Assembly (NCBI GenBank): GCA_948439405.1
Contig: CAOJNB010000006.1
Span: 1-64,000 of the forward strand
Direction: 5' to 3'
Length of the DNA stretch: 64,000 nucleotides
From: an uncultured Coriobacteriaceae bacterium
GTDB taxonomy: Bacteria > Actinomycetota > Coriobacteriia > Coriobacteriales > Atopobiaceae
Below the pieces are notes generated by a model, which had not been told where the DNA came from, did not search any database, and saw only the letters and a program-made list of their open reading frames with translations. Position numbers and translations under genes: made by a program. Positions within the stretch are counted from its first letter, which is position 1. Every line of letters starts with the position of its first letter. Positions 1-64,000 of this stretch are shown here, in pieces.

Positions 1-435
1 GAAGCCGCGCAGGCCGATGTCGAGGATCAGGCCGCCCTTGACGACCTCGATGACGTCGCCCTCGACGTTCTCGCCGGCGTTGAACTTCTCCTCGATGCGG
101 TTCCAGGCGCGCTCGTACTCGGCGCGCTTCTTGGAGAGCACGAGGCGGCCGTCCTTGTCCTCCTTCTGCAGGACCAGGGCCTCGACCTCCTCGCCCATGC
201 TGACGAGGTCCTCGGGGTTGGCGTCCTTGCGGATGGACAGCTCGCGCACCGGGATGACGCCCTCGGACTTGAAGCCGATGTCGAGCAGCACCTCGTCGCG
301 CTCGATCTTGACGACGGTGCCAGTTACCAGGGTGCCCTCATTGAGGTCGGTGATCGTCCCGTCGATGAGGCCGTTCAGCTCCTCGTCGCTCATGTCGTCC
401 AGCGAGAAGACTGACGTGTTCTGAAGTTCGCTCAA
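1..435 (-). CDS. rpsA: 30S ribosomal protein S1 (N-terminal part, cut by window edge)
   Basis: The first 145 codons are present and the gene runs off the left edge with the frame intact. S1 binds mRNA upstream of the start site and helps the 30S subunit load it. Residues about 37-105 form one S1 RNA-binding repeat (GTVVKIERDEVLLDIGFKSEG) and a second begins near residue 122 (VEGDVIEVVKGGLILDIG). I chose the TTG at 435 because GGAAGGGG lies just upstream and the protein then starts MSELQNTSVF. The next in-frame ATG (codon 15) lies inside the conserved acidic lead-in. The leader holds an inverted repeat GGCGCC (486-491 and 502-507) of unknown role. Confidence 0.93.
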   Translation of the reverse strand, partial: MSELQNTSVFSLDDMSDEELNGLIDGTITDLNEGTLVTGTVVKIERDEVLLDIGFKSEGVIPVRELSIRKDANPEDLVSMGEEVEALVLQKEDKDGRLVLSKKRAEYERAWNRIEEKFNAGENVEGDVIEVVKGGLILDIGLRGF

Positions 436-659
436 AGGTGGACCCCTTCCGAAACCGGGGCCCCGTTCGCTTAGTCACCGCGCTTGGCGCCTCCAAGGTA
501 TGGCGCCGACCTGATAACTACTCGTCCGGGGGCCGACAGATGCCGCGTGGTCGTCGATGCCACGCATACGAAAACACTACGGGAGCACGTCCCGCATTTC
601 AAGGCGGATCGGAGCTATTCGGCGAAAGAGCACGAGGGCGCGCGACCCGCGCGCGGACC

Positions 660-1097
660 CTACTCCCCGGCCTCGTAGTCGAGGATGCGCTGCACCTTGT
701 CGAAGCTGCGGCAGTTGGGGTCCCACGCGTTGGCGAGGTACTCGCGCAGCAGCTCCTTGGCGAGGTTGATCCCGATGACCTGCGAGCCCATGGTGACGAT
801 GTTCGCCATGTTGGAGAGCTGGGCGCGCTGGGCCTGGTAGACGTCGTGGACGCAGGCGGCGTAGGCGCCCTTCACCTTGTTGGCGGCGATCGAGACGCCG
901 ATGCCGGTGCCGCACAGCAGCACGCCGCGGTCGTACTCGCCGGCGGCCACGGCCTCGGCCACGCGGATCGCCACGTTGGCGTAGATCGCGTCGTCGCTGC
1001 CGAAGTCCTCGACCTCGTGGCCGAGCTCGACGGCGTAGTCCATCAGCTGGCGCTTGAAGTCCTCCGCGTTGGGGTCGCATCCGAACGCGAGCCTCAT
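660..1097 (-). CDS. RpiB/LacA/LacB-family sugar-phosphate isomerase
   Basis: A 145-residue protein of the RpiB/LacAB aldose-ketose isomerase family, at the usual length. The catalytic cysteine sits in LLCGTGIG (C62), followed by the family stretch AANKVKGAYAACVHD. Ordinary ribose-5-phosphate isomerase B starts GCDHxG and has a histidine near residue 99. Here the start is GCDPNA, and the later segment reads RAQLSNMANIVTMG, closer to the tetrulose-phosphate isomerase branch (SNNAQ-type). The substrate may therefore not be ribose 5-phosphate; this is inference. It lies 68 bases downstream of, and on the same strand as, a glycerol-1-phosphate-type dehydrogenase, probably as one operon. GCGCGCG/CGCGCGC (638-644 and 648-654) downstream can form a hairpin. 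Confidence 0.85.
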   Translation of the reverse strand: MRLAFGCDPNAEDFKRQLMDYAVELGHEVEDFGSDDAIYANVAIRVAEAVAAGEYDRGVLLCGTGIGVSIAANKVKGAYAACVHDVYQAQRAQLSNMANIVTMGSQVIGINLAKELLREYLANAWDPNCRSFDKVQRILDYEAGE

Positions 1098-1165
1098 GTC
1101 GCATCCCTCCCTCGCCCCCCTCCCGGGGGCTCCGTGTCCTCGCTTCTCGGCGCGCGTGCGCCGTC

Positions 1166-2344
1166 CTAGCCGTACAGCTCCTCCGTGATCGCGTCGGCGA
1201 CCTCCTCAAGCCTGCCGCGCTCGAGCGCGAAGCGCAGGATCGAGTAGCGCGGGCGCACGGTGTGGCCCTCGAGCAGGCTCGAGCGGAACAGGTCGCGCCC
1301 GATGCCGATCTCGACCGGGCTCGCGGGCGCGCCGCCGCGGCGCAGCAGGGCCTCGATCTCGGCGTGGGGCGGGCAGAGCGCGCCGGTGCCCTCGGGCAGC
1401 TCGTCGGCGAGCAGCTCGAAGAAGCGCGCGATCACCGGCGTCGCCACGCCGACCTGGATGCCGTGGTGGTTGGGGTTCTCGCCGCGCGCGATCGAGTCCA
1501 TCTCCCAGTAGTGGGACAGCATGTGCTCGGCGCCGGAGGCCGGGCGCGAGATGTTGACGAGCGCCATCGCGACGCCCGTCATCGTGAGCGCCTCCATGAG
1601 CGCGCCGAGCGCCTCGGGGTCGCGCCGCGGCAGCCCGTCGGCGCGCTCGAAGCAGGCGTCCAGCGCGCGGCGGACGAGGGTCACGCAGGTGTCGCAGCGG
1701 TAGTCGCCGTTCGCCTTGACGGCGAGGTCCCAGTCGGCGATCGCGGTGATCTTGCCCACGACGTCGCCGAAGCCGGCCTGCACGAGGTCCTGCGGGGCCG
1801 TGGCGAGCACGTCCGTGTCGCCCACGAGGCCGTAGGTGAGGTGGGCCTGGGGGGAGTACTTGCGCCCCTGCATGAAGATGGGGGCGCCGTCGGCGACGTA
1901 GCCGTCCATCGAGGGGGCGGTGCCCACGACGATGTAGGGCAGCCCCGTGCGAGAGGTCACGAACTTCACGGAGTCGTTGATCACCCCGGAGCCGACGGCG
2001 ACCATGAGGCCGCAGTCGAGGTCCTGGTTCTGCACGATGCGCCCGAGGGTCGCCTCGTCGGGGATCAGGATGTCGTCGCCGCAGTCGAACAGCAGCTCCT
2101 TGACGTCGAAGCCCGCCCCGCGCAGCAGCTCGACGGCGCGCCTGCCGGCGACCTCGTAGGTGTTGTTGTCGAAGACGACGAGGACCTTCGACCCCTTGAA
2201 GGGCTCGGCCATCGCCGGGAGGTCCTCGATGGCGCCCGGCCGGATCGAGATGTCGTGCACCGGGAACACGTGGCGCCTGCCGCAGGAGCAGTCGAACTCC
2301 GCCATCGGCATCTCGTTGATGGTCATCTCCAGGATCTCGTCCAT
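1166..2344 (-). CDS. Glycerol-1-phosphate dehydrogenase-like protein (AraM/EgsA family)
   Basis: A 392-residue protein of the iron/zinc dehydrogenase superfamily, AraM/EgsA branch, which reduces dihydroxyacetone phosphate to sn-glycerol 1-phosphate with NAD(P)H in bacteria and archaea. Visible signatures are the nucleotide-binding turn AVGSGVINDSVK, the substrate loop TAPSMDGYVADGAP, and metal ligands in QAGFGDVVGK and the later NISRPASGAEHMLSHYWE and NPNHHGIQVG histidines. The N-terminus carries a short extension with a CSCGRRH cluster. The start ATG at 2344 has GAGGGAGACGCGCG upstream. It is the first gene of a pair with the RpiB-family isomerase. A bacterial role in unusual glycerolipids or sugar-alcohol phosphate metabolism is possible but not shown here. 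Confidence 0.85.
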   Translation of the reverse strand: MDEILEMTINEMPMAEFDCSCGRRHVFPVHDISIRPGAIEDLPAMAEPFKGSKVLVVFDNNTYEVAGRRAVELLRGAGFDVKELLFDCGDDILIPDEATLGRIVQNQDLDCGLMVAVGSGVINDSVKFVTSRTGLPYIVVGTAPSMDGYVADGAPIFMQGRKYSPQAHLTYGLVGDTDVLATAPQDLVQAGFGDVVGKITAIADWDLAVKANGDYRCDTCVTLVRRALDACFERADGLPRRDPEALGALMEALTMTGVAMALVNISRPASGAEHMLSHYWEMDSIARGENPNHHGIQVGVATPVIARFFELLADELPEGTGALCPPHAEIEALLRRGGAPASPVEIGIGRDLFRSSLLEGHTVRPRYSILRFALERGRLEEVADAITEELYG

Positions 2345-2375
2345 CGCGCGTCTCCCTCGTCTCGGCGTGCCACGA

Positions 2376-2381
2376 ATCGTA
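2376..2381 (-). promoter_or_regulatory. Putative -10 box, dehydrogenase/isomerase operon
   Basis: TACGAT reading on the minus strand, 32 bases before the ATG. The same hexamer style recurs before other genes in the window. No clear -35 element is visible. Confidence 0.45.
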
Positions 2382-2478
2382 GCACCGAACCCTGCCGCGC
2401 CCGCGCGGCGCGGGGCGTCGGGGGCCGCGGCGTCCTACCGGGCATCGGCACGGAGTGCGCCCAGTTTCTCCGACGGCT

Positions 2479-2612
2479 GGCAGGAAACACCCCTAAGTGC
2501 GTCTGTTTTCGCGCCCTTCGGGCTGCATTGGCCCAAAAAACCGCCTCACTTGGAGGTGTTTCCTGCCATCCGCGAGCGTACCGGAGTGCACATAACGGCA
2601 TTTCCTGCCATC
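2479..2612. repeat. Interrupted 21-bp inverted repeat plus third partial copy
   Basis: The left arm 2479-2499 (GGCAGGAAACACCCCTAAGT plus G) pairs with the right arm 2547-2567 (CACTTGGAGGTGTTTCCTGC plus C) with only two mismatches, across a 47-base spacer. The last bases of the right arm with its flank, TTTCCTGCCATC (2559-2570), recur exactly at 2601-2612. This looks like a dispersed extragenic palindromic element rather than a simple terminator, because the loop is long and no U tract follows. Confidence 0.7.
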
Positions 2613-2640
2613 GCGCCCGCAATTCCGCCGCACTAGAGGG

Positions 2641-2655
2641 CCTTGCCTGGCAAGG
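2641..2655. repeat. Short palindrome CCTTGCC-T-GGCAAGG
   Basis: A 7-bp perfect stem around a single base, 37 bases beyond the rnhA stop codon in the direction of transcription. It could act as a transcription end for polA-rnhA or belong to the repeat element next to it. No U tract follows. Confidence 0.35.
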
Positions 2656-2691
2656 ACCGCCGGGCGGGCGCGCTGCATCGGCGCGCGGCGC

Positions 2692-3177
2692 CTAGCGGGC
2701 GTCCTCGAACCCTTCGTCCTCGGGGAGGTCCGCGCCGTCGGCCGCGGCCGTGGCGAGCTCGTCGCAGCGCTCGTTCAGCGGGTCGCCGGCGTGCCCCTTG
2801 ACCCAGTGCCAGCGCACGTCGTGCGGCCCCATCGCCGCGAGGAGCCGGCGCCACAGGTCCTCGTTCTTCACCGGCTGCCGCGACGCCGTCCTCCACCCGC
2901 GGCGCAGCCAGCCCTCCACCCACCGCTGGCGGAAGGCGTTCACCAGGTACTGGGAGTCGGAGTGCAGCTCCACGCGGCACGGGCGCCTGAGCGCCTCGAG
3001 TGCGACGATGGCGGCGAGCAGCTCCATGCGGTTGTTCGTCGTGCGCCGGAAGCCGCCCGACAGCTCGCGGGTGCGGGTCACGCCCGCGGCGTCGGTGTGG
3101 GAGAGCACGGCCCCGTAGCCGCCCGGCCCGGGGTTGCCGCGCGAGGAGCCGTCGGTGTGGACGGTGACGACGTCCAC
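2692..3177 (-). CDS. rnhA: Ribonuclease HI
   Basis: A 161-residue ribonuclease HI, which cuts the RNA strand of RNA:DNA hybrids such as Okazaki primers and R-loops. The four metal-binding acids are visible: D9 in [12 protein letters not shown]52 in NNRMEL, D74 in HSDSQ and D139 in NERCDELA. The basic handle ([20 protein letters not shown]) is also present. The start is a GTG that follows the polA TAG stop with no gap, so translation is probably coupled to polA. Pairing with DNA polymerase I makes functional sense, since both process RNA primers. The short acidic C-terminal tail is not part of the fold. Confidence 0.95.
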
Positions 3178-5865
3178 CTACTTCGCCTCCGCCCAGGTCG
3201 CGCCCCAGCTCGGCTCCGCCACGAGCGGCACCTTGAGCTCGACGACGCCCTCCATCTCCTCGCGGGCGAGCGCCGCGACGGCCTCGAGCTCGTCGGCGGG
3301 GACCTCGAAGTCGAGCTCGTCGTGGATCTGGAGGACGAGCTTGGCGCGCATCCCCTCGGCGCGAAGGCGCGCGTCGACGCGGTTCATCGCGACCTTGATG
3401 ATGTCGGCGGCGGACCCCTGCATCGGGTGGTTCATCGCGGTGCGCTCGCCGAAGGCGCGCTGCTGGGGGCTGCGCGCGGCGATGTCGGGCACGTGGCGCT
3501 TGCGCCCGTACATCGTGGCGACCCACAGGTGGCGCTTGGCGAAGGCAACCGTCTCGTCGAGGAAGCGGCGCACGCCGGGGTAGGCCTCGAAGTACATGTC
3601 GATCATGCGCTGGGCCTCGCCCATCGGGATCTTGAGCGAGCGCGACAGCCCGAAGGCCTGCTGGCCGTAGACGATGCCGAAGTTCACCGCCTTCGCGCGG
3701 CTGCGCAGCTCGGGGGTGACCTCGTCGGGGGCGACGCCGAACACGCGCGCGGCGGTGGCGGAGTGGAAGTCCGCCCCCTCGCAGAAGGCGGCCACGAGGT
3801 GCTCGTCGCCGGAGAGGTGGGCGAGCAGGCGCAGCTCGATCTGGGAGTAGTCGCAGGCCAGGAACACGCAGCCCTCCGCGACGGTGAAGGCGCGGCGCAC
3901 GCGGTGGCCCAGCTCGGAGCGCGTGGGGATGTTCTGCAGGTTGGGGTTGGAGCTCGACAGGCGGCCGGTGGCGGCGACCGTCTGGTTGAGGGTGGTGTGG
4001 ATCCTGCCGTCGCCGGCCACGAGGGCGGGCAGGGCGTCCAGGTAGGTGGAGCGAATCTTCGCCTTCTCGCGATACTCGAGCACGTCGCGCACCACCTGGT
4101 GGCCCTCGGCGAGGTCGGCGAGGACGGAGGCGTTGGTGGAGTAGAAGCCCTTGCGCGTCTTCTTGAGGCCGGCGGTGGGCAGCCCCATCACGTCGAACAG
4201 GACGTGGGAGAGCTGCTGCGGCGAGTCGACGTTGAACTCCTCGCCGGCCGCCTCGAACACGCGGGCGCGCACGGCGTCGATGTCGGCCGCGAGCTCCGCG
4301 GACTGCTGGGCGAGCACGGCCGGGTCGCAGGCGAGCCCCGTGCGCTCCATGCGGGCGAGGGTCGCGAGCAGCGGCATCTCGACCTGGCGGAACAGCGGCA
4401 GGCAGCCGTCCTGCTCCATCGCGGCCTCGAGCGGGGCCACGAGCTCGCGGCAGGCGAGCGCCTCGACGGCGGCCGCGGGCAGCTCGTCGGTGGCCTCGGG
4501 CAGCGAGCGGTCGAGCCAGCGCTCCGCCACCTCGGCGACGGGGTAGGAGCCCTTGGAGGAGTCGAGCAGGTAGGCGGCGACGCCCACGTCGAACAGGCGC
4601 TCCGGGCACAGCTCGGCGGCCGGGAAGGCCTCCGGCTCGGAGGAGTCCGCTGGGCTCGCCATGCGCACGAGCGCCTTCGCGTCGCCGGCCGCGACGCGGC
4701 CGCGACGCAGCAGGTCGCACAGGGACCCGATCGCGGCGTCGCCCTCGAGGCGCAGCAGCCTCGTCGCGGTGGCGACCCACAGCGCGACGCCGGGCGCCTC
4801 GGGCTCGAGGCCCAGCGAGAGCGACATCTGGGCGGGACCCTCCTCCACCTGCGCGGCGACGCCGAGCCAGGCGCCGGAGGCGACCGCGCCCTCGAGCGCG
4901 GCGAGCGCGGCGTCGCCGGCGACGAGCTCGCCGACCTCCACGGCGTCCGCGCCGGCCTCGCCCTCGCCCGCGGCGAGCTGCGCCATGCGCGTGGCGATGC
5001 GGCCGAAGCCGAGCTCGGCGTAGGCGGCGCGCACGGAGGCGGGGTCGAAGGTGGGGAAGCGGGTCTCGGCGAGGTCGAGCTCGACGGGCGCGTCCGTGCG
5101 GATGGTGGCGACCTCGCGCGAGACGAGCGCGTCGTCCACGTGGGCGCGCAGGTTCTCCCCCATCTTGCCCTTGACCTCGTCGGCGTGCGCAATCACCTCG
5201 TCGAGGCTGCCGTACTGGGCGATGAGGGCGGCGGCCTTCTTGGGGCCGATGCCGGGGACGCCGGGGATGTTGTCGGACGAGTCGCCCTTGAGGCCGTAGA
5301 AGTCCGGCACGAGCTCGGGCGTGACGCCGCCGTAGAGGTCCGCGACGGTCTCCGGCGTCATCACCTCGACGTTCGAGAGGCCCTTGCGGGTGGTCACGAC
5401 GCGGACGTGCTCGGTGGTGAGCTGGTACATGTCGCGGTCGCCCGTGACGATGAGCATGTCGAAGCCCTCGGCCTCGCCGCGGCGCGCGAGGGTGCCGAGC
5501 AGGTCGTCGCCCTCCCAGCCCTCGGCCTCCACGACGGGCACCTCCATGGCGGCGAGCAGCCCCTTCACCATGGGGAACTGGACGCGCAGGTCGTCGTCCA
5601 TCGGGGGGCGCTGCGCCTTGTACTGGGGCAGCATCTCCATGCGCACCCGCGGCTTGCCGCGGTCGAAGGCGACGGCGAGCCCGTCGGGCCGGAAGGTGTC
5701 GACGAGCTTGAGCAGCATCGAGGAGAACCCGAAGGCGGCGTTGGTGGGGCGCCCGTCCGGCGCGTTCATGGTGGGCGGGACGGCGTGGAAGGCGCGGTGC
5801 ATGAGGGAGTTGCCGTCCACGACGGCGATGGTGCGGCGCTCGCGGGCGTCGGTCTCGTAGGGCAT
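3178..5865 (-). CDS. polA: DNA polymerase I, proofreading site degenerate
   Basis: An 895-residue DNA polymerase I, used in Okazaki fragment maturation and excision repair. The N-terminal 5'-3' exonuclease (from VVDGNSLMHRAF, residues about 13-290, with GVPGIGPKKAAAL) is intact. The polymerase domain shows motif A (ACDYSQIELRLLAHLS, near residue 670), motif B (RAKAVNFGIVYGQ, near 725) and motif C (QIHDELDFE, near 848). The middle 3'-5' exonuclease domain (about 305-525) lacks the DxE start (WLGVAAQVEE instead) and the later catalytic aspartates, so proofreading is probably absent, as in many Gram-positive Pol I enzymes. The ATG at 5865 has AAGGAG seven bases upstream. It is transcribed divergently from glnN and runs straight into rnhA. 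Confidence 0.96.
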   Translation of the reverse strand: MPYETDARERRTIAVVDGNSLMHRAFHAVPPTMNAPDGRPTNAAFGFSSMLLKLVDTFRPDGLAVAFDRGKPRVRMEMLPQYKAQRPPMDDDLRVQFPMVKGLLAAMEVPVVEAEGWEGDDLLGTLARRGEAEGFDMLIVTGDRDMYQLTTEHVRVVTTRKGLSNVEVMTPETVADLYGGVTPELVPDFYGLKGDSSDNIPGVPGIGPKKAAALIAQYGSLDEVIAHADEVKGKMGENLRAHVDDALVSREVATIRTDAPVELDLAETRFPTFDPASVRAAYAELGFGRIATRMAQLAAGEGEAGADAVEVGELVAGDAALAALEGAVASGAWLGVAAQVEEGPAQMSLSLGLEPEAPGVALWVATATRLLRLEGDAAIGSLCDLLRRGRVAAGDAKALVRMASPADSSEPEAFPAAELCPERLFDVGVAAYLLDSSKGSYPVAEVAERWLDRSLPEATDELPAAAVEALACRELVAPLEAAMEQDGCLPLFRQVEMPLLATLARMERTGLACDPAVLAQQSAELAADIDAVRARVFEAAGEEFNVDSPQQLSHVLFDVMGLPTAGLKKTRKGFYSTNASVLADLAEGHQVVRDVLEYREKAKIRSTYLDALPALVAGDGRIHTTLNQTVAATGRLSSSNPNLQNIPTRSELGHRVRRAFTVAEGCVFLACDYSQIELRLLAHLSGDEHLVAAFCEGADFHSATAARVFGVAPDEVTPELRSRAKAVNFGIVYGQQAFGLSRSLKIPMGEAQRMIDMYFEAYPGVRRFLDETVAFAKRHLWVATMYGRKRHVPDIAARSPQQRAFGERTAMNHPMQGSAADIIKVAMNRVDARLRAEGMRAKLVLQIHDELDFEVPADELEAVAALAREEMEGVVELKVPLVAEPSWGATWAEAK

Positions 5866-5898
5866 GGGTGCGCTCCTTGGGTCGCTCGTTCGCCTGTG

Positions 5899-5904
5899 AT
5901 TGTA
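5899..5904 (-). promoter_or_regulatory. Putative -10 box for polA
   Basis: TACAAT on the minus strand, 34 bases before the polA ATG. It is identical to the -10 boxes of glnN, rlmKL and kup in this window. Confidence 0.55.
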
Positions 5905-5936
5905 TCCGCTGGGCCGGACGCGGCCCGGACGGGCTT

Positions 5937-5953
5937 CACGTGCTCGTCACGTG
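5937..5953. promoter_or_regulatory. Paired CACGTG sites between polA and glnN
   Basis: Two copies of the palindrome CACGTG (5937-5942 and 5948-5953) start 11 bases apart, one helical turn. They lie about 40 bases upstream of the glnN -10 box and 35 bases upstream of the polA -10 box. Two sites on the same helix face suit a dimeric regulator, perhaps of nitrogen metabolism. The factor is unknown. Confidence 0.4.
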
Positions 5954-5991
5954 AGCGTTCCCGTCGCGACCCGCTCGCGAAACCCCACCGA

Positions 5992-5997
5992 TACAAT
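5992..5997 (+). promoter_or_regulatory. Putative -10 box for glnN
   Basis: TACAAT on the plus strand, leaving an 83-base leader before the glnN ATG. No convincing -35 hexamer is present at the usual distance. Confidence 0.55.
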
Positions 5998-6080
5998 GCC
6001 CCTATACGGTACGTAACGTCCGCGCGGCGCGGGCGAGCAGCCCGAGCCGCCCGTCCTTCCGACCGAAAGCGGTGAGCCAG

Positions 6081-8168
<2,088 letters not shown>

Positions 8169-8214
8169 CGCGGAGGGCGGCGCGAGGCCGCGACCGGACG
8201 CGACGGAACGACGC

Positions 8215-8238
8215 GGGGAGGGCCTTCGGGCCCTCCCC
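8215..8238 (+). terminator. Hairpin after glnN
   Basis: GGGGAGGGC, loop CTTCGG, GCCCTCCCC: a perfect 9-bp stem starting 46 bases after the glnN stop. It has no U tract but is very stable. Confidence 0.6.
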
Positions 8239-8245
8239 GTCCCAT

Positions 8246-8268
8246 GCGCCCGCTCCCCGAGCGGGCGC
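8246..8268 (+). terminator. Second hairpin after glnN
   Basis: GCGCCCGCTC, loop CCC, GAGCGGGCGC: a perfect 10-bp stem directly after the first hairpin. The two together probably insulate the MATE gene promoter from glnN transcription. Confidence 0.5.
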
Positions 8269-8304
8269 CCCTCCCCACTTGCGCGGCGCCCGCGGACGCG
8301 CATG

Positions 8305-8310
8305 TATAGT
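8305..8310 (+). promoter_or_regulatory. Putative -10 box for MATE transporter
   Basis: TATAGT on the plus strand, 72 bases before the ATG at 8383. It overlaps an upstream in-frame ATG (8302), which argues against starting the protein there. Confidence 0.5.
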
Positions 8311-8382
8311 CGTGTACTGCAATGTCATGCCGCAACCGCGCCGCCTCGGCGCGAGGCCGCGAGACGGGACGGGGGGGATTCC

Positions 8383-9756
8383 ATGGCACGCGACGCCCAT
8401 CCGGGGAAGGCACGCTCGCTCGACGTCACCGAGGGCGTCATCTGGAGGCAGTTCCTCCAGCTGTTCTGGCCCATCTTCCTGGGATCGGCCGTCCAGCAGG
8501 CCTACCAGCTCGTCAACACCTTCGTCGTGGGCCACTTCGCCGGCACCGACGCGCTCGGCGGCATCCAGGCGACCCAGTCCCTCAACGAGCTCGCCGTCGT
8601 GTTCTGCGTGGGCGTCGGCGCGGGCTGCGCCATCATCGTCGGCGAGCGCTTCGGGGCGCGCGATGACGAGGGGGTGTCGGTGGCAAGCCACACCGCGATG
8701 GCGCTCGCCGTCGTGATCGGGCTCGTCGTGACGCTCGCGGCCCAGCTCGTGCTCGACCCGGTGCTCCGCTTCATCCACACCCCCGAGGAGCTGCTGTGGG
8801 AGTCGCTCGCCTACAGCCGCATGTTCCTCGCGGCCCTCACGCTCACCCTCGTCTACAACATGGGGGCCGGCGTCCTGCGCGCCGTGGGCGACACGCGCAC
8901 CCCCGCCCTGATCCTCGGCGTCTCGCTGCTGGTCGCCGCGGGGCTCGACATGGTGTTCGTCGCCTGGATGCGTCTCGAGGCCTTCGGCTGCGGCCTCTCC
9001 TACCTGCTCGCCTACGCCGTCGCCGCCGTCCTCGTGGTCGCCTACCTCATGCGCTCCGAGGGGCCGTGGCGCATCGAGCTGCGCCGCCTGCGCATGGACG
9101 GGCGCTGCGCCCGGCGCATGCTCGTGACCGGTATCCCGCTCGGCGTGCAGTCCTCGGCCTACTCCGTCTCCAACATCGTGGTCCAGTCCTCGATCAACTC
9201 GTTCGGGGCCACCGTCGTCACCGGCTGGGGGCTCTCGGCGCGCATCGACGGCATCATCTGGCTCGTGGCCGACTCGCTCGGCACGGCGGTGACGACCTTC
9301 GTCGCGCAGAACTTCGGGGCCCGGCGCTGGGGTCGCATCCGGGACAGCCTCAAGGTCTCGCTCGCCATGTCGTTCCTGGTGGTGGGCGGCCTCTCCGCCG
9401 TGATCGTGCTCGCCGCCGAGCCGCTCGCCCGCTTCTTCGTCGCCGACGCCGGCGTCGTGGCGGCCTGCGTCACGCTGCTGCGCGGCATCGGGCCCTTCTA
9501 CTGCCTGTACTCGGTCTCGGCCAACATATCCGGCACGATCCGCGGCACCGGCGAGAGCCTGCGCCCGATGCTCATCACCATCGCCGGCACCTGCCTGCTG
9601 CGCGTCGCCTGGGTGCTGCTCGTGATGCCGCTGCACCACAGCCAGGTCGCCCTCATGCTGTGCTACCCGGTGACCTGGGTCGTGACGGACCTCGCGTTCG
9701 CCTGGTACTGGCGCCGCGGCGCCTGGCGGCGCGTCATGCGCGACGAGGCGGCGTAG
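8383..9756 (+). CDS. MATE family efflux transporter
   Basis: A 457-residue inner-membrane protein of the MATE (NorM/DinF-type) family, which exports drugs or metabolites in exchange for H+ or Na+. Twelve hydrophobic segments are visible in two six-helix halves. The first begins IWRQFLQLFWPIFLGSAVQQ with the family motif VNTFVVGHFAGTDALGGI, and the second begins near GIPLGVQSSAYSVSNI. I start at the ATG at 8383, preceded by a GGGGGGG ribosome site. The upstream ATG at 8302 lies within the promoter. The substrate cannot be read from sequence. It is followed by a bidirectional hairpin that separates it from convergent carB. Confidence 0.92.
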   Translation: MARDAHPGKARSLDVTEGVIWRQFLQLFWPIFLGSAVQQAYQLVNTFVVGHFAGTDALGGIQATQSLNELAVVFCVGVGAGCAIIVGERFGARDDEGVSVASHTAMALAVVIGLVVTLAAQLVLDPVLRFIHTPEELLWESLAYSRMFLAALTLTLVYNMGAGVLRAVGDTRTPALILGVSLLVAAGLDMVFVAWMRLEAFGCGLSYLLAYAVAAVLVVAYLMRSEGPWRIELRRLRMDGRCARRMLVTGIPLGVQSSAYSVSNIVVQSSINSFGATVVTGWGLSARIDGIIWLVADSLGTAVTTFVAQNFGARRWGRIRDSLKVSLAMSFLVVGGLSAVIVLAAEPLARFFVADAGVVAACVTLLRGIGPFYCLYSVSANISGTIRGTGESLRPMLITIAGTCLLRVAWVLLVMPLHHSQVALMLCYPVTWVVTDLAFAWYWRRGAWRRVMRDEAA

Positions 9757-9759
9757 CGG

Positions 9760-9785
9760 GAGGAGGGTCCTCGCGGACCCTCCTC
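9760..9785. terminator. Bidirectional hairpin between MATE gene and carB
   Basis: GAGGAGGGTCC, loop TCGC, GGACCCTCCTC: a perfect 11-bp stem four bases after the MATE stop and 24 bases from the carB stop. It can serve both convergent genes. Confidence 0.65.
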
Positions 9786-9809
9786 GCGTCGCGTCGTGTC
9801 GTCGTCGGC

Positions 9810-13054
<3,245 letters not shown>

Positions 13055-13055
<1 letters not shown>

Positions 13056-14338
13056 TAGAACCGCCTCCCCTCGCGGACGTCGATGGCAAGGTAGTCCGCA
13101 TCGCCCTCGATCAGGCGGCGGAAGGCCTCGAACAGGTAGGTCGCGTCATGCGGCCCGGGCGAAGCCTCGGGGTGGTACTGGACGGAGAAGGCGCGCTCGT
13201 CGAGCAGCTGGATGCCCTCGGGCGTGCCGTCGTTGAGGTTGACGTGGGTGAGGCGCACGCGGCCGAAGCGCTCGGTCTCCACGACCGGGGCGACGTGGCG
13301 CTCGCACCACCACCGCAGGTCGTCGTGGTGCTCCGACTCCCCGCCGGAGAGCTCGGGGACGAGCGCGCCCAGGCTCGCGAAGTCGAGGCCGTAGTTGTGG
13401 TTCTGGGCGGTGATCTCCACCATGCCGGAGAGCAGGTTCATCACCGGCTGGTTGCCGCCGTGGTGGCCGTAGGGCAGCTTCTCGATCGAGGCGCCGAGCG
13501 CGAGCGAGAGCATCTGGTGGCCCAGGCAGATGCCGAACAGGGGCACCTTGCCGATCAGCTCCGCCGCGCAGGCGGAGGGCTCGGGCACCGAGCGCGGGTC
13601 GCCGGGGCCATTGGAGAGGAAGACGCCCTCGGGGCCCATCGCGAGGATCTCCTCGGCGGGGGTGTCCCAGGGCACGACCGTGACGTCGAGGCCGGCAGCG
13701 ACCAGGTTCTGCAGGATGCCGCGCTTCTCGCCGCAGTCGAGGGCGACCACCTTGTGGGTGGCGCGCGGCTCGTCGGAGGCGGCGAAGGCGGTGGGCTCGG
13801 TGGACCCGGCGACCTCGTAGGCCTCCTTGCAGGAGACGTCGGCCACCCAGTTGCGCTCGGAGATCGGCGCGCTCTCGCGCACACGGGCGACGAGGCTCTC
13901 GGGGTCGAGGTCCACCGTCGAGATCGCGCAGCGCATGGTGCCGCCGTCGCGGACGCGCAGGGTGAGCGCGCGCGTGTTGACACCCTCGATCGCGACGACG
14001 CCGGACTCGCGCAGCAGCTCGGGCAGGCTGCGCTCGCTGCGCCAGTTCGACGGCTCGTGGCACATGTCGCGCACCACGACGCCGGCGAGGCTCAGGCGGT
14101 CGGACTGCATGTCGGCAGCGCAGGTGCCGTAGTTGCCGATCTGGGGATAGGTGAAGGTGACGACCTGCCCGGCGTAGGAGGGGTCGCTCACCACCTCCTG
14201 GTAGCCGGTGAGCGAGGTGTTGAAGACGATCTCGCCGAACGTCTCCCCCTCGGCTCCGGCGCTCAGCCCCTCGAAGGTCGTCCCGTCCTCCAGGGCGAGC
14301 AGCGCCCGACGTGCGGTCGGGGCCAAGAGCTGGTTCAT
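13055..14338 (-). CDS. carA: Carbamoyl-phosphate synthase small (glutamine amidotransferase) subunit
   Basis: A 427-residue subunit that hydrolyses glutamine and channels ammonia to CarB. The N-terminal CarA domain begins [15 protein letters not shown] and shows [17 protein letters not shown]. The class I amidotransferase domain has nucleophile C271 in GICLGHQM and the His-Glu pair in [13 protein letters not shown]. Length is a little above the usual 360-390 because of inserts around [19 protein letters not shown] chose the ATG at 14338 ([11 protein letters not shown]), since GGAAGGG lies upstream. An in-frame start further upstream would run through the promoter. The stop overlaps the carB GTG. 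Confidence 0.96.
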
Positions 14339-14375
14339 GTGCGCGTCCCTTCCCGAATGGCCATAGGTCTTAACA

Positions 14376-14381
14376 ACTATA
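14376..14381 (-). promoter_or_regulatory. Putative -10 box for carAB
   Basis: TATAGT on the minus strand inside an A/T-rich patch (CGTATATAGTTGTTAAG), leaving a leader of only about 30 bases. That is too short for a PyrR-type attenuator, so none is proposed. Confidence 0.5.
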
Positions 14382-14538
14382 TACGTGCCGGACCCCCTTC
14401 CCGGCCCGCAGGGCGGCATCACCGGAATCTCGTCAGACGCGCCGGCCCTGCGGGGGTGGGAACGGAAGGGTCGCTCGTCGAGGGCCGCGACGAGCCGGTC
14501 GGGGACTGCGTCGAGGAGTCCGCCCCGGAGTGGTGGCC

Positions 14539-14964
14539 CTACTCCTCGCTCCTGAGGTCCGCGAGCGCCTCCGCGGCGGTCCGCTTGGCCACGGACGAGC
14601 CGCGGAACGCCTTCCTGTCGTAGGTGATGATGGCGTCCACCTCGAAGGCCTCGGCGACGGCGCGGACGAGGCCGTCCTCGTAGTCGGGTTCGTCAGACGC
14701 GAGTGCCGCGTCCACGACCTCGCGGGTCAGGTCGACGAGGGTGAGCACGTCCGCGACGATCGCAATGCTCGATCGGGCCGCGCGCTCGCCCATGTAGTGG
14801 GAGTGGAGCGCGTAGTACACCTCGTTCAGGCACGACGAGGGCACATAGACGTCATGGTCTCGGGCGAGTGCCTCGCGCAGGAACGAACTGACGTCCCCGT
14901 TGAACGGGGAACCCGGATACAGCCAGTACACGAGGGCATTCGAGTCAAGAAGGTAGGACCTCAT
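14539..14964 (-). CDS. vapC: PIN-domain ribonuclease toxin (VapC-like)
   Basis: A 141-residue PIN-domain protein, full length for a VapC-type toxin, a Mg2+-dependent RNase that cuts tRNA or rRNA when its antitoxin is lost. The acidic site is complete: D7 in LLDSNALVYW, E48 in LNEVYY, D94/D97 in PDYEDGLV and D116 in ITYDRKAF. The gene starts 20 bases inside the end of the upstream antitoxin gene, the usual antitoxin-first arrangement. The target RNA cannot be inferred. Confidence 0.88.
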   Translation of the reverse strand: MRSYLLDSNALVYWLYPGSPFNGDVSSFLREALARDHDVYVPSSCLNEVYYALHSHYMGERAARSSIAIVADVLTLVDLTREVVDAALASDEPDYEDGLVRAVAEAFEVDAIITYDRKAFRGSSVAKRTAAEALADLRSEE

Positions 14965-15247
14965 GCGAGCGCATCTCCTTCCCCTCTCGAATCAGCTGGT
15001 CGGCGGTGAGGCCCTCGTCCCATGCGGGAAGGCCCTCGGCGAGCGCCTTGATGCGCCGTTCCGCGAGCTCCAGCTTCCTGAGCTTCGAGGCCGAGGTCGG
15101 CCTGTGGAAGCGAAGCACGACGACGCCCTGCCGGGGCGATTCCATCGCGAAGGAGTCGCCGACGTCGACGCCTGCCTTCTCCCGCAGGGCACGCGGGATG
15201 AAGGCCGCCGCGCTGTTGCCGACCTTCGTCAACGTGGACTCAGCCAT
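14945..15247 (-). CDS. AbrB/MazE-type antitoxin
   Basis: A 100-residue antitoxin with an N-terminal AbrB/SpoVT swapped-hairpin DNA-binding domain (residues about 3-48: STLTKVGNSAAAFIPRALRE, then VDVGDSFAME). A C-terminal helical tail (about 55-100) would bind and block the PIN toxin. It overlaps the toxin gene by 20 bases. A near-perfect palindrome centred at 15277/15278, 30 bases before the ATG, is the likely operator for autorepression. It is neutral to call this VapB or MazE, as AbrB-type antitoxins pair with both toxin folds; here the toxin is PIN. Confidence 0.87.
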   Translation of the reverse strand: MAESTLTKVGNSAAAFIPRALREKAGVDVGDSFAMESPRQGVVVLRFHRPTSASKLRKLELAERRIKALAEGLPAWDEGLTADQLIREGKEMRSHEVLPS

Positions 15248-15269
15248 CTCAGCTCCAATCCCAGGATAT

Positions 15270-15285
15270 GTTTAACATGTTATAC
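15270..15285. promoter_or_regulatory. Palindromic operator of the toxin-antitoxin pair
   Basis: GTTTAACATGTTATAC matches its own complement at 14 of 16 positions, with the perfect core TAACATGTTA at 15273-15282. On the minus strand TATAAC overlaps it and may be the -10 box, so antitoxin binding would block transcription. Its A/T content is sharply higher than its surroundings. Confidence 0.6.
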
Positions 15286-15407
15286 CCGTAGGGTCTGGCT
15301 CCGTCTCCGTCGCTGCTCGCAGCGTGATTTCGACCGTTGGCCACAACGGAGACGCATCCTCGCGCTCGCAGCGCCTCGCAGTTCATCCCCCTTCCACACC
15401 CCGCTCG

Positions 15408-15413
15408 TATACT
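15408..15413 (+). promoter_or_regulatory. Putative -10 box for 15451 gene
   Basis: TATACT on the plus strand, 37 bases before the ATG at 15451. It is close to consensus. Confidence 0.5.
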
Positions 15414-15450
15414 CCCTGGCCAACGAGACGCGAGCCAAGGCGGAGGACCC

Positions 15451-16215
15451 ATGCCCGAGACACGGCAGACGCAGAGCCGGACGGACGCCGACGAGCAGCG
15501 GCCGCGGCCGCTGCTCGGGGACCTCTCCGTCTCCCAGGTTGTCGCCTCCGCGCTCGCCGCCGCGACCTCCATGCTGCTCACGACCCGCATCGGCATCATC
15601 GGCGGCGTGCTCGGAGCCGCCGTGGGCGCGGCCGTCGCCGCCGTGGCGACCCAGGTGTACCGCTCCCTGCTGCAGCGCTCCGCCGAGCGGGTCGCCTCGA
15701 TCGGCTCCTCCCCCGAGCCGGACGCCTCCGGGGACGACGCGTCCCGCACCCCGAACCACCTCCGCAGGGACGCCGCCGCCCCTGCGCCCCGGCGTGCCGT
15801 GGACGCCCGCGTCGCTGCCGCGCTCGTCGTCGCGGCGGCGCTGGTCGCCGTCGCCGTCACCGCCTTCGTCGTGAGCGCGGCCACGGCGGGCCAGGGCCTG
15901 GGGACGCGTCCGGAGGCGCCCTGGAGCGCCCCGCCCGCCACGCAGGAGCCGGCGACGGACGCGGCGGCGACCCAGGAGGAGCCGGACGCGCCGGAGGCGG
16001 AGGCTCCCGAGGCCGCGACCGACGGCGCCGAGGGGGAGCTCCCCGGCCAGGACGCCGACACGGGCACCGAGACCCCCGAGGTCCCGACGACCGGCGACGC
16101 CGCCACCCCCTCGCAGGGCGAGGGCGGCGCGTCCCAGGAGGGCGGCGCCGACAGCAGCGGCGACGGAACGACGCAGCCGACGACGGCCCCCGCGACCGAC
16201 GTCGCCCGCAGCTAG
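15451..16215 (+). CDS. Hypothetical membrane protein with acidic Thr/Pro-rich tail
   Basis: A 254-residue protein I do not recognise. A first hydrophobic stretch (about residues 30-70, VVASALAAATSMLLTTRIG then glycine/alanine-rich) looks like one or two membrane passes. A second (about 118-142, VAAALVVAAALVAVAVTAF) is a clear transmembrane helix. The remaining 110 residues are a low-complexity acidic tail rich in Ala, Glu, Thr, Pro and Gly (EEPDAPEAEAPEAATDGAEG), probably disordered and outside the cell. I chose the ATG at 15451 because GGCGGAGG precedes it and a -10 box lies 37 bases upstream. An in-frame ATG at 15337 would precede that promoter. Confidence 0.7.
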   Translation: MPETRQTQSRTDADEQRPRPLLGDLSVSQVVASALAAATSMLLTTRIGIIGGVLGAAVGAAVAAVATQVYRSLLQRSAERVASIGSSPEPDASGDDASRTPNHLRRDAAAPAPRRAVDARVAAALVVAAALVAVAVTAFVVSAATAGQGLGTRPEAPWSAPPATQEPATDAAATQEEPDAPEAEAPEAATDGAEGELPGQDADTGTETPEVPTTGDAATPSQGEGGASQEGGADSSGDGTTQPTTAPATDVARS

Positions 16216-16248
16216 CCGCAGGGCGAGGCGCCGCACGGGGGCCGTCGC

Positions 16249-16480
16249 GTACAAACCTCGGGCCTTCCTGGAGCTCCGGCCAAGCTAACCCGAGCTTTGT
16301 ACGGAAACGCGCCCCTTCGCCCCGAGCTTTGTACAACCGGAGCCGCCCGAGCAGCCGGAAACCCGGAATCGGCCGCTCCCCGAAGCCCCCAGGCGTACAA
16401 AGCTCGGGCCTTCCTGGCGCTTCGGCCAAGTCGACCCGAGCTTTGTACGACAACGCGCCGCGCCGGCCCGAGCTTCGCAC
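16249..16480. repeat. Two 86-base hairpin modules, 146-base period
   Basis: Each module has a left arm GTACAAA(C/G)CTCGGG (16249-16262; 16395-16408) and a right arm CCCGAGCTTTGTAC exactly 40 bases later (16289-16302; 16435-16448). A third half-site lies exactly 32 bases beyond that (CCCGAGCTTTGTAC 16321-16334; degenerate CCCGAGCTTCGCAC 16467-16480). The inner loop CTTCCTGGNGCTNCGGCCAA is conserved between copies and partly self-complementary. Identical internal spacings mean the whole module was duplicated, not just the arms. No coding potential is evident. Confidence 0.8.
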
Positions 16481-16565
16481 GGGGGGCCGACCCGTACCCC
16501 CTCCGCCCGGCAACCCTCCCCTACCTCGCGCGGAACGCACGGGGCCTGCGGCGCGACGGCAGCCC

Positions 16566-16571
16566 TACGAT
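16566..16571 (+). promoter_or_regulatory. Putative -10 box for DUF2804 gene
   Basis: TACGAT on the plus strand, 44 bases before the ATG at 16616. Confidence 0.4.
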
Positions 16572-16615
16572 GGGCGCGAGCCCCTTCGGGGCGACGCTCG
16601 AGGAAGGGAGCGGCC

Positions 16616-17689
16616 ATGCAGGAGCAGCATCTCATCCGGTCCAAGGGTCATCTCCACGACGAGCACGGGAGGCTGCGCGAGCCCGGCTGGGCGCCGCGGC
16701 CGCCGTTCGACTACGAGCGCTCCCGCATCGCGGCGCCGCGCCTGCGCATCAAGGAGTGGGACTACTACCTGGTCGAGGACCAGGACTACGCCGTGGCCCT
16801 CACCTTCTCGGACCTCGGCTACCTGGGCCTCGTCTCGGCCTCGGTGATGGACTTCCGCGCGCGCACGTTCAGGACGACGAGCGACGTCGTGACGATGCCG
16901 CTCGGCTCGATGGGGCTCCCGGCCTCCTCCGAGACGGGCGACGTCGCCTGGGAGAACGGCCGCTGCCGGATCTCCTACTCCCACGTGCCGGCCGGCAGGC
17001 GCCTCTCCTTCTCGATGGCGCGCTTCGAGGGCCGCGACGATCTCGAGTGCGAGTTCCTGCTCACCGACGAGCCCCGCGACTCGATGGTCGTGTGCATCCC
17101 CTGGGCCGAGGACGAGGCGGCCTTCTACTACAACCGCAAGGTGCTCGGCATGCGGGCGCGCGGCGCCTTCCGCCGCGGCGCGCTCGTCCACGAGTTCGAC
17201 CCGGCGGGGACGGACGGCTCCGGGGCGGCCTTCGGCCTGCTCGACTGGGGGCGCGGCGTGTGGACCTACGACAACACCTGGTACTGGGCGGCCGCCCAGG
17301 GCCTGCAGCGCGACCGCGACGGACGCGAGCACGTCGTCTGCCTGAACCTGGGCTACGGCTTCGGCGACGTCTCCGCCGCGAGCGAGAACGCGATCTTCGT
17401 GGACGGCGTCTGCCACAAGCTCGGGCGCGTGGACTTCGGCATCCCGCGCGGCAGCGACGGCTACGCCTACCTGTCGAGCTGGCACATGGTCGACGAGGAC
17501 GGCAGGCTCGACCTCGTCTTCGACCCCGAGATCGACCGGACGGACTCCATCGACGTGGCGGGCCTCATCTCCACCCGCCAGCACCAGGTGTTCGGCAGGC
17601 TGCGCGGCACCCTCGTGCTCGACGGCGGCGAGGAGCTCGACGTGCGCGGCCTGCGCTGCTCGGCCGAGCACATCCGCAACCGCTACTGA
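16616..17689 (+). CDS. DUF2804 domain-containing protein
   Basis: A 357-residue protein covering the whole DUF2804 family, whose function is not established. Conserved-looking features are the opening EQHLIRSKGHLHDEHGRLREPGWA, the aromatic KEWDYYLVEDQDYAVALTFSDLGY, and the central LLDWGRGVWTYDNTWYWA. The fold is likely an all-beta sandwich, as suggested by alternating aromatic strands. There is no signal peptide or membrane segment. The ATG at 16616 has AGGAAGGGAGCGGCC upstream. It converges on the thi operon with only six bases between the stops. Confidence 0.88.
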   Translation: MQEQHLIRSKGHLHDEHGRLREPGWAPRPPFDYERSRIAAPRLRIKEWDYYLVEDQDYAVALTFSDLGYLGLVSASVMDFRARTFRTTSDVVTMPLGSMGLPASSETGDVAWENGRCRISYSHVPAGRRLSFSMARFEGRDDLECEFLLTDEPRDSMVVCIPWAEDEAAFYYNRKVLGMRARGAFRRGALVHEFDPAGTDGSGAAFGLLDWGRGVWTYDNTWYWAAAQGLQRDRDGREHVVCLNLGYGFGDVSAASENAIFVDGVCHKLGRVDFGIPRGSDGYAYLSSWHMVDEDGRLDLVFDPEIDRTDSIDVAGLISTRQHQVFGRLRGTLVLDGGEELDVRGLRCSAEHIRNRY

Positions 17690-17695
17690 GGGGCC

Positions 17696-18472
17696 CTAGC
17701 CCAGCAGCGCGTGGACCGCACGCTTGGCGGCGAGGAACTCGTCGGTGAGGGAGAACTCCTCCCCCGCCGGCGCCCCCTCGGGGCGCTCCACCGAGACGAC
17801 CCCCTCGATCGAGCTGGGACGCCCCTCCTGGGGCGCGCCGCGCATCACGTACACGCGACTCGCGAGCACGACGGCCTCGTCGACGTCGTGGGTCACCACG
17901 AGCGCCGAGAGCCCCAGCTCGCCGACGATGCGGCGGAACCAGGAGCGGATGTCGGCGCGGGTGAGGGCGTCGAGGGCCGAGAAGGGCTCGTCGAGCAGCA
18001 CCACGTCGTTGTCCATGAGGTAGGTGCGCAGCAGCGCCGCCCGCTGCCGCATGCCGCCCGAGAGCTGCGACGGCCAGCTGTCCTCGCAGCCATCGAGCCC
18101 GAAGCGCGCGAACAGCGGGGCCGCCTTCGCGCGGGCCTCCGCCTTCGGCACGCCCGCGAGCAGCATCGGCAGGCACACGTTGCCCATGATCGTGCGGCTG
18201 GGCAGCAGCAGGTCCTTCTGCAGCATGTAGCTCACCCGCCCGGGCCGGCCGGTGACGTCCTCGCCGTGGACGAGCACCCGGCCGGCGTCGGGCTCGGAGA
18301 GGCCGGCCAGGCCGTGGAAGAGCGTCGTCTTCCCGCAGCCCGACCGGCCCACGAGGCAGCAGACCTCGCCCGCGCCCACGGCCAGCGACACGTCGCGCAC
18401 GACCGGACGGCCCTCCCAGCCCAGGGAGAGCGAGCGGCACTCGAGCGCGGGGATCGCGGGCGCGCTAGGCAT
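17696..18472 (-). CDS. thiZ: ABC transporter ATPase, thiamine-precursor uptake
   Basis: A 258-residue ABC ATPase of the nitrate/sulfonate/taurine-type group. It shows Walker A GRSGCGKT (42-49), signature LSGGMRQRAA, Walker B VVLLDEPFSALD and the switch histidine in LVVTHDVDEA. It is the last gene of an operon under a TPP riboswitch, which makes thiamine precursor (formylaminopyrimidine/HMP) import the best guess; ThiZ is the name used for this role. Its ATG lies eight bases inside the end of the substrate-binding protein gene, so translation is coupled. Assignment to thiamine rests on the riboswitch and the neighbours, not on the ATPase itself. Confidence 0.85.
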   Translation of the reverse strand: MPSAPAIPALECRSLSLGWEGRPVVRDVSLAVGAGEVCCLVGRSGCGKTTLFHGLAGLSEPDAGRVLVHGEDVTGRPGRVSYMLQKDLLLPSRTIMGNVCLPMLLAGVPKAEARAKAAPLFARFGLDGCEDSWPSQLSGGMRQRAALLRTYLMDNDVVLLDEPFSALDALTRADIRSWFRRIVGELGLSALVVTHDVDEAVVLASRVYVMRGAPQEGRPSSIEGVVSVERPEGAPAGEEFSLTDEFLAAKRAVHALLG

Positions 18473-19502
18473 CGAGGTACTCGAGGGTGTAGCCGGAGCC
18501 GGTGTCGAGCTGGTTCTCGACGAGGTCGTTGTCGTTGAGCCACTGGTAGAAGCGGGCCCAGCGGTCGGCGTCGATGACGCCCCAGCTCTCGGCGTCGGCG
18601 ACGTACTCGGGCGAGATGGAGGCCTGCGCCGCGGCGATCAGCTCGGGGTCGAGCTCGGGGACGGCCTCGCACAGGATGTCGGCGGCCTCCTCGGGGTTCT
18701 CGGCGGCGAACTCGTAGCCGCGCTTGGCCGCGCGCACGAAGCCGCGCACGAGCTCGGGGTTCTCGGCGGCGAAGTCGTCGTTGGCGCAGATCACCGGGGT
18801 GTAGAAGTCGAAGACCTCGTTGATGTCATTGAAGGCGAAGTAGTTCACCGGGTAGTCCTGGACCTTCGCGTTCTGGACGGCCCACCACTCGTAGACCCAC
18901 ACGCAGTCGAACATGTCGGCCTGCAGGCCCTGGACCTCGTCGTCGGCGGCGTAGGAGACGAGCTCGACCTTGGAGAAGTCGCCCCCGTCGTCCTCGACGA
19001 CCTGGCGCACGGTCGCCTGCTCGACGGCCATGTCCCAGGTGGCGTAGGTGTGCCCCTCCATCGCGGCGGGGTGCGTGATGCCGTCCTCCTCGCGGCTCAT
19101 GATGCCGCTCGTGTTGTGCTGGACGACGGCGGCCACGGCGGTGTAGGGCATGGGGTTGTCGGAGGCGAGGCTGTTTGCCATCACGTCCTGGTAGCTCATG
19201 CCCATGTCCGCGCCGCCGCTGCCGATGAGCGCGTCGGAGCCGTCCTCGGGGACGGGCACGACCTCGACCTCGATGCCCTCCTCGGCGAACCAGCCCTTCT
19301 CCATGGCGACGTAGAGGCCGGTGTGATTGACGTTGGGCGAGTAGTCGAGCACGAAGCTCACGGTGGAGAGCTCGCCGGACGAGGATCCGGCCTCGGAGCC
19401 GGCCGCGGCGTCGTCCGAGCCGGACGAGCAGGCCGCGAGGGCGAGGGCGCCGCCGGCGGCGCCTGCCGAGGCGAGCATCTGCCTTCTGGTGAGGGTGGTC
19501 AT
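18465..19502 (-). CDS. thiY: Substrate-binding lipoprotein, thiamine-precursor uptake (NMT1/THI5-like)
   Basis: A 345-residue lipoprotein. The N-terminus TRRQML carries a Tat-like RR pair, then a hydrophobic stretch and the lipobox LAAC, so Lgt (encoded at 38.8-39.6 kb) would lipidate it. The rest is an NMT1/THI5-like periplasmic-binding fold beginning STVSFVLDYSPNVNHTGLYV. Aromatic residues in CVWVYEWWAVQ are plausible pyrimidine contacts. It has a Ser/Gly/Ala linker after the lipid Cys. The ATG overlaps the permease stop as ATGA. An open frame continues upstream, but it lies within the permease gene and is not coding. Confidence 0.88.
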   Translation of the reverse strand: MTTLTRRQMLASAGAAGGALALAACSSGSDDAAAGSEAGSSSGELSTVSFVLDYSPNVNHTGLYVAMEKGWFAEEGIEVEVVPVPEDGSDALIGSGGADMGMSYQDVMANSLASDNPMPYTAVAAVVQHNTSGIMSREEDGITHPAAMEGHTYATWDMAVEQATVRQVVEDDGGDFSKVELVSYAADDEVQGLQADMFDCVWVYEWWAVQNAKVQDYPVNYFAFNDINEVFDFYTPVICANDDFAAENPELVRGFVRAAKRGYEFAAENPEEAADILCEAVPELDPELIAAAQASISPEYVADAESWGVIDADRWARFYQWLNDNDLVENQLDTGSGYTLEYLDA

Positions 19503-20284
19503 GAGTCCTTCCTTTCCTCTCGCTTCCAGGGCATGCACAGGCGCTCGAGCGCGCCGACGAGGGCGGTGAGCGCGAGGGAGAGCGCGGAGACGACCGCGAT
19601 CGAGGCGAACATGCGGTCGTAGGCGAACGACTTGCGGACGCGCGTCATGTAGACGCCCAGGCCCGACGTGCCGCCGAGCCACTCGGAGATGACGGCGCCC
19701 ACGATCGCGTAGGTGGCGCTGATCTTGAGCGCGCTGAAGAACTGGTCGGCAGCGGCGGGCAGCTTCGCGTACCAGAAGACCTGCCAGTCGCTGGCGCGCA
19801 TGGTCCGCATGAGGTCGATCACGTCCGGGTCCACCGAGGCGAACCCGGCGACGAGGTTCACCGCCACCGGGAAGAAGGTGGTGATGACGATCAGGACGAC
19901 CTTGGGCAGGATCCCGTAGCCCAGCCACAGGATGAGCAGCGGGGCGATCGCGATGGTGGGGATCGTCTGCGAGACGGTGACGAGCGGGCGCAGCGCGAGG
20001 CGCACCGTCTCGAAGGCGTCCATGAGCACGGCGACGACGAAGCCGAGGGCGACGCCGCAGGCGAGCCCGATGGCGGCCTCGACGAGCGTCGTGGCCGCGT
20101 GCCCGGCCAGCAGCGGGGCGTCCTCGACGAGGGCGGCCACCACGTCGGTGGGGCTCGGCAGCAGGAAGCGCTCGATCCAGCCCAGGTCGACGGCGGCCTG
20201 CCACAGCGCGAGCAGGCAGACGACCGTCAGGACGGGCACGGCCGCCTGCCGCAGGCGCGAGGGGGCGTGCGCGCTCGCGCCCAC
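19499..20284 (-). CDS. thiX: ABC transporter permease, thiamine-precursor uptake
   Basis: A 261-residue inner-membrane permease with six hydrophobic segments and the BPD-type EAA loop (MRASDWQVFWYAKLPAAADQ near residue 165) that contacts the ATPase. The start is a GTG two bases after the stop of the thiamine-binding protein gene (TAG-C-GTG). It belongs to the same four-gene TPP-riboswitch operon, and its stop overlaps the start of the lipoprotein gene by four bases. Family relatives move sulfonates, nitrate or pyrimidines. The riboswitch and the NMT1-like partner favour a thiamine pyrimidine precursor. Confidence 0.85.
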   Translation of the reverse strand: MGASAHAPSRLRQAAVPVLTVVCLLALWQAAVDLGWIERFLLPSPTDVVAALVEDAPLLAGHAATTLVEAAIGLACGVALGFVVAVLMDAFETVRLALRPLVTVSQTIPTIAIAPLLILWLGYGILPKVVLIVITTFFPVAVNLVAGFASVDPDVIDLMRTMRASDWQVFWYAKLPAAADQFFSALKISATYAIVGAVISEWLGGTSGLGVYMTRVRKSFAYDRMFASIAVVSALSLALTALVGALERLCMPWKREERKDS

Positions 20285-20285
20285 G

Positions 20286-20627
20286 CTAGGCCGCCGAGTC
20301 CTCGGCGCGGGGCGCGAACTCGGGGTCGCCCTCGTGGTACTTGGCGACCTTGCGCTCCGTGGACATGACGTCGCCGCCGGGGCGGTAGTTGATCTTGGCG
20401 TAGGTCATCACGTGGCCGCAGCCGGCCTCGGCGGCGGCGAGCTGGCAGTCGCGCAGCAGGTCCATGCAGGCGGCGTAGTCGCCCTCGACGGCCGTCTCGA
20501 ACGGGCCGACGAAGTAGTCGAGGCCGCTCTCGTCGATGCGGGCGATCACCTCGTCCACGACGCGGCAGGTCTCGTCGTCGTCCGCCGAGTCCATCGGCAG
20601 GACCTGGATCGCGATCGAGCACTCCAT
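20286..20627 (-). CDS. Thiamine-binding protein, YkoF/MTH1187 family
   Basis: A 113-residue soluble protein of the YkoF/MTH1187 (DUF77) thiamine-binding family. YkoF of Bacillus has two tandem copies of this ferredoxin-like domain; here there is one. Matching features are the start CSIAIQVLPM, VDEVIARIDESGLDYFVGPF ending in the family Gly-Pro-Phe, and the glutamate in TAVEGDYAACMDLLRDC. It is the first gene behind the TPP riboswitch, ahead of permease, lipoprotein and ATPase. It likely binds thiamine or hydroxymethylpyrimidine in the cytoplasm, as a carrier or sensor for the transporter. The ATG at 20627 has GGAGGGGAGCTCGC upstream. Confidence 0.85.
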   Translation of the reverse strand: MECSIAIQVLPMDSADDDETCRVVDEVIARIDESGLDYFVGPFETAVEGDYAACMDLLRDCQLAAAEAGCGHVMTYAKINYRPGGDVMSTERKVAKYHEGDPEFAPRAEDSAA

Positions 20628-20657
20628 GCGAGCTCCCCTCCGCGCGGGGACACGAAA

Positions 20658-20687
20658 GGGCCCCGCGCCTTCGGCGGCGTGGGGCCC
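20658..20687 (-). terminator. Riboswitch-linked intrinsic terminator
   Basis: On the minus strand GGGCCCCACGCCGCCGAAGG continues into GCGCGGGGCCC, then UUUCG. The strong stem with a GAA-type loop and short U run lies between the TPP aptamer and the first gene, 31 bases before the ATG, as expected for transcriptional attenuation. Confidence 0.75.
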
Positions 20688-20699
20688 ATGGGTGCGGTC

Positions 20700-20782
20700 G
20701 CTGGTCCCTACGCCGGCATTACCCGGATCAGGTTCTCGGGTCAGGTCCGCGCTGGGACCACTCTCAGCCGGCGTGCGCCAGC
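20700..20782 (-). ncRNA. TPP riboswitch (THI element)
   Basis: On the minus strand the closing stem GCUGG (20778-20782) pairs with CCAGC (20700-20704). The aptamer shows the hallmark CUGAGA (20762-20767) and ACCUGAUCCGGGUAAUGCCG (about 20712-20731), then GCGUAGGGA. These are the conserved thiamine-pyrophosphate-binding elements. With the terminator at 20658-20687 it should shut off the downstream thiamine uptake operon when TPP is plentiful. Confidence 0.95.
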
Positions 20783-20798
20783 CCCCCGTCGACTGCGA

Positions 20799-20804
20799 AG
20801 TGTA
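20799..20804 (-). promoter_or_regulatory. Putative -10 box of the thi operon
   Basis: TACACT on the minus strand, 17 bases upstream of the aptamer closing stem. The M20 peptidase promoter lies 35 bases away, in the opposite direction. Confidence 0.5.
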
Positions 20805-20838
20805 GCACTCCCCGCGCGGCGGGTGCGCGGCGGGCGGC

Positions 20839-20844
20839 TATCAT
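20839..20844 (+). promoter_or_regulatory. Putative -10 box for M20 peptidase
   Basis: TATCAT on the plus strand, 29 bases before the ATG at 20874. Confidence 0.4.
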
Positions 20845-20873
20845 CTTCTGCGGACCGTCCGAAGGGAGCCCCC

Positions 20874-22385
20874 ATGCCCGCACCAGCCGCAGTCCTCGTC
20901 GCCGTGCTCGCCGCGCTCGCCTGCCTCGTCGCCGTGATGCTCGTCCGCGCCGCCCGCCTCAGGCCTGCGCGCCCCGCGGGCGCCCCGCTCGACGCCGGCG
21001 GCTGGAAGGCGGACGACCAGGTCGTCGAGCGCTTCCGCGAGCTGCTGCGCATCGCGACCGTGTCGCGCGACGACCCGGCCCTCGTCGACCGCTCGCAGTT
21101 CGAGCTGTGGCTGCCCACCCTCGAGCGCCTCTACCCGGCGACCTTCGAGGCCGCCGAGCTCCACCGCGTCGACGACTACGGGATCCTGCTCCGCATCCCC
21201 GGCGAGGACCCCTCCCTCGACCCGGTCGTGATGCTCGCCCACCAGGACGTCGTGCCCGTCGAGGGGCAGGACTGGGAGCACGACCCCTTCGGCGCCGAGG
21301 TCGTCGACGGCGAGATCTGGGCGCGCGGCACCCTCGACACGAAGTGCATCGCCGCCGCCTTCTTCGAGGCCGCCGAGCGCATGGCGTCCGAGGGGCGCCG
21401 CCCGGCGCGCGACGTGTGGTACTTCTCCTCCGACGGCGAGGAGGTCCACGCCCCGACCGCCCGCCACGCCGTCGAGTGGCTGCGCGACCACGACGTCCGC
21501 CCCTGCCTCGTGCTCGACGAGGGCGGCGCGGTCGCCACCGAGGTCGGCCTGGGGGTGGAGGAGCCCGTCGCCATGCTGGGCGTGTGCGAGAAGGGCTTCG
21601 TCGATCTCGTCGTCACCGCCTCCTCGGAGGGCGGCCACGCGAGCACCCCGACGTCGCGCGACGCGACGCGCCTGCTCGCCCGCGCCTGCGAGCGCGTCGC
21701 CGCCGACCCCGGCGAGGCCCGCTTCACCCCGGCGCTCGTGACGATGCTCTCCGAGCTCGCCTCCCGCAGCTCGCTGCTCTACCGCGTGGTGTTCGCCAAC
21801 CTCTGGCTCACCCGCCCGCTCGTGGCCAGGATCATGGAGGGCTCCGGCGAGATGGCGGCGATGCTGCGCTCCACCTACGCGCTCACCCAGCTCGAGGGCT
21901 CCCCGCAGCGCAACGTCCTGCCGCCGGCGGCCCGCGCAAACTTCAACGTCCGCGTGGCCCCCTTCGAGACGAACGCCGACGCGCTGGCGCGCGCTCGTGC
22001 GCAGGTGGCGGCCGAGTGCCGCGCCTCCGGCGTCGACGAGGCGCTCGTGACCGTGGAGCCGGCCGACGAGGAGCGCAACGAGCCCTCGCCGACGAGCCCC
22101 TTCGTGCGCGACGCGGCCTACGACTACATCCACCGCTGCGTCGCCGGCGTCTACCCCGAGGCGGGCTGCGCCCCCTACCAGATGAACGCCTGCAGCGACT
22201 CGCGCCAGTTCAACGAGATCTGCGAGCGCGTGTACCGCTTCTGCGGGTTCGTGTACTCGCGCGAGGCGCGCGGCCTCGTGCACGCGCCGAACGAGCGCAT
22301 CGGCGTGGACGTCTACAAGCGCGGCGTGGAGTTCTACGTCGCCTTCATGGAGAACCTCGACCACCTCGGGGAGCTCGGGGCCTAG
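20874..22385 (+). CDS. M20 family metallopeptidase, membrane-anchored
   Basis: A 503-residue zinc peptidase/deacylase of the M20 family (carboxypeptidase PM20D1/CPS1-like). Residues 4-26 are a hydrophobic N-terminal anchor. Zinc-site motifs are MLAHQDVVPVEG (first ligand and catalytic Asp), RGTLDTKCIAAA (bridging Asp), SSDGEEVHAPTARH (in place of the usual SDEE) and LVLDEGGAVA. The dimerisation insert includes TASSEGGHASTPT. M20 enzymes of this branch hydrolyse N-acyl amino acids or peptides. The ATG at 20874 follows GAAGGGAGCCCCC. The MFS gene begins 21 bases after the stop, so they are probably co-transcribed. Confidence 0.9.
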   Translation: MPAPAAVLVAVLAALACLVAVMLVRAARLRPARPAGAPLDAGGWKADDQVVERFRELLRIATVSRDDPALVDRSQFELWLPTLERLYPATFEAAELHRVDDYGILLRIPGEDPSLDPVVMLAHQDVVPVEGQDWEHDPFGAEVVDGEIWARGTLDTKCIAAAFFEAAERMASEGRRPARDVWYFSSDGEEVHAPTARHAVEWLRDHDVRPCLVLDEGGAVATEVGLGVEEPVAMLGVCEKGFVDLVVTASSEGGHASTPTSRDATRLLARACERVAADPGEARFTPALVTMLSELASRSSLLYRVVFANLWLTRPLVARIMEGSGEMAAMLRSTYALTQLEGSPQRNVLPPAARANFNVRVAPFETNADALARARAQVAAECRASGVDEALVTVEPADEERNEPSPTSPFVRDAAYDYIHRCVAGVYPEAGCAPYQMNACSDSRQFNEICERVYRFCGFVYSREARGLVHAPNERIGVDVYKRGVEFYVAFMENLDHLGELGA

Positions 22386-22406
22386 CGCCCCGGAAGGGAG
22401 GAAGCC

Positions 22407-23747
22407 GTGGGCAAGGGTGACGCGATCAGGCGCGCCGGCCGGCTCGACTACCGCTCGGTCGTGCTGGCCTCGCTGCCGTTCATGGGCATGATCAGCTTCT
22501 GGCAGGTCTACGACGGGCTCGTGCCGCTCATCCTCACCGGCACCTTCCGCATGTCGGACACCATGGCCAACGCGGTCATGGCCGTCGACAACGTGTTCGG
22601 CCTGTTCCTGCTGCCGGTCTTCGGCATCATGAGCGACCGCTGCGGGAGCCGGCTGGGCAGGCGCACGCCCTTCATCCTCGTCGGCTCCGCGATCGCCGTG
22701 GTCGCCGTCCCGATGATCGCCGTCTCCGACAACGTCGCCAGCCTGCCGGCGCTCATCGTCTCCATCCTGGTGACGCTGTTCGCCATCTGCATGTACCGCA
22801 CGATGACCGTGGCCGTCGTCGCCGACGTCACCCCGCGCCCGCTCCGCACCAAGGCGAACTCGATCGAGAAGATCGTGGGCTACGCGGGCACCGGCGTCAT
22901 GCTCGTCGCCATCGCCGTGCTCGTGCCCGACGAGGCCCGCCCGAACTACCTGCCCGTCTTCGCCCTGCAGGCCGCCATCATCGGCGTCTCCGCCCTCCTC
23001 TACGCCTGGCGCGTGCGCGAGCCGGCCCTCGTCGAGCGGATGCACGAGGAGAGCCTGGCGATGGGCATCCGGGAGGACGAGATCGACGTCGACGACGCCC
23101 CCGAGGCGGGCGGCAGGGAGCGCATCGCCGACTCCGGCCTGCGCCTCTCCATCGCGATGCTTCTGGCGGCCACGTTCTTCTACTACATGAGCTACAACGC
23201 GATGACCACGAACATCTCCCGCTACGCCGAGGGCTTCTTCAGCATGGCGGGCGGCTCCTACGCGATCATCAACATCGTGACCATCGTCGGTGCGCTCGCC
23301 AGCTACGTGCCGCTGGCCAACCTCTCGCTGCGCATCGGGCGCAAGAGGGTCGCCGTCCTGTGCTCGGCCGCCATGGCGCTGGGCTCGGCCGCGATCTGGC
23401 TGATCCCGGGCTTCTCGCCGGCGTTCTACGCGATCTTCCTCGTCATGGGCGCGGCCCTCGGCGGCGTGGACCTGTGCGTGTACACCATGATCGTGGAGAC
23501 CTGCGACTCCAACAGCGTGGGCCGCTACTCGGGCTACTACTACACGCTCTCCATGGCCGGCCAGGTCGTCACCCCACTGCTCTCCGGCCTGGTCATGGAC
23601 TTCGCGCCCCAGCACCTGTTCGGCTACATCACGCTCATGAGCGCCGCCATGCTCCTCGCCGTCATGGCCACGAGGCACGGCGACACCATCCTGATCGACG
23701 AGGTGGCCCGCCGCGAGGAGGCCGCGGAGGCGGACCGAGCGTCGTAG
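22407..23747 (+). CDS. MFS transporter (sugar-transporter-like)
   Basis: A 446-residue major facilitator with 12 predicted membrane segments. The loop between helices 2 and 3 carries the MFS signature as GIMSDRCGSRLGRRTPFILV, the form found in sucrose/GPH-type sugar transporters (SLC45-like). The central cytoplasmic loop (about 205-240) is acidic (EDEIDVDDAPEAGG). The GTG at 22407 is preceded by GGAAGGGAGGAAGCC. It sits just behind the M20 peptidase, which could supply or process its substrate. The substrate, sugar or otherwise, is not deducible. It converges on the DUF1275 gene with 13 bases between the stops. Confidence 0.88.
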   Translation: MGKGDAIRRAGRLDYRSVVLASLPFMGMISFWQVYDGLVPLILTGTFRMSDTMANAVMAVDNVFGLFLLPVFGIMSDRCGSRLGRRTPFILVGSAIAVVAVPMIAVSDNVASLPALIVSILVTLFAICMYRTMTVAVVADVTPRPLRTKANSIEKIVGYAGTGVMLVAIAVLVPDEARPNYLPVFALQAAIIGVSALLYAWRVREPALVERMHEESLAMGIREDEIDVDDAPEAGGRERIADSGLRLSIAMLLAATFFYYMSYNAMTTNISRYAEGFFSMAGGSYAIINIVTIVGALASYVPLANLSLRIGRKRVAVLCSAAMALGSAAIWLIPGFSPAFYAIFLVMGAALGGVDLCVYTMIVETCDSNSVGRYSGYYYTLSMAGQVVTPLLSGLVMDFAPQHLFGYITLMSAAMLLAVMATRHGDTILIDEVARREEAAEADRAS

Positions 23748-23760
23748 CAGGCCTCCTCGG

Positions 23761-24438
23761 CTAGCCTCCGGCGCCCTCGGCTGCCTCGCGGTCCCAGAAT
23801 ATGACGGCGAAGGCGCAGGCCAGCAGCACCGGACTCGCCAGGACCATGCGCAGCCCGAGCGCCGGCACGAGCAGGTTGCCGAGGACGGCGCCCGCGACGA
23901 AGCAGCAGATCACGAGGTAGCGCAGCAGCGCCCCCGAGAGCGCCGCGCGGTCGCGCGTGTGCAGGTAGGTCACGAGCTCGTCGGTGCCGCTCCTGAGGTT
24001 GCCCACGCACATCGTCGTCGCGACCGCCCTCCCATGCAGCTTGCGGAAGGCCTGCACCTGGATGCCGCAGGCGAGCGAGGTGAGGTCGTTGGCGACGAGG
24101 TCGAGCGAGGCGGGGACGAGGGCGACGGCGACGAGCAGGGCCACCTCGAGGCCGAGGGCGAGCTGGCGCCAGTGGAGCCTGCCGCCCGCGGCGGCGAGCT
24201 TGAGGCACTGGGCGACGGCGACGCCGACGGCGAAGCTCGCGATGGGCGTCGCGTAGCGCAGGCAGCCGTCCCAGTTCCCCTGGGTGATGCTGATGCCGAG
24301 CAGCAGCATGTTGCCCGTCTGGGCGTTGGCGAACACGCCGCCGCGGACGAGGTAGGAGTAGGCGTCCATGAGCCCGCCCGACAGGGCGAGCAGCACCGCC
24401 ACCTCGACGGACTCCGACGTCTGCGCCGCGCGCCTCAC
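23761..24438 (-). CDS. DUF1275 (YoaK-like) membrane protein
   Basis: A 225-residue integral membrane protein of the DUF1275/YoaK family. It shows about six hydrophobic segments and the typical GGLMDAYSYLVRGGVFANAQ followed by TGNMLLLGI near the N-terminus. Function is unknown in this family. The start is a GTG that overlaps the helicase stop by four bases (GTGA), so it is translated from the same message as the helicase. The region before VRRAAQ in the same frame lies inside the helicase gene and is not coding. Confidence 0.88.
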   Translation of the reverse strand: MRRAAQTSESVEVAVLLALSGGLMDAYSYLVRGGVFANAQTGNMLLLGISITQGNWDGCLRYATPIASFAVGVAVAQCLKLAAAGGRLHWRQLALGLEVALLVAVALVPASLDLVANDLTSLACGIQVQAFRKLHGRAVATTMCVGNLRSGTDELVTYLHTRDRAALSGALLRYLVICCFVAGAVLGNLLVPALGLRMVLASPVLLACAFAVIFWDREAAEGAGG

Positions 24439-27014
24439 GAGCGCGCCCGCCTCTCGAGCCAGCCGTCGACGAAGCCGACGTAGTAGGAGGAGAACACGGG
24501 CGAGCCCTCCTCCTGGGTGGCGTCGAGGTCCACGTCGCCCCAGATCCCGAAGTCGCGGTCGTCGTCCGGGTCGCGGAAGACCTGGTGGACGTGCCAGACG
24601 CGCGCCTCGCGCTCGTCGGACTCGTCCAGGTCGAAGTAGGCGGCGGAGCGCGCGTCGGCGTCGAGGAGGACCTCCTCGTGCTCGGCGCGGAAGGCCTCGA
24701 GCGCCTGCGCCCAGGCGGCCTCGCGGAAGCCCCAGGCGGCGTCGAGCGCGCCGAGCTCCTCGACGCGCCCGAGCGCGGCGAGGCGCACGCGGGCGATCAG
24801 GGCGTTGCGCACGAGCAGGGTGAGGCCGTGGCGGTCGGCGACCACCTGGTCCGAGGGCGGACGGACGCCGGAGCCCTCCGCCGCGCCGGCACCCCCCTGC
24901 TCCCACTCGTCGACGAGGGAGGAGTCGGTGGTCCGCACGACGATCCCCAGCCAGGAGATCACGTCGGCGAGGCGGTCGTCCACCTTGTCGTCGGGCACGG
25001 TGCGCGAGAGCACGTGGTAGGCGTCGGAGAGGTAGCGCAGCAGCGTCCCCTCCGAGCGGGCGATCCCGTAGCGCGCGACGTAGGTCTTGAAGTCGGAGGC
25101 CGTCTCGACCATGTCGCGCAGCACGCTCTTGCACGACAGCTCGTAGTCCGCGGCCCAGGGCACCTTGGCGCAGTACTCGTCGAAGGCGGCCCCGAGCAGG
25201 TCCTCGAGCGGCCTCGGGTAGCTCACCTCCTGGGCGCGCTCCATGCGCTCCTCGTAGTCGACCCCCTCCATCTTCATCCGCGCGATCGCCTCGCCGCGCG
25301 CGGCGCGCTCCTGGGCGCGCAGCACCTGGCCGGGGTCCTCCAGGGTCGCCTCCACCATCGAGATGAGGTCGAGGGCGTAGCCCGGGTCCTCGGGGTCGAG
25401 CAGCTCGATCGCGGCAAGCAGGAAGGGCGAGAGCGGCTGGTCGAGGGCGAGGTCGTCGGGCATCTCGACGGCGAGCTCGTAGGAGTCGCCGTCCGCGCCC
25501 TCGGACCGCGTCACCACCCCGGCGTCGATGAGGGTGGCGAACACCTCGTCGACCCGCGTCGAGAGCGCCTGCTTCTGCTCGGGGGTCTGCAGGGAGTCCT
25601 CCACGAGCCGGTGGGTGCGCGCCCAGGCGTCGCCGCCCTGCTCGACCTCGGCGAGCACCATCGCGTGGGTGACGCGCATCCGCGGCGCGAGGCGCTCGGG
25701 AGTCGCCGCCACGAGGCGGTCGAAGGTCTGGCGGTTCCAGCCGACGAAGTCCGAGGGCGGCTTCCTGACCTTGACCTTGCGAGCGCGCTTGGGGTCGCCG
25801 CCGGCCTTGGCGAGCGCGCGGGCGCGCTCGATGTCGTACTCGGTCGCCTCGGCGATCACGAGGCCCTCCACGTCGTAGCCCGAGCGGCCGGCGCGGCCGG
25901 CGATCTGGTGGAACTCGCGGGCGTTGAGCCGGCGCATGCGGTGGCCGTCGAACTTCGAGAGCCGGGTGAGCAGCACCGTGTGGATGGGCACGTTGATGCC
26001 GACGCCGAGGGTGTCGGTCCCGCAGATGACGGGCAGCAGCCCCTGCTGGGCGAGGCGCTCGACGAGCAGCCGGTAGCGCGGCAGCATGCCGGCGTGGTGG
26101 ACGCCGACCCCGCATGACAGCAGCCGGCGCAGCGTCCTGCCGAACTCGGTGGTGAAGCGGACCCCCTTGCAGGCCTCCTTGATGGCGTCGCGCTGCTCGG
26201 GGGTGCTCACCCCGTAGCTCGCCAGCGCCTGGGCGCTCCTGAGCGCGTCCTGCTGGGAAAAGTGGACGGCGTAGACGGGGGCGTCGCCGGCGCGCAGGGC
26301 CAGCTCGACGGTGGCCTCGAGCGGCGTCTCGACGTAGTCGTAGGACAGCGGGACCGGGCGCGGCGCGTCGAGCACGCGGTCGACGGCGCGGCCCGTGTGC
26401 AGCTCGAGGGCGGCGGCGATGTCGTCCACGTCGCCGAGCGTCGCGCTCATGAGCAGGAACTGGGCGTGCGGCAGCGTGAGCAGCGGGACCTGCCACGCCC
26501 AGCCGCGGTCGCGGTCGGCGAAGAAGTGGAACTCGTCCATCGCGACCGCCCCGACGTCGGCGCCCTCGCCGTGGCGCAGGGCGTCCTGGGCGAGGATCTC
26601 CGCCGTGCAGCAGATGACGGGAGCCTCCGGGTTGATCACGGCGTCGCCGGTGATCATGCCGACCTCGTCCTTGCCCAGGATCGAGACGAGGTCGAAGAAC
26701 TTCTCGCTCACGAGCGCCTTGATCGGCGCCGTGTAGTAGGCGCGCCGGTCCGTGCACACGGCCAGGAAGAGCAGGCCCAGCGCGACCATGCTCTTGCCCG
26801 AGCCGGTGGGCGTGCCCAGGATCACGTTGTCGCCGGCCGCGAGGTCGAGCAGGGCCTCCTCCTGGTGCGGCCACAGCTCGAGGCCGCGCTCCTCGCACCA
26901 CCCCAGGAAGAGGTCGAGCGCCTCGTCGGCGGGGATGTTCGGGTAGCTGTCCTCGTCGGGCCAGGGGATGCGCTCGCCGAGCGAGCCCCGATCCCCCGCG
27001 ATCGCCTCTCCCAT
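24435..27014 (-). CDS. Ski2-like DEAD/DEAH-box RNA helicase with DUF3516
   Basis: An 859-residue superfamily 2 helicase. Motifs in order: Q-like WPHQEEALLDL, motif I GTPTGSGKS (near residue 70), Ia TAPIKALVSEKFF, II AMDEFHFF (DEFH), III LMSATL, IV-V GTDTLGVGINVP and VI QIAGRAGRSGYD. The C-terminal half (about 420-859) is the DUF3516 region typical of actinobacterial homologues. Ski2-like enzymes unwind RNA during processing or decay; the exact target here is unknown. The ATG at 27014 has GGGAGG eight bases upstream; a GTG at 27023 is the in-frame alternative. It overlaps the DUF1275 gene by four bases. Confidence 0.92.
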   Translation of the reverse strand: MGEAIAGDRGSLGERIPWPDEDSYPNIPADEALDLFLGWCEERGLELWPHQEEALLDLAAGDNVILGTPTGSGKSMVALGLLFLAVCTDRRAYYTAPIKALVSEKFFDLVSILGKDEVGMITGDAVINPEAPVICCTAEILAQDALRHGEGADVGAVAMDEFHFFADRDRGWAWQVPLLTLPHAQFLLMSATLGDVDDIAAALELHTGRAVDRVLDAPRPVPLSYDYVETPLEATVELALRAGDAPVYAVHFSQQDALRSAQALASYGVSTPEQRDAIKEACKGVRFTTEFGRTLRRLLSCGVGVHHAGMLPRYRLLVERLAQQGLLPVICGTDTLGVGINVPIHTVLLTRLSKFDGHRMRRLNAREFHQIAGRAGRSGYDVEGLVIAEATEYDIERARALAKAGGDPKRARKVKVRKPPSDFVGWNRQTFDRLVAATPERLAPRMRVTHAMVLAEVEQGGDAWARTHRLVEDSLQTPEQKQALSTRVDEVFATLIDAGVVTRSEGADGDSYELAVEMPDDLALDQPLSPFLLAAIELLDPEDPGYALDLISMVEATLEDPGQVLRAQERAARGEAIARMKMEGVDYEERMERAQEVSYPRPLEDLLGAAFDEYCAKVPWAADYELSCKSVLRDMVETASDFKTYVARYGIARSEGTLLRYLSDAYHVLSRTVPDDKVDDRLADVISWLGIVVRTTDSSLVDEWEQGGAGAAEGSGVRPPSDQVVADRHGLTLLVRNALIARVRLAALGRVEELGALDAAWGFREAAWAQALEAFRAEHEEVLLDADARSAAYFDLDESDEREARVWHVHQVFRDPDDDRDFGIWGDVDLDATQEEGSPVFSSYYVGFVDGWLERRARS

Positions 27015-27113
27015 GTCGTGCACCTCCCGTGAAGACGGGCCGCCGGCATGTCGCCGGGGCCGATTCGCCGCGCCGCCGCGGACGGGCGCCCGCGCCGAGG
27101 ACGGCGAGGTACC

Positions 27114-27119
27114 AGTCTA
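27114..27119 (-). promoter_or_regulatory. Putative -10 box for helicase operon
   Basis: TAGACT on the minus strand, 99 bases before the helicase ATG. It gives the helicase-DUF1275 message a fairly long, GC-rich leader. Confidence 0.35.
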
Positions 27120-27273
27120 CGCCAGCGGACGGGGAGCCGGGAGGCGTCGGCGGGACGTATGCGCCCCGTCGGCGCGGACCGCGCGAATCCTCGGACGAGG
27201 GCCGGAACCCGCCCGCGGCGCCGGACGATGGGACGCGGGAGGACGTGACGGCGGAGCGGAGAGGGAGGCAGGC

Positions 27274-30200
27274 ATGCAGACCTTGGGTCCGAGAGGGACG
27301 CGCGGGAGGAGACGCGGGCGGACGGGACGACGGCGGCGCGGGACGGCGACCGCCCGCGCGGCGCTGGTCGCTCTCGCGCTGCTCGTCGCGGCGGCGACGC
27401 TGTGGCGTGCCCCCGCGAGCGCGCGGGCGGCGACGGTCGGGTTCGCGAACGGGGGCACGGTCGAGGTCGGCGCCGACGGCACGGTCACGGGCACGTGCAC
27501 CATCAGCGGGAGCTGGTACGACCCGGCGACGGGCGTGGGCGACCTGGGCGAGGTGACGATGCCGGACGGCAGCGTCCTGCCGGCCACCTGCTACGAGGCG
27601 CACGCGGGCGTCCCGGACGCGCTCTCCTACGGCGTGCCGCGCGACGGCACCTACCCCTTCACGGCGACGCGGGACGACGACGGCAGCTACGCCGTCCTCA
27701 TCCGCTCGCAGGACGCCGTTCCGATCGAGCCCTACGACCCGGACGGCCCGGTGCAGCACGGCTGGTCGTGGGGCTGGAGGCCGCGCCTCGAGGGCACGCT
27801 CTCGCTGCGCAAGGCGAGCGCGGACGCGGCCCTCACGGACGGCAACGCGGCCTACTCGCTCGAGGGGGCCGTCTACGGCGTCTACGCCGACGCGGCCTGC
27901 ACGGAGCTCGTCGCCACGATGGAGACCGGCGCGGACGGGACCGCGCGCTCCGGTTCGCTCGCGGCGGGCGACTACCACGTGCGCGAGGTCGAGGCGAGCG
28001 CCGGCTACGAGGTGGACCCGACCGTCCGGCGGGCGACCGTGGTCGGGGGCGGGAACACGGAGCTGTCCGCCTCCGCGCTTCCCGAGGAGCCCCTGCACGA
28101 CGCGGCCGGCCTGGCCGTGCAGAAGGTCGACGCGGAGACCGGCGAGGCGCTCCCGCAGGGCGCGGCCTCCCTCGAGGGGGCCGAGTACACCTACCGCTTC
28201 TTCGCGGGCGACCGCTACGAGGAGGACGACGAGGGGCGCGTCGTCGACGCGGACGGGGAGGTCGTCCTCGAGGCGGACGGCTCCTACGCGGGCGAGGAGC
28301 GGGCCGAGCGGACGTGGGTCGTGCGCACGGACGCCGACGGGCGGGCGGAGCTGGACGCCGAGCATCTCGTCGCCGAGGCGAGCGACGAGCTCTACGAGCA
28401 CGACGGCTCCCCCACCCTGCCGCTCGGCACGGTCGTGGTCCGCGAGACGAGGGCACCCGAGGGCTACCTCGTCTCCGACGAGACCTACGTCGTCCGCGTG
28501 ACGCAGGACGGAGGGGAGGCGGCGACCGAGGGCGACGTCGCCGTCGTGGACGGCAACCGCTTCGCGGGCGACGACGGGGGCACCCAGGAGGACCGCGTGG
28601 CGCGCGGCGACGTCGAGCTGACGAAGGTGGGCAGCCTCGACCAGGAGCGCCTCGGCGGCGTCCCCTTCATGGTCACCTCGCAGGCCACGGGCGAGGCCCA
28701 CGTGGTCGTGACCGACGAAAACGGCTACCTGTCCACCGCGGCCGCATGGAACGAGCACACCCGGGACACGAACGCCAACGACGAGGCGGTCTCGGGCGGG
28801 CCGGGCGCCTGGGAGGTCGACGAGGACGCCCTCGACGGGCGCGCGGGGGTGTGGTTCGGCGCGGGCGAGCCCGACGACGGGCTCGGCGCCCTCCCCTACG
28901 ACACCTACGTCTTCGAGGAGCTCCCCGTCTCGGCGAACGAGGGCCGCACCCTCGTCACCTTCCGGCTGACGGTGCGCCGCGACGCCCACGTCGTCGACGC
29001 GGGCACGGTGGACGACGCCTACCTCTTCATGCAGACCTGGGCCACGGCCGGCGATGGCACCAAGACGGTCGGCGTCGGGGAGCGCGCCGAGATCGTGGAC
29101 GCGGTCTCCTACGAGGGCCTCGTGCCGGGCGAGGACTACGTGCTGCACGGCACGCTCGTGGACGCCGAGACCGGCGAGGAGCTGCTCGACGCCGAGGGCG
29201 AGCCCTGCGTCTCCGAGACCGCGTTCACGTGCGCGCAGGTCTCCGGCGAGGCGACCGTGACCTTCGAGCTGGACACGACCGGGTTCGCGGGACGGCGCAT
29301 CGTCGTCTTCGAGGAGCTCCTCGAGGCGGACGGGACCCCCGTCGAGGAGCACGCCGACCCCGACGACGAGGGGCAGACGGTGACCGTGGCCGAGCCCGCG
29401 CTCGACTCCTCGGCCGCCGGCGAGGCGGGAGACGTCGTCCGATGGGACCCCGAGGCCACCGTCACGGACTCCGTCTCCTACGAGGGGCTGAACCCCGGCG
29501 AGGCCTACGTGCTCTCCGGCAGGCTCGTCGACGCGGAGACGGGCGAGTCCGTGCTCGACGCCGAGGGCGAGCCCGTCGAGGCGGAGACGCGCCTCGTCCC
29601 GCAGGCCTCCTCCGGCACGGCCGAGGTGCCCTTCGCCCTCGACACGACCGCGCTCGCCGGCAGGAGGGTCGTGGTCTACGAGCGCCTTACGACCGAGGAG
29701 GGGACCGAGGTCGCCGCGCACGAGGACCTCGGCGACGAGGCCCAGACGGTCGATGTCGCGACCCCCGCGATCGACACGTCGCTCACCGACGCCACCGACG
29801 GCGACCGGGAGGCCCTCCCCTCCGCCGAGACGGTCCTCGTCGACGCCGTCAGCTACTCGGGGCTCACCCCGGGCCGCGAGTACCGCATCCGGGGGATCCT
29901 GATGGACCAGGCCTCGGGCGAGCCCCTGCTCGCGGGCGACCGCGAGGTCACGGCGGAGGTCGCGTTCGTGCCGAACGAGGCCGAGGGGCAGGTCGAGGTG
30001 CGCTTCGCCTTCGACGCCGGCGGCGTCCCCGAGGGCACGAACGCGGTGGCCTTCGAGACGCTGCTCTACGGCGAGGACGCGGCGGCGACCCACACGGACC
30101 TGGGCGACATGGACCAGACGGTCGAGGTCACCTCCGCCCCGGACGGCACGGTGCTCGACCAGACGGGCATGCCGATGGGCCCCGTGGCCGCCTGCGTCGG

Positions 30201-30279
30201 AGGGACCGGGGCGCTGGGGGCGGCGGTCGCCGCGTGGTCGTTGCGCGGACGGAGGAGGGCTCGCGGGACGGCCCGCTGA
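27274..30279 (+). CDS. SpaA/VaFE-repeat surface protein with LDQTG sorting signal
   Basis: A 1001-residue secreted surface protein. It has an Arg-rich N-terminus and a hydrophobic signal segment (about 28-52) cut near ARAAT. An N-terminal adhesion-type region contains two cysteines (GTCTIS and ATCYEAH). SpaA/Cna_B-type modules lie at about 173-265, 281-410 (ending RETRAPEGYL) and 447-590. Three VaFE repeats follow at about 600-703, 722-827 and 848-950, each opening (D/E)xVSYxGLxPGxxY and closing DxxQTV. The C-terminus is LDQTG, a hydrophobic helix and RGRRRARG, an LPXTG-like wall-anchoring signal. The ATG follows GGGAGGCAGGC. The class B sortase two genes downstream is the obvious partner. 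It is strongly acidic, like other coriobacterial pilins or adhesins. Confidence 0.92.
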   Translation: MQTLGPRGTRGRRRGRTGRRRRGTATARAALVALALLVAAATLWRAPASARAATVGFANGGTVEVGADGTVTGTCTISGSWYDPATGVGDLGEVTMPDGSVLPATCYEAHAGVPDALSYGVPRDGTYPFTATRDDDGSYAVLIRSQDAVPIEPYDPDGPVQHGWSWGWRPRLEGTLSLRKASADAALTDGNAAYSLEGAVYGVYADAACTELVATMETGADGTARSGSLAAGDYHVREVEASAGYEVDPTVRRATVVGGGNTELSASALPEEPLHDAAGLAVQKVDAETGEALPQGAASLEGAEYTYRFFAGDRYEEDDEGRVVDADGEVVLEADGSYAGEERAERTWVVRTDADGRAELDAEHLVAEASDELYEHDGSPTLPLGTVVVRETRAPEGYLVSDETYVVRVTQDGGEAATEGDVAVVDGNRFAGDDGGTQEDRVARGDVELTKVGSLDQERLGGVPFMVTSQATGEAHVVVTDENGYLSTAAAWNEHTRDTNANDEAVSGGPGAWEVDEDALDGRAGVWFGAGEPDDGLGALPYDTYVFEELPVSANEGRTLVTFRLTVRRDAHVVDAGTVDDAYLFMQTWATAGDGTKTVGVGERAEIVDAVSYEGLVPGEDYVLHGTLVDAETGEELLDAEGEPCVSETAFTCAQVSGEATVTFELDTTGFAGRRIVVFEELLEADGTPVEEHADPDDEGQTVTVAEPALDSSAAGEAGDVVRWDPEATVTDSVSYEGLNPGEAYVLSGRLVDAETGESVLDAEGEPVEAETRLVPQASSGTAEVPFALDTTALAGRRVVVYERLTTEEGTEVAAHEDLGDEAQTVDVATPAIDTSLTDATDGDREALPSAETVLVDAVSYSGLTPGREYRIRGILMDQASGEPLLAGDREVTAEVAFVPNEAEGQVEVRFAFDAGGVPEGTNAVAFETLLYGEDAAATHTDLGDMDQTVEVTSAPDGTVLDQTGMPMGPVAACVGGTGALGAAVAAWSLRGRRRARGTAR

Positions 30280-30299
30280 CCCGAAGGACCGACGAGGGC

Positions 30300-30319
30300 G
30301 GGGCCGGCGCGCCGGCCCC
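30300..30319 (+). terminator. Perfect 20-base palindrome after surface-protein gene
   Basis: GGGGCCGGCGCGCCGGCCCC, 20 bases after the stop and just before the next gene's ribosome site. It may end or slow transcription so that the abundant surface protein is made in excess over the sortase genes. Confidence 0.5.
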
Positions 30320-30337
30320 GCCGCGAGGGAGGTGGAC

Positions 30338-30844
30338 ATGGCGCGTGGAAGGGGCGGCAGGGCGTCCGCCGCGGTGGCGAGCCTCGCGCTGGCGGCCCTC
30401 ACGGCCGCGGCGGCGACGGCGTCCCTCGCCGTGCGAGGGGACGCGACGCGAGGGCCCGGGCGGACCTTCGCCGCGGGGTGGGAGGACGCGTTCCACGCGC
30501 ACGCGTGGGAACCCGTCTACGGGACCGTCGAGGTGCCCGCCGCGACGCACGTCGTCCGGCACGGGCCCGAGGTCGGCGTCGAGGTGGCGTCGGAGACCGT
30601 CTGCAACGCCTGCGGGAGAATCGTCACGGGGGCGACGCGGGAGCACGAGGCCGCGACGGGGCATGCGGGCTTCACGGCCGACGTGCCCGTCGAGCGCGAG
30701 GTGGTGCTCGCCGAGGGCTGGGACGAGGTCGTGGCCGACGAGCCCGCGCGCTCCGAGCTCGTCCGCGTCGGGGACAGGTGCGCGTCGTGCGGCGCGGAGC
30801 GTCCCGCGGGCGGAGGTGACGCGGGCGATGCGGGGCAGCCGTAG
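30338..30844 (+). CDS. Secreted Cys-pair (zinc-ribbon-like) protein of sortase locus
   Basis: A 168-residue protein of no family I can name. Residues about 8-35 form a signal peptide or anchor. The mature part opens HAHAWEPVYGTVEVPAATHVV and has two Cys pairs, CNACG and CASCG, about 55 residues apart, with HEAATGHAGF between them. Such a Cys4 or Cys/His arrangement suggests one bound zinc. Similar HTHxWxxVYxTV / CxxCG proteins occur near SpaA pilin and sortase genes of gut actinobacteria (recalled, not searched). The ATG at 30338 follows GAGGGAGG; the gene overlaps the sortase start by 17 bases. It has no C-terminal sorting signal. A chaperone or scaffold role in surface-protein assembly is only a guess. 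Confidence 0.75.
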   Translation: MARGRGGRASAAVASLALAALTAAAATASLAVRGDATRGPGRTFAAGWEDAFHAHAWEPVYGTVEVPAATHVVRHGPEVGVEVASETVCNACGRIVTGATREHEAATGHAGFTADVPVEREVVLAEGWDEVVADEPARSELVRVGDRCASCGAERPAGGGDAGDAGQP

Positions 30845-31568
30845 GCGGGCGCGGCGGGTCGCGCTCGCCCTCGGCGGCATGCTCCTCGCAGGCGCCGTCG
30901 CCCTCGCCGGGCTCTGGGCCGCGTCGGCGGTGCGGGCGGGCGCCTGCGACCCGGACCCGGAGAGGCGCCTCGCGCGCGACGCGTCCCCGGACGTCCCCGC
31001 CGTCGACTGGGAGTGGTGGCTCGCGGCCAACCCCGGCGTCGTCGCCTGGCTGAGCGTGCCGGGCACGGCGGTGAGCCTGCCGGTCGTCCGGGCGCCCGCC
31101 GGCGACCCCGGCTTCTACCTCTCCCACGACGTCTTCGGCACGTGGAACCCGCACGGTGCCGTCTACCTCGACGCCTCCTGCGACGGCATCGACGGCGCGC
31201 CCTGCGTCGTGCTCTTCGGGCACCACAGCTGGGACGGGACCATGCTCGCCCCGCTCGCGGGATACGCGGACGAGGACTGGGCCCGCTCCCACCGCGAGGT
31301 CGTCGTGCAGACGCCGGACGGGAGGACGCGACGCCTCCTCGTGCGCGCCGTCGACGTCGTGCGCGCCGACGAGCCCGTGAAGCGCACGGAGTTCGCGGAC
31401 GAGGCCGACCTGGAGGCGTACTGGCGGGAGCGCTTCGAGGCAGCCGACGTCCGCCTCGAGGAGGCGCCCGCGGAGACGGACCAGCTGTGGTGCCTCGTCA
31501 CCTGCTCCTACACGAGATGGCCGGGAAGCGAGAGGACGATGGTGCTCGCCTGCGAGGACGCGTCGTGA
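30828..31568 (+). CDS. srtB: Class B sortase
   Basis: A 246-residue membrane-anchored transpeptidase. One N-terminal helix (about 9-30) follows an Arg-rich start. The catalytic triad is visible: H132 in LFGHHSWDGTM, C226 in LVTCSY and R236 in SERTMVLA. The order and the insert before the Cys are those of class B sortases, which include some pilin polymerases. Placement directly behind the SpaA/VaFE protein makes that LDQTG protein the likely substrate. I start at the ATG at 30828 (GGAGG 11 bases upstream). An in-frame GTG at 30816 is possible. It overlaps the preceding Cys-pair gene, so the two are co-translated. Confidence 0.92.
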   Translation: MRGSRRRARRVALALGGMLLAGAVALAGLWAASAVRAGACDPDPERRLARDASPDVPAVDWEWWLAANPGVVAWLSVPGTAVSLPVVRAPAGDPGFYLSHDVFGTWNPHGAVYLDASCDGIDGAPCVVLFGHHSWDGTMLAPLAGYADEDWARSHREVVVQTPDGRTRRLLVRAVDVVRADEPVKRTEFADEADLEAYWRERFEAADVRLEEAPAETDQLWCLVTCSYTRWPGSERTMVLACEDAS

Positions 31569-31574
31569 TGCTGG

Positions 31575-31580
31575 TAGGAT
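31575..31580 (+). promoter_or_regulatory. Putative -10 box for phosphoesterase gene
   Basis: TAGGAT on the plus strand, seven bases after the sortase stop and 34 bases before the GTG at 31614. It suggests that the phosphoesterase pair has its own promoter. Confidence 0.4.
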
Positions 31581-31613
31581 GCCCCCAGGGAGGCGGCGAC
31601 GGAGGAGGCGGGC

Positions 31614-32210
31614 GTGATTTGGTTCACATCGGACCTCCACCTCGGGCACGCGAACATCCTCCGGCTCGCCGGGCGTCCCTGGGAGGACGTCGACCGCATG
31701 AACGCCGCGCTCGTCTCCGCGATCAACGCGCGCGTCATGCCCGGCGATACCCTCTACGTGCTCGGCGACTTCTCCTTCAAGCTCAAGCGCTGGCGCGCGC
31801 TGGAGCTGAGGGGGCGCATCTGGTGCCGCGACGTGCGGCTCGTGCCCGGCAACCACGACAAGAACTGGGCGGACCCCGAGGTGGCCGGTGCCTTCGCAGT
31901 GGAGCCCGAGCTCGTGCGTCTCCATGCCGGAGACCGGCCGCTCGTGCTGTGCCACTACCCGCTCATGGACTGGCCCTCGCTCCGCCACGGCGCCATCCAC
32001 CTGCACGGGCACCTGCACGCCCCGGCCTCCTACAACGAGTGGAACCGCAGGCAGGGGCTGCTGCGCTACGACGTCGGCGTGGACGCGAACGGCTACGCGC
32101 CCGTGTCGCTCGACGAGGTCCTCGCCTACTTCGCGGGCGTCGAGCACCGGCGCCGCGTGACGCGCGACGTGTGGGAGGCCTTCCTCCCGCCCGGGCGGGA
32201 GGAGGCGTGA
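31614..32210 (+). CDS. Calcineurin-like metallophosphoesterase
   Basis: A 198-residue metallophosphoesterase with all metal-binding motifs: TSDLHLGH (D-x-H), LGDFSF (GD), PGNHDK (GNH), VLCHYP and HGHLHAP. It resembles the small phage-like or cytoplasmic phosphoesterase branch (MJ0936/YfcE relatives). There is no signal peptide, so it acts in the cytoplasm; the substrate is unknown. The GTG at 31614 has GGAGGCGGGC upstream. Its stop overlaps the next gene's GTG by four bases, coupling it to a secreted DUF1287 protein. Confidence 0.9.
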   Translation: MIWFTSDLHLGHANILRLAGRPWEDVDRMNAALVSAINARVMPGDTLYVLGDFSFKLKRWRALELRGRIWCRDVRLVPGNHDKNWADPEVAGAFAVEPELVRLHAGDRPLVLCHYPLMDWPSLRHGAIHLHGHLHAPASYNEWNRRQGLLRYDVGVDANGYAPVSLDEVLAYFAGVEHRRRVTRDVWEAFLPPGREEA

Positions 32211-32860
32211 GGCGGCGGGCCGCCGTGGTCGCCTGCGCCCTGCTGGCGGCGGCGCTCGCCTGCGGGGCCGCCCTCGTGGGCGGCGGCATGCTGTGCGTCA
32301 CCTCCGCCGCGCGGCCCGAGGACCGCTGGGAGGGCGCGTCGCCCGCCCCCGGCAACGAGGCGATGCTCGGCGGCGCCCTCGACTACGTCGCGACCCGGCC
32401 GCACTACCGCAGCGCCTACTACGCCGGGGGATGGCCCGACGACGGCTGCGGCACCTGCGCGGACGTGGTCGCCCATGCGATGCTGGCGGCGGGCTACGAC
32501 CTCCCCGCGCTCATGGCGGAGGACGTCGAGGCCGCCCCAGAGGCCTATCCGGGCGTCGACGCGCCCGATCCCGCCATCGACTGGCGCCGCACCGCGAACC
32601 AGCAGGCGTGGCTCGACCGCCACGCGCGGCGCCTGCCCACGGGACTCGGGGACCCCTCCGCGTGGCGGGGAGGCGACGTCGTGGCCTTCGACGCGACGGG
32701 CGACGGGGTCGCCGACCACGTGGGAATCGTCTCGGACCGCCGCGGCGCCGGGGGCGTCCCCTACCTCGTCCACCACGAGGGTCCCTTCCAGCTGCGCTAC
32801 GAGGAGGACGTCCTCGGCGCGCGGGCGAACGAGGTCTGCGGGCACTGGCGGCTGGCCTAG
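32207..32860 (+). CDS. DUF1287 (YijF-like) secreted protein
   Basis: A 217-residue exported protein: signal segment about 5-32, then a DUF1287 domain. Family signatures are DGCGTCADVVAHAMLAAGYD, the PDPAIDWRRTANQ stretch, WRGGDVVAFD, and DHVGIVSDRRG ending with GHWRLA. The Cys-His layout resembles NlpC/P60-type papain-fold hydrolases, so a cell-wall or peptide-amide hydrolase is plausible, but no activity is established for this family. The GTG overlaps the phosphoesterase stop (GTGA). It converges on the adenine deaminase gene with 12 bases between the stops. Confidence 0.85.
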   Translation: MRRRAAVVACALLAAALACGAALVGGGMLCVTSAARPEDRWEGASPAPGNEAMLGGALDYVATRPHYRSAYYAGGWPDDGCGTCADVVAHAMLAAGYDLPALMAEDVEAAPEAYPGVDAPDPAIDWRRTANQQAWLDRHARRLPTGLGDPSAWRGGDVVAFDATGDGVADHVGIVSDRRGAGGVPYLVHHEGPFQLRYEEDVLGARANEVCGHWRLA

Positions 32861-32872
32861 GGCCTACGGGCG

Positions 32873-34705
32873 CTACTCCCCCTCGACCACCAGGGGGACG
32901 AACTCGTAGGCGGTGCAGTCCACGTAGCCGCGGTCCGTCAGGCGGAGCTCGGGGATGCAGGCGAGCGAGAGCAGCCCCATCGTCATGAAGGGCGACGCCA
33001 TCGCGCAGCCCATCTCCGCCCAGGCGCGCTCCACGCCGGCTACCTGCTCGGCGACCTCCTCGACGCCCCGGTCGCTCATGATCCCGAACACGGGCAGCTC
33101 CACGAGGCCCAGGACCTCGCCGTCGCGCACGGCGACCTCGCCGCCGCCGCGCTCGACGAGCGTGCGCGCCGCGAGGGCCATGTCCCGGTCGTCGTCGCCC
33201 ACCACGAGCAGGTTGTGGGCGTCGTGGGCGACCGTCTGGGCGAGCGCGCCGTGCACGCCGAAGCCCTTCGCGAACCCGGCGGCGTACCTGCCGGTCGCGT
33301 GGTGGCGCTCGAAGACGAAGGCCTTGAGAACGTCGGAGCCGGGCTCGGGCTCGAGACAGCCGTCGACGACGGGCACGCGCACGTGCTCCTCGCGGGTCAC
33401 GGTGGAGCCCGAGGACGAGGTGATCGCACGCACCACGGCGGAGTCGCCCGCGACGGGCGTCCCGTCGGCCGCGACGGCGGGGATGCGGAAGGTGGCCTCG
33501 TCGATCTCGAGGCCCACGCGCATCGTGTCGCGCGCCGTCGCGTCCCAGGAGTAGGGCGCGGGGTCGAACAGCGCGCGGCCCTCCTCGGCCACGACCTCGC
33601 CGTCGATCATCGTCATGAGGACGCGGAAGTCCTCGAGGTCCTCGAGCAGCACCAGGTCGGCGCACTTGCCCGGGGTGACGGAGCCCATCTCGCGGGCGAG
33701 GCCGAAGCACTCGGCGGCGTTGATCGTGACCATCTGGACGGCCGTGACCGCATCGATGCCGCAGGCGACCGCCATGCGCAGGACGCGGTCGAGGTGCCCC
33801 TCGGCGAGCAGCGTGGAGGGGTGGCAGTCGTCGGTCACGAGGCACATCAGCCTGGTGTCGAGCTCGCCCGAGGCCGCGACCGGGGCGAGGTCCGCGAGGT
33901 TCTGCCAGGCCGAGCCCTCGCGCAGCAGCGCGTACTGGCCGAGGCGCACCTTCGCGGCGGCCTCCTCGGCCGAGACCGACTCGTGGCAGCAGGAGATGCC
34001 GGCCGCGACGTAGGCGTTGAGCTGGCGGTCGGTGTCGCGCACGGTGAAGTGGCCGGTCGCGACCTTGCCCGCCTCGAGCGTGGCGGAGACCTCGCCCATC
34101 GGCAGGTCGTCGCAGGCGAGCACGCCGGGGTCGTTCATCATCTCCCCCAGCCCGACGACCTCGTCGTAGCCCATCGCGCGGCGGACGTCGTCGACGCCGA
34201 CCGAGGAGCCGGTGTCCTCGAAGCCGGGCACGGCCGGCACGCAGGAGCCCGGCGTCACCATGCACTTCAGCGGGACGCGAGCGGCGTCGGCGAGCAGCTC
34301 GTCGAGCGCGTCCATGCCGGCCACGTTCATCGCCTCGTGCGGGTCCCACGCGATCGCGGAGGTCCCGTGCGGCACGACGGCGCGCGCGTACTCGGCGGGC
34401 CCCACCATCGCGGACTCGACGTGGACGTGGGCGTCGATGAAGGCGGGGGCGAGGTAGGCGCCGCCCGCGTCGATCACGCGGGTGCCCTCGCCGACGCAGT
34501 GCCCGGCGGTGCGCCCTCCCAGCCCGAGGTAGGCCACGCGCCCGCAGGCGACGGCGACGTCGGCGTCCTCGATCACCTCGCCGGAGGTCACGCTCACGAG
34601 ACGCGCCCCGCGCACGACGACGTCCGCGGCGCGCCTCCCCTGGGCCACCTCGACCAGCTCCCGGTTGCACTCCCACAGGGGCCTGTGGCAGAACGCGTCG
34701 CGCAT
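32873..34705 (-). CDS. ade: Adenine deaminase
   Basis: A 610-residue amidohydrolase converting adenine to hypoxanthine and ammonia for purine salvage. Family features are the metal site FIDAHVHVESAM, HGTSAIAWDPHEAMNV, the Asp/His in LVTDDCHPSTL, and the C-terminal half with VAHDAHNLLVVG and FMTMGLLSLACIPELRLTDR. Length is close to the usual 570-600. The ATG at 34705 follows AGCGGAGGGAGACC on the minus strand. It is the last gene of the yebC-amaP-DUF2273-murT-gatD-ade run, 15 bases behind gatD. A role in nucleotide salvage has no evident link to the wall genes, so the pairing may be only operonic. Confidence 0.95.
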   Translation of the reverse strand: MRDAFCHRPLWECNRELVEVAQGRRAADVVVRGARLVSVTSGEVIEDADVAVACGRVAYLGLGGRTAGHCVGEGTRVIDAGGAYLAPAFIDAHVHVESAMVGPAEYARAVVPHGTSAIAWDPHEAMNVAGMDALDELLADAARVPLKCMVTPGSCVPAVPGFEDTGSSVGVDDVRRAMGYDEVVGLGEMMNDPGVLACDDLPMGEVSATLEAGKVATGHFTVRDTDRQLNAYVAAGISCCHESVSAEEAAAKVRLGQYALLREGSAWQNLADLAPVAASGELDTRLMCLVTDDCHPSTLLAEGHLDRVLRMAVACGIDAVTAVQMVTINAAECFGLAREMGSVTPGKCADLVLLEDLEDFRVLMTMIDGEVVAEEGRALFDPAPYSWDATARDTMRVGLEIDEATFRIPAVAADGTPVAGDSAVVRAITSSSGSTVTREEHVRVPVVDGCLEPEPGSDVLKAFVFERHHATGRYAAGFAKGFGVHGALAQTVAHDAHNLLVVGDDDRDMALAARTLVERGGGEVAVRDGEVLGLVELPVFGIMSDRGVEEVAEQVAGVERAWAEMGCAMASPFMTMGLLSLACIPELRLTDRGYVDCTAYEFVPLVVEGE

Positions 34706-34720
34706 CGTGGTCTCCCTCCG

Positions 34721-35464
34721 CTAGAGCTCCTCCACCTGGCCGCTCGTCAGCCGCTCGTACATCACGCGGTTCGCCGCGAGCTCCTCGGCGTCGTCGAGCG
34801 GCTCGAGCGAGCCGTCCCCGCAGCGCCGCTCCAGCGCGCGGGAGAGCAGCCAGTCCGCCACGCCGGGGTTCTTGGGGAGCAGGGGCCCGTGGACGTAGGT
34901 GCCCAGCACGTTGCGGTAGAGGCACCCCTCGCGCCCGCTCGTCCCGTCGTTGCCCTTGCCGTAGACGACGCGGCCCAGCGGCTCGACGCCCGGGCCGAGC
35001 GTGGTGCGGCCGCCGTGGTTCTCGTAGCCCACGATCGGCTGGTCGGCGACGCGGCTCTCCAGCACGACGTTGCCGATCAGGCGGGGCTCGCCGCGGTCCG
35101 TGCGCAGGTCGACGAGGGAGAGGCCCTCGACGCGCTCCTCCCCCATCATGTAGTACTCGCCGAGCAGCTGGTAGCCGCCGCACACCGCGAGCAGAGTCCC
35201 GCCGTCCTCGACGAAGGAGCGCAGCTCGCCGCCCACCTCGAGCAGGCTCTCGCACACGATCCTCTGCTCGCGGTCGGACCCGCCGCCGATGACGGCGAGG
35301 TCGGCGTCGGCGAAGCTCGGGCGCTCCCCGACGTGGACCTCGCTCACCTCGCAGGCGATGCCGCGCCAGGCGCAGCGGCGCTCGAGGACGAGCACGTTGC
35401 CGGAGTCCCCGTACAGGTTCAGCAGCTCCGGGTACAGGTGGACGAGCGTCAGCGAGCGGCTCAC
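34721..35464 (-). CDS. gatD: Lipid II isoglutaminyl synthase, glutamine amidotransferase subunit
   Basis: A 247-residue class I glutamine amidotransferase of the CobB/CobQ-like GatD type. It supplies ammonia so that MurT can amidate the alpha-carboxyl of D-glutamate in lipid II, a step needed for efficient cross-linking in many Gram-positives. Visible are LYPELLNLYGDSGNVLVL, nucleophile C95 in LLAVCGGYQLLG and the histidine in GTYVHGPLLPKNP. The GTG start overlaps the murT stop by four bases (GTGA), so the two subunits are made together. Confidence 0.95.
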   Translation of the reverse strand: MSRSLTLVHLYPELLNLYGDSGNVLVLERRCAWRGIACEVSEVHVGERPSFADADLAVIGGGSDREQRIVCESLLEVGGELRSFVEDGGTLLAVCGGYQLLGEYYMMGEERVEGLSLVDLRTDRGEPRLIGNVVLESRVADQPIVGYENHGGRTTLGPGVEPLGRVVYGKGNDGTSGREGCLYRNVLGTYVHGPLLPKNPGVADWLLSRALERRCGDGSLEPLDDAEELAANRVMYERLTSGQVEEL

Positions 35465-36807
35465 ACGGCCTCACCCACCCTCTCGAGCTCGGCCTTGGCG
35501 GGCCAGAGGGCCGAGTAGTTGCACAGCACGTAGAGGGGGCGCGCCGCGGGCTCGTCCGACACGGCCGCGAGCGCCTCGCCGACGTCCGCGGCGAGCGAGG
35601 CCGGCAGGCCCGCGTACTTGCAGCGGACCTGCACGTCGTTGGCGCGCGAGCCGCCGCACAGCACGCGGACGCCCTCGTCGGCGGCGAGGCGCTCCAGGTC
35701 CATGTCCCAGATCCAGGAGATGTCCTTGCCGTCGTTGAAGTCGTCGTTGATCACGAGGTAGACGGACTTCGGCCGCTCGTCGGCGAGCAGCATCGCGATG
35801 TTCTGGTTGAAACCCGTCGGGTTCTTCGCCAGGTTCAGCACGACCTCGCGGCCGTCCACGACGAAGTGCTGCAGGCGCCCGTTCGCGGGATGGTAGGCGT
35901 TGAGGGCGCGCCGGAAGTCGTCAGCCGAGACGCCGGAGAGCGAGGCGGCGGCGAAGGCGGCGAGCAGGTTGTAGACCATGTAGACGCCGCCGAACGAGGC
36001 GGAGACGCGCCCGCGCGCGCCGTCCGGGCCGGCGACGTCGAAGGCGACGCCGCCGCGGCCGACCTCCACCGCGGAGGCGGAGAAGTCGAGCGCGGGCCGG
36101 GAGAAGCCGCAGGCGGGGCAGCGGAACGCCCCCAGCTGTGCGTAGGTTCGGAAGTCGTAGGAGAGCTCGGCGCCGCACGCCTGGCAGAAGCGGGCCTCCG
36201 GGACGCGCTCGGCGGGAAGCCCCAGGTCCTCTGCGATGCCGAAGGACAGCACGCGCGTGCCCGAGGCGGCGGCGCGGCGCGCCACCCCCATCGAGAGCGG
36301 GTCGTCGCCGCAGACGAGCAGCGTCGTCTCCGGGGAGGCCGCGAGCGAGCGGACGATCACGTCCTGGACGTGGTCGATCTCGCCGGCGCGGTCGAGCTGG
36401 TCGCGGAAGAGGTTGAGCAGCACGAGCAGGCGCGGGCGCAGGGCCGGCAGGATGTGGATGCAGGAGAGCTCGTCGGCCTCGAGGACGGCGAGGTCGGCCG
36501 CGGGGGCGGCGAGCAGCGCGCTCGCGACCCCGGCCGCCATGTTGGCGCCCTCCCGGTTGCAGGCCACGCGGCGCCCGGAGGCCTCGACGGCGGCGGCGAG
36601 CACGTTGTTCGTCGTCGTCTTGCCGTTGGTGCCGCACACCACGACCGCGCCGTCTCGCAGGTCGCCGCCGAGCTCGGAGAGCAGGCGCGGCTGGACGGCG
36701 AGGGCCACGCGGCCCGGGAGCTGGGCGCCGTCGCGGCGCAGGACGCGGCGGAGCGCGAACGACGCGAGCCGCCCGGCGGCGCGCGCCGCGCCGGAGCGCG
36801 GGCCCAC
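35461..36807 (-). CDS. murT: Lipid II isoglutaminyl synthase, Mur ligase-like subunit
   Basis: A 448-residue Mur-ligase-fold subunit that, with GatD, converts D-Glu to D-isoglutamine in lipid II using ATP. The P-loop CGTNGKTTTNN is at about 58-68. The MurT-specific zinc ribbon has four cysteines (RFCQACG and FRCPACG). The C-terminal DUF1727-type domain begins near VVLNLAKNPTGFNQN and contains YLVINDDFNDGKDISWIWD. The GTG at 36807 lies four bases after the stop of the DUF2273 gene. No class A or MurE-type enzyme is adjacent. Confidence 0.95.
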   Translation of the reverse strand: MGPRSGAARAAGRLASFALRRVLRRDGAQLPGRVALAVQPRLLSELGGDLRDGAVVVCGTNGKTTTNNVLAAAVEASGRRVACNREGANMAAGVASALLAAPAADLAVLEADELSCIHILPALRPRLLVLLNLFRDQLDRAGEIDHVQDVIVRSLAASPETTLLVCGDDPLSMGVARRAAASGTRVLSFGIAEDLGLPAERVPEARFCQACGAELSYDFRTYAQLGAFRCPACGFSRPALDFSASAVEVGRGGVAFDVAGPDGARGRVSASFGGVYMVYNLLAAFAAASLSGVSADDFRRALNAYHPANGRLQHFVVDGREVVLNLAKNPTGFNQNIAMLLADERPKSVYLVINDDFNDGKDISWIWDMDLERLAADEGVRVLCGGSRANDVQVRCKYAGLPASLAADVGEALAAVSDEPAARPLYVLCNYSALWPAKAELERVGEAV

Positions 36808-36811
36808 GGCC

Positions 36812-37102
36812 CTAGCCCTTCCTCAGCGTCTCGAGCCAGCCCCTGATCGCGCTCATGATCTTGGGGTCGCCGTCGAGGTACTGGCCGAAGGAGACGCCCG
36901 CGACCACGAACAGCATGATTACGAGGAACTGCCAGAAGCCGACGAACAGCAGGATGAGGGCGATCGCGAGGCCCGCGATCCCCCACAGCACGGCGTTCTC
37001 GTGGCCGGGCATCGCCGTGCCCACCCAGGCGCGTAGCTGATCGAGCAGGCTCTCGCCGCCCGTGCCCGGGCCGTCGCCGTCCCTCTTGTCGTGCTCCCCC
37101 AT
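36812..37102 (-). CDS. DUF2273 small membrane protein
   Basis: A 96-residue protein with two membrane helices (about 36-70: LWGIAGLAIALILLFVGFW and LVIMLFVVAGVSFGQYL) ending GDPKI, the pattern of DUF2273. In Firmicutes and Actinobacteria this family sits next to amaP and asp23 (alkaline shock) genes, as here with amaP directly upstream (two-base gap). No Asp23 gene is present in this cluster. The N-terminal 35 residues are charged and Gly-rich. A role in envelope stress anchoring is inferred from context only. Confidence 0.8.
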   Translation of the reverse strand: MGEHDKRDGDGPGTGGESLLDQLRAWVGTAMPGHENAVLWGIAGLAIALILLFVGFWQFLVIMLFVVAGVSFGQYLDGDPKIMSAIRGWLETLRKG

Positions 37103-37104
37103 GG

Positions 37105-37818
37105 CTACTCCTCGTCCCCGTCCCTCTCGCCACCAGTCTCGCCGACGGCGTCCTCGGCGCGCCCCTCGTCGGGCTCCCGCGCGGCGGAGGGCGCCTCGGG
37201 CTCCGCGACGGGAGCGGCGAGGGGGGCGGGCGCGTCAGCCCAGGCGGCGGGCTCGGGCGCGAGGGGCTCGGCGGCGGGCTCCTCGAAGCTCATGCGGTAG
37301 TCCTCGACCTGGGGCTCTGTGAACTCGAGGTCGACGCTGCGCAGCCGGTCGCCCACGAGCGAGGCGAGCCCGTAGCGCAGCTCCTCGCGCAGCTCGTCGG
37401 CGCGGTGCATCACGTCGATGGAGGACATGGGGCACACGCGCACGAACACGCGGACGCCGCCGCGGCGGCGCTTCGCCCTGACCACGACGTCGTCGGCGAC
37501 GCAGGTCCCGTCGGCCTCCACGATGGTGGCGGCGCGCGAGGAGACGGCGTCGCGCGTGACGGTGACGTGGCCCCCGTCGGGCAGGTTCACGCGAATCACG
37601 TCCGAGCGCGAGGAGAACAGGCCGATCAGCAGGATCAGCAGGGTCCCGAAGGCGCCCGCCACGCTGAGGCCGGCCACGGCCCGGTAGAACCAGTCCGTCC
37701 CCATGAGCGAGGCGACCTGGCGCACCCACGGCCCGTACCAGGACAGGCCGAGCGCCGCGAAGGCCGCGGTGCCGGCGAGCCCGTAGACGACGAAGACGAA
37801 CCGCTTGAACCCGCCCAT
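37105..37818 (-). CDS. amaP: Alkaline shock response membrane anchor protein AmaP
   Basis: A 237-residue membrane protein with two N-terminal helices (about 7-28 and 45-68) framing a short loop. A soluble AmaP/Asp23-like beta domain follows (about 80-170: VNLPDGGHVTVTRDAV, RVFVRVCPMSSIDVM). The last 65 residues are a low-complexity Ala/Glu/Pro tail. AmaP anchors Asp23 at the membrane in Staphylococcus. Here the partner gene is DUF2273, and Asp23 must be elsewhere or absent. The ATG is four bases beyond the yebC stop, so the two genes are co-transcribed. Confidence 0.82.
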   Translation of the reverse strand: MGGFKRFVFVVYGLAGTAAFAALGLSWYGPWVRQVASLMGTDWFYRAVAGLSVAGAFGTLLILLIGLFSSRSDVIRVNLPDGGHVTVTRDAVSSRAATIVEADGTCVADDVVVRAKRRRGGVRVFVRVCPMSSIDVMHRADELREELRYGLASLVGDRLRSVDLEFTEPQVEDYRMSFEEPAAEPLAPEPAAWADAPAPLAAPVAEPEAPSAAREPDEGRAEDAVGETGGERDGDEE

Positions 37819-37822
37819 GGGG

Positions 37823-38623
37823 CTACTCGTCCTCGGACAGGGCCGCGACGACCTCGTCGGTCATGTCCATGGTGGAGTAGACGTTCTGGACGTCCTCCAG
37901 GTCGTCGAGGCGGTCGATGAGGCGCTGGACCTTCTTGGCGTCGGAGGGGGAGACCTGCGTCGGGGTGGTGGGCACCATGGTGAGCTCGGAGCCCTTCACC
38001 TCGATGCCCTGCTCCTCGAGGCCCTTCTGCACGGCCTGCATGTTGTCGTAGGCCGTCCACACGATCCACTGCTCGCCGGCGTCCTCGTAGTCCTCGCCGC
38101 CGGCCTCGGCCACGGCCATCATGAACTCGTCCTCGTCGACGGCGTTCTCACGGTCGGCGACCTTCTTGTCCTCGCTCTTGATGACCTTCTCGACGGCGAT
38201 GGTGCCGCGGCGCTCGAACTGGAAGGCGACCGAGCCGGAGGTGCCCAGGTTGCCGTTGGAGTGCGAGAAGGCGCTGCGCACGTCGGCGGCGGTGCGGTTG
38301 CGGTTGTCGGTGAGGCAGTCCACGTAGACGGCGACGCCGGCCGGGCCGTAGCCCTCGTAGACGACCTCCTCGTAGACGGCGTTGTCCGCGCCGGCGCCGA
38401 AGGCCTTGTCGATGGCGGCCTTGATGCGGGCGTTGGGCATCGAGACCATGCGGGCGCGCTGGACGGCCGCGGCGAGCGACGCGTTGTTGTCCGGGTTGGG
38501 GTCGCCGCCCAGCTTGGCCGCGACGGTGATGTTGCGCGCCATCTTGGAGAACAGCGCCGAGCGCTTCGCGTCGGCGGCAGCCTTCTTGTGCTTGGTGGTA
38601 GCCCACTTGGAGTGTCCAGACAT
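37823..38623 (-). CDS. yebC: YebC/PmpR/TACO1-family protein
   Basis: A 266-residue member of the universal YebC family, linked to transcription control and, in newer work, to translation through proline-rich stretches. The start MSGHSKWATTKHKKAAADAK is the family hallmark, followed by VYEGYGPAGVAVYVDCLTDN and NGNLGTSGSVAFQFER. It is some 15-20 residues longer than usual because of an acidic insert (VDEDEFMMAVAEAGGEDYED). The ATG at 38623 follows GAGGGGACGAGAG; open frame upstream of it is not coding. It is the first gene of a six-gene operon. The TACO1-like translation link is suggestive next to a PBP with a proline-rich tail 8 kb away. Confidence 0.93.
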   Translation of the reverse strand: MSGHSKWATTKHKKAAADAKRSALFSKMARNITVAAKLGGDPNPDNNASLAAAVQRARMVSMPNARIKAAIDKAFGAGADNAVYEEVVYEGYGPAGVAVYVDCLTDNRNRTAADVRSAFSHSNGNLGTSGSVAFQFERRGTIAVEKVIKSEDKKVADRENAVDEDEFMMAVAEAGGEDYEDAGEQWIVWTAYDNMQAVQKGLEEQGIEVKGSELTMVPTTPTQVSPSDAKKVQRLIDRLDDLEDVQNVYSTMDMTDEVVAALSEDE

Positions 38624-38694
38624 CTCTCGTCCCCTCGCTCGAGCGCGCGATCCCGCAGGGTCCGGGACGCGCGCAACGTCTGCATAACGGATGT

Positions 38695-38700
38695 ATTCTA
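38695..38700 (-). promoter_or_regulatory. Putative -10 box for yebC operon
   Basis: TAGAAT on the minus strand, 72 bases before the yebC ATG, in a local A/T-rich patch (TAGAATACATCCGTTATGC). Confidence 0.5.
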
Positions 38701-38761
38701 GCCGCTCACGCCCGCCTCGGCACCCCGGGCGGCGCGGCTCCGGAAACACTCCCGAAAGCGC

Positions 38762-39577
38762 CTAGGGACGAAGCCGCTGGGGCCGGCGCGTCCGGGCCGC
38801 GAAGGCGAGCAGCGCGACGCCGACCAGCACGAGCGGGACCGAGAGGACCTGCCCCATCGTGAGCCACCCGGTCCCCAGCAGGTAGCCGAGCTGCGCGTCC
38901 GGGAGGCGCACGAACTCCACGAGGAAGCGGAACGTGCCGTACAGCAGGAAGAAGACGCCCAGGTAGCTGCCCTGCGGCAGGGGCGGGACGCGGCGGGCGA
39001 GCCACAGCAGCACGCACAGCAGCACCAGCCCCTCGAGCAGCGCCTCGTAGAGCTGGGAGGGATGGCGCGGCACGCCGCCGCCCGAGTCGAAGCACACCGC
39101 CCACGCCACGTCGGTGGGCTTGCCCCACAGCTCGCCGTTAACGAAGTTCGCGAGCCTGCCGAAGAACAGGCCGGCGGGCACGCCGCACACCACCATGTCT
39201 GCCATCGTGAGGAACTCCAGGCCCAGCCGCCGGCAGGCGACCCATCCGGCGAGCAGGCAGCCCGCGAAGCCGCCGTGGAAGCTCATGCCGCCCTCGTAGA
39301 CCTTCAGCACGTCGAGGGGGTGCGCGAGGTAGTGGCCGTCGCCGTAGAACAGGCAGTAGCCCAGCCTGCCGCCGACGATGACGCCGAGCACGCACGCCAT
39401 CACGACGACGTAGACCTCGTCGCCGTCGAGCGGGATCCCCCAGCGCCGCGACAGGCGCCACGTCACGAGCGCGACGAGCGCGAAGCCCGCGATGTAGGCG
39501 AGCGAGTACCAGCGGACGACGAGGGGCCCCAGCGAGAAGGCGACGGGGTCGAGCGCCTGCCAGAGTTCGTTGAGCAT
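38762..39577 (-). CDS. lgt: Prolipoprotein diacylglyceryl transferase
   Basis: A 271-residue inner-membrane enzyme with seven helices that adds diacylglycerol to the lipobox cysteine of lipoproteins, such as the thiamine-precursor binding protein in this window. Signature elements are GGRLGYCLFYG, GGMSFHGGFAGCLLAG, and the Lgt motif GRLANFVNGELWGKPTD with the essential Arg and Asn. Length is typical. The ATG at 39577 lies six bases after the stop of the NifU-like gene. Confidence 0.96.
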   Translation of the reverse strand: MLNELWQALDPVAFSLGPLVVRWYSLAYIAGFALVALVTWRLSRRWGIPLDGDEVYVVVMACVLGVIVGGRLGYCLFYGDGHYLAHPLDVLKVYEGGMSFHGGFAGCLLAGWVACRRLGLEFLTMADMVVCGVPAGLFFGRLANFVNGELWGKPTDVAWAVCFDSGGGVPRHPSQLYEALLEGLVLLCVLLWLARRVPPLPQGSYLGVFFLLYGTFRFLVEFVRLPDAQLGYLLGTGWLTMGQVLSVPLVLVGVALLAFAARTRRPQRLRP

Positions 39578-39583
39578 GGGGCC

Positions 39584-39943
39584 CTACAGCAGCGACGGGA
39601 TGTCGTCGTCCGCGTCGTCGGGAGCGGCCTGCGCGGCGCCGCCCATGGCACCCATGCCGTCCATCGCGGAGACGACGCGCGTCACGCCGGGCACGTGCTG
39701 CTTGAGGATGCGCTCGACGCCCATGCTCAGGGTGACCGAGGACAGCGGGCAGCCGGCGCAGGCGCCGGTGAGCTCGAGGCTCACGACGCCGTCGTCGTCC
39801 ACGCCCACGAGCCGGCAGTCGCCGCCGTCGGCCTGCAGGCTCGGGCGCACGACGTCGAGCACCTGCCTGAGCAGCTCCATGTCGACGGGACCGCCCTGCG
39901 CGTCGCGCCCCTCCTCGGGGGCCTTCCCCATGTCCTCCGCCAT
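39584..39943 (-). CDS. NifU-like iron-sulfur scaffold protein
   Basis: A 119-residue protein whose core (about 23-95) is the NifU C-terminal (Nfu) domain, which carries an Fe-S cluster to client enzymes. The cluster-binding pair is CAGC in LTGACAGCPLSSVTLSMG, preceded by VRPSLQADGGDCRLVGVDDD. The first 20 residues and the Asp-rich end are extensions. It is followed after six bases by lgt, with no functional link apparent. The ATG at 39943 has GGAGGTGCCGAG upstream. Confidence 0.92.
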   Translation of the reverse strand: MAEDMGKAPEEGRDAQGGPVDMELLRQVLDVVRPSLQADGGDCRLVGVDDDGVVSLELTGACAGCPLSSVTLSMGVERILKQHVPGVTRVVSAMDGMGAMGGAAQAAPDDADDDIPSLL

Positions 39944-40002
39944 CTCGGCACCTCCGTGTCGCGCGCGGCCGCGCCGCGCGAATTGTCCTGTGAGCCACAG
40001 GG

Positions 40003-40008
40003 ATTCTA
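40003..40008 (-). promoter_or_regulatory. Putative -10 box for nfu-lgt
   Basis: TAGAAT on the minus strand, 59 bases before the nfu ATG, in the gap behind the U32 gene. Confidence 0.5.
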
Positions 40009-40044
40009 CCCGTAGCCGGCCGCCTCAGACGCCGGGGCGCGTCC

Positions 40045-42546
40045 TTACGCGAGCTCGAGGCGGAGGTGCCCCGTCCCCGCCCCGCGCTCGCGGGCCGGGA
40101 CCCTGCCCTCGCCGCGCGCCGCGCGGACGGCCGTCGCGACGCGGCGGACCTGGCGGGCGACCTCGTCGGCCCCGAGCAGCGTCCCGTCGACGAGCAGCCG
40201 GCCGACGCCGGCCGCGAGCAGCTCCGGGACCTCGGGGACGGCGTCGAGCCGCTCGGCGAGCCAGATGCGCGAGCGCCCCCGCTCGTCGGTCTCGACGGGC
40301 ATGAGCCGCCCGCGCTCGTCGCGCAGGAAGAGCCGGCGGCGGCGCAGGGCGCAGCGCGCGCAGTCGCCGACGCAGGCGTCCGCGACCTGCAGGACGCAGT
40401 GCTCGCTCGTCATCACCCGCTGCCTGCCGTACACCGAGACGCCCACCGACACGCCGGCGCCCGCGCAGAGCGCCCCCATCTCCGGCAGCGACACCTCCGG
40501 CGAGAGCCACAGCGCGCATGCCCCGTGCGCCGCCAGCATGCGCGCGGCGGCGACGTTGTGCACGGGGACGCAGCCCAGCACCTCCGCGGCCGCCCCGCTC
40601 TCGCGGGCGAGGGCGAGCTCGGAGACGTTGCCCACCGCCACGGGCGCGCCGGGGCGCACCCAGGGGTCGACGTCGGCGCGGTCGGGCTCGCGGCACACCT
40701 CGGGCAGCACCGGGACCACGCCCTCGGGCCACGGGCCTCCCCGGGCCAGGTCGCGCGCGTGGGCGTAGACGCGGGAGGCGCCGGCCGAGAGCGCGGCCCC
40801 GGCGGAGGCGGCGTCGCGGGCGAGCGCGCAGACCTCGGGGTCGTCGCAGGGACGCGGGACGGGGGGCGCGGCGGGGGCCGGGACGGGCGCGGCGAGGCGC
40901 CTGCCCTCCCAGGGGGCGAGCAGCGCGCGCTCGAGGGCCTCGCAGGCGGCGGCGCGGGTCGCGTGGACGTCGGCCATGCGCATCCCGCAGCCCGGGTCGA
41001 GCTCCACCTCGAACGAGCGGGGCTCGAACGGCGAGGAGCCCATGCGTCCCACGTGCTCGACGAGCTGGCCGCGGTCGAGCTCGCGCGTGCGGGCGGGCTC
41101 GACGAGCGGGCCCTCGGCCCCGCCCGAGACGCCGTCGCAGGAGAGCTCGACCGAGAGCGGCTCTCCCAGCCGGCAGGAGACGCGCACGCCCACCGGGCGG
41201 CGGCGCGCGGCCCCCCCGGCCTCGACGCGGCTCGCGCAGCGCGCGGCGGCGTCGAGGGCCGCCTGGGTGCGGATCACGCGCACGAGCGAGCCGACCTCCA
41301 TGGGGCGCGCCGTGCGCACCTCGATCACGTCGCCCGCCGCGGCGTCGGCACGCGCGGGCGCGGTGAGGAACTGCTCCGGCTCGCCGACGGGGCGGATCTC
41401 GAGGAGGTCGCCCGCGGCGACGGGCTCGTCGAGGGCGACCGAGGTCTCGGCGGGCGTCACCTGCCGGCCGCGCCTCCTGCCCCCCTCCGAGCCGCCGCGC
41501 CCGGCGCGCTCGGGGCGCAGCGGGCGCGAGGCCGTGACCCGCCCCACGAGCAGGCCGCGGTTGTTGGAGCGCTCGTAGCTCATCATCTCGTCGCCCGAGG
41601 TCCCGCGCAGGTAGGCGTCCGTGAGGTCGCGGTTGAACGAGCGGCGCAGGCGATCGAGGGCCGCCCGCTCGTCGGGCTCGCGCCCGGCGGCGACGGCGTC
41701 GAGCGCCGCGCGGTAGGCGGAGGCCACGGACAGCACGTAGTCAGGCGCCTTCATGCGGCCCTCGAGCTTGAGCGAGGCGACGCCCGCGGCGCACAGCTCG
41801 GGGAGGTCGCGCACCGAGCAGGCGTCCTTGGGGCACAGCGGCTTCGGGCGCCCGGGCGCCGAGAGGACGGCACCCCCCTCGTCCACGAGGTCGTAGGGCA
41901 GGCGGCAGGGCTGGGCGCACAGGCCGCGGTTGGCCGAGCGCACCCCCGTCGTCAGCGCGCGCATGCTCGACATCAGGCACACGCCGGAGTAGCAGAAGCA
42001 CAGCGCGCCGTGGCCGAACACCTCGAGCTCGCAGCCGTCCGCGAGCGCGGCCTCCTGGGCGCAGATGAGGGCGATCTCGTCGAGGGGCAGCTCGCGCGAC
42101 AGCGTCACGCGCTCGGCCCCCAGCGAGCGGCACCAGGCGACGCCGCGGCGGTCGTGCACGTTGGCCTGGGTGGAGACGTGGAGCTCGACCTCGGGCCACA
42201 GGCGGCGCAGCTCGGAGAGCAGCCCCCAGTCCTGGACGATCAGCGCGTCGGCGCCCAGCTCCCAGGCGCGCCGCGCCAGCGCGAGCGCGCGGCCCATCTC
42301 GTCCTCGCGCACCACGACGTTCATCGTCACGAACACGCGGGCGCCAGCGAGGTGCGCCGCGCGGCAGGCCGCCGCAAAGCCGTCGTCGTCGAAGTTGTCC
42401 GCGCCGCGCCGGGCGTTGAAGTCCGAGCCCAGGGCGCAGTACACGGCGTCGGCGCCGCCCGCGAGGGCGGCCCAGAACGCGGCCGGGCTCCCCGCGGGCG
42501 CGAGGAGCTCGGGCACGGGGACGCTATGCGGCGGGACGTCTACCAC
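40045..42546 (-). CDS. U32 family peptidase-like protein (RNA-hydroxylation type)
   Basis: An 833-residue U32-family protein. Family landmarks are the start VPELLAPAGSPAAFWAALAGGADAVYCAL, the central EVFGHGALCFCYSGVCLMSS and ANRGLCAQPCRLPY, and KDACSVRDLPELCAAGV, which together supply the conserved cysteines. The later half (about 430-833) contains the DUF3656-like beta domain and a second barrel-like part. Relatives RlhA and TrhP take part in hydroxylation of rRNA or tRNA; others were once called collagenases. The GTG start lies three bases behind the DegV gene. Which RNA is targeted here is unknown. Confidence 0.9.
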   Translation of the reverse strand: MVDVPPHSVPVPELLAPAGSPAAFWAALAGGADAVYCALGSDFNARRGADNFDDDGFAAACRAAHLAGARVFVTMNVVVREDEMGRALALARRAWELGADALIVQDWGLLSELRRLWPEVELHVSTQANVHDRRGVAWCRSLGAERVTLSRELPLDEIALICAQEAALADGCELEVFGHGALCFCYSGVCLMSSMRALTTGVRSANRGLCAQPCRLPYDLVDEGGAVLSAPGRPKPLCPKDACSVRDLPELCAAGVASLKLEGRMKAPDYVLSVASAYRAALDAVAAGREPDERAALDRLRRSFNRDLTDAYLRGTSGDEMMSYERSNNRGLLVGRVTASRPLRPERAGRGGSEGGRRRGRQVTPAETSVALDEPVAAGDLLEIRPVGEPEQFLTAPARADAAAGDVIEVRTARPMEVGSLVRVIRTQAALDAAARCASRVEAGGAARRRPVGVRVSCRLGEPLSVELSCDGVSGGAEGPLVEPARTRELDRGQLVEHVGRMGSSPFEPRSFEVELDPGCGMRMADVHATRAAACEALERALLAPWEGRRLAAPVPAPAAPPVPRPCDDPEVCALARDAASAGAALSAGASRVYAHARDLARGGPWPEGVVPVLPEVCREPDRADVDPWVRPGAPVAVGNVSELALARESGAAAEVLGCVPVHNVAAARMLAAHGACALWLSPEVSLPEMGALCAGAGVSVGVSVYGRQRVMTSEHCVLQVADACVGDCARCALRRRRLFLRDERGRLMPVETDERGRSRIWLAERLDAVPEVPELLAAGVGRLLVDGTLLGADEVARQVRRVATAVRAARGEGRVPARERGAGTGHLRLELA

Positions 42547-42549
42547 GGC

Positions 42550-43434
42550 CTAGGCGCGCGGCTCGCCCCAGTAGAAGAGCGCCACGGTGCCCGGTCCGGT
42601 GTGCACGCCGATCGTGGCGCCGATCTCGTAGATCCGCACGGGCCCGTCGATGTTCGGGAAGCGCTCCTCGACGCGGCGGGCGACCTCGCGGGCGTCGTCG
42701 ATGCAGTCCGCGTGGGAGATGAAGACCTTGCCGTCGTAGTCGCGCCCGCCGGCGGCGAGGCGCTCCATCACGTCGACGTCGCGCGCGATCGTCTTCGCCT
42801 TGGTGCGGATCTTCTCCTTGACCTCGAGCGAACCGTCCGGGGCCACCCACATCAGCGGGCAGATCCTGAGCACGCCCGCGGCCATGCCGGCCGCCTTGGA
42901 GATGCGCCCGCCGCGGATGAAGAAGGTGAGGTCGGTGGAGAAGAACCAGTGCTGGACCTCGCGCTTGTGCTCGTCGGCCCAGGCCGCGAGCTCGGCGGCG
43001 CCCATGCCCTCGTCGCGCAGGTCCGCCATGCGGTCCACGAGCAGGCCGAAGCCGGCGGAGGCCGCCAGCGAGTCGACCACGTAGACGTGGTTGTCGGGGT
43101 AGCGCTCGGCGAGCATGTCGCGGGCGACGCAGGCGGAGTTGTAGGTGGCGGAGATGCCGGAGGACAGCGTCACGTGCACGACGTCGAGGCCCTGGCTGAG
43201 GAAGCGCTCGAAGTGCTGCTCGTACTCGCCCGCGGAGACCTGCGAGGTCCGCGCGGAGGCGCCGTCGAGCATCCTCGAGAACATCTCGCGCTGGGAGAGC
43301 GACTCCCAGAAGTCGTCCTTGCGCGGCTCCCCGTCGAGCTCGAAGTTGAACAGGACGTAGGCGATGTCGCGGGAGTCGAGCAGCTCCCGCGAGACGTCGG
43401 CGGTCGAGCAGCAGCTCAGGACGTAGTCGGCCAT
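42550..43434 (-). CDS. DegV family fatty-acid-binding protein
   Basis: A 294-residue DegV-family protein. These bind a long-chain fatty acid and, as FakB, present it to the kinase FakA. Features are SCCSTADVSRELL at the start, the fatty-acid loop region HVTLSSGISATYNSA, VYVVDSLAASAGFGLLV and TDLTFFIRGGRISKAAG. The typical starting TDSTxD is altered to CSTADVS. No FakA (DhaK-like) gene is in the window. The ATG is two bases behind tyrS, and the next gene (U32) starts three bases after its stop. Confidence 0.92.
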   Translation of the reverse strand: MADYVLSCCSTADVSRELLDSRDIAYVLFNFELDGEPRKDDFWESLSQREMFSRMLDGASARTSQVSAGEYEQHFERFLSQGLDVVHVTLSSGISATYNSACVARDMLAERYPDNHVYVVDSLAASAGFGLLVDRMADLRDEGMGAAELAAWADEHKREVQHWFFSTDLTFFIRGGRISKAAGMAAGVLRICPLMWVAPDGSLEVKEKIRTKAKTIARDVDVMERLAAGGRDYDGKVFISHADCIDDAREVARRVEERFPNIDGPVRIYEIGATIGVHTGPGTVALFYWGEPRA

Positions 43435-43436
43435 GC

Positions 43437-44660
43437 CTAGGCCTCCTTGCTCACGAAGCGGGCGAACCTGCGGCGACCCACCTGCACGACGGCGCCGTCG
43501 AGCGGGGCGGGGTCGACGTTGTACGTCTTCGGCTCGCAGGCGACGCCGTCCACGCGGACCGCGCCGCCGTCGATCATGCGGCGCCCCTCGGTGGCCGAGG
43601 GGACGAGGCCGGCCTCGTGCAGCAGGCGCGGCAGGTAGACGAGCCCGTCCTCGCCGGGGGCGAGGTCGCAGGCGAACTCGGCAACGTCCTCGGGGGCCTC
43701 GTGGCGCTTGAACTGGCGCACGAAGGCGGCCTGGGCCTCGTCTCCGGCGCCGGCGCCGTGGTAGAGGTCGCAGATGTTGCGGGCGAGCGCGCGCTTGAGC
43801 TCGTAGGGGTCGGCCGAGCCGTCGGCGAGCGCGGCGTCGATCGCGTCCACCTCGTCGACGGTGAGCGTCGAGCACAGGCGGTAGTACATGCCGAGCAGCT
43901 CGTCAGGGATGGACATGAGCTTGCCGAACATGTCGTTGGGCTCGTCGGTGAGGCCGACGTAGTTGCCGTAGCTCTTGCTCATCTTGCGCGTGCCGTCGAG
44001 GCCCACGAGCAGCGGCATGGTGAGCGCGACCTGCGGCTCCATGCCCTTGCGCTCCATGAGGTCGCGGCCGGCGAGCAGGTTGAAGACCTGGTCGTTGCCG
44101 CCCATCTCGACGTCCGCCCCGATCACGACGGAGTCGTAGGCCTGCAGCACCGGGTAGATGAACTCGTGCAGCGAGATCGGCAGCTGCGCGGCGTAGCGCT
44201 TGGAGAAGTCCTCGCGCTCGAGGATGCGCGCAACCGTGAACTGGGACATGAGGTCCAGCATGTCCATGAGGGTGAGCGGCTTGATCCACTCGCCGTTGCG
44301 CACGATGTCGGTGCGGTCCATGTCCAGGATCTTGGAGGCCTGGGCGACGTAGGTCTCCGCGTTGGCCTCGACCTGGTCCTCGGTGAGCGGCGGGCGCGTG
44401 GAGTCGCGGCCCGAGGGGTCGCCGATCAGCGCCGTGCCGTTGCCGATGATCAGCGTCACGCGGTGCCCGAGGTCCTGGAACTGGCGCATCTTGCGCAGCG
44501 GGACGGCGTGCCCGAGGTGCAGGTCCGGGCTCGTGGGGTCCACGCCCAGCTTGACGTTCAGGGGCTCGTCGCGCGAGAGCTTGCGCTTGAGCTCCTCCAT
44601 CGGGACGACCTGCATCGTCCCCGACGTGATGGTCCTGAGTTGCTCGTCGACAGGCAGCAC
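43437..44660 (-). CDS. tyrS: Tyrosine--tRNA ligase (TyrZ-type)
   Basis: A 407-residue class Ic tRNA synthetase. HIGH motif HLGH at 48-51 (VDPTSPDLHLGHAVPLRKMR) and KMSKS at 226-230 (TRKMSKSYGN) mark the TyrZ clade rather than the KFGKT TyrS clade. The C-terminal S4-like RNA-binding domain spans about 340-400 (VPSATEGRRMIDGGAVRVDG). The GTG at 44660 is preceded by AGGAGGGAGCAGCC; an open frame beyond it is not conserved. A possible -10 box TATCCT lies at 44722-44727 (minus strand). I see no T-box leader. It begins a tight tyrS-degV-U32 run. Confidence 0.96.
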   Translation of the reverse strand: MLPVDEQLRTITSGTMQVVPMEELKRKLSRDEPLNVKLGVDPTSPDLHLGHAVPLRKMRQFQDLGHRVTLIIGNGTALIGDPSGRDSTRPPLTEDQVEANAETYVAQASKILDMDRTDIVRNGEWIKPLTLMDMLDLMSQFTVARILEREDFSKRYAAQLPISLHEFIYPVLQAYDSVVIGADVEMGGNDQVFNLLAGRDLMERKGMEPQVALTMPLLVGLDGTRKMSKSYGNYVGLTDEPNDMFGKLMSIPDELLGMYYRLCSTLTVDEVDAIDAALADGSADPYELKRALARNICDLYHGAGAGDEAQAAFVRQFKRHEAPEDVAEFACDLAPGEDGLVYLPRLLHEAGLVPSATEGRRMIDGGAVRVDGVACEPKTYNVDPAPLDGAVVQVGRRRFARFVSKEA

Positions 44661-44735
44661 GGCTGCTCCCTCCTGGTGGCATGCGGCGCGGGCGCCTCCC
44701 GCGCGGTTCTGACGACTCACCAGGATAGCAAAGCG

Positions 44736-46298
44736 CTACCCCTCGCCCGCCACCCCGACGATCGCGGACTTGCGGTACCACTGGGCGAGGCGGTAGTTGA
44801 TGTAGTTGTCCATGTCGCCGCGGATGTCGCCCATCAGCAGCACGCGCGGGACGTCGTGGTAGTAGGGGACCTCCACGTAGCTCGTGAGCGCGCCCTCTAT
44901 CGTCTCGATGCGCTCCCACGCCTGCTCGTCGTAGGCGGCGGCCTCCCCGCTCGCGAGCGAGCGCGCCGCCGAGACGGCGCTCAGCTCCTCGCCGGGGGCC
45001 TCGTCGGGCGCGGCGAGCGTCAGGCAGCAGGCCAGCGCGAGCACGGCGACGCAGGAGGCCGAGAACGCGGCGGCGGCCCGCTCGGCGGACGAGGGACGCG
45101 CCCGCGGCCCGTCCCCGCCGGCGGGCACGACCGGGCCCTGGGGGCAGGCGCGCCCGCGGCGGCGGTCCGCGGCCCAGCAGCACCACCAGACGACGTTGAG
45201 CGCGAGCAGGACGACGAGCAGCTCGAAGCGGGCGTTCTGCACGCGCCCCGGCCCCTCCTCGCCCATCGAGAAGAGCGTCGGGGTGAAGCTCGAGCAGAAC
45301 AGGGCGCACGAGACGAAGGTCACGAGGCCGGGCAGGCGGGGCTCGGGACGCGCGCCGGAGGTCGCGGACGCAGCCCACGCGACGACGGGGACGAGCGCCG
45401 CCATGCCGATCAGGACGTAGCCGTCGCACCACTCGACCAGGTAGCGCACGCCGAGCACCACGGCCTGCGAGACGGTCCCCCACACGCCGAGCCCGTCGCC
45501 GGGGAACTGCGTCTGCTGGCGCACGGCGTTGCCCGGCGCCGCCATCGAGAGCGCCGTGCCCAGGCACAGCAGGACGAGCGCCGGCAGGACGCGCACCGCC
45601 GAGCGCGGGGCGCGCGCGAGCAGGACGACGACGAGGACGAGGCAGGCCTCGCAGGCGACGAGCGCCGTCACGAAGTTGCCGCCGGCCACGAGGACCGCCA
45701 GCACGCACGACCAGGCGAGCGCGCCGCGGCGCGGGCGCTCCCAGGCAGCCGCGCGCACCAGGGCCGCGAGCAGGACGAGCATGAGGGAGTGGAAGAAGGT
45801 GTAGTAGACGGCGGAGTTGTACCAGAAGATGCCCTCGACGGCGCTGGGCATGAGCATGAGCTGCAGGAAGCAGGTCACGCACGCCACCGAGACCCAGGCT
45901 CCGCGCGCCATCCGCAGCCGCTCCACCAGCACGACGTGCCAGAAGAACAGGCTCGCGCACACGAGCGCGCCCATGATCAGCGGGGCGGCGAGGGCGTAGC
46001 ACTGCTCGCCGAACACCCCCGGCTGGACGGCCATCAGGAAGATGGCGGCGTAGGTGCCCTGCCACTCGACCCAGGCCTTGGGCACCTGCTCGAGGGCGGC
46101 CTGGAGGGCGGCGAGGACGCTGCCGGTGTCCTCGAGGGCGAGGTGCGCCCACACGCCGTAGTGCCAGTCGTCGGCGTAGGAGTGGTTGTAGCGGGAGATG
46201 AGCACGAGCGGGACGAGGCAGGCGACGAGCAGGAGGGCCGCTGCCGCGGCCGACCAGGCGAGCGGGCGGGAGCCCCCGGCGCGCGCGCTCGATCCCAT
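44736..46298 (-). CDS. Polytopic membrane protein, DUF6056-like
   Basis: A 520-residue membrane protein with about ten to twelve hydrophobic helices. The first external loop carries YNHSYADDWHYGVWAHLAL and later EWQGTYAAIFLMAVQPG, resembling the active-site loop of GT-C glycosyltransferase-like DUF6056 proteins found with surface polysaccharide or wall glycan genes. The C-terminal 80 residues (LTSYVEVPYYHDVPRVLLMG) are soluble and outside. The ATG at 46298 is preceded by GGAGGGACGCC. It is transcribed divergently from the PBP1a gene. The GT-C relationship is inferred from layout only. Confidence 0.75.
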   Translation of the reverse strand: MGSSARAGGSRPLAWSAAAAALLLVACLVPLVLISRYNHSYADDWHYGVWAHLALEDTGSVLAALQAALEQVPKAWVEWQGTYAAIFLMAVQPGVFGEQCYALAAPLIMGALVCASLFFWHVVLVERLRMARGAWVSVACVTCFLQLMLMPSAVEGIFWYNSAVYYTFFHSLMLVLLAALVRAAAWERPRRGALAWSCVLAVLVAGGNFVTALVACEACLVLVVVLLARAPRSAVRVLPALVLLCLGTALSMAAPGNAVRQQTQFPGDGLGVWGTVSQAVVLGVRYLVEWCDGYVLIGMAALVPVVAWAASATSGARPEPRLPGLVTFVSCALFCSSFTPTLFSMGEEGPGRVQNARFELLVVLLALNVVWWCCWAADRRRGRACPQGPVVPAGGDGPRARPSSAERAAAAFSASCVAVLALACCLTLAAPDEAPGEELSAVSAARSLASGEAAAYDEQAWERIETIEGALTSYVEVPYYHDVPRVLLMGDIRGDMDNYINYRLAQWYRKSAIVGVAGEG

Positions 46299-46330
46299 GG
46301 CGTCCCTCCCCTCGCGTCCCCACGCTCCCA

Positions 46331-46340
46331 CCACATGTGG
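46331..46340. promoter_or_regulatory. CCACATGTGG palindrome in divergent promoter region
   Basis: A perfect 10-base palindrome, itself flanked by CTCCCAC/GTGGGAG (46325-46343), 33 bases upstream of the PBP -10 box and 33 bases before the DUF6056-like ATG. It may be an operator shared by the two divergent genes. Confidence 0.35.
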
Positions 46341-46372
46341 GAGCCGCAGCTTGTGGCCGCGTTCGTTTGATT

Positions 46373-46378
46373 GATAAT
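46373..46378 (+). promoter_or_regulatory. Putative promoter of PBP1a gene
   Basis: GATAAT as -10, with TTGTGG (46351-46356) at a 16-base distance as a possible -35, in an A/T-rich patch 31 bases before the ATG. This is one of the few sites in the window with both hexamers. Confidence 0.55.
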
Positions 46379-46408
46379 AGCGAGATGACCCGACCAAGGA
46401 GGGGAAGC

Positions 46409-48535
46409 ATGAGCATCCGCAAGCGACGCGCACGGAGGAACGCGAGCACGCACGCCGTGAGGAACTTCCTCATCGGCCTGCTCTCGATCCTCGCCGTGCT
46501 GGCGGCGGTCCTGTCCGTCACGGGCTACGCGCTCGCGGCGAGCTGGCTCGAGGACCTGCCGGACTACGAGTCGGCCGACGCCTACCTGGTGGCCGAGCCC
46601 ACCACGGTCTACGACGCGGCCGGCAACACCCTCGGCAGCTTCTACATCGAGAACCGCGTCTCGGTGGAGCTCGACGAGATCAGCCCGTACGTGCTCGACG
46701 GCACCGTCGACACCGAGGACGTGCGCTTCTACGAGCACAACGGCGTCGACCCGCTGGGCATCCTGCGCGCCGCCGTCTCCAACCTCACCGGCGGCTCCGA
46801 GGGCGGCTCCACGATCACCCAGCAGCTCGTCCGCAACACGGTCCTCTCCGACGAGCAGTTCGAGCAGTCGCTGCGCCGCAAGGTCCGCGAGGCCTACATC
46901 TCGATCGAGATGGAGAAGGTCTACACCAAGGACCAGATTCTCAACATGTACCTGAACACGATCTTCTACGGCAACGGCGCCTACGGCATCGAGGCCGCAT
47001 CGATTACCTATTTCAACAAGCATGCCTCCGAGCTCACCCTCGCCGAGGCGGCCCTGCTCGTCGGCCTGCCCCAGTCCCCCTCCTACTACGACCCGTTCGT
47101 GAACCCCGAGGCCGCGACCGAGCGCCGCAACACGGTCCTCGACCGCATGCTCTCGGCGGGCGACATCACCCAGGAGGAGCACGACGAGGCGCAGGCCACC
47201 GAGCTCCAGCTCAACCCCGGAGCCACCTCGCTCGAGGGCAACAGCACCAGCCCGTACTGGACGGACTACGTCCGCGAGCTGCTCTCCCAGGACTTCAGCG
47301 CCGACACGATCCTGCAGGGCGGCCTGAAGGTCTACACCACCCTCGACCCCACCTACCAGCAGGCGGCCGAGGAGGCCGTGCACGAGCAGCTCGACGCGCT
47401 CGGCAACGCGGACCTCAACGCGGCGCTCGTCGCGATCGACCCGGACACCGGCTACATCCTCGCGATGGTCGGCGGGCGCGACTACTCCACGAACCAGTTC
47501 AACCTCGCCACCACCGCGCGCAGGCAGCCGGGCTCGAGCTTCAAGACGATCACCCTCGTGGCGGCGCTGTCGGCCGGCATGAGCCCCGACGTGATGCTCA
47601 ACTGCAGCTCGCCGATGAACATCACCCCGACCTGGCGCGTGCAGAACTTCGGCAACACGAACTACGGCACCATCTCGCTGCGCCGCGCGACCGAGATGTC
47701 GGCCAACACGGGCTACGCCCAGGTCGCCGTCGAGATCGGCGCCGACGCGATCGTGGAGACGGCCCACACGATGGGCATCGACGAGGAGCTGTCGGCCTAC
47801 CCCTCGATCACGCTGGGCACCGCCGGCATCCCGCCGATCCAGATGGCCGAGGCCTACGCCACGCTCGCCGCCGGCGGCGTCCACCGCGACCCGGTCGCAA
47901 TCACGCGCATCGAGGACCGCAACGGCAACGTCGTCTACGAGCACGAGGACAGCTCGGAGCAGGCCATCGACCCGAGCGTCGCCGCCGCCGCCACCGACGT
48001 CCTCGAGGGCGTCGTCACGAACGGCACCGCGACCGTCATCCAGCAGAACAAGGGCTATGACCAGCCCGTCGCCGGGAAGACGGGCACGACCGAGGAGACG
48101 CGCGACCTGTGGTTCTGCGGCTACACGCCGCAGGTCGCCGTCGCGATCTGGACGGGCTACGTCCAGGAGCAGACGATCTACATCGGCGGCGCCCAGGGCT
48201 CGACCTCCCAGACGAGCTCGATGATCTTCTCGCGCTTCGCCAACAAGGTCCTCACCGGACTCCCGCGCGAGGAGTTCCCGACGGCCGACGCCCCGAGCTA
48301 CCTGCCGAACGACCAGTGGTCGTTCTCGGCGAAGGCGGCGGAGTCCCCCGAGACGCCCGACTCGCCCGAGAGCGCGGAGACCCCGGCGACGAGCACCGAG
48401 GCGCCTCCCGCGACCTCGACCGAGGCGCCGCCCGTCGACACGCAGCCGGCGACGCCGCCCGTCGAGACGCAGCCGGCGACGCCGCCCGTCGAGACGGACC
48501 CGCCGGCGCCGACCGACCCCGCGCCCGCCGGCTGA
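46409..48535 (+). CDS. Class A penicillin-binding protein (PBP1a)
   Basis: A 708-residue bifunctional peptidoglycan synthase. There is a cytoplasmic basic start and one membrane helix (about 20-44). The glycosyltransferase domain (about 65-240) has EDVRFYEHNGVDPLG and GGSTITQQLVRN. The transpeptidase domain (about 340-640) has S376-x-x-K379 (PGSSFK), S431 of SAN (EMSANTGY) and K557 of KTGT. The last 60 residues are a Pro/Thr repeat (TSTEAPPA twice, VETQPATPP in copies), probably extending through the wall. The ATG at 46409 has AAGGAGGGG upstream. It acts on lipid II, which MurT/GatD of this window would amidate. Confidence 0.95.
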   Translation: MSIRKRRARRNASTHAVRNFLIGLLSILAVLAAVLSVTGYALAASWLEDLPDYESADAYLVAEPTTVYDAAGNTLGSFYIENRVSVELDEISPYVLDGTVDTEDVRFYEHNGVDPLGILRAAVSNLTGGSEGGSTITQQLVRNTVLSDEQFEQSLRRKVREAYISIEMEKVYTKDQILNMYLNTIFYGNGAYGIEAASITYFNKHASELTLAEAALLVGLPQSPSYYDPFVNPEAATERRNTVLDRMLSAGDITQEEHDEAQATELQLNPGATSLEGNSTSPYWTDYVRELLSQDFSADTILQGGLKVYTTLDPTYQQAAEEAVHEQLDALGNADLNAALVAIDPDTGYILAMVGGRDYSTNQFNLATTARRQPGSSFKTITLVAALSAGMSPDVMLNCSSPMNITPTWRVQNFGNTNYGTISLRRATEMSANTGYAQVAVEIGADAIVETAHTMGIDEELSAYPSITLGTAGIPPIQMAEAYATLAAGGVHRDPVAITRIEDRNGNVVYEHEDSSEQAIDPSVAAAATDVLEGVVTNGTATVIQQNKGYDQPVAGKTGTTEETRDLWFCGYTPQVAVAIWTGYVQEQTIYIGGAQGSTSQTSSMIFSRFANKVLTGLPREEFPTADAPSYLPNDQWSFSAKAAESPETPDSPESAETPATSTEAPPATSTEAPPVDTQPATPPVETQPATPPVETDPPAPTDPAPAG

Positions 48536-48564
48536 CGCGCGCGACGGCGCGCGAGCCGAGAAGG

Positions 48565-48595
48565 AGGCCCCCGGCCGCGACGCGGCCGGGGGCCT
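48565..48595. terminator. Strong hairpin between PBP1a and argH
   Basis: AGGCCCCCGGCCGCG, A, CGCGGCCGGGGGCCT: 15 complementary bases each side (with an effective loop of a few bases), then CUCCCGUUCC. It sits between the convergent PBP1a and argH genes and can end both. Confidence 0.7.
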
Positions 48596-48628
48596 CTCCC
48601 GTTCCGTGTTGGGGCAGGGCGCCGCGGG

Positions 48629-50047
48629 CTACCCCGCGAGCGCCTCCAGGGCTGCGCGGGCCTCGGCGAGCTGCGCCTCGACGGCCGCGTGGCCGGTGCC
48701 GCCGTAGGTGGTCCTGCGGCGCACGACCTCGTCCACGTCGATCGCCGCGAGCGCGTCCTCCTCGAACAGCCCCGAGTGGGCGCGCAGCTCGTCGAGGGAG
48801 AGCTCCTGCAGCGTCACGCCGCGCGCGACGCACTCGGCCACGATGCGGCCCACCACGGTGTGGGCCTCGCGGAAGGGCATGCCGCGGCCGACGAGGTAGT
48901 CGGCGAGGTCGGTGGCTGCCATGTAGCCCTCGTGGCTCGCCTCGCGCATGCGCCCCTCGCGCACGTGCATCGTGCGCACCATGCCCTCGACCGCGTGCAG
49001 GGAGTGCAGCAGGGTGTCGCAGGCGTCGAGGGTGCCCTCCTTGTCCTCCTGCAGGTCCTTGTCGTAGGTGAGCGGCGTCCCCTTGAGCGTCACGAGCAGG
49101 CTCGTCAGGTCGCCCACCACGCGGCCCGTCTTGCCGCGGACGAGCTCCGCGAAGTCGGGGTTCTTCTTCTGCGGCATGATCGAGGAGCCGGTCGAGTGGG
49201 AGTCGTCCATCTCGACGAAGCCGAACTCCGCCGAGCACCACAGCACGAGCTCCTCGCACAGGCGGGAGAGGTGCACCTGGCACACGGCGCAGGCGTAGAG
49301 CAGGTCGAGCGCGAAGTCGCGGTCCGAGACGGCGTCCATCGAGTTGGGGATGACGCCGTCCATCCCGAGCGCCTCGGCGACGGCCGCGCGGTCGAGCGGG
49401 TAGGTGGTGCCGGCGAGCGCGGCGGCGCCGAGCGGCGAGACGTTCGCGGCGTCGCGGGCGGCGTCCAGGCGGCGCACGTCGCGCACGAGCATCCACAGGT
49501 AGGCGAGCAGGTGGTGCGAGAGCAGCACCGGCTGGGCCGGCTGGAGGTGGGTGTAGCCCGGCATCACGACGCCCAGGTGCTCCTCGGCGCGCGCCAGCAG
49601 CGTCCCCGCGAGCCCGAGCGCGGCCTCGCGCAGCTCGCCGGCCATGCGCACGCAGGCCAGGCGGAAGTCGAGCGCCACCTGGTCGTTGCGGGAGCGACCG
49701 GTGTGGAGCCTGCCGCCGGCGGCGCCGATCTCCTCGGTGAGGACGTGCTCGATCGCCATGTGGATGTCCTCGTCCACGTCCTCGTCGAAGGCGAGCTCGC
49801 CGCGCCCGATCCGCCCGGCGACGTCGTCGAGGCCGGCGACGATCGCGTCGCGGTCCTCCTCCGAGATGACGCCCTGGGCGGCGAGCATCGTCGCGTGCGC
49901 CTTCGAGCCGGCGACGTCCTCGCGCCAGAGCTGCTTGTCGACGGGCAGGCTCGCGCCGAAGCGCTCGAGCTCGCCCTCGGGGGCGGCAGAGAAGCGTCCC
50001 GCCCACAGGGGGCGGGACGCGCTCGCGCCGGAGGTGGTGTGGTCCAT
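48629..50047 (-). CDS. argH: Argininosuccinate lyase
   Basis: A 472-residue fumarase/aspartase-superfamily lyase that splits argininosuccinate into arginine and fumarate, the last step of arginine synthesis. Landmarks are [14 protein letters not shown] at the start, [32 protein letters not shown] and the superfamily signature [12 protein letters not shown] with its catalytic serine loop. Length is normal. It lies 35 bases after argG in the order argR-argG-argH. The ATG at 50047 has GGAGGATTCC upstream on the minus strand. Confidence 0.97.
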
Positions 50048-50082
50048 GGAATCCTCCGTCTTGGTGGTCGGTGACCTGATCG

Positions 50083-51309
50083 CTACGCCTCCAGGCTACC
50101 GTTCTTGCTCGCCCAGACGTAGTTGGGAAGGCCGAACAGGTCCATGAAGCCCTTGGCGGCCGTGCGGTCGAAGGTGTCGCCCTCGTCGTAGGTGGCCAGC
50201 CCGAAGTCGTAGATGGAGTGCGGGCTGCGGGTGCCGTTGACGGTGCAGGTGCCCTTGTAGAACTCCAGGCGCACCTCGCCGGTGACGGTGCGCTGCGTGG
50301 AGCGGAAGAAGGCGTCGTAGGCCTGCTTGAGCGGCGAGTACCACAGGCCGTTGTAGACGATGCGCGCCCAGGCGTGCTCGAGGTCGAGCTTGGCGGCGAG
50401 CACGTCGCCGGGCAGGCAGAGGCGCTCGAGGGCCTTGTGGGCGGTGATGATGGCGAGCGCGGCGGGCTGCTCGTAGCACTCGCGGCTCTTGAGGCCGACG
50501 AGGCGGTCCTCCACCATGTCGAGGCGCCCGTAGCCGTTGGAGCCGGCGACCTGGTTCATGCGCTCGACGATCTCGAGCACGCTCAGGCGCTCGCCGTCGA
50601 TCGAGACGGGCTTGCCGGCCTCGAAGCCGAGCACGACCTCGCACTTCTCGTCGGGGGCCTCGGTCGGGTCGACCGTCATCTCCCACATGTCCGCCGGCGG
50701 GCGGTTCCAGGGATCCTCGAGCACGCCGCACTCGATGGCACGGCCCCACACGTTCTCGTCGACCGAGTAGGGCGACTTCTTGGTGGCGTCCACCTGGATG
50801 CCGTGGGCGGCGCAGAACTCGATCTCGGAGCTGCGGGTGGTGAGCTCCCAGGAGCGCACGGGGCCGAGCACCTCGATCGTGGGGTCGAGCGCCTTGCACT
50901 CGAGCTCGAAGCGGACCTGGTCGTTGCCCTTGCCGGTGCAGCCGTGGGCGATGGCCTCGCAGCCCTCCTTGTGGGCGATCTCCACCAGGTGCTTGGCGAT
51001 GATCGGGCGCGAGAGGGCCGAGAGCAGCGGGTAGCTGTTCTGGTACAGGCCGTTGGCCGCGATCGCGTCGACGACGGCGGTGTCGCAGAACTCGTCGCGC
51101 ACGTCCACGGCGTAGGAGGCCACGGCGCCCAGGCTGGTCGCCTTGTCCGCGATGCCCTGGATGTCGGCGCGGTCGGTGGGCTGGCCCAGGCTCGCGATCA
51201 TGGTGACCACGTCGTAGCCCTGGTCCTGGAGCCAGGTGATCAGGCAGGAGGTGTCGAGGCCTCCCGAGTAGGCCAGGACGACCCGCTTCTTGCCGTTGCT
51301 CTCCGTCAT
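50083..51309 (-). CDS. argG: Argininosuccinate synthase
   Basis: A 408-residue enzyme joining citrulline and aspartate with ATP to give argininosuccinate. The PP-loop is AYSGGLDTSCLITWL (residues about 13-27). Further signatures are AHGCTGKGNDQVRFE and PYSVDENVWGRAIECG. It sits between argR and argH on one strand, so ArgR probably controls its own operon. It depends on citrulline from elsewhere; carbamoyl phosphate is supplied by carAB at 9.8-14.3 kb. The ATG at 51309 is preceded by GAAAGGGAGAGCGGCATC. Confidence 0.97.
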   Translation of the reverse strand: MTESNGKKRVVLAYSGGLDTSCLITWLQDQGYDVVTMIASLGQPTDRADIQGIADKATSLGAVASYAVDVRDEFCDTAVVDAIAANGLYQNSYPLLSALSRPIIAKHLVEIAHKEGCEAIAHGCTGKGNDQVRFELECKALDPTIEVLGPVRSWELTTRSSEIEFCAAHGIQVDATKKSPYSVDENVWGRAIECGVLEDPWNRPPADMWEMTVDPTEAPDEKCEVVLGFEAGKPVSIDGERLSVLEIVERMNQVAGSNGYGRLDMVEDRLVGLKSRECYEQPAALAIITAHKALERLCLPGDVLAAKLDLEHAWARIVYNGLWYSPLKQAYDAFFRSTQRTVTGEVRLEFYKGTCTVNGTRSPHSIYDFGLATYDEGDTFDRTAAKGFMDLFGLPNYVWASKNGSLEA

Positions 51310-51374
51310 GATGCCGCTCTCCCTTTCCTCGGGGCCCCGCGGGCCCGTCTCTGCCGTTTCCCGCGTCCCGCGCG

Positions 51375-51806
51375 CTACGCGGCGCCCTCGAAGCCGAGCG
51401 CCGCCGCGAAGTCCTGCGCGTCGCGCTCGCTCTCGAGCACGACGAAGATCGTGTCGTCGCCCGCGAGCGTGCCCACCACGTGCGGCAGGGTCGCCCCGTC
51501 GAAGGCCGCGGCGACGCCCTGCGCGGTGCCGACCTCGCTCTTGACGACGACGAGGTTGCCGACGCTGCGCACGCTCGTCACGAGCTGCGAGACCATCTGC
51601 CTGAGGCGCAGGTCCTCGGCGAGCACGTAGACGCCCTCGGGCAGCTTCGTGAGCCGCATGTCCGCGATGTCGCGCGACACCGTGGCCTGCGTGCAGGGGA
51701 ACCCCGCCGCCTCGAGCCGCTCGACGAGCTCGCGCTGCGTCGAGACGGACGAGCCGCGCACGATCTCGCGGATCGCCTCCTGGCGCTCGCCCCGTGTCCT
51801 CGCCAT
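51375..51806 (-). CDS. argR: Arginine repressor
   Basis: A 143-residue ArgR. The winged-helix DNA-binding domain (about 1-65) includes RQEAIREIV and the recognition helix ATVSRDIADMRLTKLP. The C-terminal arginine-binding hexamerisation domain (about 75-143) has VVVKSEVGTAQGVAAAFD and the arginine contact LAGDDTIFVV. I chose the ATG at 51806 (MARTRGERQ), since GAGAGGCGG lies upstream. It heads the argR-argG-argH operon and is preceded by an unusually A/T-rich leader that may hold ARG boxes. Confidence 0.95.
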   Translation of the reverse strand: MARTRGERQEAIREIVRGSSVSTQRELVERLEAAGFPCTQATVSRDIADMRLTKLPEGVYVLAEDLRLRQMVSQLVTSVRSVGNLVVVKSEVGTAQGVAAAFDGATLPHVVGTLAGDDTIFVVLESERDAQDFAAALGFEGAA

Positions 51807-51844
51807 GTCCGCACCGCCTCTCACGCGAATGGATGACGCATGTG

Positions 51845-51900
51845 CAGAATAGTAGAAGGGAGCGGCATTCTATGCGTGAATTAGAAATATTCTTCGTTAA
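51845..51900. promoter_or_regulatory. A/T-rich argR upstream region with ARG-box-like half-sites
   Basis: Read on the minus strand, GAATATTTCTAATTCAC and CGCATAGAATGCC contain GAAT/ATTC half-sites of the TGAAT-ATTCA type bound by ArgR, spaced 6-7 instead of four bases. TACTAT nearby can be a -10 box. The region is the most A/T-rich of the window. The match is imperfect, so assignment to ArgR is tentative. Confidence 0.4.
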
Positions 51901-51925
51901 ATTTGCAAAATCTTGAATGACCGAG

Positions 51926-52378
51926 CTACCACATGAGGTCGTCGTCGTAGTCCGGGTGGGCGGGGTCGTGCGAGTCGAGCCAGCGACGCCGCGAGAAGAA
52001 GTTGTAGAAGGTGACGACGAAGGTGGCGAGCACCTTGACCGCCATGTAGTGGGCCTCGTGCGACCAGTCGATGCCGGCCAGGGCGAGCGAGCGCTCGCCG
52101 AGCCACATGCACGCGGAGTTCAGCAGCAGGCCGATGAGCGAGAGGACCATGTAGATGACGAACTCCTTGCGCCGGGACATGTCGTCGCGGCGGGAGAACA
52201 CCCACTTCATCGAGCCCCAGTAGCTCACCACCACCGAGGCGACGTAGGAGACGACCGAGGCGGCGAGCGGGTCCATGCCCAGGCGCTCGTGGAGGATGAC
52301 CATGAGCGCGAAGTCGACGAGGAAGGCGACGCTGCCGACCACGCCGTGCTTCAGGAACTGTTTCACCAACTCGCGCAT
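51926..52378 (-). CDS. GtrA family membrane protein
   Basis: A 150-residue GtrA-family protein with four membrane helices, thought to flip or hand over polyprenyl-linked sugars in surface glycan modification. The family start MRELVKQFLKHGVVGSVAFLVD and later VVVSYWGSMKWVFSRRDDMSR and VVTFYNFFSRRRWLDS are visible. The ATG at 52378 has GGGAGGTGCGG upstream and TAGAGT as a -10 box at 52422-52427. It is divergent from the C39-like gene and upstream of argR on the same strand, with the A/T-rich gap between them. No glycosyltransferase partner is adjacent. Confidence 0.9.
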   Translation of the reverse strand: MRELVKQFLKHGVVGSVAFLVDFALMVILHERLGMDPLAASVVSYVASVVVSYWGSMKWVFSRRDDMSRRKEFVIYMVLSLIGLLLNSACMWLGERSLALAGIDWSHEAHYMAVKVLATFVVTFYNFFSRRRWLDSHDPAHPDYDDDLMW

Positions 52379-52421
52379 CCGCACCTCCCCGCGCGGGACC
52401 GCCTGCGCCGTTATATGGAAT

Positions 52422-52427
52422 ACTCTA
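52422..52427 (-). promoter_or_regulatory. Putative -10 box for gtrA
   Basis: TAGAGT on the minus strand, 44 bases before the gtrA ATG, within TAGAGTATTCCATATAACGG. Confidence 0.45.
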
Positions 52428-52516
52428 GCCGAGAGCGACGTCCGAGCCGGCCCCGAGCGGCGGGTCGGGCGCCTGCGGCGGCGGAGGGCCGATTCCGACG
52501 CGGGATGCGAGGACCC

Positions 52517-53569
52517 ATGGAGTACCAACGCAGGTCGAGCTTCGACGACAGCACGCGCTATCGGGGCACGAGGCGCAGGGTGGAGCGCGCCCGCGCCGGC
52601 TCGCGCGACCGCGCGCCGCGTCGCGGCGGCCGCCCGCTGTCCGGCCCCTCCTACCAGATCCGGCCGCACTCCATCCGCTTCGAGGGGCACCCCTCGGGCG
52701 GGCGCCCCGGGCCGCGCATCGGCTCGCGCGGCCTCGTCATGCTCGCGGGCGCGATCGCCGTCCTGTTCCTGCTCGTCTTCGGCGTCGTCGGGTGCGTGCG
52801 CGGCTGCGCCGGGCCCAAGGAGGAGGCCGAGCCCGTCAACGAGGCGGACGAGCGCGTCGCCTACGGGACCGACGAGGGGCTCACGGCCGAGCTCACCCCC
52901 GTGCTCGACCGGGACGAGCAGGTCTCCTGGATCGCCGCGCACGCCGACGAGTACGCCGACCCGCGCATCGTCGAGCTGGCGCTGCGCGAGCCCGAGGCCG
53001 TCTCGTTCGTGCGCTCGCTGCCGAAGGCCGAGGCGGAGGCGGAGCCCTACGACGACGAGGTCACGCAGGGCACCGTCCCCCAGCTCTACGACTGGGACGA
53101 GCGCTGGGGCTACGTCGGGTACGGCGGCGAGGGGCTCCCGCTGGGCCTCACGGGCTCCGGCCCCACCTGCCTCGCGATGGCCTACATGGGCCTCACCGGC
53201 AAGTCCGACATGACGCCCGCCGACATGGCGGAGCTCGCGACCGAGGGCGGCTACGACGAGGGCGACGAGTTCTGCTCCGCCGAGCTGTTCGTGAACGAGG
53301 CCGAGGGCCTCGGCCTCACCTGCACCCAGATCGAGGTCTCGCGCGACCAGCTGGTCACCTCGCTGGGCTCCTACGTCGTCGCCGCACGGGTGCGCCCCGA
53401 CACCCTCACCTCCGAGGGCCACTGGGTGCTCGTCGTCGGCGTGAACGAGAACGGGTCCGTCACGGTGTACGACCCGACCTCCTCCGAGGTCACGGGGCAC
53501 GAGTGGGCCCCGGGGACCATCGCCGACGCCAGCGGCGGGCTCTACGCGCTCGCCGCCGGCGCCGAGTGA
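52517..53569 (+). CDS. C39-like (papain-fold) membrane protein with Ser in place of Cys
   Basis: A 350-residue protein: a very basic, Arg-rich cytoplasmic start (about 1-70), one membrane helix (about 73-95, ending GCVRGCAG), an acidic linker and a C39_2-type domain from about 185. The His and Asp of the triad are H302 (GHWVLVVGVN) and D319 (YDPTSS). The usual nucleophile position in CGPT is serine here (S214 in GSGPTCLAMAYMGLTG); the nearest Cys is C218. It may therefore be inactive or use C218. The role is unknown; family relatives cleave peptides or modify the wall. The ATG at 52517 follows GCGAGGACCC; an ATG at 52505 is the alternative. Confidence 0.8.
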   Translation: MEYQRRSSFDDSTRYRGTRRRVERARAGSRDRAPRRGGRPLSGPSYQIRPHSIRFEGHPSGGRPGPRIGSRGLVMLAGAIAVLFLLVFGVVGCVRGCAGPKEEAEPVNEADERVAYGTDEGLTAELTPVLDRDEQVSWIAAHADEYADPRIVELALREPEAVSFVRSLPKAEAEAEPYDDEVTQGTVPQLYDWDERWGYVGYGGEGLPLGLTGSGPTCLAMAYMGLTGKSDMTPADMAELATEGGYDEGDEFCSAELFVNEAEGLGLTCTQIEVSRDQLVTSLGSYVVAARVRPDTLTSEGHWVLVVGVNENGSVTVYDPTSSEVTGHEWAPGTIADASGGLYALAAGAE

Positions 53570-53609
53570 CGGCGCTCCCGGGGCCCCGAATCGGCAGCCC
53601 GGCGACCGG

Positions 53610-55328
53610 CTAGCTCAGCAGCCGCTGGGCGGCCTCGGCGAGCCTCGCCTGGACGGCCTCGGACTCCTCGCGGGTCGCGCCGCACGAGAACAGGTACGCC
53701 TTGATCTTGGGCTCGGTGCCGGACGGGCGCACGATGATCTTGTTGCCGCCGGCGAGGCGGAACTCGAGCACGTTCGCAGCGGGCAGCGTCTGGGGGCCGT
53801 CCTTCTGCAGGCCGCCGACGCACGGCATCGGGGCGCCCTCGGCGTAGTCCGTGGTCCCCTCGACGGCCATGCCCGCGACCTCGGCGGGAGCCTCGGCGCG
53901 CAGGCCGGCCATGATCTCGGCCATGCGCTCGCCGCCCGACTCGCCCGGGAAGCTCACGTTGACGACGCCGTTGAGGTAGTAGCCGTGGCGCCGGTAGATG
54001 GCGTCCATGGCCTCGACGAGGTCCGTGCCGCGCGCGGCGTACCAGCTCGCCATCTCGCAGGTGAGCATCGAGGCGACGACGGCGTCCTTGTCGCGCACGT
54101 GGGTGCCGACGAGGTAGCCGTAGCTCTCCTCGTAGCCGAGCAGGAAGCGGTCCTGCTCGCCGGCGTCGGTCAGCTGGTCGATCTGGCCGCCGACGTGCTT
54201 GAAGCCCGTGAGGACGCGGCGCATCTCGAAGCCGTACTCCTCGGCGAGCGCGTCGGGCAGCGCGGAGCTCACGATCGTGGAGATGCACACCTTGCGGGAG
54301 AGGTCCTCGCCGGCGGCGCGCTTCATCTGGCACAGCCAGTCGATGAGCAGGATGCCCGCCTCGTTGCCGGTGAGCAGCTGGTAGGAGCCGTCGTGCGGGA
54401 TCGCGGTGCCCATGCGGTCGGCGTCAGGGTCGGTCGCGAGCATGAGGTCGGGATGGACCTCGTCGCTCAGTCTGAGCCCGAGCTCGAGGGCGTCGCGCAT
54501 CTCGGGGTTGGGGTACGGGCAGGTCGGGAAGTCGCCGTCGGGCTCGGCCTGCTCGGGGACGACCGTCACGTTCGTGACGCCGATGCGCTCGAGGATCTTG
54601 GATACGCACTCCATGCCGCTGCCGTTGAGCGGGGTGTAGACGACCTTGAAGTCCGGGTTCGAGGTCCCGGGCTGGGACTGGGACTCGACGGCGTCGAGGA
54701 AGGCCTCGATCACCGAGTCGTCCGTCCACTCGACCAGGCCCTCGGCGAGCGCCTGGTCGAAGTCCATGCGGCGCACGCCGTCGAACATGTCCGTCTCGGC
54801 GATGGCGGCGCTGATCTCGTCGGCGGCCTCGTTGGCGATCTGGCAGCCGGAATCGTCGTAGACCTTGTAGCCGTTGTAGGCCGCGGGGTTGTGCGACGCG
54901 GTGATGGCGATGCCCGCCGAGGTGCCCAGGTGGCGCACGGCGAAGGAGAGGGCCGGGACCGGCTCGATGCGCGGGTACACGTAGACGTGGATCCCGTTGG
55001 CGGCCAGGATCTCGGCGGCGACGCGCTGGAAGTCCTCGCCGCCGTTGCGCGAGTCGCGCGCGATCGCGACCGAGGGCGCGTCGTAGTGGTTGTTGAGGTA
55101 GGTGGCCAGCCCCTGCGTCGCCTGGCCGACGACGTAGACGTTCATGCGGTTCGTGCCGGCGCCGAGCGTGCCGCGCAGGCCCGCCGTCCCGAACTCGAGG
55201 CCGCGGTAGAAGGCGTCGGAGAGCTCCGCCTCGTCGCCGGCGACCAGCGCGTCGAGCTCCGCCTTGAGCCCGGGGTCGGTGCAGCCCCGCTGCCAGGCGG
55301 CAACGACCTCCTGAATCCTCGCATCCAT
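53610..55328 (-). CDS. Phosphohexomutase (phosphoglucomutase/phosphomannomutase, long type)
   Basis: A 572-residue alpha-D-phosphohexomutase of the long PgcA/Pgm type. It interconverts glucose (or mannose) 1- and 6-phosphate, feeding wall and surface polysaccharides. The phosphoserine loop is TASHNPAAYNGYKVYDD. The Mg2+ loop is LATDPDADRMGTA. The sugar loop GYEESYGYLVGTHV and C-terminal phosphate loop VRPSGTEPKIKAYL follow. The ATG at 55328 has AAAGGTGAGCAC upstream. Which sugar is preferred cannot be read from sequence. Confidence 0.93.
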   Translation of the reverse strand: MDARIQEVVAAWQRGCTDPGLKAELDALVAGDEAELSDAFYRGLEFGTAGLRGTLGAGTNRMNVYVVGQATQGLATYLNNHYDAPSVAIARDSRNGGEDFQRVAAEILAANGIHVYVYPRIEPVPALSFAVRHLGTSAGIAITASHNPAAYNGYKVYDDSGCQIANEAADEISAAIAETDMFDGVRRMDFDQALAEGLVEWTDDSVIEAFLDAVESQSQPGTSNPDFKVVYTPLNGSGMECVSKILERIGVTNVTVVPEQAEPDGDFPTCPYPNPEMRDALELGLRLSDEVHPDLMLATDPDADRMGTAIPHDGSYQLLTGNEAGILLIDWLCQMKRAAGEDLSRKVCISTIVSSALPDALAEEYGFEMRRVLTGFKHVGGQIDQLTDAGEQDRFLLGYEESYGYLVGTHVRDKDAVVASMLTCEMASWYAARGTDLVEAMDAIYRRHGYYLNGVVNVSFPGESGGERMAEIMAGLRAEAPAEVAGMAVEGTTDYAEGAPMPCVGGLQKDGPQTLPAANVLEFRLAGGNKIIVRPSGTEPKIKAYLFSCGATREESEAVQARLAEAAQRLLS

Positions 55329-55387
55329 GTGCTCACCTTTCGTCGCGTTCCCTGCTCCTGGGGCCGTCATGCGGCCATGTCATGCCA

Positions 55388-55393
55388 ATCGTA
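55388..55393 (-). promoter_or_regulatory. Putative -10 box for phosphohexomutase
   Basis: TACGAT on the minus strand, 60 bases before the ATG at 55328, within GGGTACGATTGGCATGAC. Confidence 0.45.
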
Positions 55394-55459
55394 CCCTTAG
55401 CGGGGGCTGCGGACGGGAACCTTCCGCAGGTGGCATGCCTCGTCGCGCCCGCTGCGTCG

Positions 55460-55465
55460 TACAAT
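55460..55465 (+). promoter_or_regulatory. Putative -10 box for rlmKL
   Basis: TACAAT on the plus strand, 38 bases before the rlmKL ATG. Confidence 0.55.
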
Positions 55466-55502
55466 CGGGCGACGGCCACGCGCACCCGGGGAGGTCCGCC
55501 GC

Positions 55503-57653
55503 ATGGAGTTCTACGCCACGTGCCCAGGAGGCTTCGAGCGCCCGCTCGCAGACGAGGTCAGGGACCTCGGGGGGACGCGCGTCCGCCCGCTCACCGGACA
55601 GGTGGCGTTCGGCGGCGGGCTCGAGGCCGCGTACCGCCTGTGCCTGGAGGGCAGGCTCGCCTCGCGCGTCGTCGCCGTGCTCGCCCGCAGCGACGCGGGC
55701 GACGCCGACGAGCTCTACGAGGGCGTCGCCGCGATCCCCTGGGAGGACCACGTCCCGGCCGCGGCCACCCTGCAGGTCACCGCGCACGGGGGCAACGCCG
55801 AGCTCCGGGACGGGCGCTTCGTCGCGCTCAGGACGAAGGACGCGATCGCCGACCGCCTGCGCGACCGCCGCGGCGCCGTCCCGCGGCTCGCGGCACGCGA
55901 CGCGGACCTCTGCGTCGTCGTGCGCGTCGGGGGCAAGCGGGCGAGCGTGGGCGTCGAGCTGTCCGGGGGGTCGCTCGCGCGCAGGGGCTGGGAGCGCGGC
56001 GGCAGGGGCCTCTCCCCCGCCGCGGCCGCGGCCCTCGCCGGGATGGCCGGCGTCGGGGCGGGCGAGGAACGCCCGCTCGTCGTCGTCGGGCGCGACCCTG
56101 CGGCGGCGTGCGTGGAGGCCTGCGAGATCGCCCTCGCGCTGCCGGCGGGCCGCCTGCGCGCCAGATGGGGCCACGAGGCCTGGCTGGCGGGCGACGCACC
56201 CGCCTGGGAGCGCGTCCGCGAGCGAGCCGAGGAGCGCGCCGGGCGGCTCGCAGAGCACGCGGCGGCGCTGTGGTGCGAGGACGCCGCGCGGGCCCGCGAG
56301 GCCCTCGGCGCGGCGGGGCTCTCCTCGCGCGTGCGCCTCCTGGAAGGGCCCCCCGCGCAGCCCTGCGCCGCCCTCGCCGACCTCTCGGACGCCCACGCGG
56401 ACGAGCCCGCGCGCCAGGCCGCGGCGCTCTCCGGGCTCTCGCGCCTCTGCGCCCGCCTCGCGGCGGGCTCGCGGCTCGCCTGCGCCTCGCGCGACGGCGT
56501 CGTCGCCCGAGCCGTGGGCGCGGAGCCGGACGCGCGGCTCGAGGTCCGCCTGGGGACGGGCGAGGCCCTGCTCTCCTCCTACGCGCTCGACGGGACGTCG
56601 CGCCCCGAGGTCGAGCTGCGCGACGGGCGCGGGACCCGCGTGGGGCTGCTCGTCCCCACCTCGGACCAGTTCGCCGCCCGCCTCGCCAAGGTCGCGCGCC
56701 TCTCGGCGCGCAGGGCGCGCGGCGAGGACGTGTCCTGCTACCGCGTCTACGACTCCGACCTGCCCGACTACCGCGTCTCCATCGACCGCTACCGGACCGT
56801 CGGGGAGGACGGGCGCACCCACGCGGTCGTCTCCGAGTACGCGGCCCCTGCCGAGGTCGACCCCGACCTCGCCCGCGCGCGCCTGCTCGACGTCCTCGCG
56901 GTCGTTCCCCCGCTGCTGGGCTGCGAGCCGCGCGACGTCCACGTCCGCGTGCGGTCGCGCTCGCGCGGGGGCTCGCAGTACGCCGACGCCGGCTCGCGGC
57001 GCGCGGGCGGCGCCGGCCCCGCCGTCGTCGAGGAGGGCGGCCTCGAGTTCGAGGTGGACCTCGACGCCCGGCTCGACACGGGGATCTTCCTCGACGACCG
57101 CGAGATCCGCTCGATGCTGCGCGAGATGGCCAAGCCGGACGCCGGCGGGCGCCGGCGCTTCCTCAACCTGTTCGCCTACACCGGCACCGCGACCTGCTAC
57201 GCCGCGGACGGCGGCGCCGAGACCACGACGGTCGACCTCTCCCAGACCTACCTCGACTGGGCGCGGCGCAACATGGCGCGCAACGGCTTCGCGGGGGCGG
57301 GCCACGAGTACGTGCGCGCCGACGTCGTGCGCTGGGTCGCCGAGCAGAGGCGGGGCCGCCGCAGGTGGGACCTCGTCTTCTGCGCGCCGCCGACCTTCTC
57401 GAACTCCTCGCGCATGGGGAGGCGCTCCTTCGACGTCCAGCGCGACCACGCCGAGCTGCTCATCGGCGTCTCCCGCCTGCTCGCCCGGGGCGGGACGTGC
57501 GTCTTCTCCTGCAACCTGCGCTCCTTCTCGCTCGACGCGGACGCGCTCGCGCGGGCGGGCGTCGTCGCCGAGGACGTCACCGAGCGGACGATGCCCTGGG
57601 ACTTCGCGCGCGACCGGCGCGTCCACCACTGCTTCCTCGTGCGACGCGCGTGA
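55503..57653 (+). CDS. rlmKL: RlmKL-type 23S rRNA methyltransferase fusion, RlmL half degenerate
   Basis: A 716-residue protein with the full architecture of RlmKL (m2G2445/m7G2069 of 23S rRNA): N-terminal ferredoxin-like and THUMP domains (about 1-155), RlmL-like region (about 170-350) and RlmK domain (about 390-716). In the RlmL region the SAM motif DPMCGSGT is replaced by VVVGRDPAAAC (about 193-203), and the catalytic NPPY region reads ALADLSDAHAD (near 290), so this half is probably inactive. RlmK keeps FLNLFAYTGTATCYAA (near 550) and PPTFSNSSRM, but the preceding Asp is Ala (A628). SAM binding by RlmK looks intact. The ATG follows GGGGAGGTCCGCC. Confidence 0.88.
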   Translation: MEFYATCPGGFERPLADEVRDLGGTRVRPLTGQVAFGGGLEAAYRLCLEGRLASRVVAVLARSDAGDADELYEGVAAIPWEDHVPAAATLQVTAHGGNAELRDGRFVALRTKDAIADRLRDRRGAVPRLAARDADLCVVVRVGGKRASVGVELSGGSLARRGWERGGRGLSPAAAAALAGMAGVGAGEERPLVVVGRDPAAACVEACEIALALPAGRLRARWGHEAWLAGDAPAWERVRERAEERAGRLAEHAAALWCEDAARAREALGAAGLSSRVRLLEGPPAQPCAALADLSDAHADEPARQAAALSGLSRLCARLAAGSRLACASRDGVVARAVGAEPDARLEVRLGTGEALLSSYALDGTSRPEVELRDGRGTRVGLLVPTSDQFAARLAKVARLSARRARGEDVSCYRVYDSDLPDYRVSIDRYRTVGEDGRTHAVVSEYAAPAEVDPDLARARLLDVLAVVPPLLGCEPRDVHVRVRSRSRGGSQYADAGSRRAGGAGPAVVEEGGLEFEVDLDARLDTGIFLDDREIRSMLREMAKPDAGGRRRFLNLFAYTGTATCYAADGGAETTTVDLSQTYLDWARRNMARNGFAGAGHEYVRADVVRWVAEQRRGRRRWDLVFCAPPTFSNSSRMGRRSFDVQRDHAELLIGVSRLLARGGTCVFSCNLRSFSLDADALARAGVVAEDVTERTMPWDFARDRRVHHCFLVRRA

Positions 57654-57659
57654 TACAAT
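57654..57659 (+). promoter_or_regulatory. Putative -10 box for kup
   Basis: TACAAT on the plus strand, directly after the rlmKL stop codon and 63 bases before the kup ATG. Confidence 0.55.
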
Positions 57660-57681
57660 GCAGCGCTGCACCGCACCATGA

Positions 57682-57704
57682 GCGGCCGCGAGGGTCGCGG
57701 CCGC
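57682..57704 (+). promoter_or_regulatory. Leader hairpin of kup
   Basis: GCGGCCGCGA, loop GGG, TCGCGGCCGC: a perfect 10-bp stem in the 5' leader, ending seven bases before the GGAGG ribosome site. It may protect the transcript or tune translation. It does not resemble the c-di-AMP (ydaO) riboswitch often found before K+ transporter genes. Confidence 0.5.
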
Positions 57705-57722
57705 GGGCTCTTGGAGGTCGAG

Positions 57723-59954
57723 ATGGCTGCAGGTCTCACGCGCGGACAGGCGCAGGCGAAGGCCAGGTCCGCGAAGTCGAGGGAGATCCCCCTCAGTCTG
57801 ACCATGATCCTGGTCACGGTGGGGATCGTCTACGGCGACATCGGCACGTCCCCGATGTACACGATGCGCGCCATCGTCGAGGGCAACGGCGGCATCGAGA
57901 CGATCACGCAGGACACAGTGCTCGGCGCGGTCTCGCTCATCATCTGGACGATGACGCTGATCACCACCGTCAAGTACGTGCTCATCGCCATGAAGGCCGA
58001 CAACAACTGCGAGGGCGGCATCTTCGCGCTCTACGGCCTCGTGCGCCGCCACGCGGGCTGGCTCATCCTGCCCGCCATGATCGGCGGCTCCGCGCTGCTC
58101 GCCGACGGCATCCTCACCCCCGCCGTCACCGTGACGACCGCCGTCGAGGGCCTCAAGACGATCGACTTCGGGGCCGAGCTGCTCGGCGAGGGACAGGAGC
58201 GCGTCATCCTGATCACCCTCGCGATCCTGGCCGTCCTCTTCATCTTCCAGCGCTCGGGCACCTCGAGCATCGGCAAGGCCTTCGGGCCCGTCATGACGCT
58301 GTGGTTCCTGTTCCTCGCCTTCACGGGCGTCATGAACATCGGCACCAACCTGTGGATCCTGCGCGCGCTCAACCCGCTGCGCGGCATCATGTTCCTGTTC
58401 GGGCCCACGAACCACGCCGGCCTCATGGTGCTCGGCAGCGTCTTCCTGTGCACCACCGGCGCCGAGGCGCTCTACTCCGACATGGGCCACGTCGGCAAGC
58501 GCAACATCTTCGCCTCCTGGCCCTTCGTCAAGGTCTGCCTCATCCTCAACTACCTCGGCCAGGGCGTGTGGCTCGTCGCCAACAACGCGAACCCCGAGGT
58601 CGTCGCCCTCGAGGACCTCAACCCCTTCTTCCAGATGCTTCCCGAGGGCATGCGCCCGTTCGCCGTCATCATCTCCGCGGCGGCGGCCATCATCGCCTCG
58701 CAGGCCCTCATCACCGGCTCCTACACCCTCGTCTCCGAGGCGATCAGGCTCGACCTCATGCCCCACATGAAGGTCGACTACCCCTCCGAGACGAAGGGCC
58801 AGCTCTACATCCCGCTGGTGAACTACGTGCTGTGGGCCGGCTGCTCCGGCGTCGTCCTGCTGTTCCAGAGCTCCTCGAGGATGGAGGCGGCCTACGGCCT
58901 CGCGATCACCCTCACGATGCTCATGACGACGCTGCTGCTCTACACCTTCATCTCGCGCACCATGCGCCGTCGCGTCGTCGCCGTCCCGTTCGTGGTCTTC
59001 TTCGCGGCGCTCGAGGGCATGTTCTTCCTCTCGAGCCTCACGAAGTTCACCCACGGCGGCTACGTGACCGTGCTGATGTCGCTCGCCCTGTTCCTCGTGA
59101 TGATCACCTGGCACCGCGGCACCGCCATCGAGCGCTCGCAGACCGTCTACCTGCACGCGACCGACTACATCACCCAGCTCGACCGCCTGCGCCACGACCT
59201 GTCGATGGACTCGCTGGCCTCGAACCTGGTCTTCCTCACCAACGACTCCTCGCTCGACAGGATCGACCGCGACCTGCTCTACTCGATCCTCGACAAGCAG
59301 CCCAAGCGCGCGGCGTGCGCCTACTGGTTCGTGAACGTCCGCGTCACCGACGACCCCTACACGAACCGCTACGTCGTCAACAGCTTCGGGACGAACTTCG
59401 TGTTCAAGGTCCAGCTCCAGCTCGGCTTCCGCATGAACCAGAACATCACCGCCTACCTCAACCAGATCACCCACGACCTGGTCGAGAGCGGCGAGCTCGC
59501 CCCGCAGCCGCACTCCTACTCGATCTACAAGAACCCCGGCCCCGTGGGCGACTTCCGCTTCTGCCTGGTGCGCAAGCAGATCTCGCAGGAGAGCGAGCTG
59601 TCGACCGTCGACTACATGCTGCTCAAGCTGAAGTACATGATCCGCACCGTGTGCGGCTCCCCGATGCGCTGGTACGGCCTCGAGAACTCCTCGGTGATCA
59701 TCGAGTACGTGCCCCTGTTCCGCTCCTCCCGCCAGCTCCCGCGCCTGGACCGCGTCTCCCTCGAGGACTTCAGGAGCGCCATGCTCAGGCGCGAGCGAAG
59801 GCGCGAGCTCGAGGCGCAGGAGGAGAGCGACATCTTCTCGCGCGACGTCAGGTCGTCGCGCGAGGAGGGCGCCAGGGAGCTCATCGGCGGCGACACGGCC
59901 GTGTTCGAAGCGGTGCGCGCCGACGAGGAGGACGAGGACGACGAGGAGGAGTAG
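57723..59954 (+). CDS. kup: KUP/HAK potassium transporter
   Basis: A 743-residue K+ uptake protein with twelve membrane helices and a soluble C-terminal domain of about 250 residues. KUP signatures are VTVGIVYGDIGTSPMYTMRA (near residue 35), EGGIFALYGLVRR and TTGAEALYSDMGHVGK. KUP carriers take up K+ driven by the proton gradient. The end is strongly acidic (ADEEDEDDEEE), which is unusual in degree. The ATG at 57723 has GGAGG five bases upstream. An in-frame ATG at 57678 would add a stretch lying within the leader hairpin. Convergent HAD gene; a 17-bp stem lies between. Confidence 0.95.
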   Translation: MAAGLTRGQAQAKARSAKSREIPLSLTMILVTVGIVYGDIGTSPMYTMRAIVEGNGGIETITQDTVLGAVSLIIWTMTLITTVKYVLIAMKADNNCEGGIFALYGLVRRHAGWLILPAMIGGSALLADGILTPAVTVTTAVEGLKTIDFGAELLGEGQERVILITLAILAVLFIFQRSGTSSIGKAFGPVMTLWFLFLAFTGVMNIGTNLWILRALNPLRGIMFLFGPTNHAGLMVLGSVFLCTTGAEALYSDMGHVGKRNIFASWPFVKVCLILNYLGQGVWLVANNANPEVVALEDLNPFFQMLPEGMRPFAVIISAAAAIIASQALITGSYTLVSEAIRLDLMPHMKVDYPSETKGQLYIPLVNYVLWAGCSGVVLLFQSSSRMEAAYGLAITLTMLMTTLLLYTFISRTMRRRVVAVPFVVFFAALEGMFFLSSLTKFTHGGYVTVLMSLALFLVMITWHRGTAIERSQTVYLHATDYITQLDRLRHDLSMDSLASNLVFLTNDSSLDRIDRDLLYSILDKQPKRAACAYWFVNVRVTDDPYTNRYVVNSFGTNFVFKVQLQLGFRMNQNITAYLNQITHDLVESGELAPQPHSYSIYKNPGPVGDFRFCLVRKQISQESELSTVDYMLLKLKYMIRTVCGSPMRWYGLENSSVIIEYVPLFRSSRQLPRLDRVSLEDFRSAMLRRERRRELEAQEESDIFSRDVRSSREEGARELIGGDTAVFEAVRADEEDEDDEEE

Positions 59955-59966
59955 GCGCGCCTCCGG

Positions 59967-60007
59967 GCGCGCCCTCGCCTAGGCGGGACCCCTAGGCGAG
60001 GGCGCGC
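59967..60007. terminator. 17-bp perfect stem ending kup and the HAD gene
   Basis: GCGCGCCCTCGCCTAGG (59967-59983), loop CGGGACC, CCTAGGCGAGGGCGCGC (59991-60007). One arm is the last codons of the HAD phosphatase gene including its stop, and the other is the copy beyond kup. It should stop both convergent transcripts; no U tract is present. Confidence 0.7.
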
Positions 60008-60816
60008 TCGATCCAGCGGGCGACGCCGGCCTCGTCGCAGCTCGCGGTGACCTCGTCGGCCGCCGCGAGCGCCTCCGCCGAGGCGTTGCCCATCGCGACG
60101 CCGCGCCCGGCGGCCTCGAGCATGCTCACGTCGTTGAGGTTGTCGCCGAAGGCCACGGTCTCGCCCGGGTCGATGCCGAGGTGGGCGGCGAGCCAGGAGA
60201 GCGCCGCCCCCTTGCTCGCGTCGGCCGCGGCGACCTCCACGTTGCGCGCCGACGAGCTCGCCCACGACAGGGCCGGGTCGGCCTCGGCGCAGGCGACCAT
60301 GGCCTCCCGGTCGGCGGGGTCGCGCCAGAACATCGTGACCTTCTCCACCTCGTCGCGCCCCTCGAGCAGCTCGGGGACGGTGACGTCCACCTGCGTGCGC
60401 ATCCTGCGGAACCCGGCGCACATGACCGGGTCCGGGATGAGGCGCTCGAGGTGCTCGTAGCGGAAGCGCTCGGCGTAGGCCACGCCGTCGAGCATGACGT
60501 CGAAGGTGATCTCGCGGTCCCGCAGGCGCTCGTAGAGGGCGAGCACGCGCTCCGCGGGCATGAGGCTGCTGCGCAGCACCTCGGCCCCGCCGTCGGCGAG
60601 GCGGCACACGCGCGCGCCGTTGCAGGTGATGGCGTAGTGGGTCGCCGGCGACTCCATCGCCGGGCGCGGCACGGCCGTGACGGGGCGCCCCGAGGCGGGC
60701 ACGAACTCCACGCCGCGCTCGGCGAGCAGCTCGAGGGCGCGCACGTTGTCGGCGGGCGGCTCCCCGGACGAGGCCAGGAAGGTCCCGTCCATGTCCGCGC
60801 AGACGAGGCGCACCAT
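59992..60816 (-). CDS. HAD-superfamily phosphatase (Cof type)
   Basis: A 274-residue Cof-type HAD hydrolase, a soluble sugar- or cofactor-phosphate phosphatase. The nucleophile and acid are D8 and D10 in CADMDGTF. Motif II is PASGR; motif III is the Lys in DASKGAALSWL; motif IV is FGDNLNDVSML. The cap (about 85-190) is of the C2 type. The ATG shares one base with the citrate synthase stop (TGATG), so translation is coupled. The substrate is unknown. Its 3' end forms half of a terminator stem. Confidence 0.9.
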   Translation of the reverse strand: MVRLVCADMDGTFLASSGEPPADNVRALELLAERGVEFVPASGRPVTAVPRPAMESPATHYAITCNGARVCRLADGGAEVLRSSLMPAERVLALYERLRDREITFDVMLDGVAYAERFRYEHLERLIPDPVMCAGFRRMRTQVDVTVPELLEGRDEVEKVTMFWRDPADREAMVACAEADPALSWASSSARNVEVAAADASKGAALSWLAAHLGIDPGETVAFGDNLNDVSMLEAAGRGVAMGNASAEALAAADEVTASCDEAGVARWIERALA

Positions 60817-62297
60817 CACTCGGGGGCCGCGCTGATGGCGGCGACGCGGGTCGAGATCGGGCTGTACGAGGGGTGCTTCTCCATGTGGGAGCGGTAGGCC
60901 GGGCGGATGATGCGCGCCGCGCCGTAGAGCTCCTCCATGCGGTGGGCGACCCAGCCCGCCATGCGCGCGATGGCGAACAGCGGGGTGTGCAGGTCGCTCG
61001 AGACGCCGAGCATGTCGTAGACGAAGCCGGAGTACAGGTCGATGTTGGCGCACAGGGGCTTGTCGACCCCGCGCGTCATCGCGACGATGCCGGGCGCGAG
61101 CCGCTCGATGCTCTCGATGAGGGCGAAGCGGTCGTAGCAGCCCTTCTCGCGGGCGAGCCGCTCGGCGTAGCGCTTCACGATCACGGCGCGCGGGTCCGAG
61201 AGGGTGTAGACGGCGTGCCCGATGCCGTAGATGAGGCCCTTGCGGTCGAAGGCCTGGCGGTTGGCGATCTTGGCGAGGTAGTCCTCGACCTCGCCGTCGT
61301 CCTCCCAGTTGCCCACGTGCCGGGCGACGTCCTCGACCATCGCGCCGACGCGCTCGTTGGCCCCGCCGTGCTTGGGCCCCTTGAGCGAGCCCATCGCCGC
61401 GGCGTAGGTGGAGTAGGCGTCCGTGCCCGAGGAGGACAGCACGCGGCAGCTGAACGTCGAGTTGTTGCCGCCGCCGTGCTCGGCGTGGAGCATGAGCATG
61501 ACGTCGAGCATCATGGCCTCGTCGCGGGTGAAGCCCTCGTTGCCGCGCAGGACGTCGAGGATGGTCTCGGCCATCGAGTAGCCCTCGCGCACCGGCGGGA
61601 CCACGAGGCGACGCTTGTCGGCCTGCGCCTTCATGGCCGAGTGCGCGATCGCGGCGATGCGGGGCAGGCGGCCCAGCAGCGAGAGCGCGACGTCGATCTC
61701 GTGCTGGGGCGTGGTGTCGTCCGGGCTCTTGTCGAAGGCGTAGAGCAGCAGCGAGGCGCGCTGCAGCACGTTCATGATCGAGGTGGACGCCGTGGCGCGC
61801 GGGAAGATGTCGAGGTAGCCCACGGGCAGCGAGCGGCGCGCGTCGATGCGGGCGTTGTAGTCGTCGAGCTGGCGCTGGGTGGGCAGCTTGCCCGTGACCA
61901 GCAGGTAGCTGAGCTCCTCGTAGCCGAAGCGGTCGTCGGAGTGGGAGCCCTCGACGAGGTCGTCGATCGAGTAGCCGCGCACGAGCAGCTTGCCCTCGCA
62001 GGGCACCGGCCTGCCGTCGACCTTGTTGTAGCCGCGGACCTCGGAGACGGTCGTGAGGCCCACGAGGACGCCCGAGCCGTCCTTGTTGCGCAGGCCGCGC
62101 TTGACGTCGTAGAAGTCGTAGAGGTCGGGCGGGATCTTGTCGATGGCGCTGTAGCCCTCGTAGAGCTGGTCGCTCACGGGCGGGCGGCCGAGCAGCTCCG
62201 ACGGCATGGGGCTGGTGTCCATGCGGCGCACGAGCGCGGAGGTGTCCGCGGCGGTGAGGATGGTGCCGAACGCCTGGCTGGCGATGTCGCTGAGCAC
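60816..62297 (-). CDS. gltA: Citrate synthase
   Basis: A 493-residue citrate synthase, condensing oxaloacetate with acetyl-CoA. Active-site motifs are LMLHAEHGGGNNSTF, SLKGPKHGGANERVG, GIGHAVYTLSDPR and DLYSGFVYDMLG. It is longer than the common 370-430 because of a 55-residue N-terminal lead before LYEGYSAIDKIPP. The GTG at 62297 has AGGAGG seven bases upstream. In a fermenting coriobacterium it probably serves glutamate/2-oxoglutarate synthesis rather than a full cycle (inference). It overlaps the HAD gene by one base. Confidence 0.95.
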   Translation of the reverse strand: MLSDIASQAFGTILTAADTSALVRRMDTSPMPSELLGRPPVSDQLYEGYSAIDKIPPDLYDFYDVKRGLRNKDGSGVLVGLTTVSEVRGYNKVDGRPVPCEGKLLVRGYSIDDLVEGSHSDDRFGYEELSYLLVTGKLPTQRQLDDYNARIDARRSLPVGYLDIFPRATASTSIMNVLQRASLLLYAFDKSPDDTTPQHEIDVALSLLGRLPRIAAIAHSAMKAQADKRRLVVPPVREGYSMAETILDVLRGNEGFTRDEAMMLDVMLMLHAEHGGGNNSTFSCRVLSSSGTDAYSTYAAAMGSLKGPKHGGANERVGAMVEDVARHVGNWEDDGEVEDYLAKIANRQAFDRKGLIYGIGHAVYTLSDPRAVIVKRYAERLAREKGCYDRFALIESIERLAPGIVAMTRGVDKPLCANIDLYSGFVYDMLGVSSDLHTPLFAIARMAGWVAHRMEELYGAARIIRPAYRSHMEKHPSYSPISTRVAAISAAPE

Positions 62298-62407
62298 GGG
62301 GCGCCTCCTACCTGTCCAGGGGGCGACTGGGGCGCCGCGGCGCGGCGCGCATTCTGTTCTTCTACCCGTTCGGAGCGGAGCCTAAGCGCGGGCGGCGGCG
62401 AGCACGC

Positions 62408-62704
62408 CTAGAGGCGGTACATGAAGTTGAAGACGTCCTCGCGCTGGAAGGTGATCTGGACGCCCAGGTCGTCCGAGAGCGAGCCGAGCTCGCCGGCGAC
62501 GTCCTGGAAGCTCGCGTCGGAGGGCGCCAGGTCGACGATCATCGTCATGGTGAAGACGCCCTGCAGGATGGTCTGCGAGATGTCGAGGATGTTGACGTCG
62601 TGGCGCGCGAGCGCGCCGGCGACGGCGGCGACGATGCCGGACCGGTCGGAGCCGAGGACGGTGACGACCGCCCGCTCCCTCGTGGCCTCTTCGGTGCTCG
62701 CCAT
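62408..62704 (-). CDS. ACT domain protein (UPF0237)
   Basis: A 98-residue protein that is essentially one ACT domain of the UPF0237 type: RAVVTVLGSDRSGIVAAVAG then NILDISQTILQGVFTMTMIV. ACT domains sense amino acids. UPF0237 genes usually precede a UPF0210 (DUF711) gene, which is missing here; citrate synthase follows 110 bases on. The ATG at 62704 has GGAGGGAGAGATGGCG-like purines upstream. A direct regulatory role on citrate synthase is possible but unproven. Confidence 0.9.
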   Translation of the reverse strand: MASTEEATRERAVVTVLGSDRSGIVAAVAGALARHDVNILDISQTILQGVFTMTMIVDLAPSDASFQDVAGELGSLSDDLGVQITFQREDVFNFMYRL

Positions 62705-62729
62705 CTCTCTCCCTCCGTCGGCGTCGTGC

Positions 62730-62735
62730 GATACT
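62730..62735 (+). promoter_or_regulatory. Putative -10 box for iron alcohol dehydrogenase
   Basis: GATACT on the plus strand, 46 bases before the ATG at 62782. Confidence 0.4.
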
Positions 62736-62781
62736 GGGACGCAGCCAGCAGCTTCCCAGTCTATCGGAAAAGGAGAATCGC

Positions 62782-63978
62782 ATGCTCGACTTCGAATGGA
62801 TGTCCCCCACCGAGTTCGTCTTCGGCCGCGACGCCGAGTCGAAGGTCGGGCCCTGGGTCCGCGACCACGGCTACAAGAAGGCCATGGTCACCTACGGCAA
62901 GGGCTCCGTCGTCAAGAGCGGCCTGCTCGACCGCGTGAAGGCCTCCCTGGAGGCGGCCGGCGTCGACTACGTCGAGCTCGGCGGCATCCGCCCCAACCCC
63001 GAGGTCACGACCGCCCGCGAGGGCATCCGCATCGCCAAGGAGGCCGGCGTCGACGTCATGATCCCGGTCGGCGGCGGCTCCACCATCGACTGCTCGAAGG
63101 CCATCGCCGTCGGCGCCCTGTACGAGGGCGACGTGTGGGACCTCTACGACGCCCGCGTCGACGCCACCCCGCAGGCCGCCCTTCCGCTCGCCGTCGTCCT
63201 CACCATCCCGGCCGCCGGCTCCGAGGCCTCCAACTCCTCCGTCCTCTCCAACGACGAGCTCGGCCTCAAGGAGGGCACCAGCGGCGACTTCAACCGCCCG
63301 AAGGTCGCCTTCATGAACCCGGTCCTCACCGAGACCCTGCCGCCCTACCAGACGGCCGCCGGCATCACCGACATGTGCGCCCACATCTTCGAGCGCTTCT
63401 TCTCCGACACCGGCGACACCCCCGTCTCCGACGGGATCTCGCTCGCCCTGCTGCGCGCCATCCGCGGCGCCGCGTACCGCGTGATGCGCGACCCGCACGA
63501 CTACGACGCCCGCGCCGAGATCATGTGGGCCGGCACCCTCGCCCACAACGGCATCTGCGCCCGCGGCCGCGCCGAGGACTGGATGAGCCACGGCCTCGAG
63601 CACGAGCTGTCCGCCTCCAAGACCGAGGTCACCCACGGCGCCGGCCTGGCCGTGATCTTCCCGGCCTGGATGCGCCACGTCGCCCACGTCGACCCGCGCC
63701 GCTTCATCCAGCTCGGCCGCGAGGTCTTCGGCCTGGTGACCACCGGCGACGACATGGCCGACGCCATGGCCGCCATCGACGCCGTCCAGGGCTTCTTCTG
63801 CGACCTCGGCATGCCGCGCTACCTCGACGACTTCGGCTTCGTGCCGGCCGACATCGAGGAGATGATCCCGCGCTTCATCCAGATCAAGGGCGGCCAGTGG
63901 CCGGTGGGCAGCTTCATGCCGCTCGCCGAGGACGACGTCCGCGCCATCTACCTGTCCGCCTTCAAGCCGACCGAGTAG
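62782..63978 (+). CDS. Iron-containing alcohol dehydrogenase (butanol dehydrogenase type)
   Basis: A 398-residue type III alcohol dehydrogenase of the YqhD/BdhA branch, which reduces aldehydes to alcohols with NAD(P)H. The nucleotide-binding turn is PVGGGSTIDCSKAIA. The metal ligands fit D197 and H201 (TDMCAHIFERF), H270 (SHGLEHEL) and H285 (THGAGLAVIFPAWM). The ATG follows AAAAGGAGAATCGC, a strong ribosome site, and codon use is highly C-biased, suggesting high expression. In a fermenting gut bacterium it would dispose of reducing power or detoxify aldehydes. It ends 22 bases before the window edge. Confidence 0.93.
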   Translation: MLDFEWMSPTEFVFGRDAESKVGPWVRDHGYKKAMVTYGKGSVVKSGLLDRVKASLEAAGVDYVELGGIRPNPEVTTAREGIRIAKEAGVDVMIPVGGGSTIDCSKAIAVGALYEGDVWDLYDARVDATPQAALPLAVVLTIPAAGSEASNSSVLSNDELGLKEGTSGDFNRPKVAFMNPVLTETLPPYQTAAGITDMCAHIFERFFSDTGDTPVSDGISLALLRAIRGAAYRVMRDPHDYDARAEIMWAGTLAHNGICARGRAEDWMSHGLEHELSASKTEVTHGAGLAVIFPAWMRHVAHVDPRRFIQLGREVFGLVTTGDDMADAMAAIDAVQGFFCDLGMPRYLDDFGFVPADIEEMIPRFIQIKGGQWPVGSFMPLAEDDVRAIYLSAFKPTE

Positions 63979-64000
63979 GGTGGGGCTGCGCGTCATAGTC

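Follow-up and report, generated by a model that had tools for sequence, protein, structure and literature searches.

In streptococcal pilus loci, the protein SipA is encoded beside a class B sortase and is essential for polymerisation (PMC4049620). Spy0129 is the class B sortase of the Streptococcus pyogenes FCT pilus loci (PMC3019223). In the FCT loci (cpa-sipA-fctA-srtC-fctB), a class B sortase gene is clustered with the genes of surface substrates and with an accessory gene whose product is not a substrate. The same kind of clustering is found in the window analyzed here, a stretch of 64,000 nucleotides from an uncultured Coriobacteriaceae bacterium (contig CAOJNB010000006.1, positions 1 to 64,000). 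A single unexplained accessory gene has been met at sortase loci before, as with SipA; here, the accessory protein belongs to a different, unnamed family that occurs across gut Coriobacteriia.

Results

The three-gene surface module proposed in the initial annotation was confirmed, with all genes on the forward strand in a tight run: a VaFE adhesin (P0001, 27274..30279), a Cys-pair protein (P0002, 30338..30844) and a class B sortase (P0003, 30828..31568). The start of the Cys-pair gene lies 58 bases 3′ of the VaFE stop, and its end shares 17 bases with the sortase gene, a tight overlap already pointed out in that annotation; in Adlercreutzia murintestinalis, the corresponding overlap is 8 bases. 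This layout suggests a small surface-display operon for a VaFE adhesin or pilin-like protein with a sortase of its own, the three genes being probably co-transcribed. The surrounding genes are of chromosomal type (helicase, phosphoesterase, DUF1287, adenine-deaminase-like and MurT/GatD-like, partly assigned by eye). No zinc transporter or Zur gene was noticed beside the locus among the genes of the window, including two downstream neighbours searched with Pfam.

P0001 is a VaFE/SpaA repeat surface protein of 1001 residues with a signal peptide-like N-terminus, a PF17802 match and three VaFE (T-Q ester bond) repeats at 29029..30075, which score 275 bits with PF18202 and 299.8 bits with NF033903 (cut-off 24). 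With NF033903 above its cut-off and a C-terminal sorting signal, it classifies as a VaFE surface-anchored protein. Its N-terminal domain (27424..27840) has no Pfam match. Since this domain is 42% identical to that of the matching gene trio in G224, despite hosts of different families, the comparison points to a shared module.

The protein ends in VLDQTG (LDQTG motif at 30154..30168), a hydrophobic stretch and the basic tail RGRRRAR. The departure from LPXTG is real, as initially remarked, yet it is ordinary in this group. Many sortase-linked VaFE proteins end in [YLF]x[KQ]TG, and the VaFE frames of the SrtB-linked loci that were fetched carry YPKTG, YDKTG, LDKTG, LEQTG, LAQTG, FGKTG, FSKTG, LPRTG and similar termini. 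LDQTG as a special signal was ruled out, as it falls within this spread. For a possible sortase-assembled pilus, in which one sortase has two or more linked substrates and one of them polymerises, the window offers one substrate and L110 two, with YDKTG.

P0003 (246 residues) carries a sortase domain that passes PF04203 (29.9 bits, cut-off 26.6) but remains under the equivalog cut-off of TIGR03064 (68.8 versus 153.75 bits). Its best PDB relatives are SrtB structures and the catalytic set is complete, with GHH at 131–133 (H132/H133), C226 in TCSY and R236 in SERT. By its profile matches, P0003 is thus a class B-like, divergent sortase. VaFE-linked SrtBs are divergent as a group, since each of those adjoining VaFE genes scores only 35–109 bits on TIGR03064, while most other SrtBs reach 100–203 bits. 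The class B sortase reported at the locus is therefore present, with the correction that the genome encodes a second one elsewhere (G000:C3:36965-37672). A maximum-likelihood tree of 53 SrtBs places the Cys-pair-linked sortases, five in number and P0003 among them, in one supported set of 11 (95/94). This set also holds other surface-protein-linked SrtBs; the second SrtB of the genome falls outside, and the five do not form a clade of their own within it.

P0002 has 168 residues and exactly four cysteines (89, 92, 148 and 151), in CNACG and CASCG, with HAHAW at 53–57, in full agreement with the initial description. Direct searches with P0002 against Pfam, NCBIfam, PHROGs, PDB sequences, plasmids, viral contigs and, by BLAST, 60 relatives found almost nothing. 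A consensus of gut proteins with HTHxW, CNxCG and CSGCGATK was then used as a seed and tested. This query matched P0002 at E 1.6e-14 with 39% identity, together with several other genomes, so it was the consensus and the profile built from it that opened the family to searching. The resulting profile A1 was run on 299 genomes sampled from the order, of which 48 matched; in a second sample, of 296 genomes from the whole phylum, its matches were confined to the same order. A scan of named genomes added Adlercreutzia murintestinalis, Enterorhabdus sp. P55, an uncultured Enterorhabdus, another Eggerthellaceae MAG and an Erysipelotrichaceae MAG. The family is rare in Bacillota, with matches in 2 of 296 genomes of the class of this last MAG. 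Phage and plasmid searches with relatives of P0002 returned nothing, and a single viral-contig match came from the long relative L139. The claim that P0002 fits no family thus holds for named families, none of which matched in Pfam, NCBIfam and the other databases searched; P0002 is nevertheless no orphan, and by its sequence relatives it belongs to an undescribed exported domain family. Neither this family nor exported C2H2 domains were found in the open-licence literature.

Family members are of two kinds. In the long ones, the domain forms the C-terminal end of a membrane protein or lipoprotein that also contains low-complexity linkers. The short ones, such as P0002, consist of little beyond the domain itself, preceded by a hydrophobic segment or a lipobox at the N-terminus. 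Eight short members were found, in the window, G122, G188, G319, G295, G309, G224 and G201, covering five genera and two families. In P0002, the hydrophobic export or anchor segment spans residues 14–32 (30377..30433; mean Kyte-Doolittle 1.81). This segment and the lipobox relatives suggest that P0002 is exported and membrane-tethered. Since it lacks a sorting signal, as do all short members, P0002 was rejected as a sortase substrate.

The conserved positions of the short members are [HC]-x-H near the start, C-N-x-C, a His ten residues on, a second His five further and C-x-x-C-G at the end. This gives the domain eight conserved candidate ligands, two in HxH, four in a C2H2 finger (CxxC-x10-HxxxxxH) and two in a C-terminal CxxC. 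In P0002, these are H53 and H55 (30494..30502), the putative first half of a terminal metal site; the central C2H2-like finger C89-x2-C92-x10-H103-x5-H109 (30602..30664); and C148-x2-C151 (30779..30790), the putative second half of the terminal site. The first His is replaced by Cys (CxH for HxH) in G224 and G201, an exchange that is expected of a metal ligand. In a count over 37 domain copies, [HC]xH and the C-terminal CxxC occur together in 22 and are both missing from 14, and the one exception is a truncated frame; the Fisher p of 2e-9 for this joint loss ignores kinship, and the 14 copies lacking both may represent one or two losses. Three further copies keep both terminal motifs and have lost the central finger, while a fourth copy, outside this count, was missed by the pattern only. 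Since HxH and CxxC are kept or lost together and the finger is lost separately, the termini appear to form one unit and the centre another.

Regarding the finger, P0002 itself has no C2H2 match above the Pfam gathering score. Its relative L127, of the window's own family, passes both PF13912 (34.1, cut-off 25) and PF00096 (27.5, cut-off 25.2), and the family profile matches C2H2 structures in the PDB. The conserved ligands and these matches make P0002 a likely zinc-binding protein, as had been proposed from the Cys pairs; zinc as the metal and the pairing of the ligands are inferred from sequence.

An AlphaFold model of residues 45–168 gave a mean pLDDT of 88.8, with a pTM of only 0.53 and an alignment of just seven sequences, so it should be read with caution. 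It is ordered as three strands, CxxC, a helix with the His pair, three strands and CxxC, with the ligands at strand ends. Three strands on each side would place both ends at one pole and the finger at the other, which agrees with the ligand pairing. The structure prediction called for initially thus yielded a confident model consistent with two sites, while Foldseek retrieved nothing for it below E 0.001 from the PDB or BFVD. Single-sequence prediction of the distant Erysipelotrichaceae relative reached a pLDDT of 31.

Gene neighbourhoods were then compared across genomes. Each of the eight short members comes immediately after a VaFE gene of the same orientation, and a SrtB gene is in the same run in five of them. 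The order VaFE, Cys-pair protein, SrtB is found in the window, G295, G309 and G224, and in G201 a second surface protein, ending in YDKTG, precedes SrtB. Behind the Cys-pair gene of the two Enterorhabdus genomes (G188 and G319), a SipW-like signal peptidase is followed by a camelysin/TasA-like protein, and G122 has neither SrtB nor a SipW-like peptidase there. For the family as a whole, VaFE repeats lie no more than 1 kb away from 8 of 55 domain copies and no more than 7 kb away from 17, where random placement would give 0.085 and 0.40, although Poisson tails overstate the case as copies of one genus are not independent. No VaFE gene was found within 7 kb on the same contig for 38 of the 55 copies, and no SrtB for 41. 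The Erysipelotrichaceae copy adjoins, by eye, a large SpaA-like repeat surface gene.

The association is not reciprocal. A short member is present at only 8 of 50 VaFE loci, and the Cys-pair gene is missing from the majority of the SrtB-linked ones, including L050 of the same genus. The firm link thus runs from the Cys-pair gene to VaFE, and neither from VaFE to the Cys-pair gene nor to the sortase: the short subfamily always adjoins VaFE, and the wider family is mostly away from SrtB. The joint role that had been read from the overlap with the sortase gene keeps a conserved linkage, which now passes from the sortase to the adhesin. Homologues lying apart from sortases, which the initial annotation had regarded as speaking against its proposal, are common in the wider family, so this objection half holds; the short subfamily constantly neighbours VaFE, and srtB in part of the cases.

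Discussion

Three points are described here as new: the domain family, the logic of its ligands and its constant location after VaFE genes. Because of this constant place behind the adhesin gene and the SipA precedent, the best reading of P0002 is a membrane-tethered VaFE accessory, predicted to be braced by zinc, that acts as an assembly partner; coming from gene order, it is a tentative proposal to which we give slightly less than an even chance. The part of the accessory beyond the membrane would be a beta domain of six strands, held together by two C2H2 metal sites, the middle one being the finger (C89, C92, H103 and H109) and the terminal one (H53, H55, C148 and C151) joining the domain ends. 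As a chaperone or base piece, it would act on the VaFE protein, or together with it, at the stage when the latter is still membrane-held, before or during cleavage by SrtB at LDQTG. SrtB, which presumably acts on this motif, would then link the VaFE protein to the wall or to the next subunit. The more general statement, that this exported domain, with its C2H2 finger and a second, closing zinc site, is the dedicated assembly partner of VaFE adhesins or pili built by divergent class B sortases in gut Coriobacteriia, is possible but rather doubtful.

Several observations were counted against an assembly role. Since the majority of SrtB-linked VaFE loci do without a Cys-pair gene, display does not in general require it. 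Many membrane proteins encoded far from VaFE end in the domain, which would suit a general binding module too. No sortase gene lies behind the Cys-pair gene in G122, and a SipW-like peptidase takes its place in two Enterorhabdus genomes. Finally, gene order by itself does not show joint function.

The main rival is such a general module: an exported, zinc-braced domain whose target may be a polymer of the wall, a ligand of the host or some other protein. P0002 would then be one more surface protein kept at the membrane, encoded in the operon but taking no part in VaFE assembly. The same domain ends many membrane proteins and lipoproteins of the order, mostly without VaFE or SrtB nearby, and it sits after RLYNPxxGEHxYT repeats in G098 and the Bacillota genome G873, while a Big_2-domain protein of G122 ends in a related CNCGAVK tail, contexts typical of binding modules. 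However, one would expect to meet a free module at further loci, whereas the stand-alone short form is confined behind VaFE in eight of eight cases; we consider this rival unlikely, though a serious contender. The confinement behind VaFE bears also on the suggestion that P0002 is a sortase regulator, a membrane-held SrtB partner controlling substrate choice or activity. The overlaps with srtB (17 bases in the window, 8 in A. murintestinalis) and the grouping of the linked SrtBs in one supported tree set speak for it, but SrtB is absent behind three of the eight short members, and the same set contains further SrtBs that are not accompanied by a Cys-pair gene. Since the firm link is with the adhesin, regulation of the sortase is less likely than partnership with the adhesin, and altogether improbable.

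The metal sites bear on two further explanations. If P0002 sensed or buffered extracellular zinc, the operon would be a zinc-responsive colonisation unit, and two predicted zinc sites in an exported protein agree with this; with four ligands each, these sites look structural instead, and the absence of a noticed zinc transporter or Zur gene beside the locus (with Pfam on two downstream neighbours) makes the explanation quite improbable. An exported protein with two CxxC pairs might also carry out thiol-disulfide chemistry on the adhesin or the sortase. Yet the pairs are zinc-knuckle-like, with conserved His at finger spacing; they show a Cys/His exchange at one position and vary as ligand sets. 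As the protein matches C2H2 profiles and not thioredoxin-like ones, a thioredoxin-like redox protein was rejected and a redox function of any kind is given hardly any weight.

The locus offers a direct test case of whether zinc-braced exported domains help to build ester-bond adhesins, and an entry point to the many other membrane proteins with the same tail. The signature HxHxW, CNxC-x10-H-x5-H and CxxCG can go straight into a profile.

Compared with the FCT loci, the accessory protein differs in kind: SipA has a signal-peptidase fold, while P0002 is predicted to have a metal-ligand beta fold with no PDB match. A SipA-type accessory was accordingly rejected, there being no Pfam S26 match and a beta/finger domain in the AlphaFold model. 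In addition, the FCT loci make a pilus polymer, whereas for the window locus a polymer is at most a possibility. Closer in content are the VaFE-SrtB pairs of Coriobacteriia, which share the adhesin kind, the same or neighbouring SrtB clades, adjacent genes and [YLF]x[KQ]TG, but are without the Cys-pair gene; some of them (L033, L036) lie inside apparent conjugative elements, unlike the window locus with its chromosomal-type neighbours. With C2H2 zinc fingers (PF00096, PF13912), the P0002 family has in common a central CxxC-x10-12-H-x3-5-H with a helix, although the finger of P0002 is placed, by prediction, outside the membrane, flanked by a beta meander on either side and accompanied by a second site at the termini. 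Finally, the SipW/TasA-type loci of Enterorhabdus (L136, L137) contain the same couple of VaFE and Cys-pair genes, followed by a SipW-like signal peptidase and a camelysin/TasA-like protein where the window has SrtB.

At its N-terminus, the VaFE protein carries a domain (window 27424-27840) that has no Pfam match and may represent an undescribed adhesin head. The counterpart of this domain in a VaFE protein from another family (L109, one of the loci fetched from other genomes, all cited with locus-internal coordinates) is 42% identical. Two genes behind the sortase, at 32207-32857, an exported DUF1287 protein is encoded (PF06940, 124 bits).

The zinc-ligand domain of the Cys-pair protein was also found after RLYNPxxGEHxYT repeats, both in an Actinomycetota genome (L127, 7547-8419) and in a Bacillota genome (L188, 1814-2746). 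A lipoprotein-like variant of the domain, with the pattern CNxCGxDxTGNxxAHxKAHM...GHW and no terminal ligands, is present in L115, L117, L120, L126, L129 and L133, with VaFE-SrtB pairs repeatedly located about 3-20 kb away. Behind the VaFE gene and the Cys-pair gene of Enterorhabdus (L136, 8779-10663; L137, 1547-3474) lie genes for a SipW-like signal peptidase and for proteins resembling TasA/camelysin.

Other VaFE-SrtB pairs, with NlpC/P60 and channel-like neighbours, were located at L033 (4998-9146) and L036 (6134-9676). Since these pairs lie within apparent conjugative-element transfer modules, their location suggests that mating elements carry sortase-anchored adhesins.
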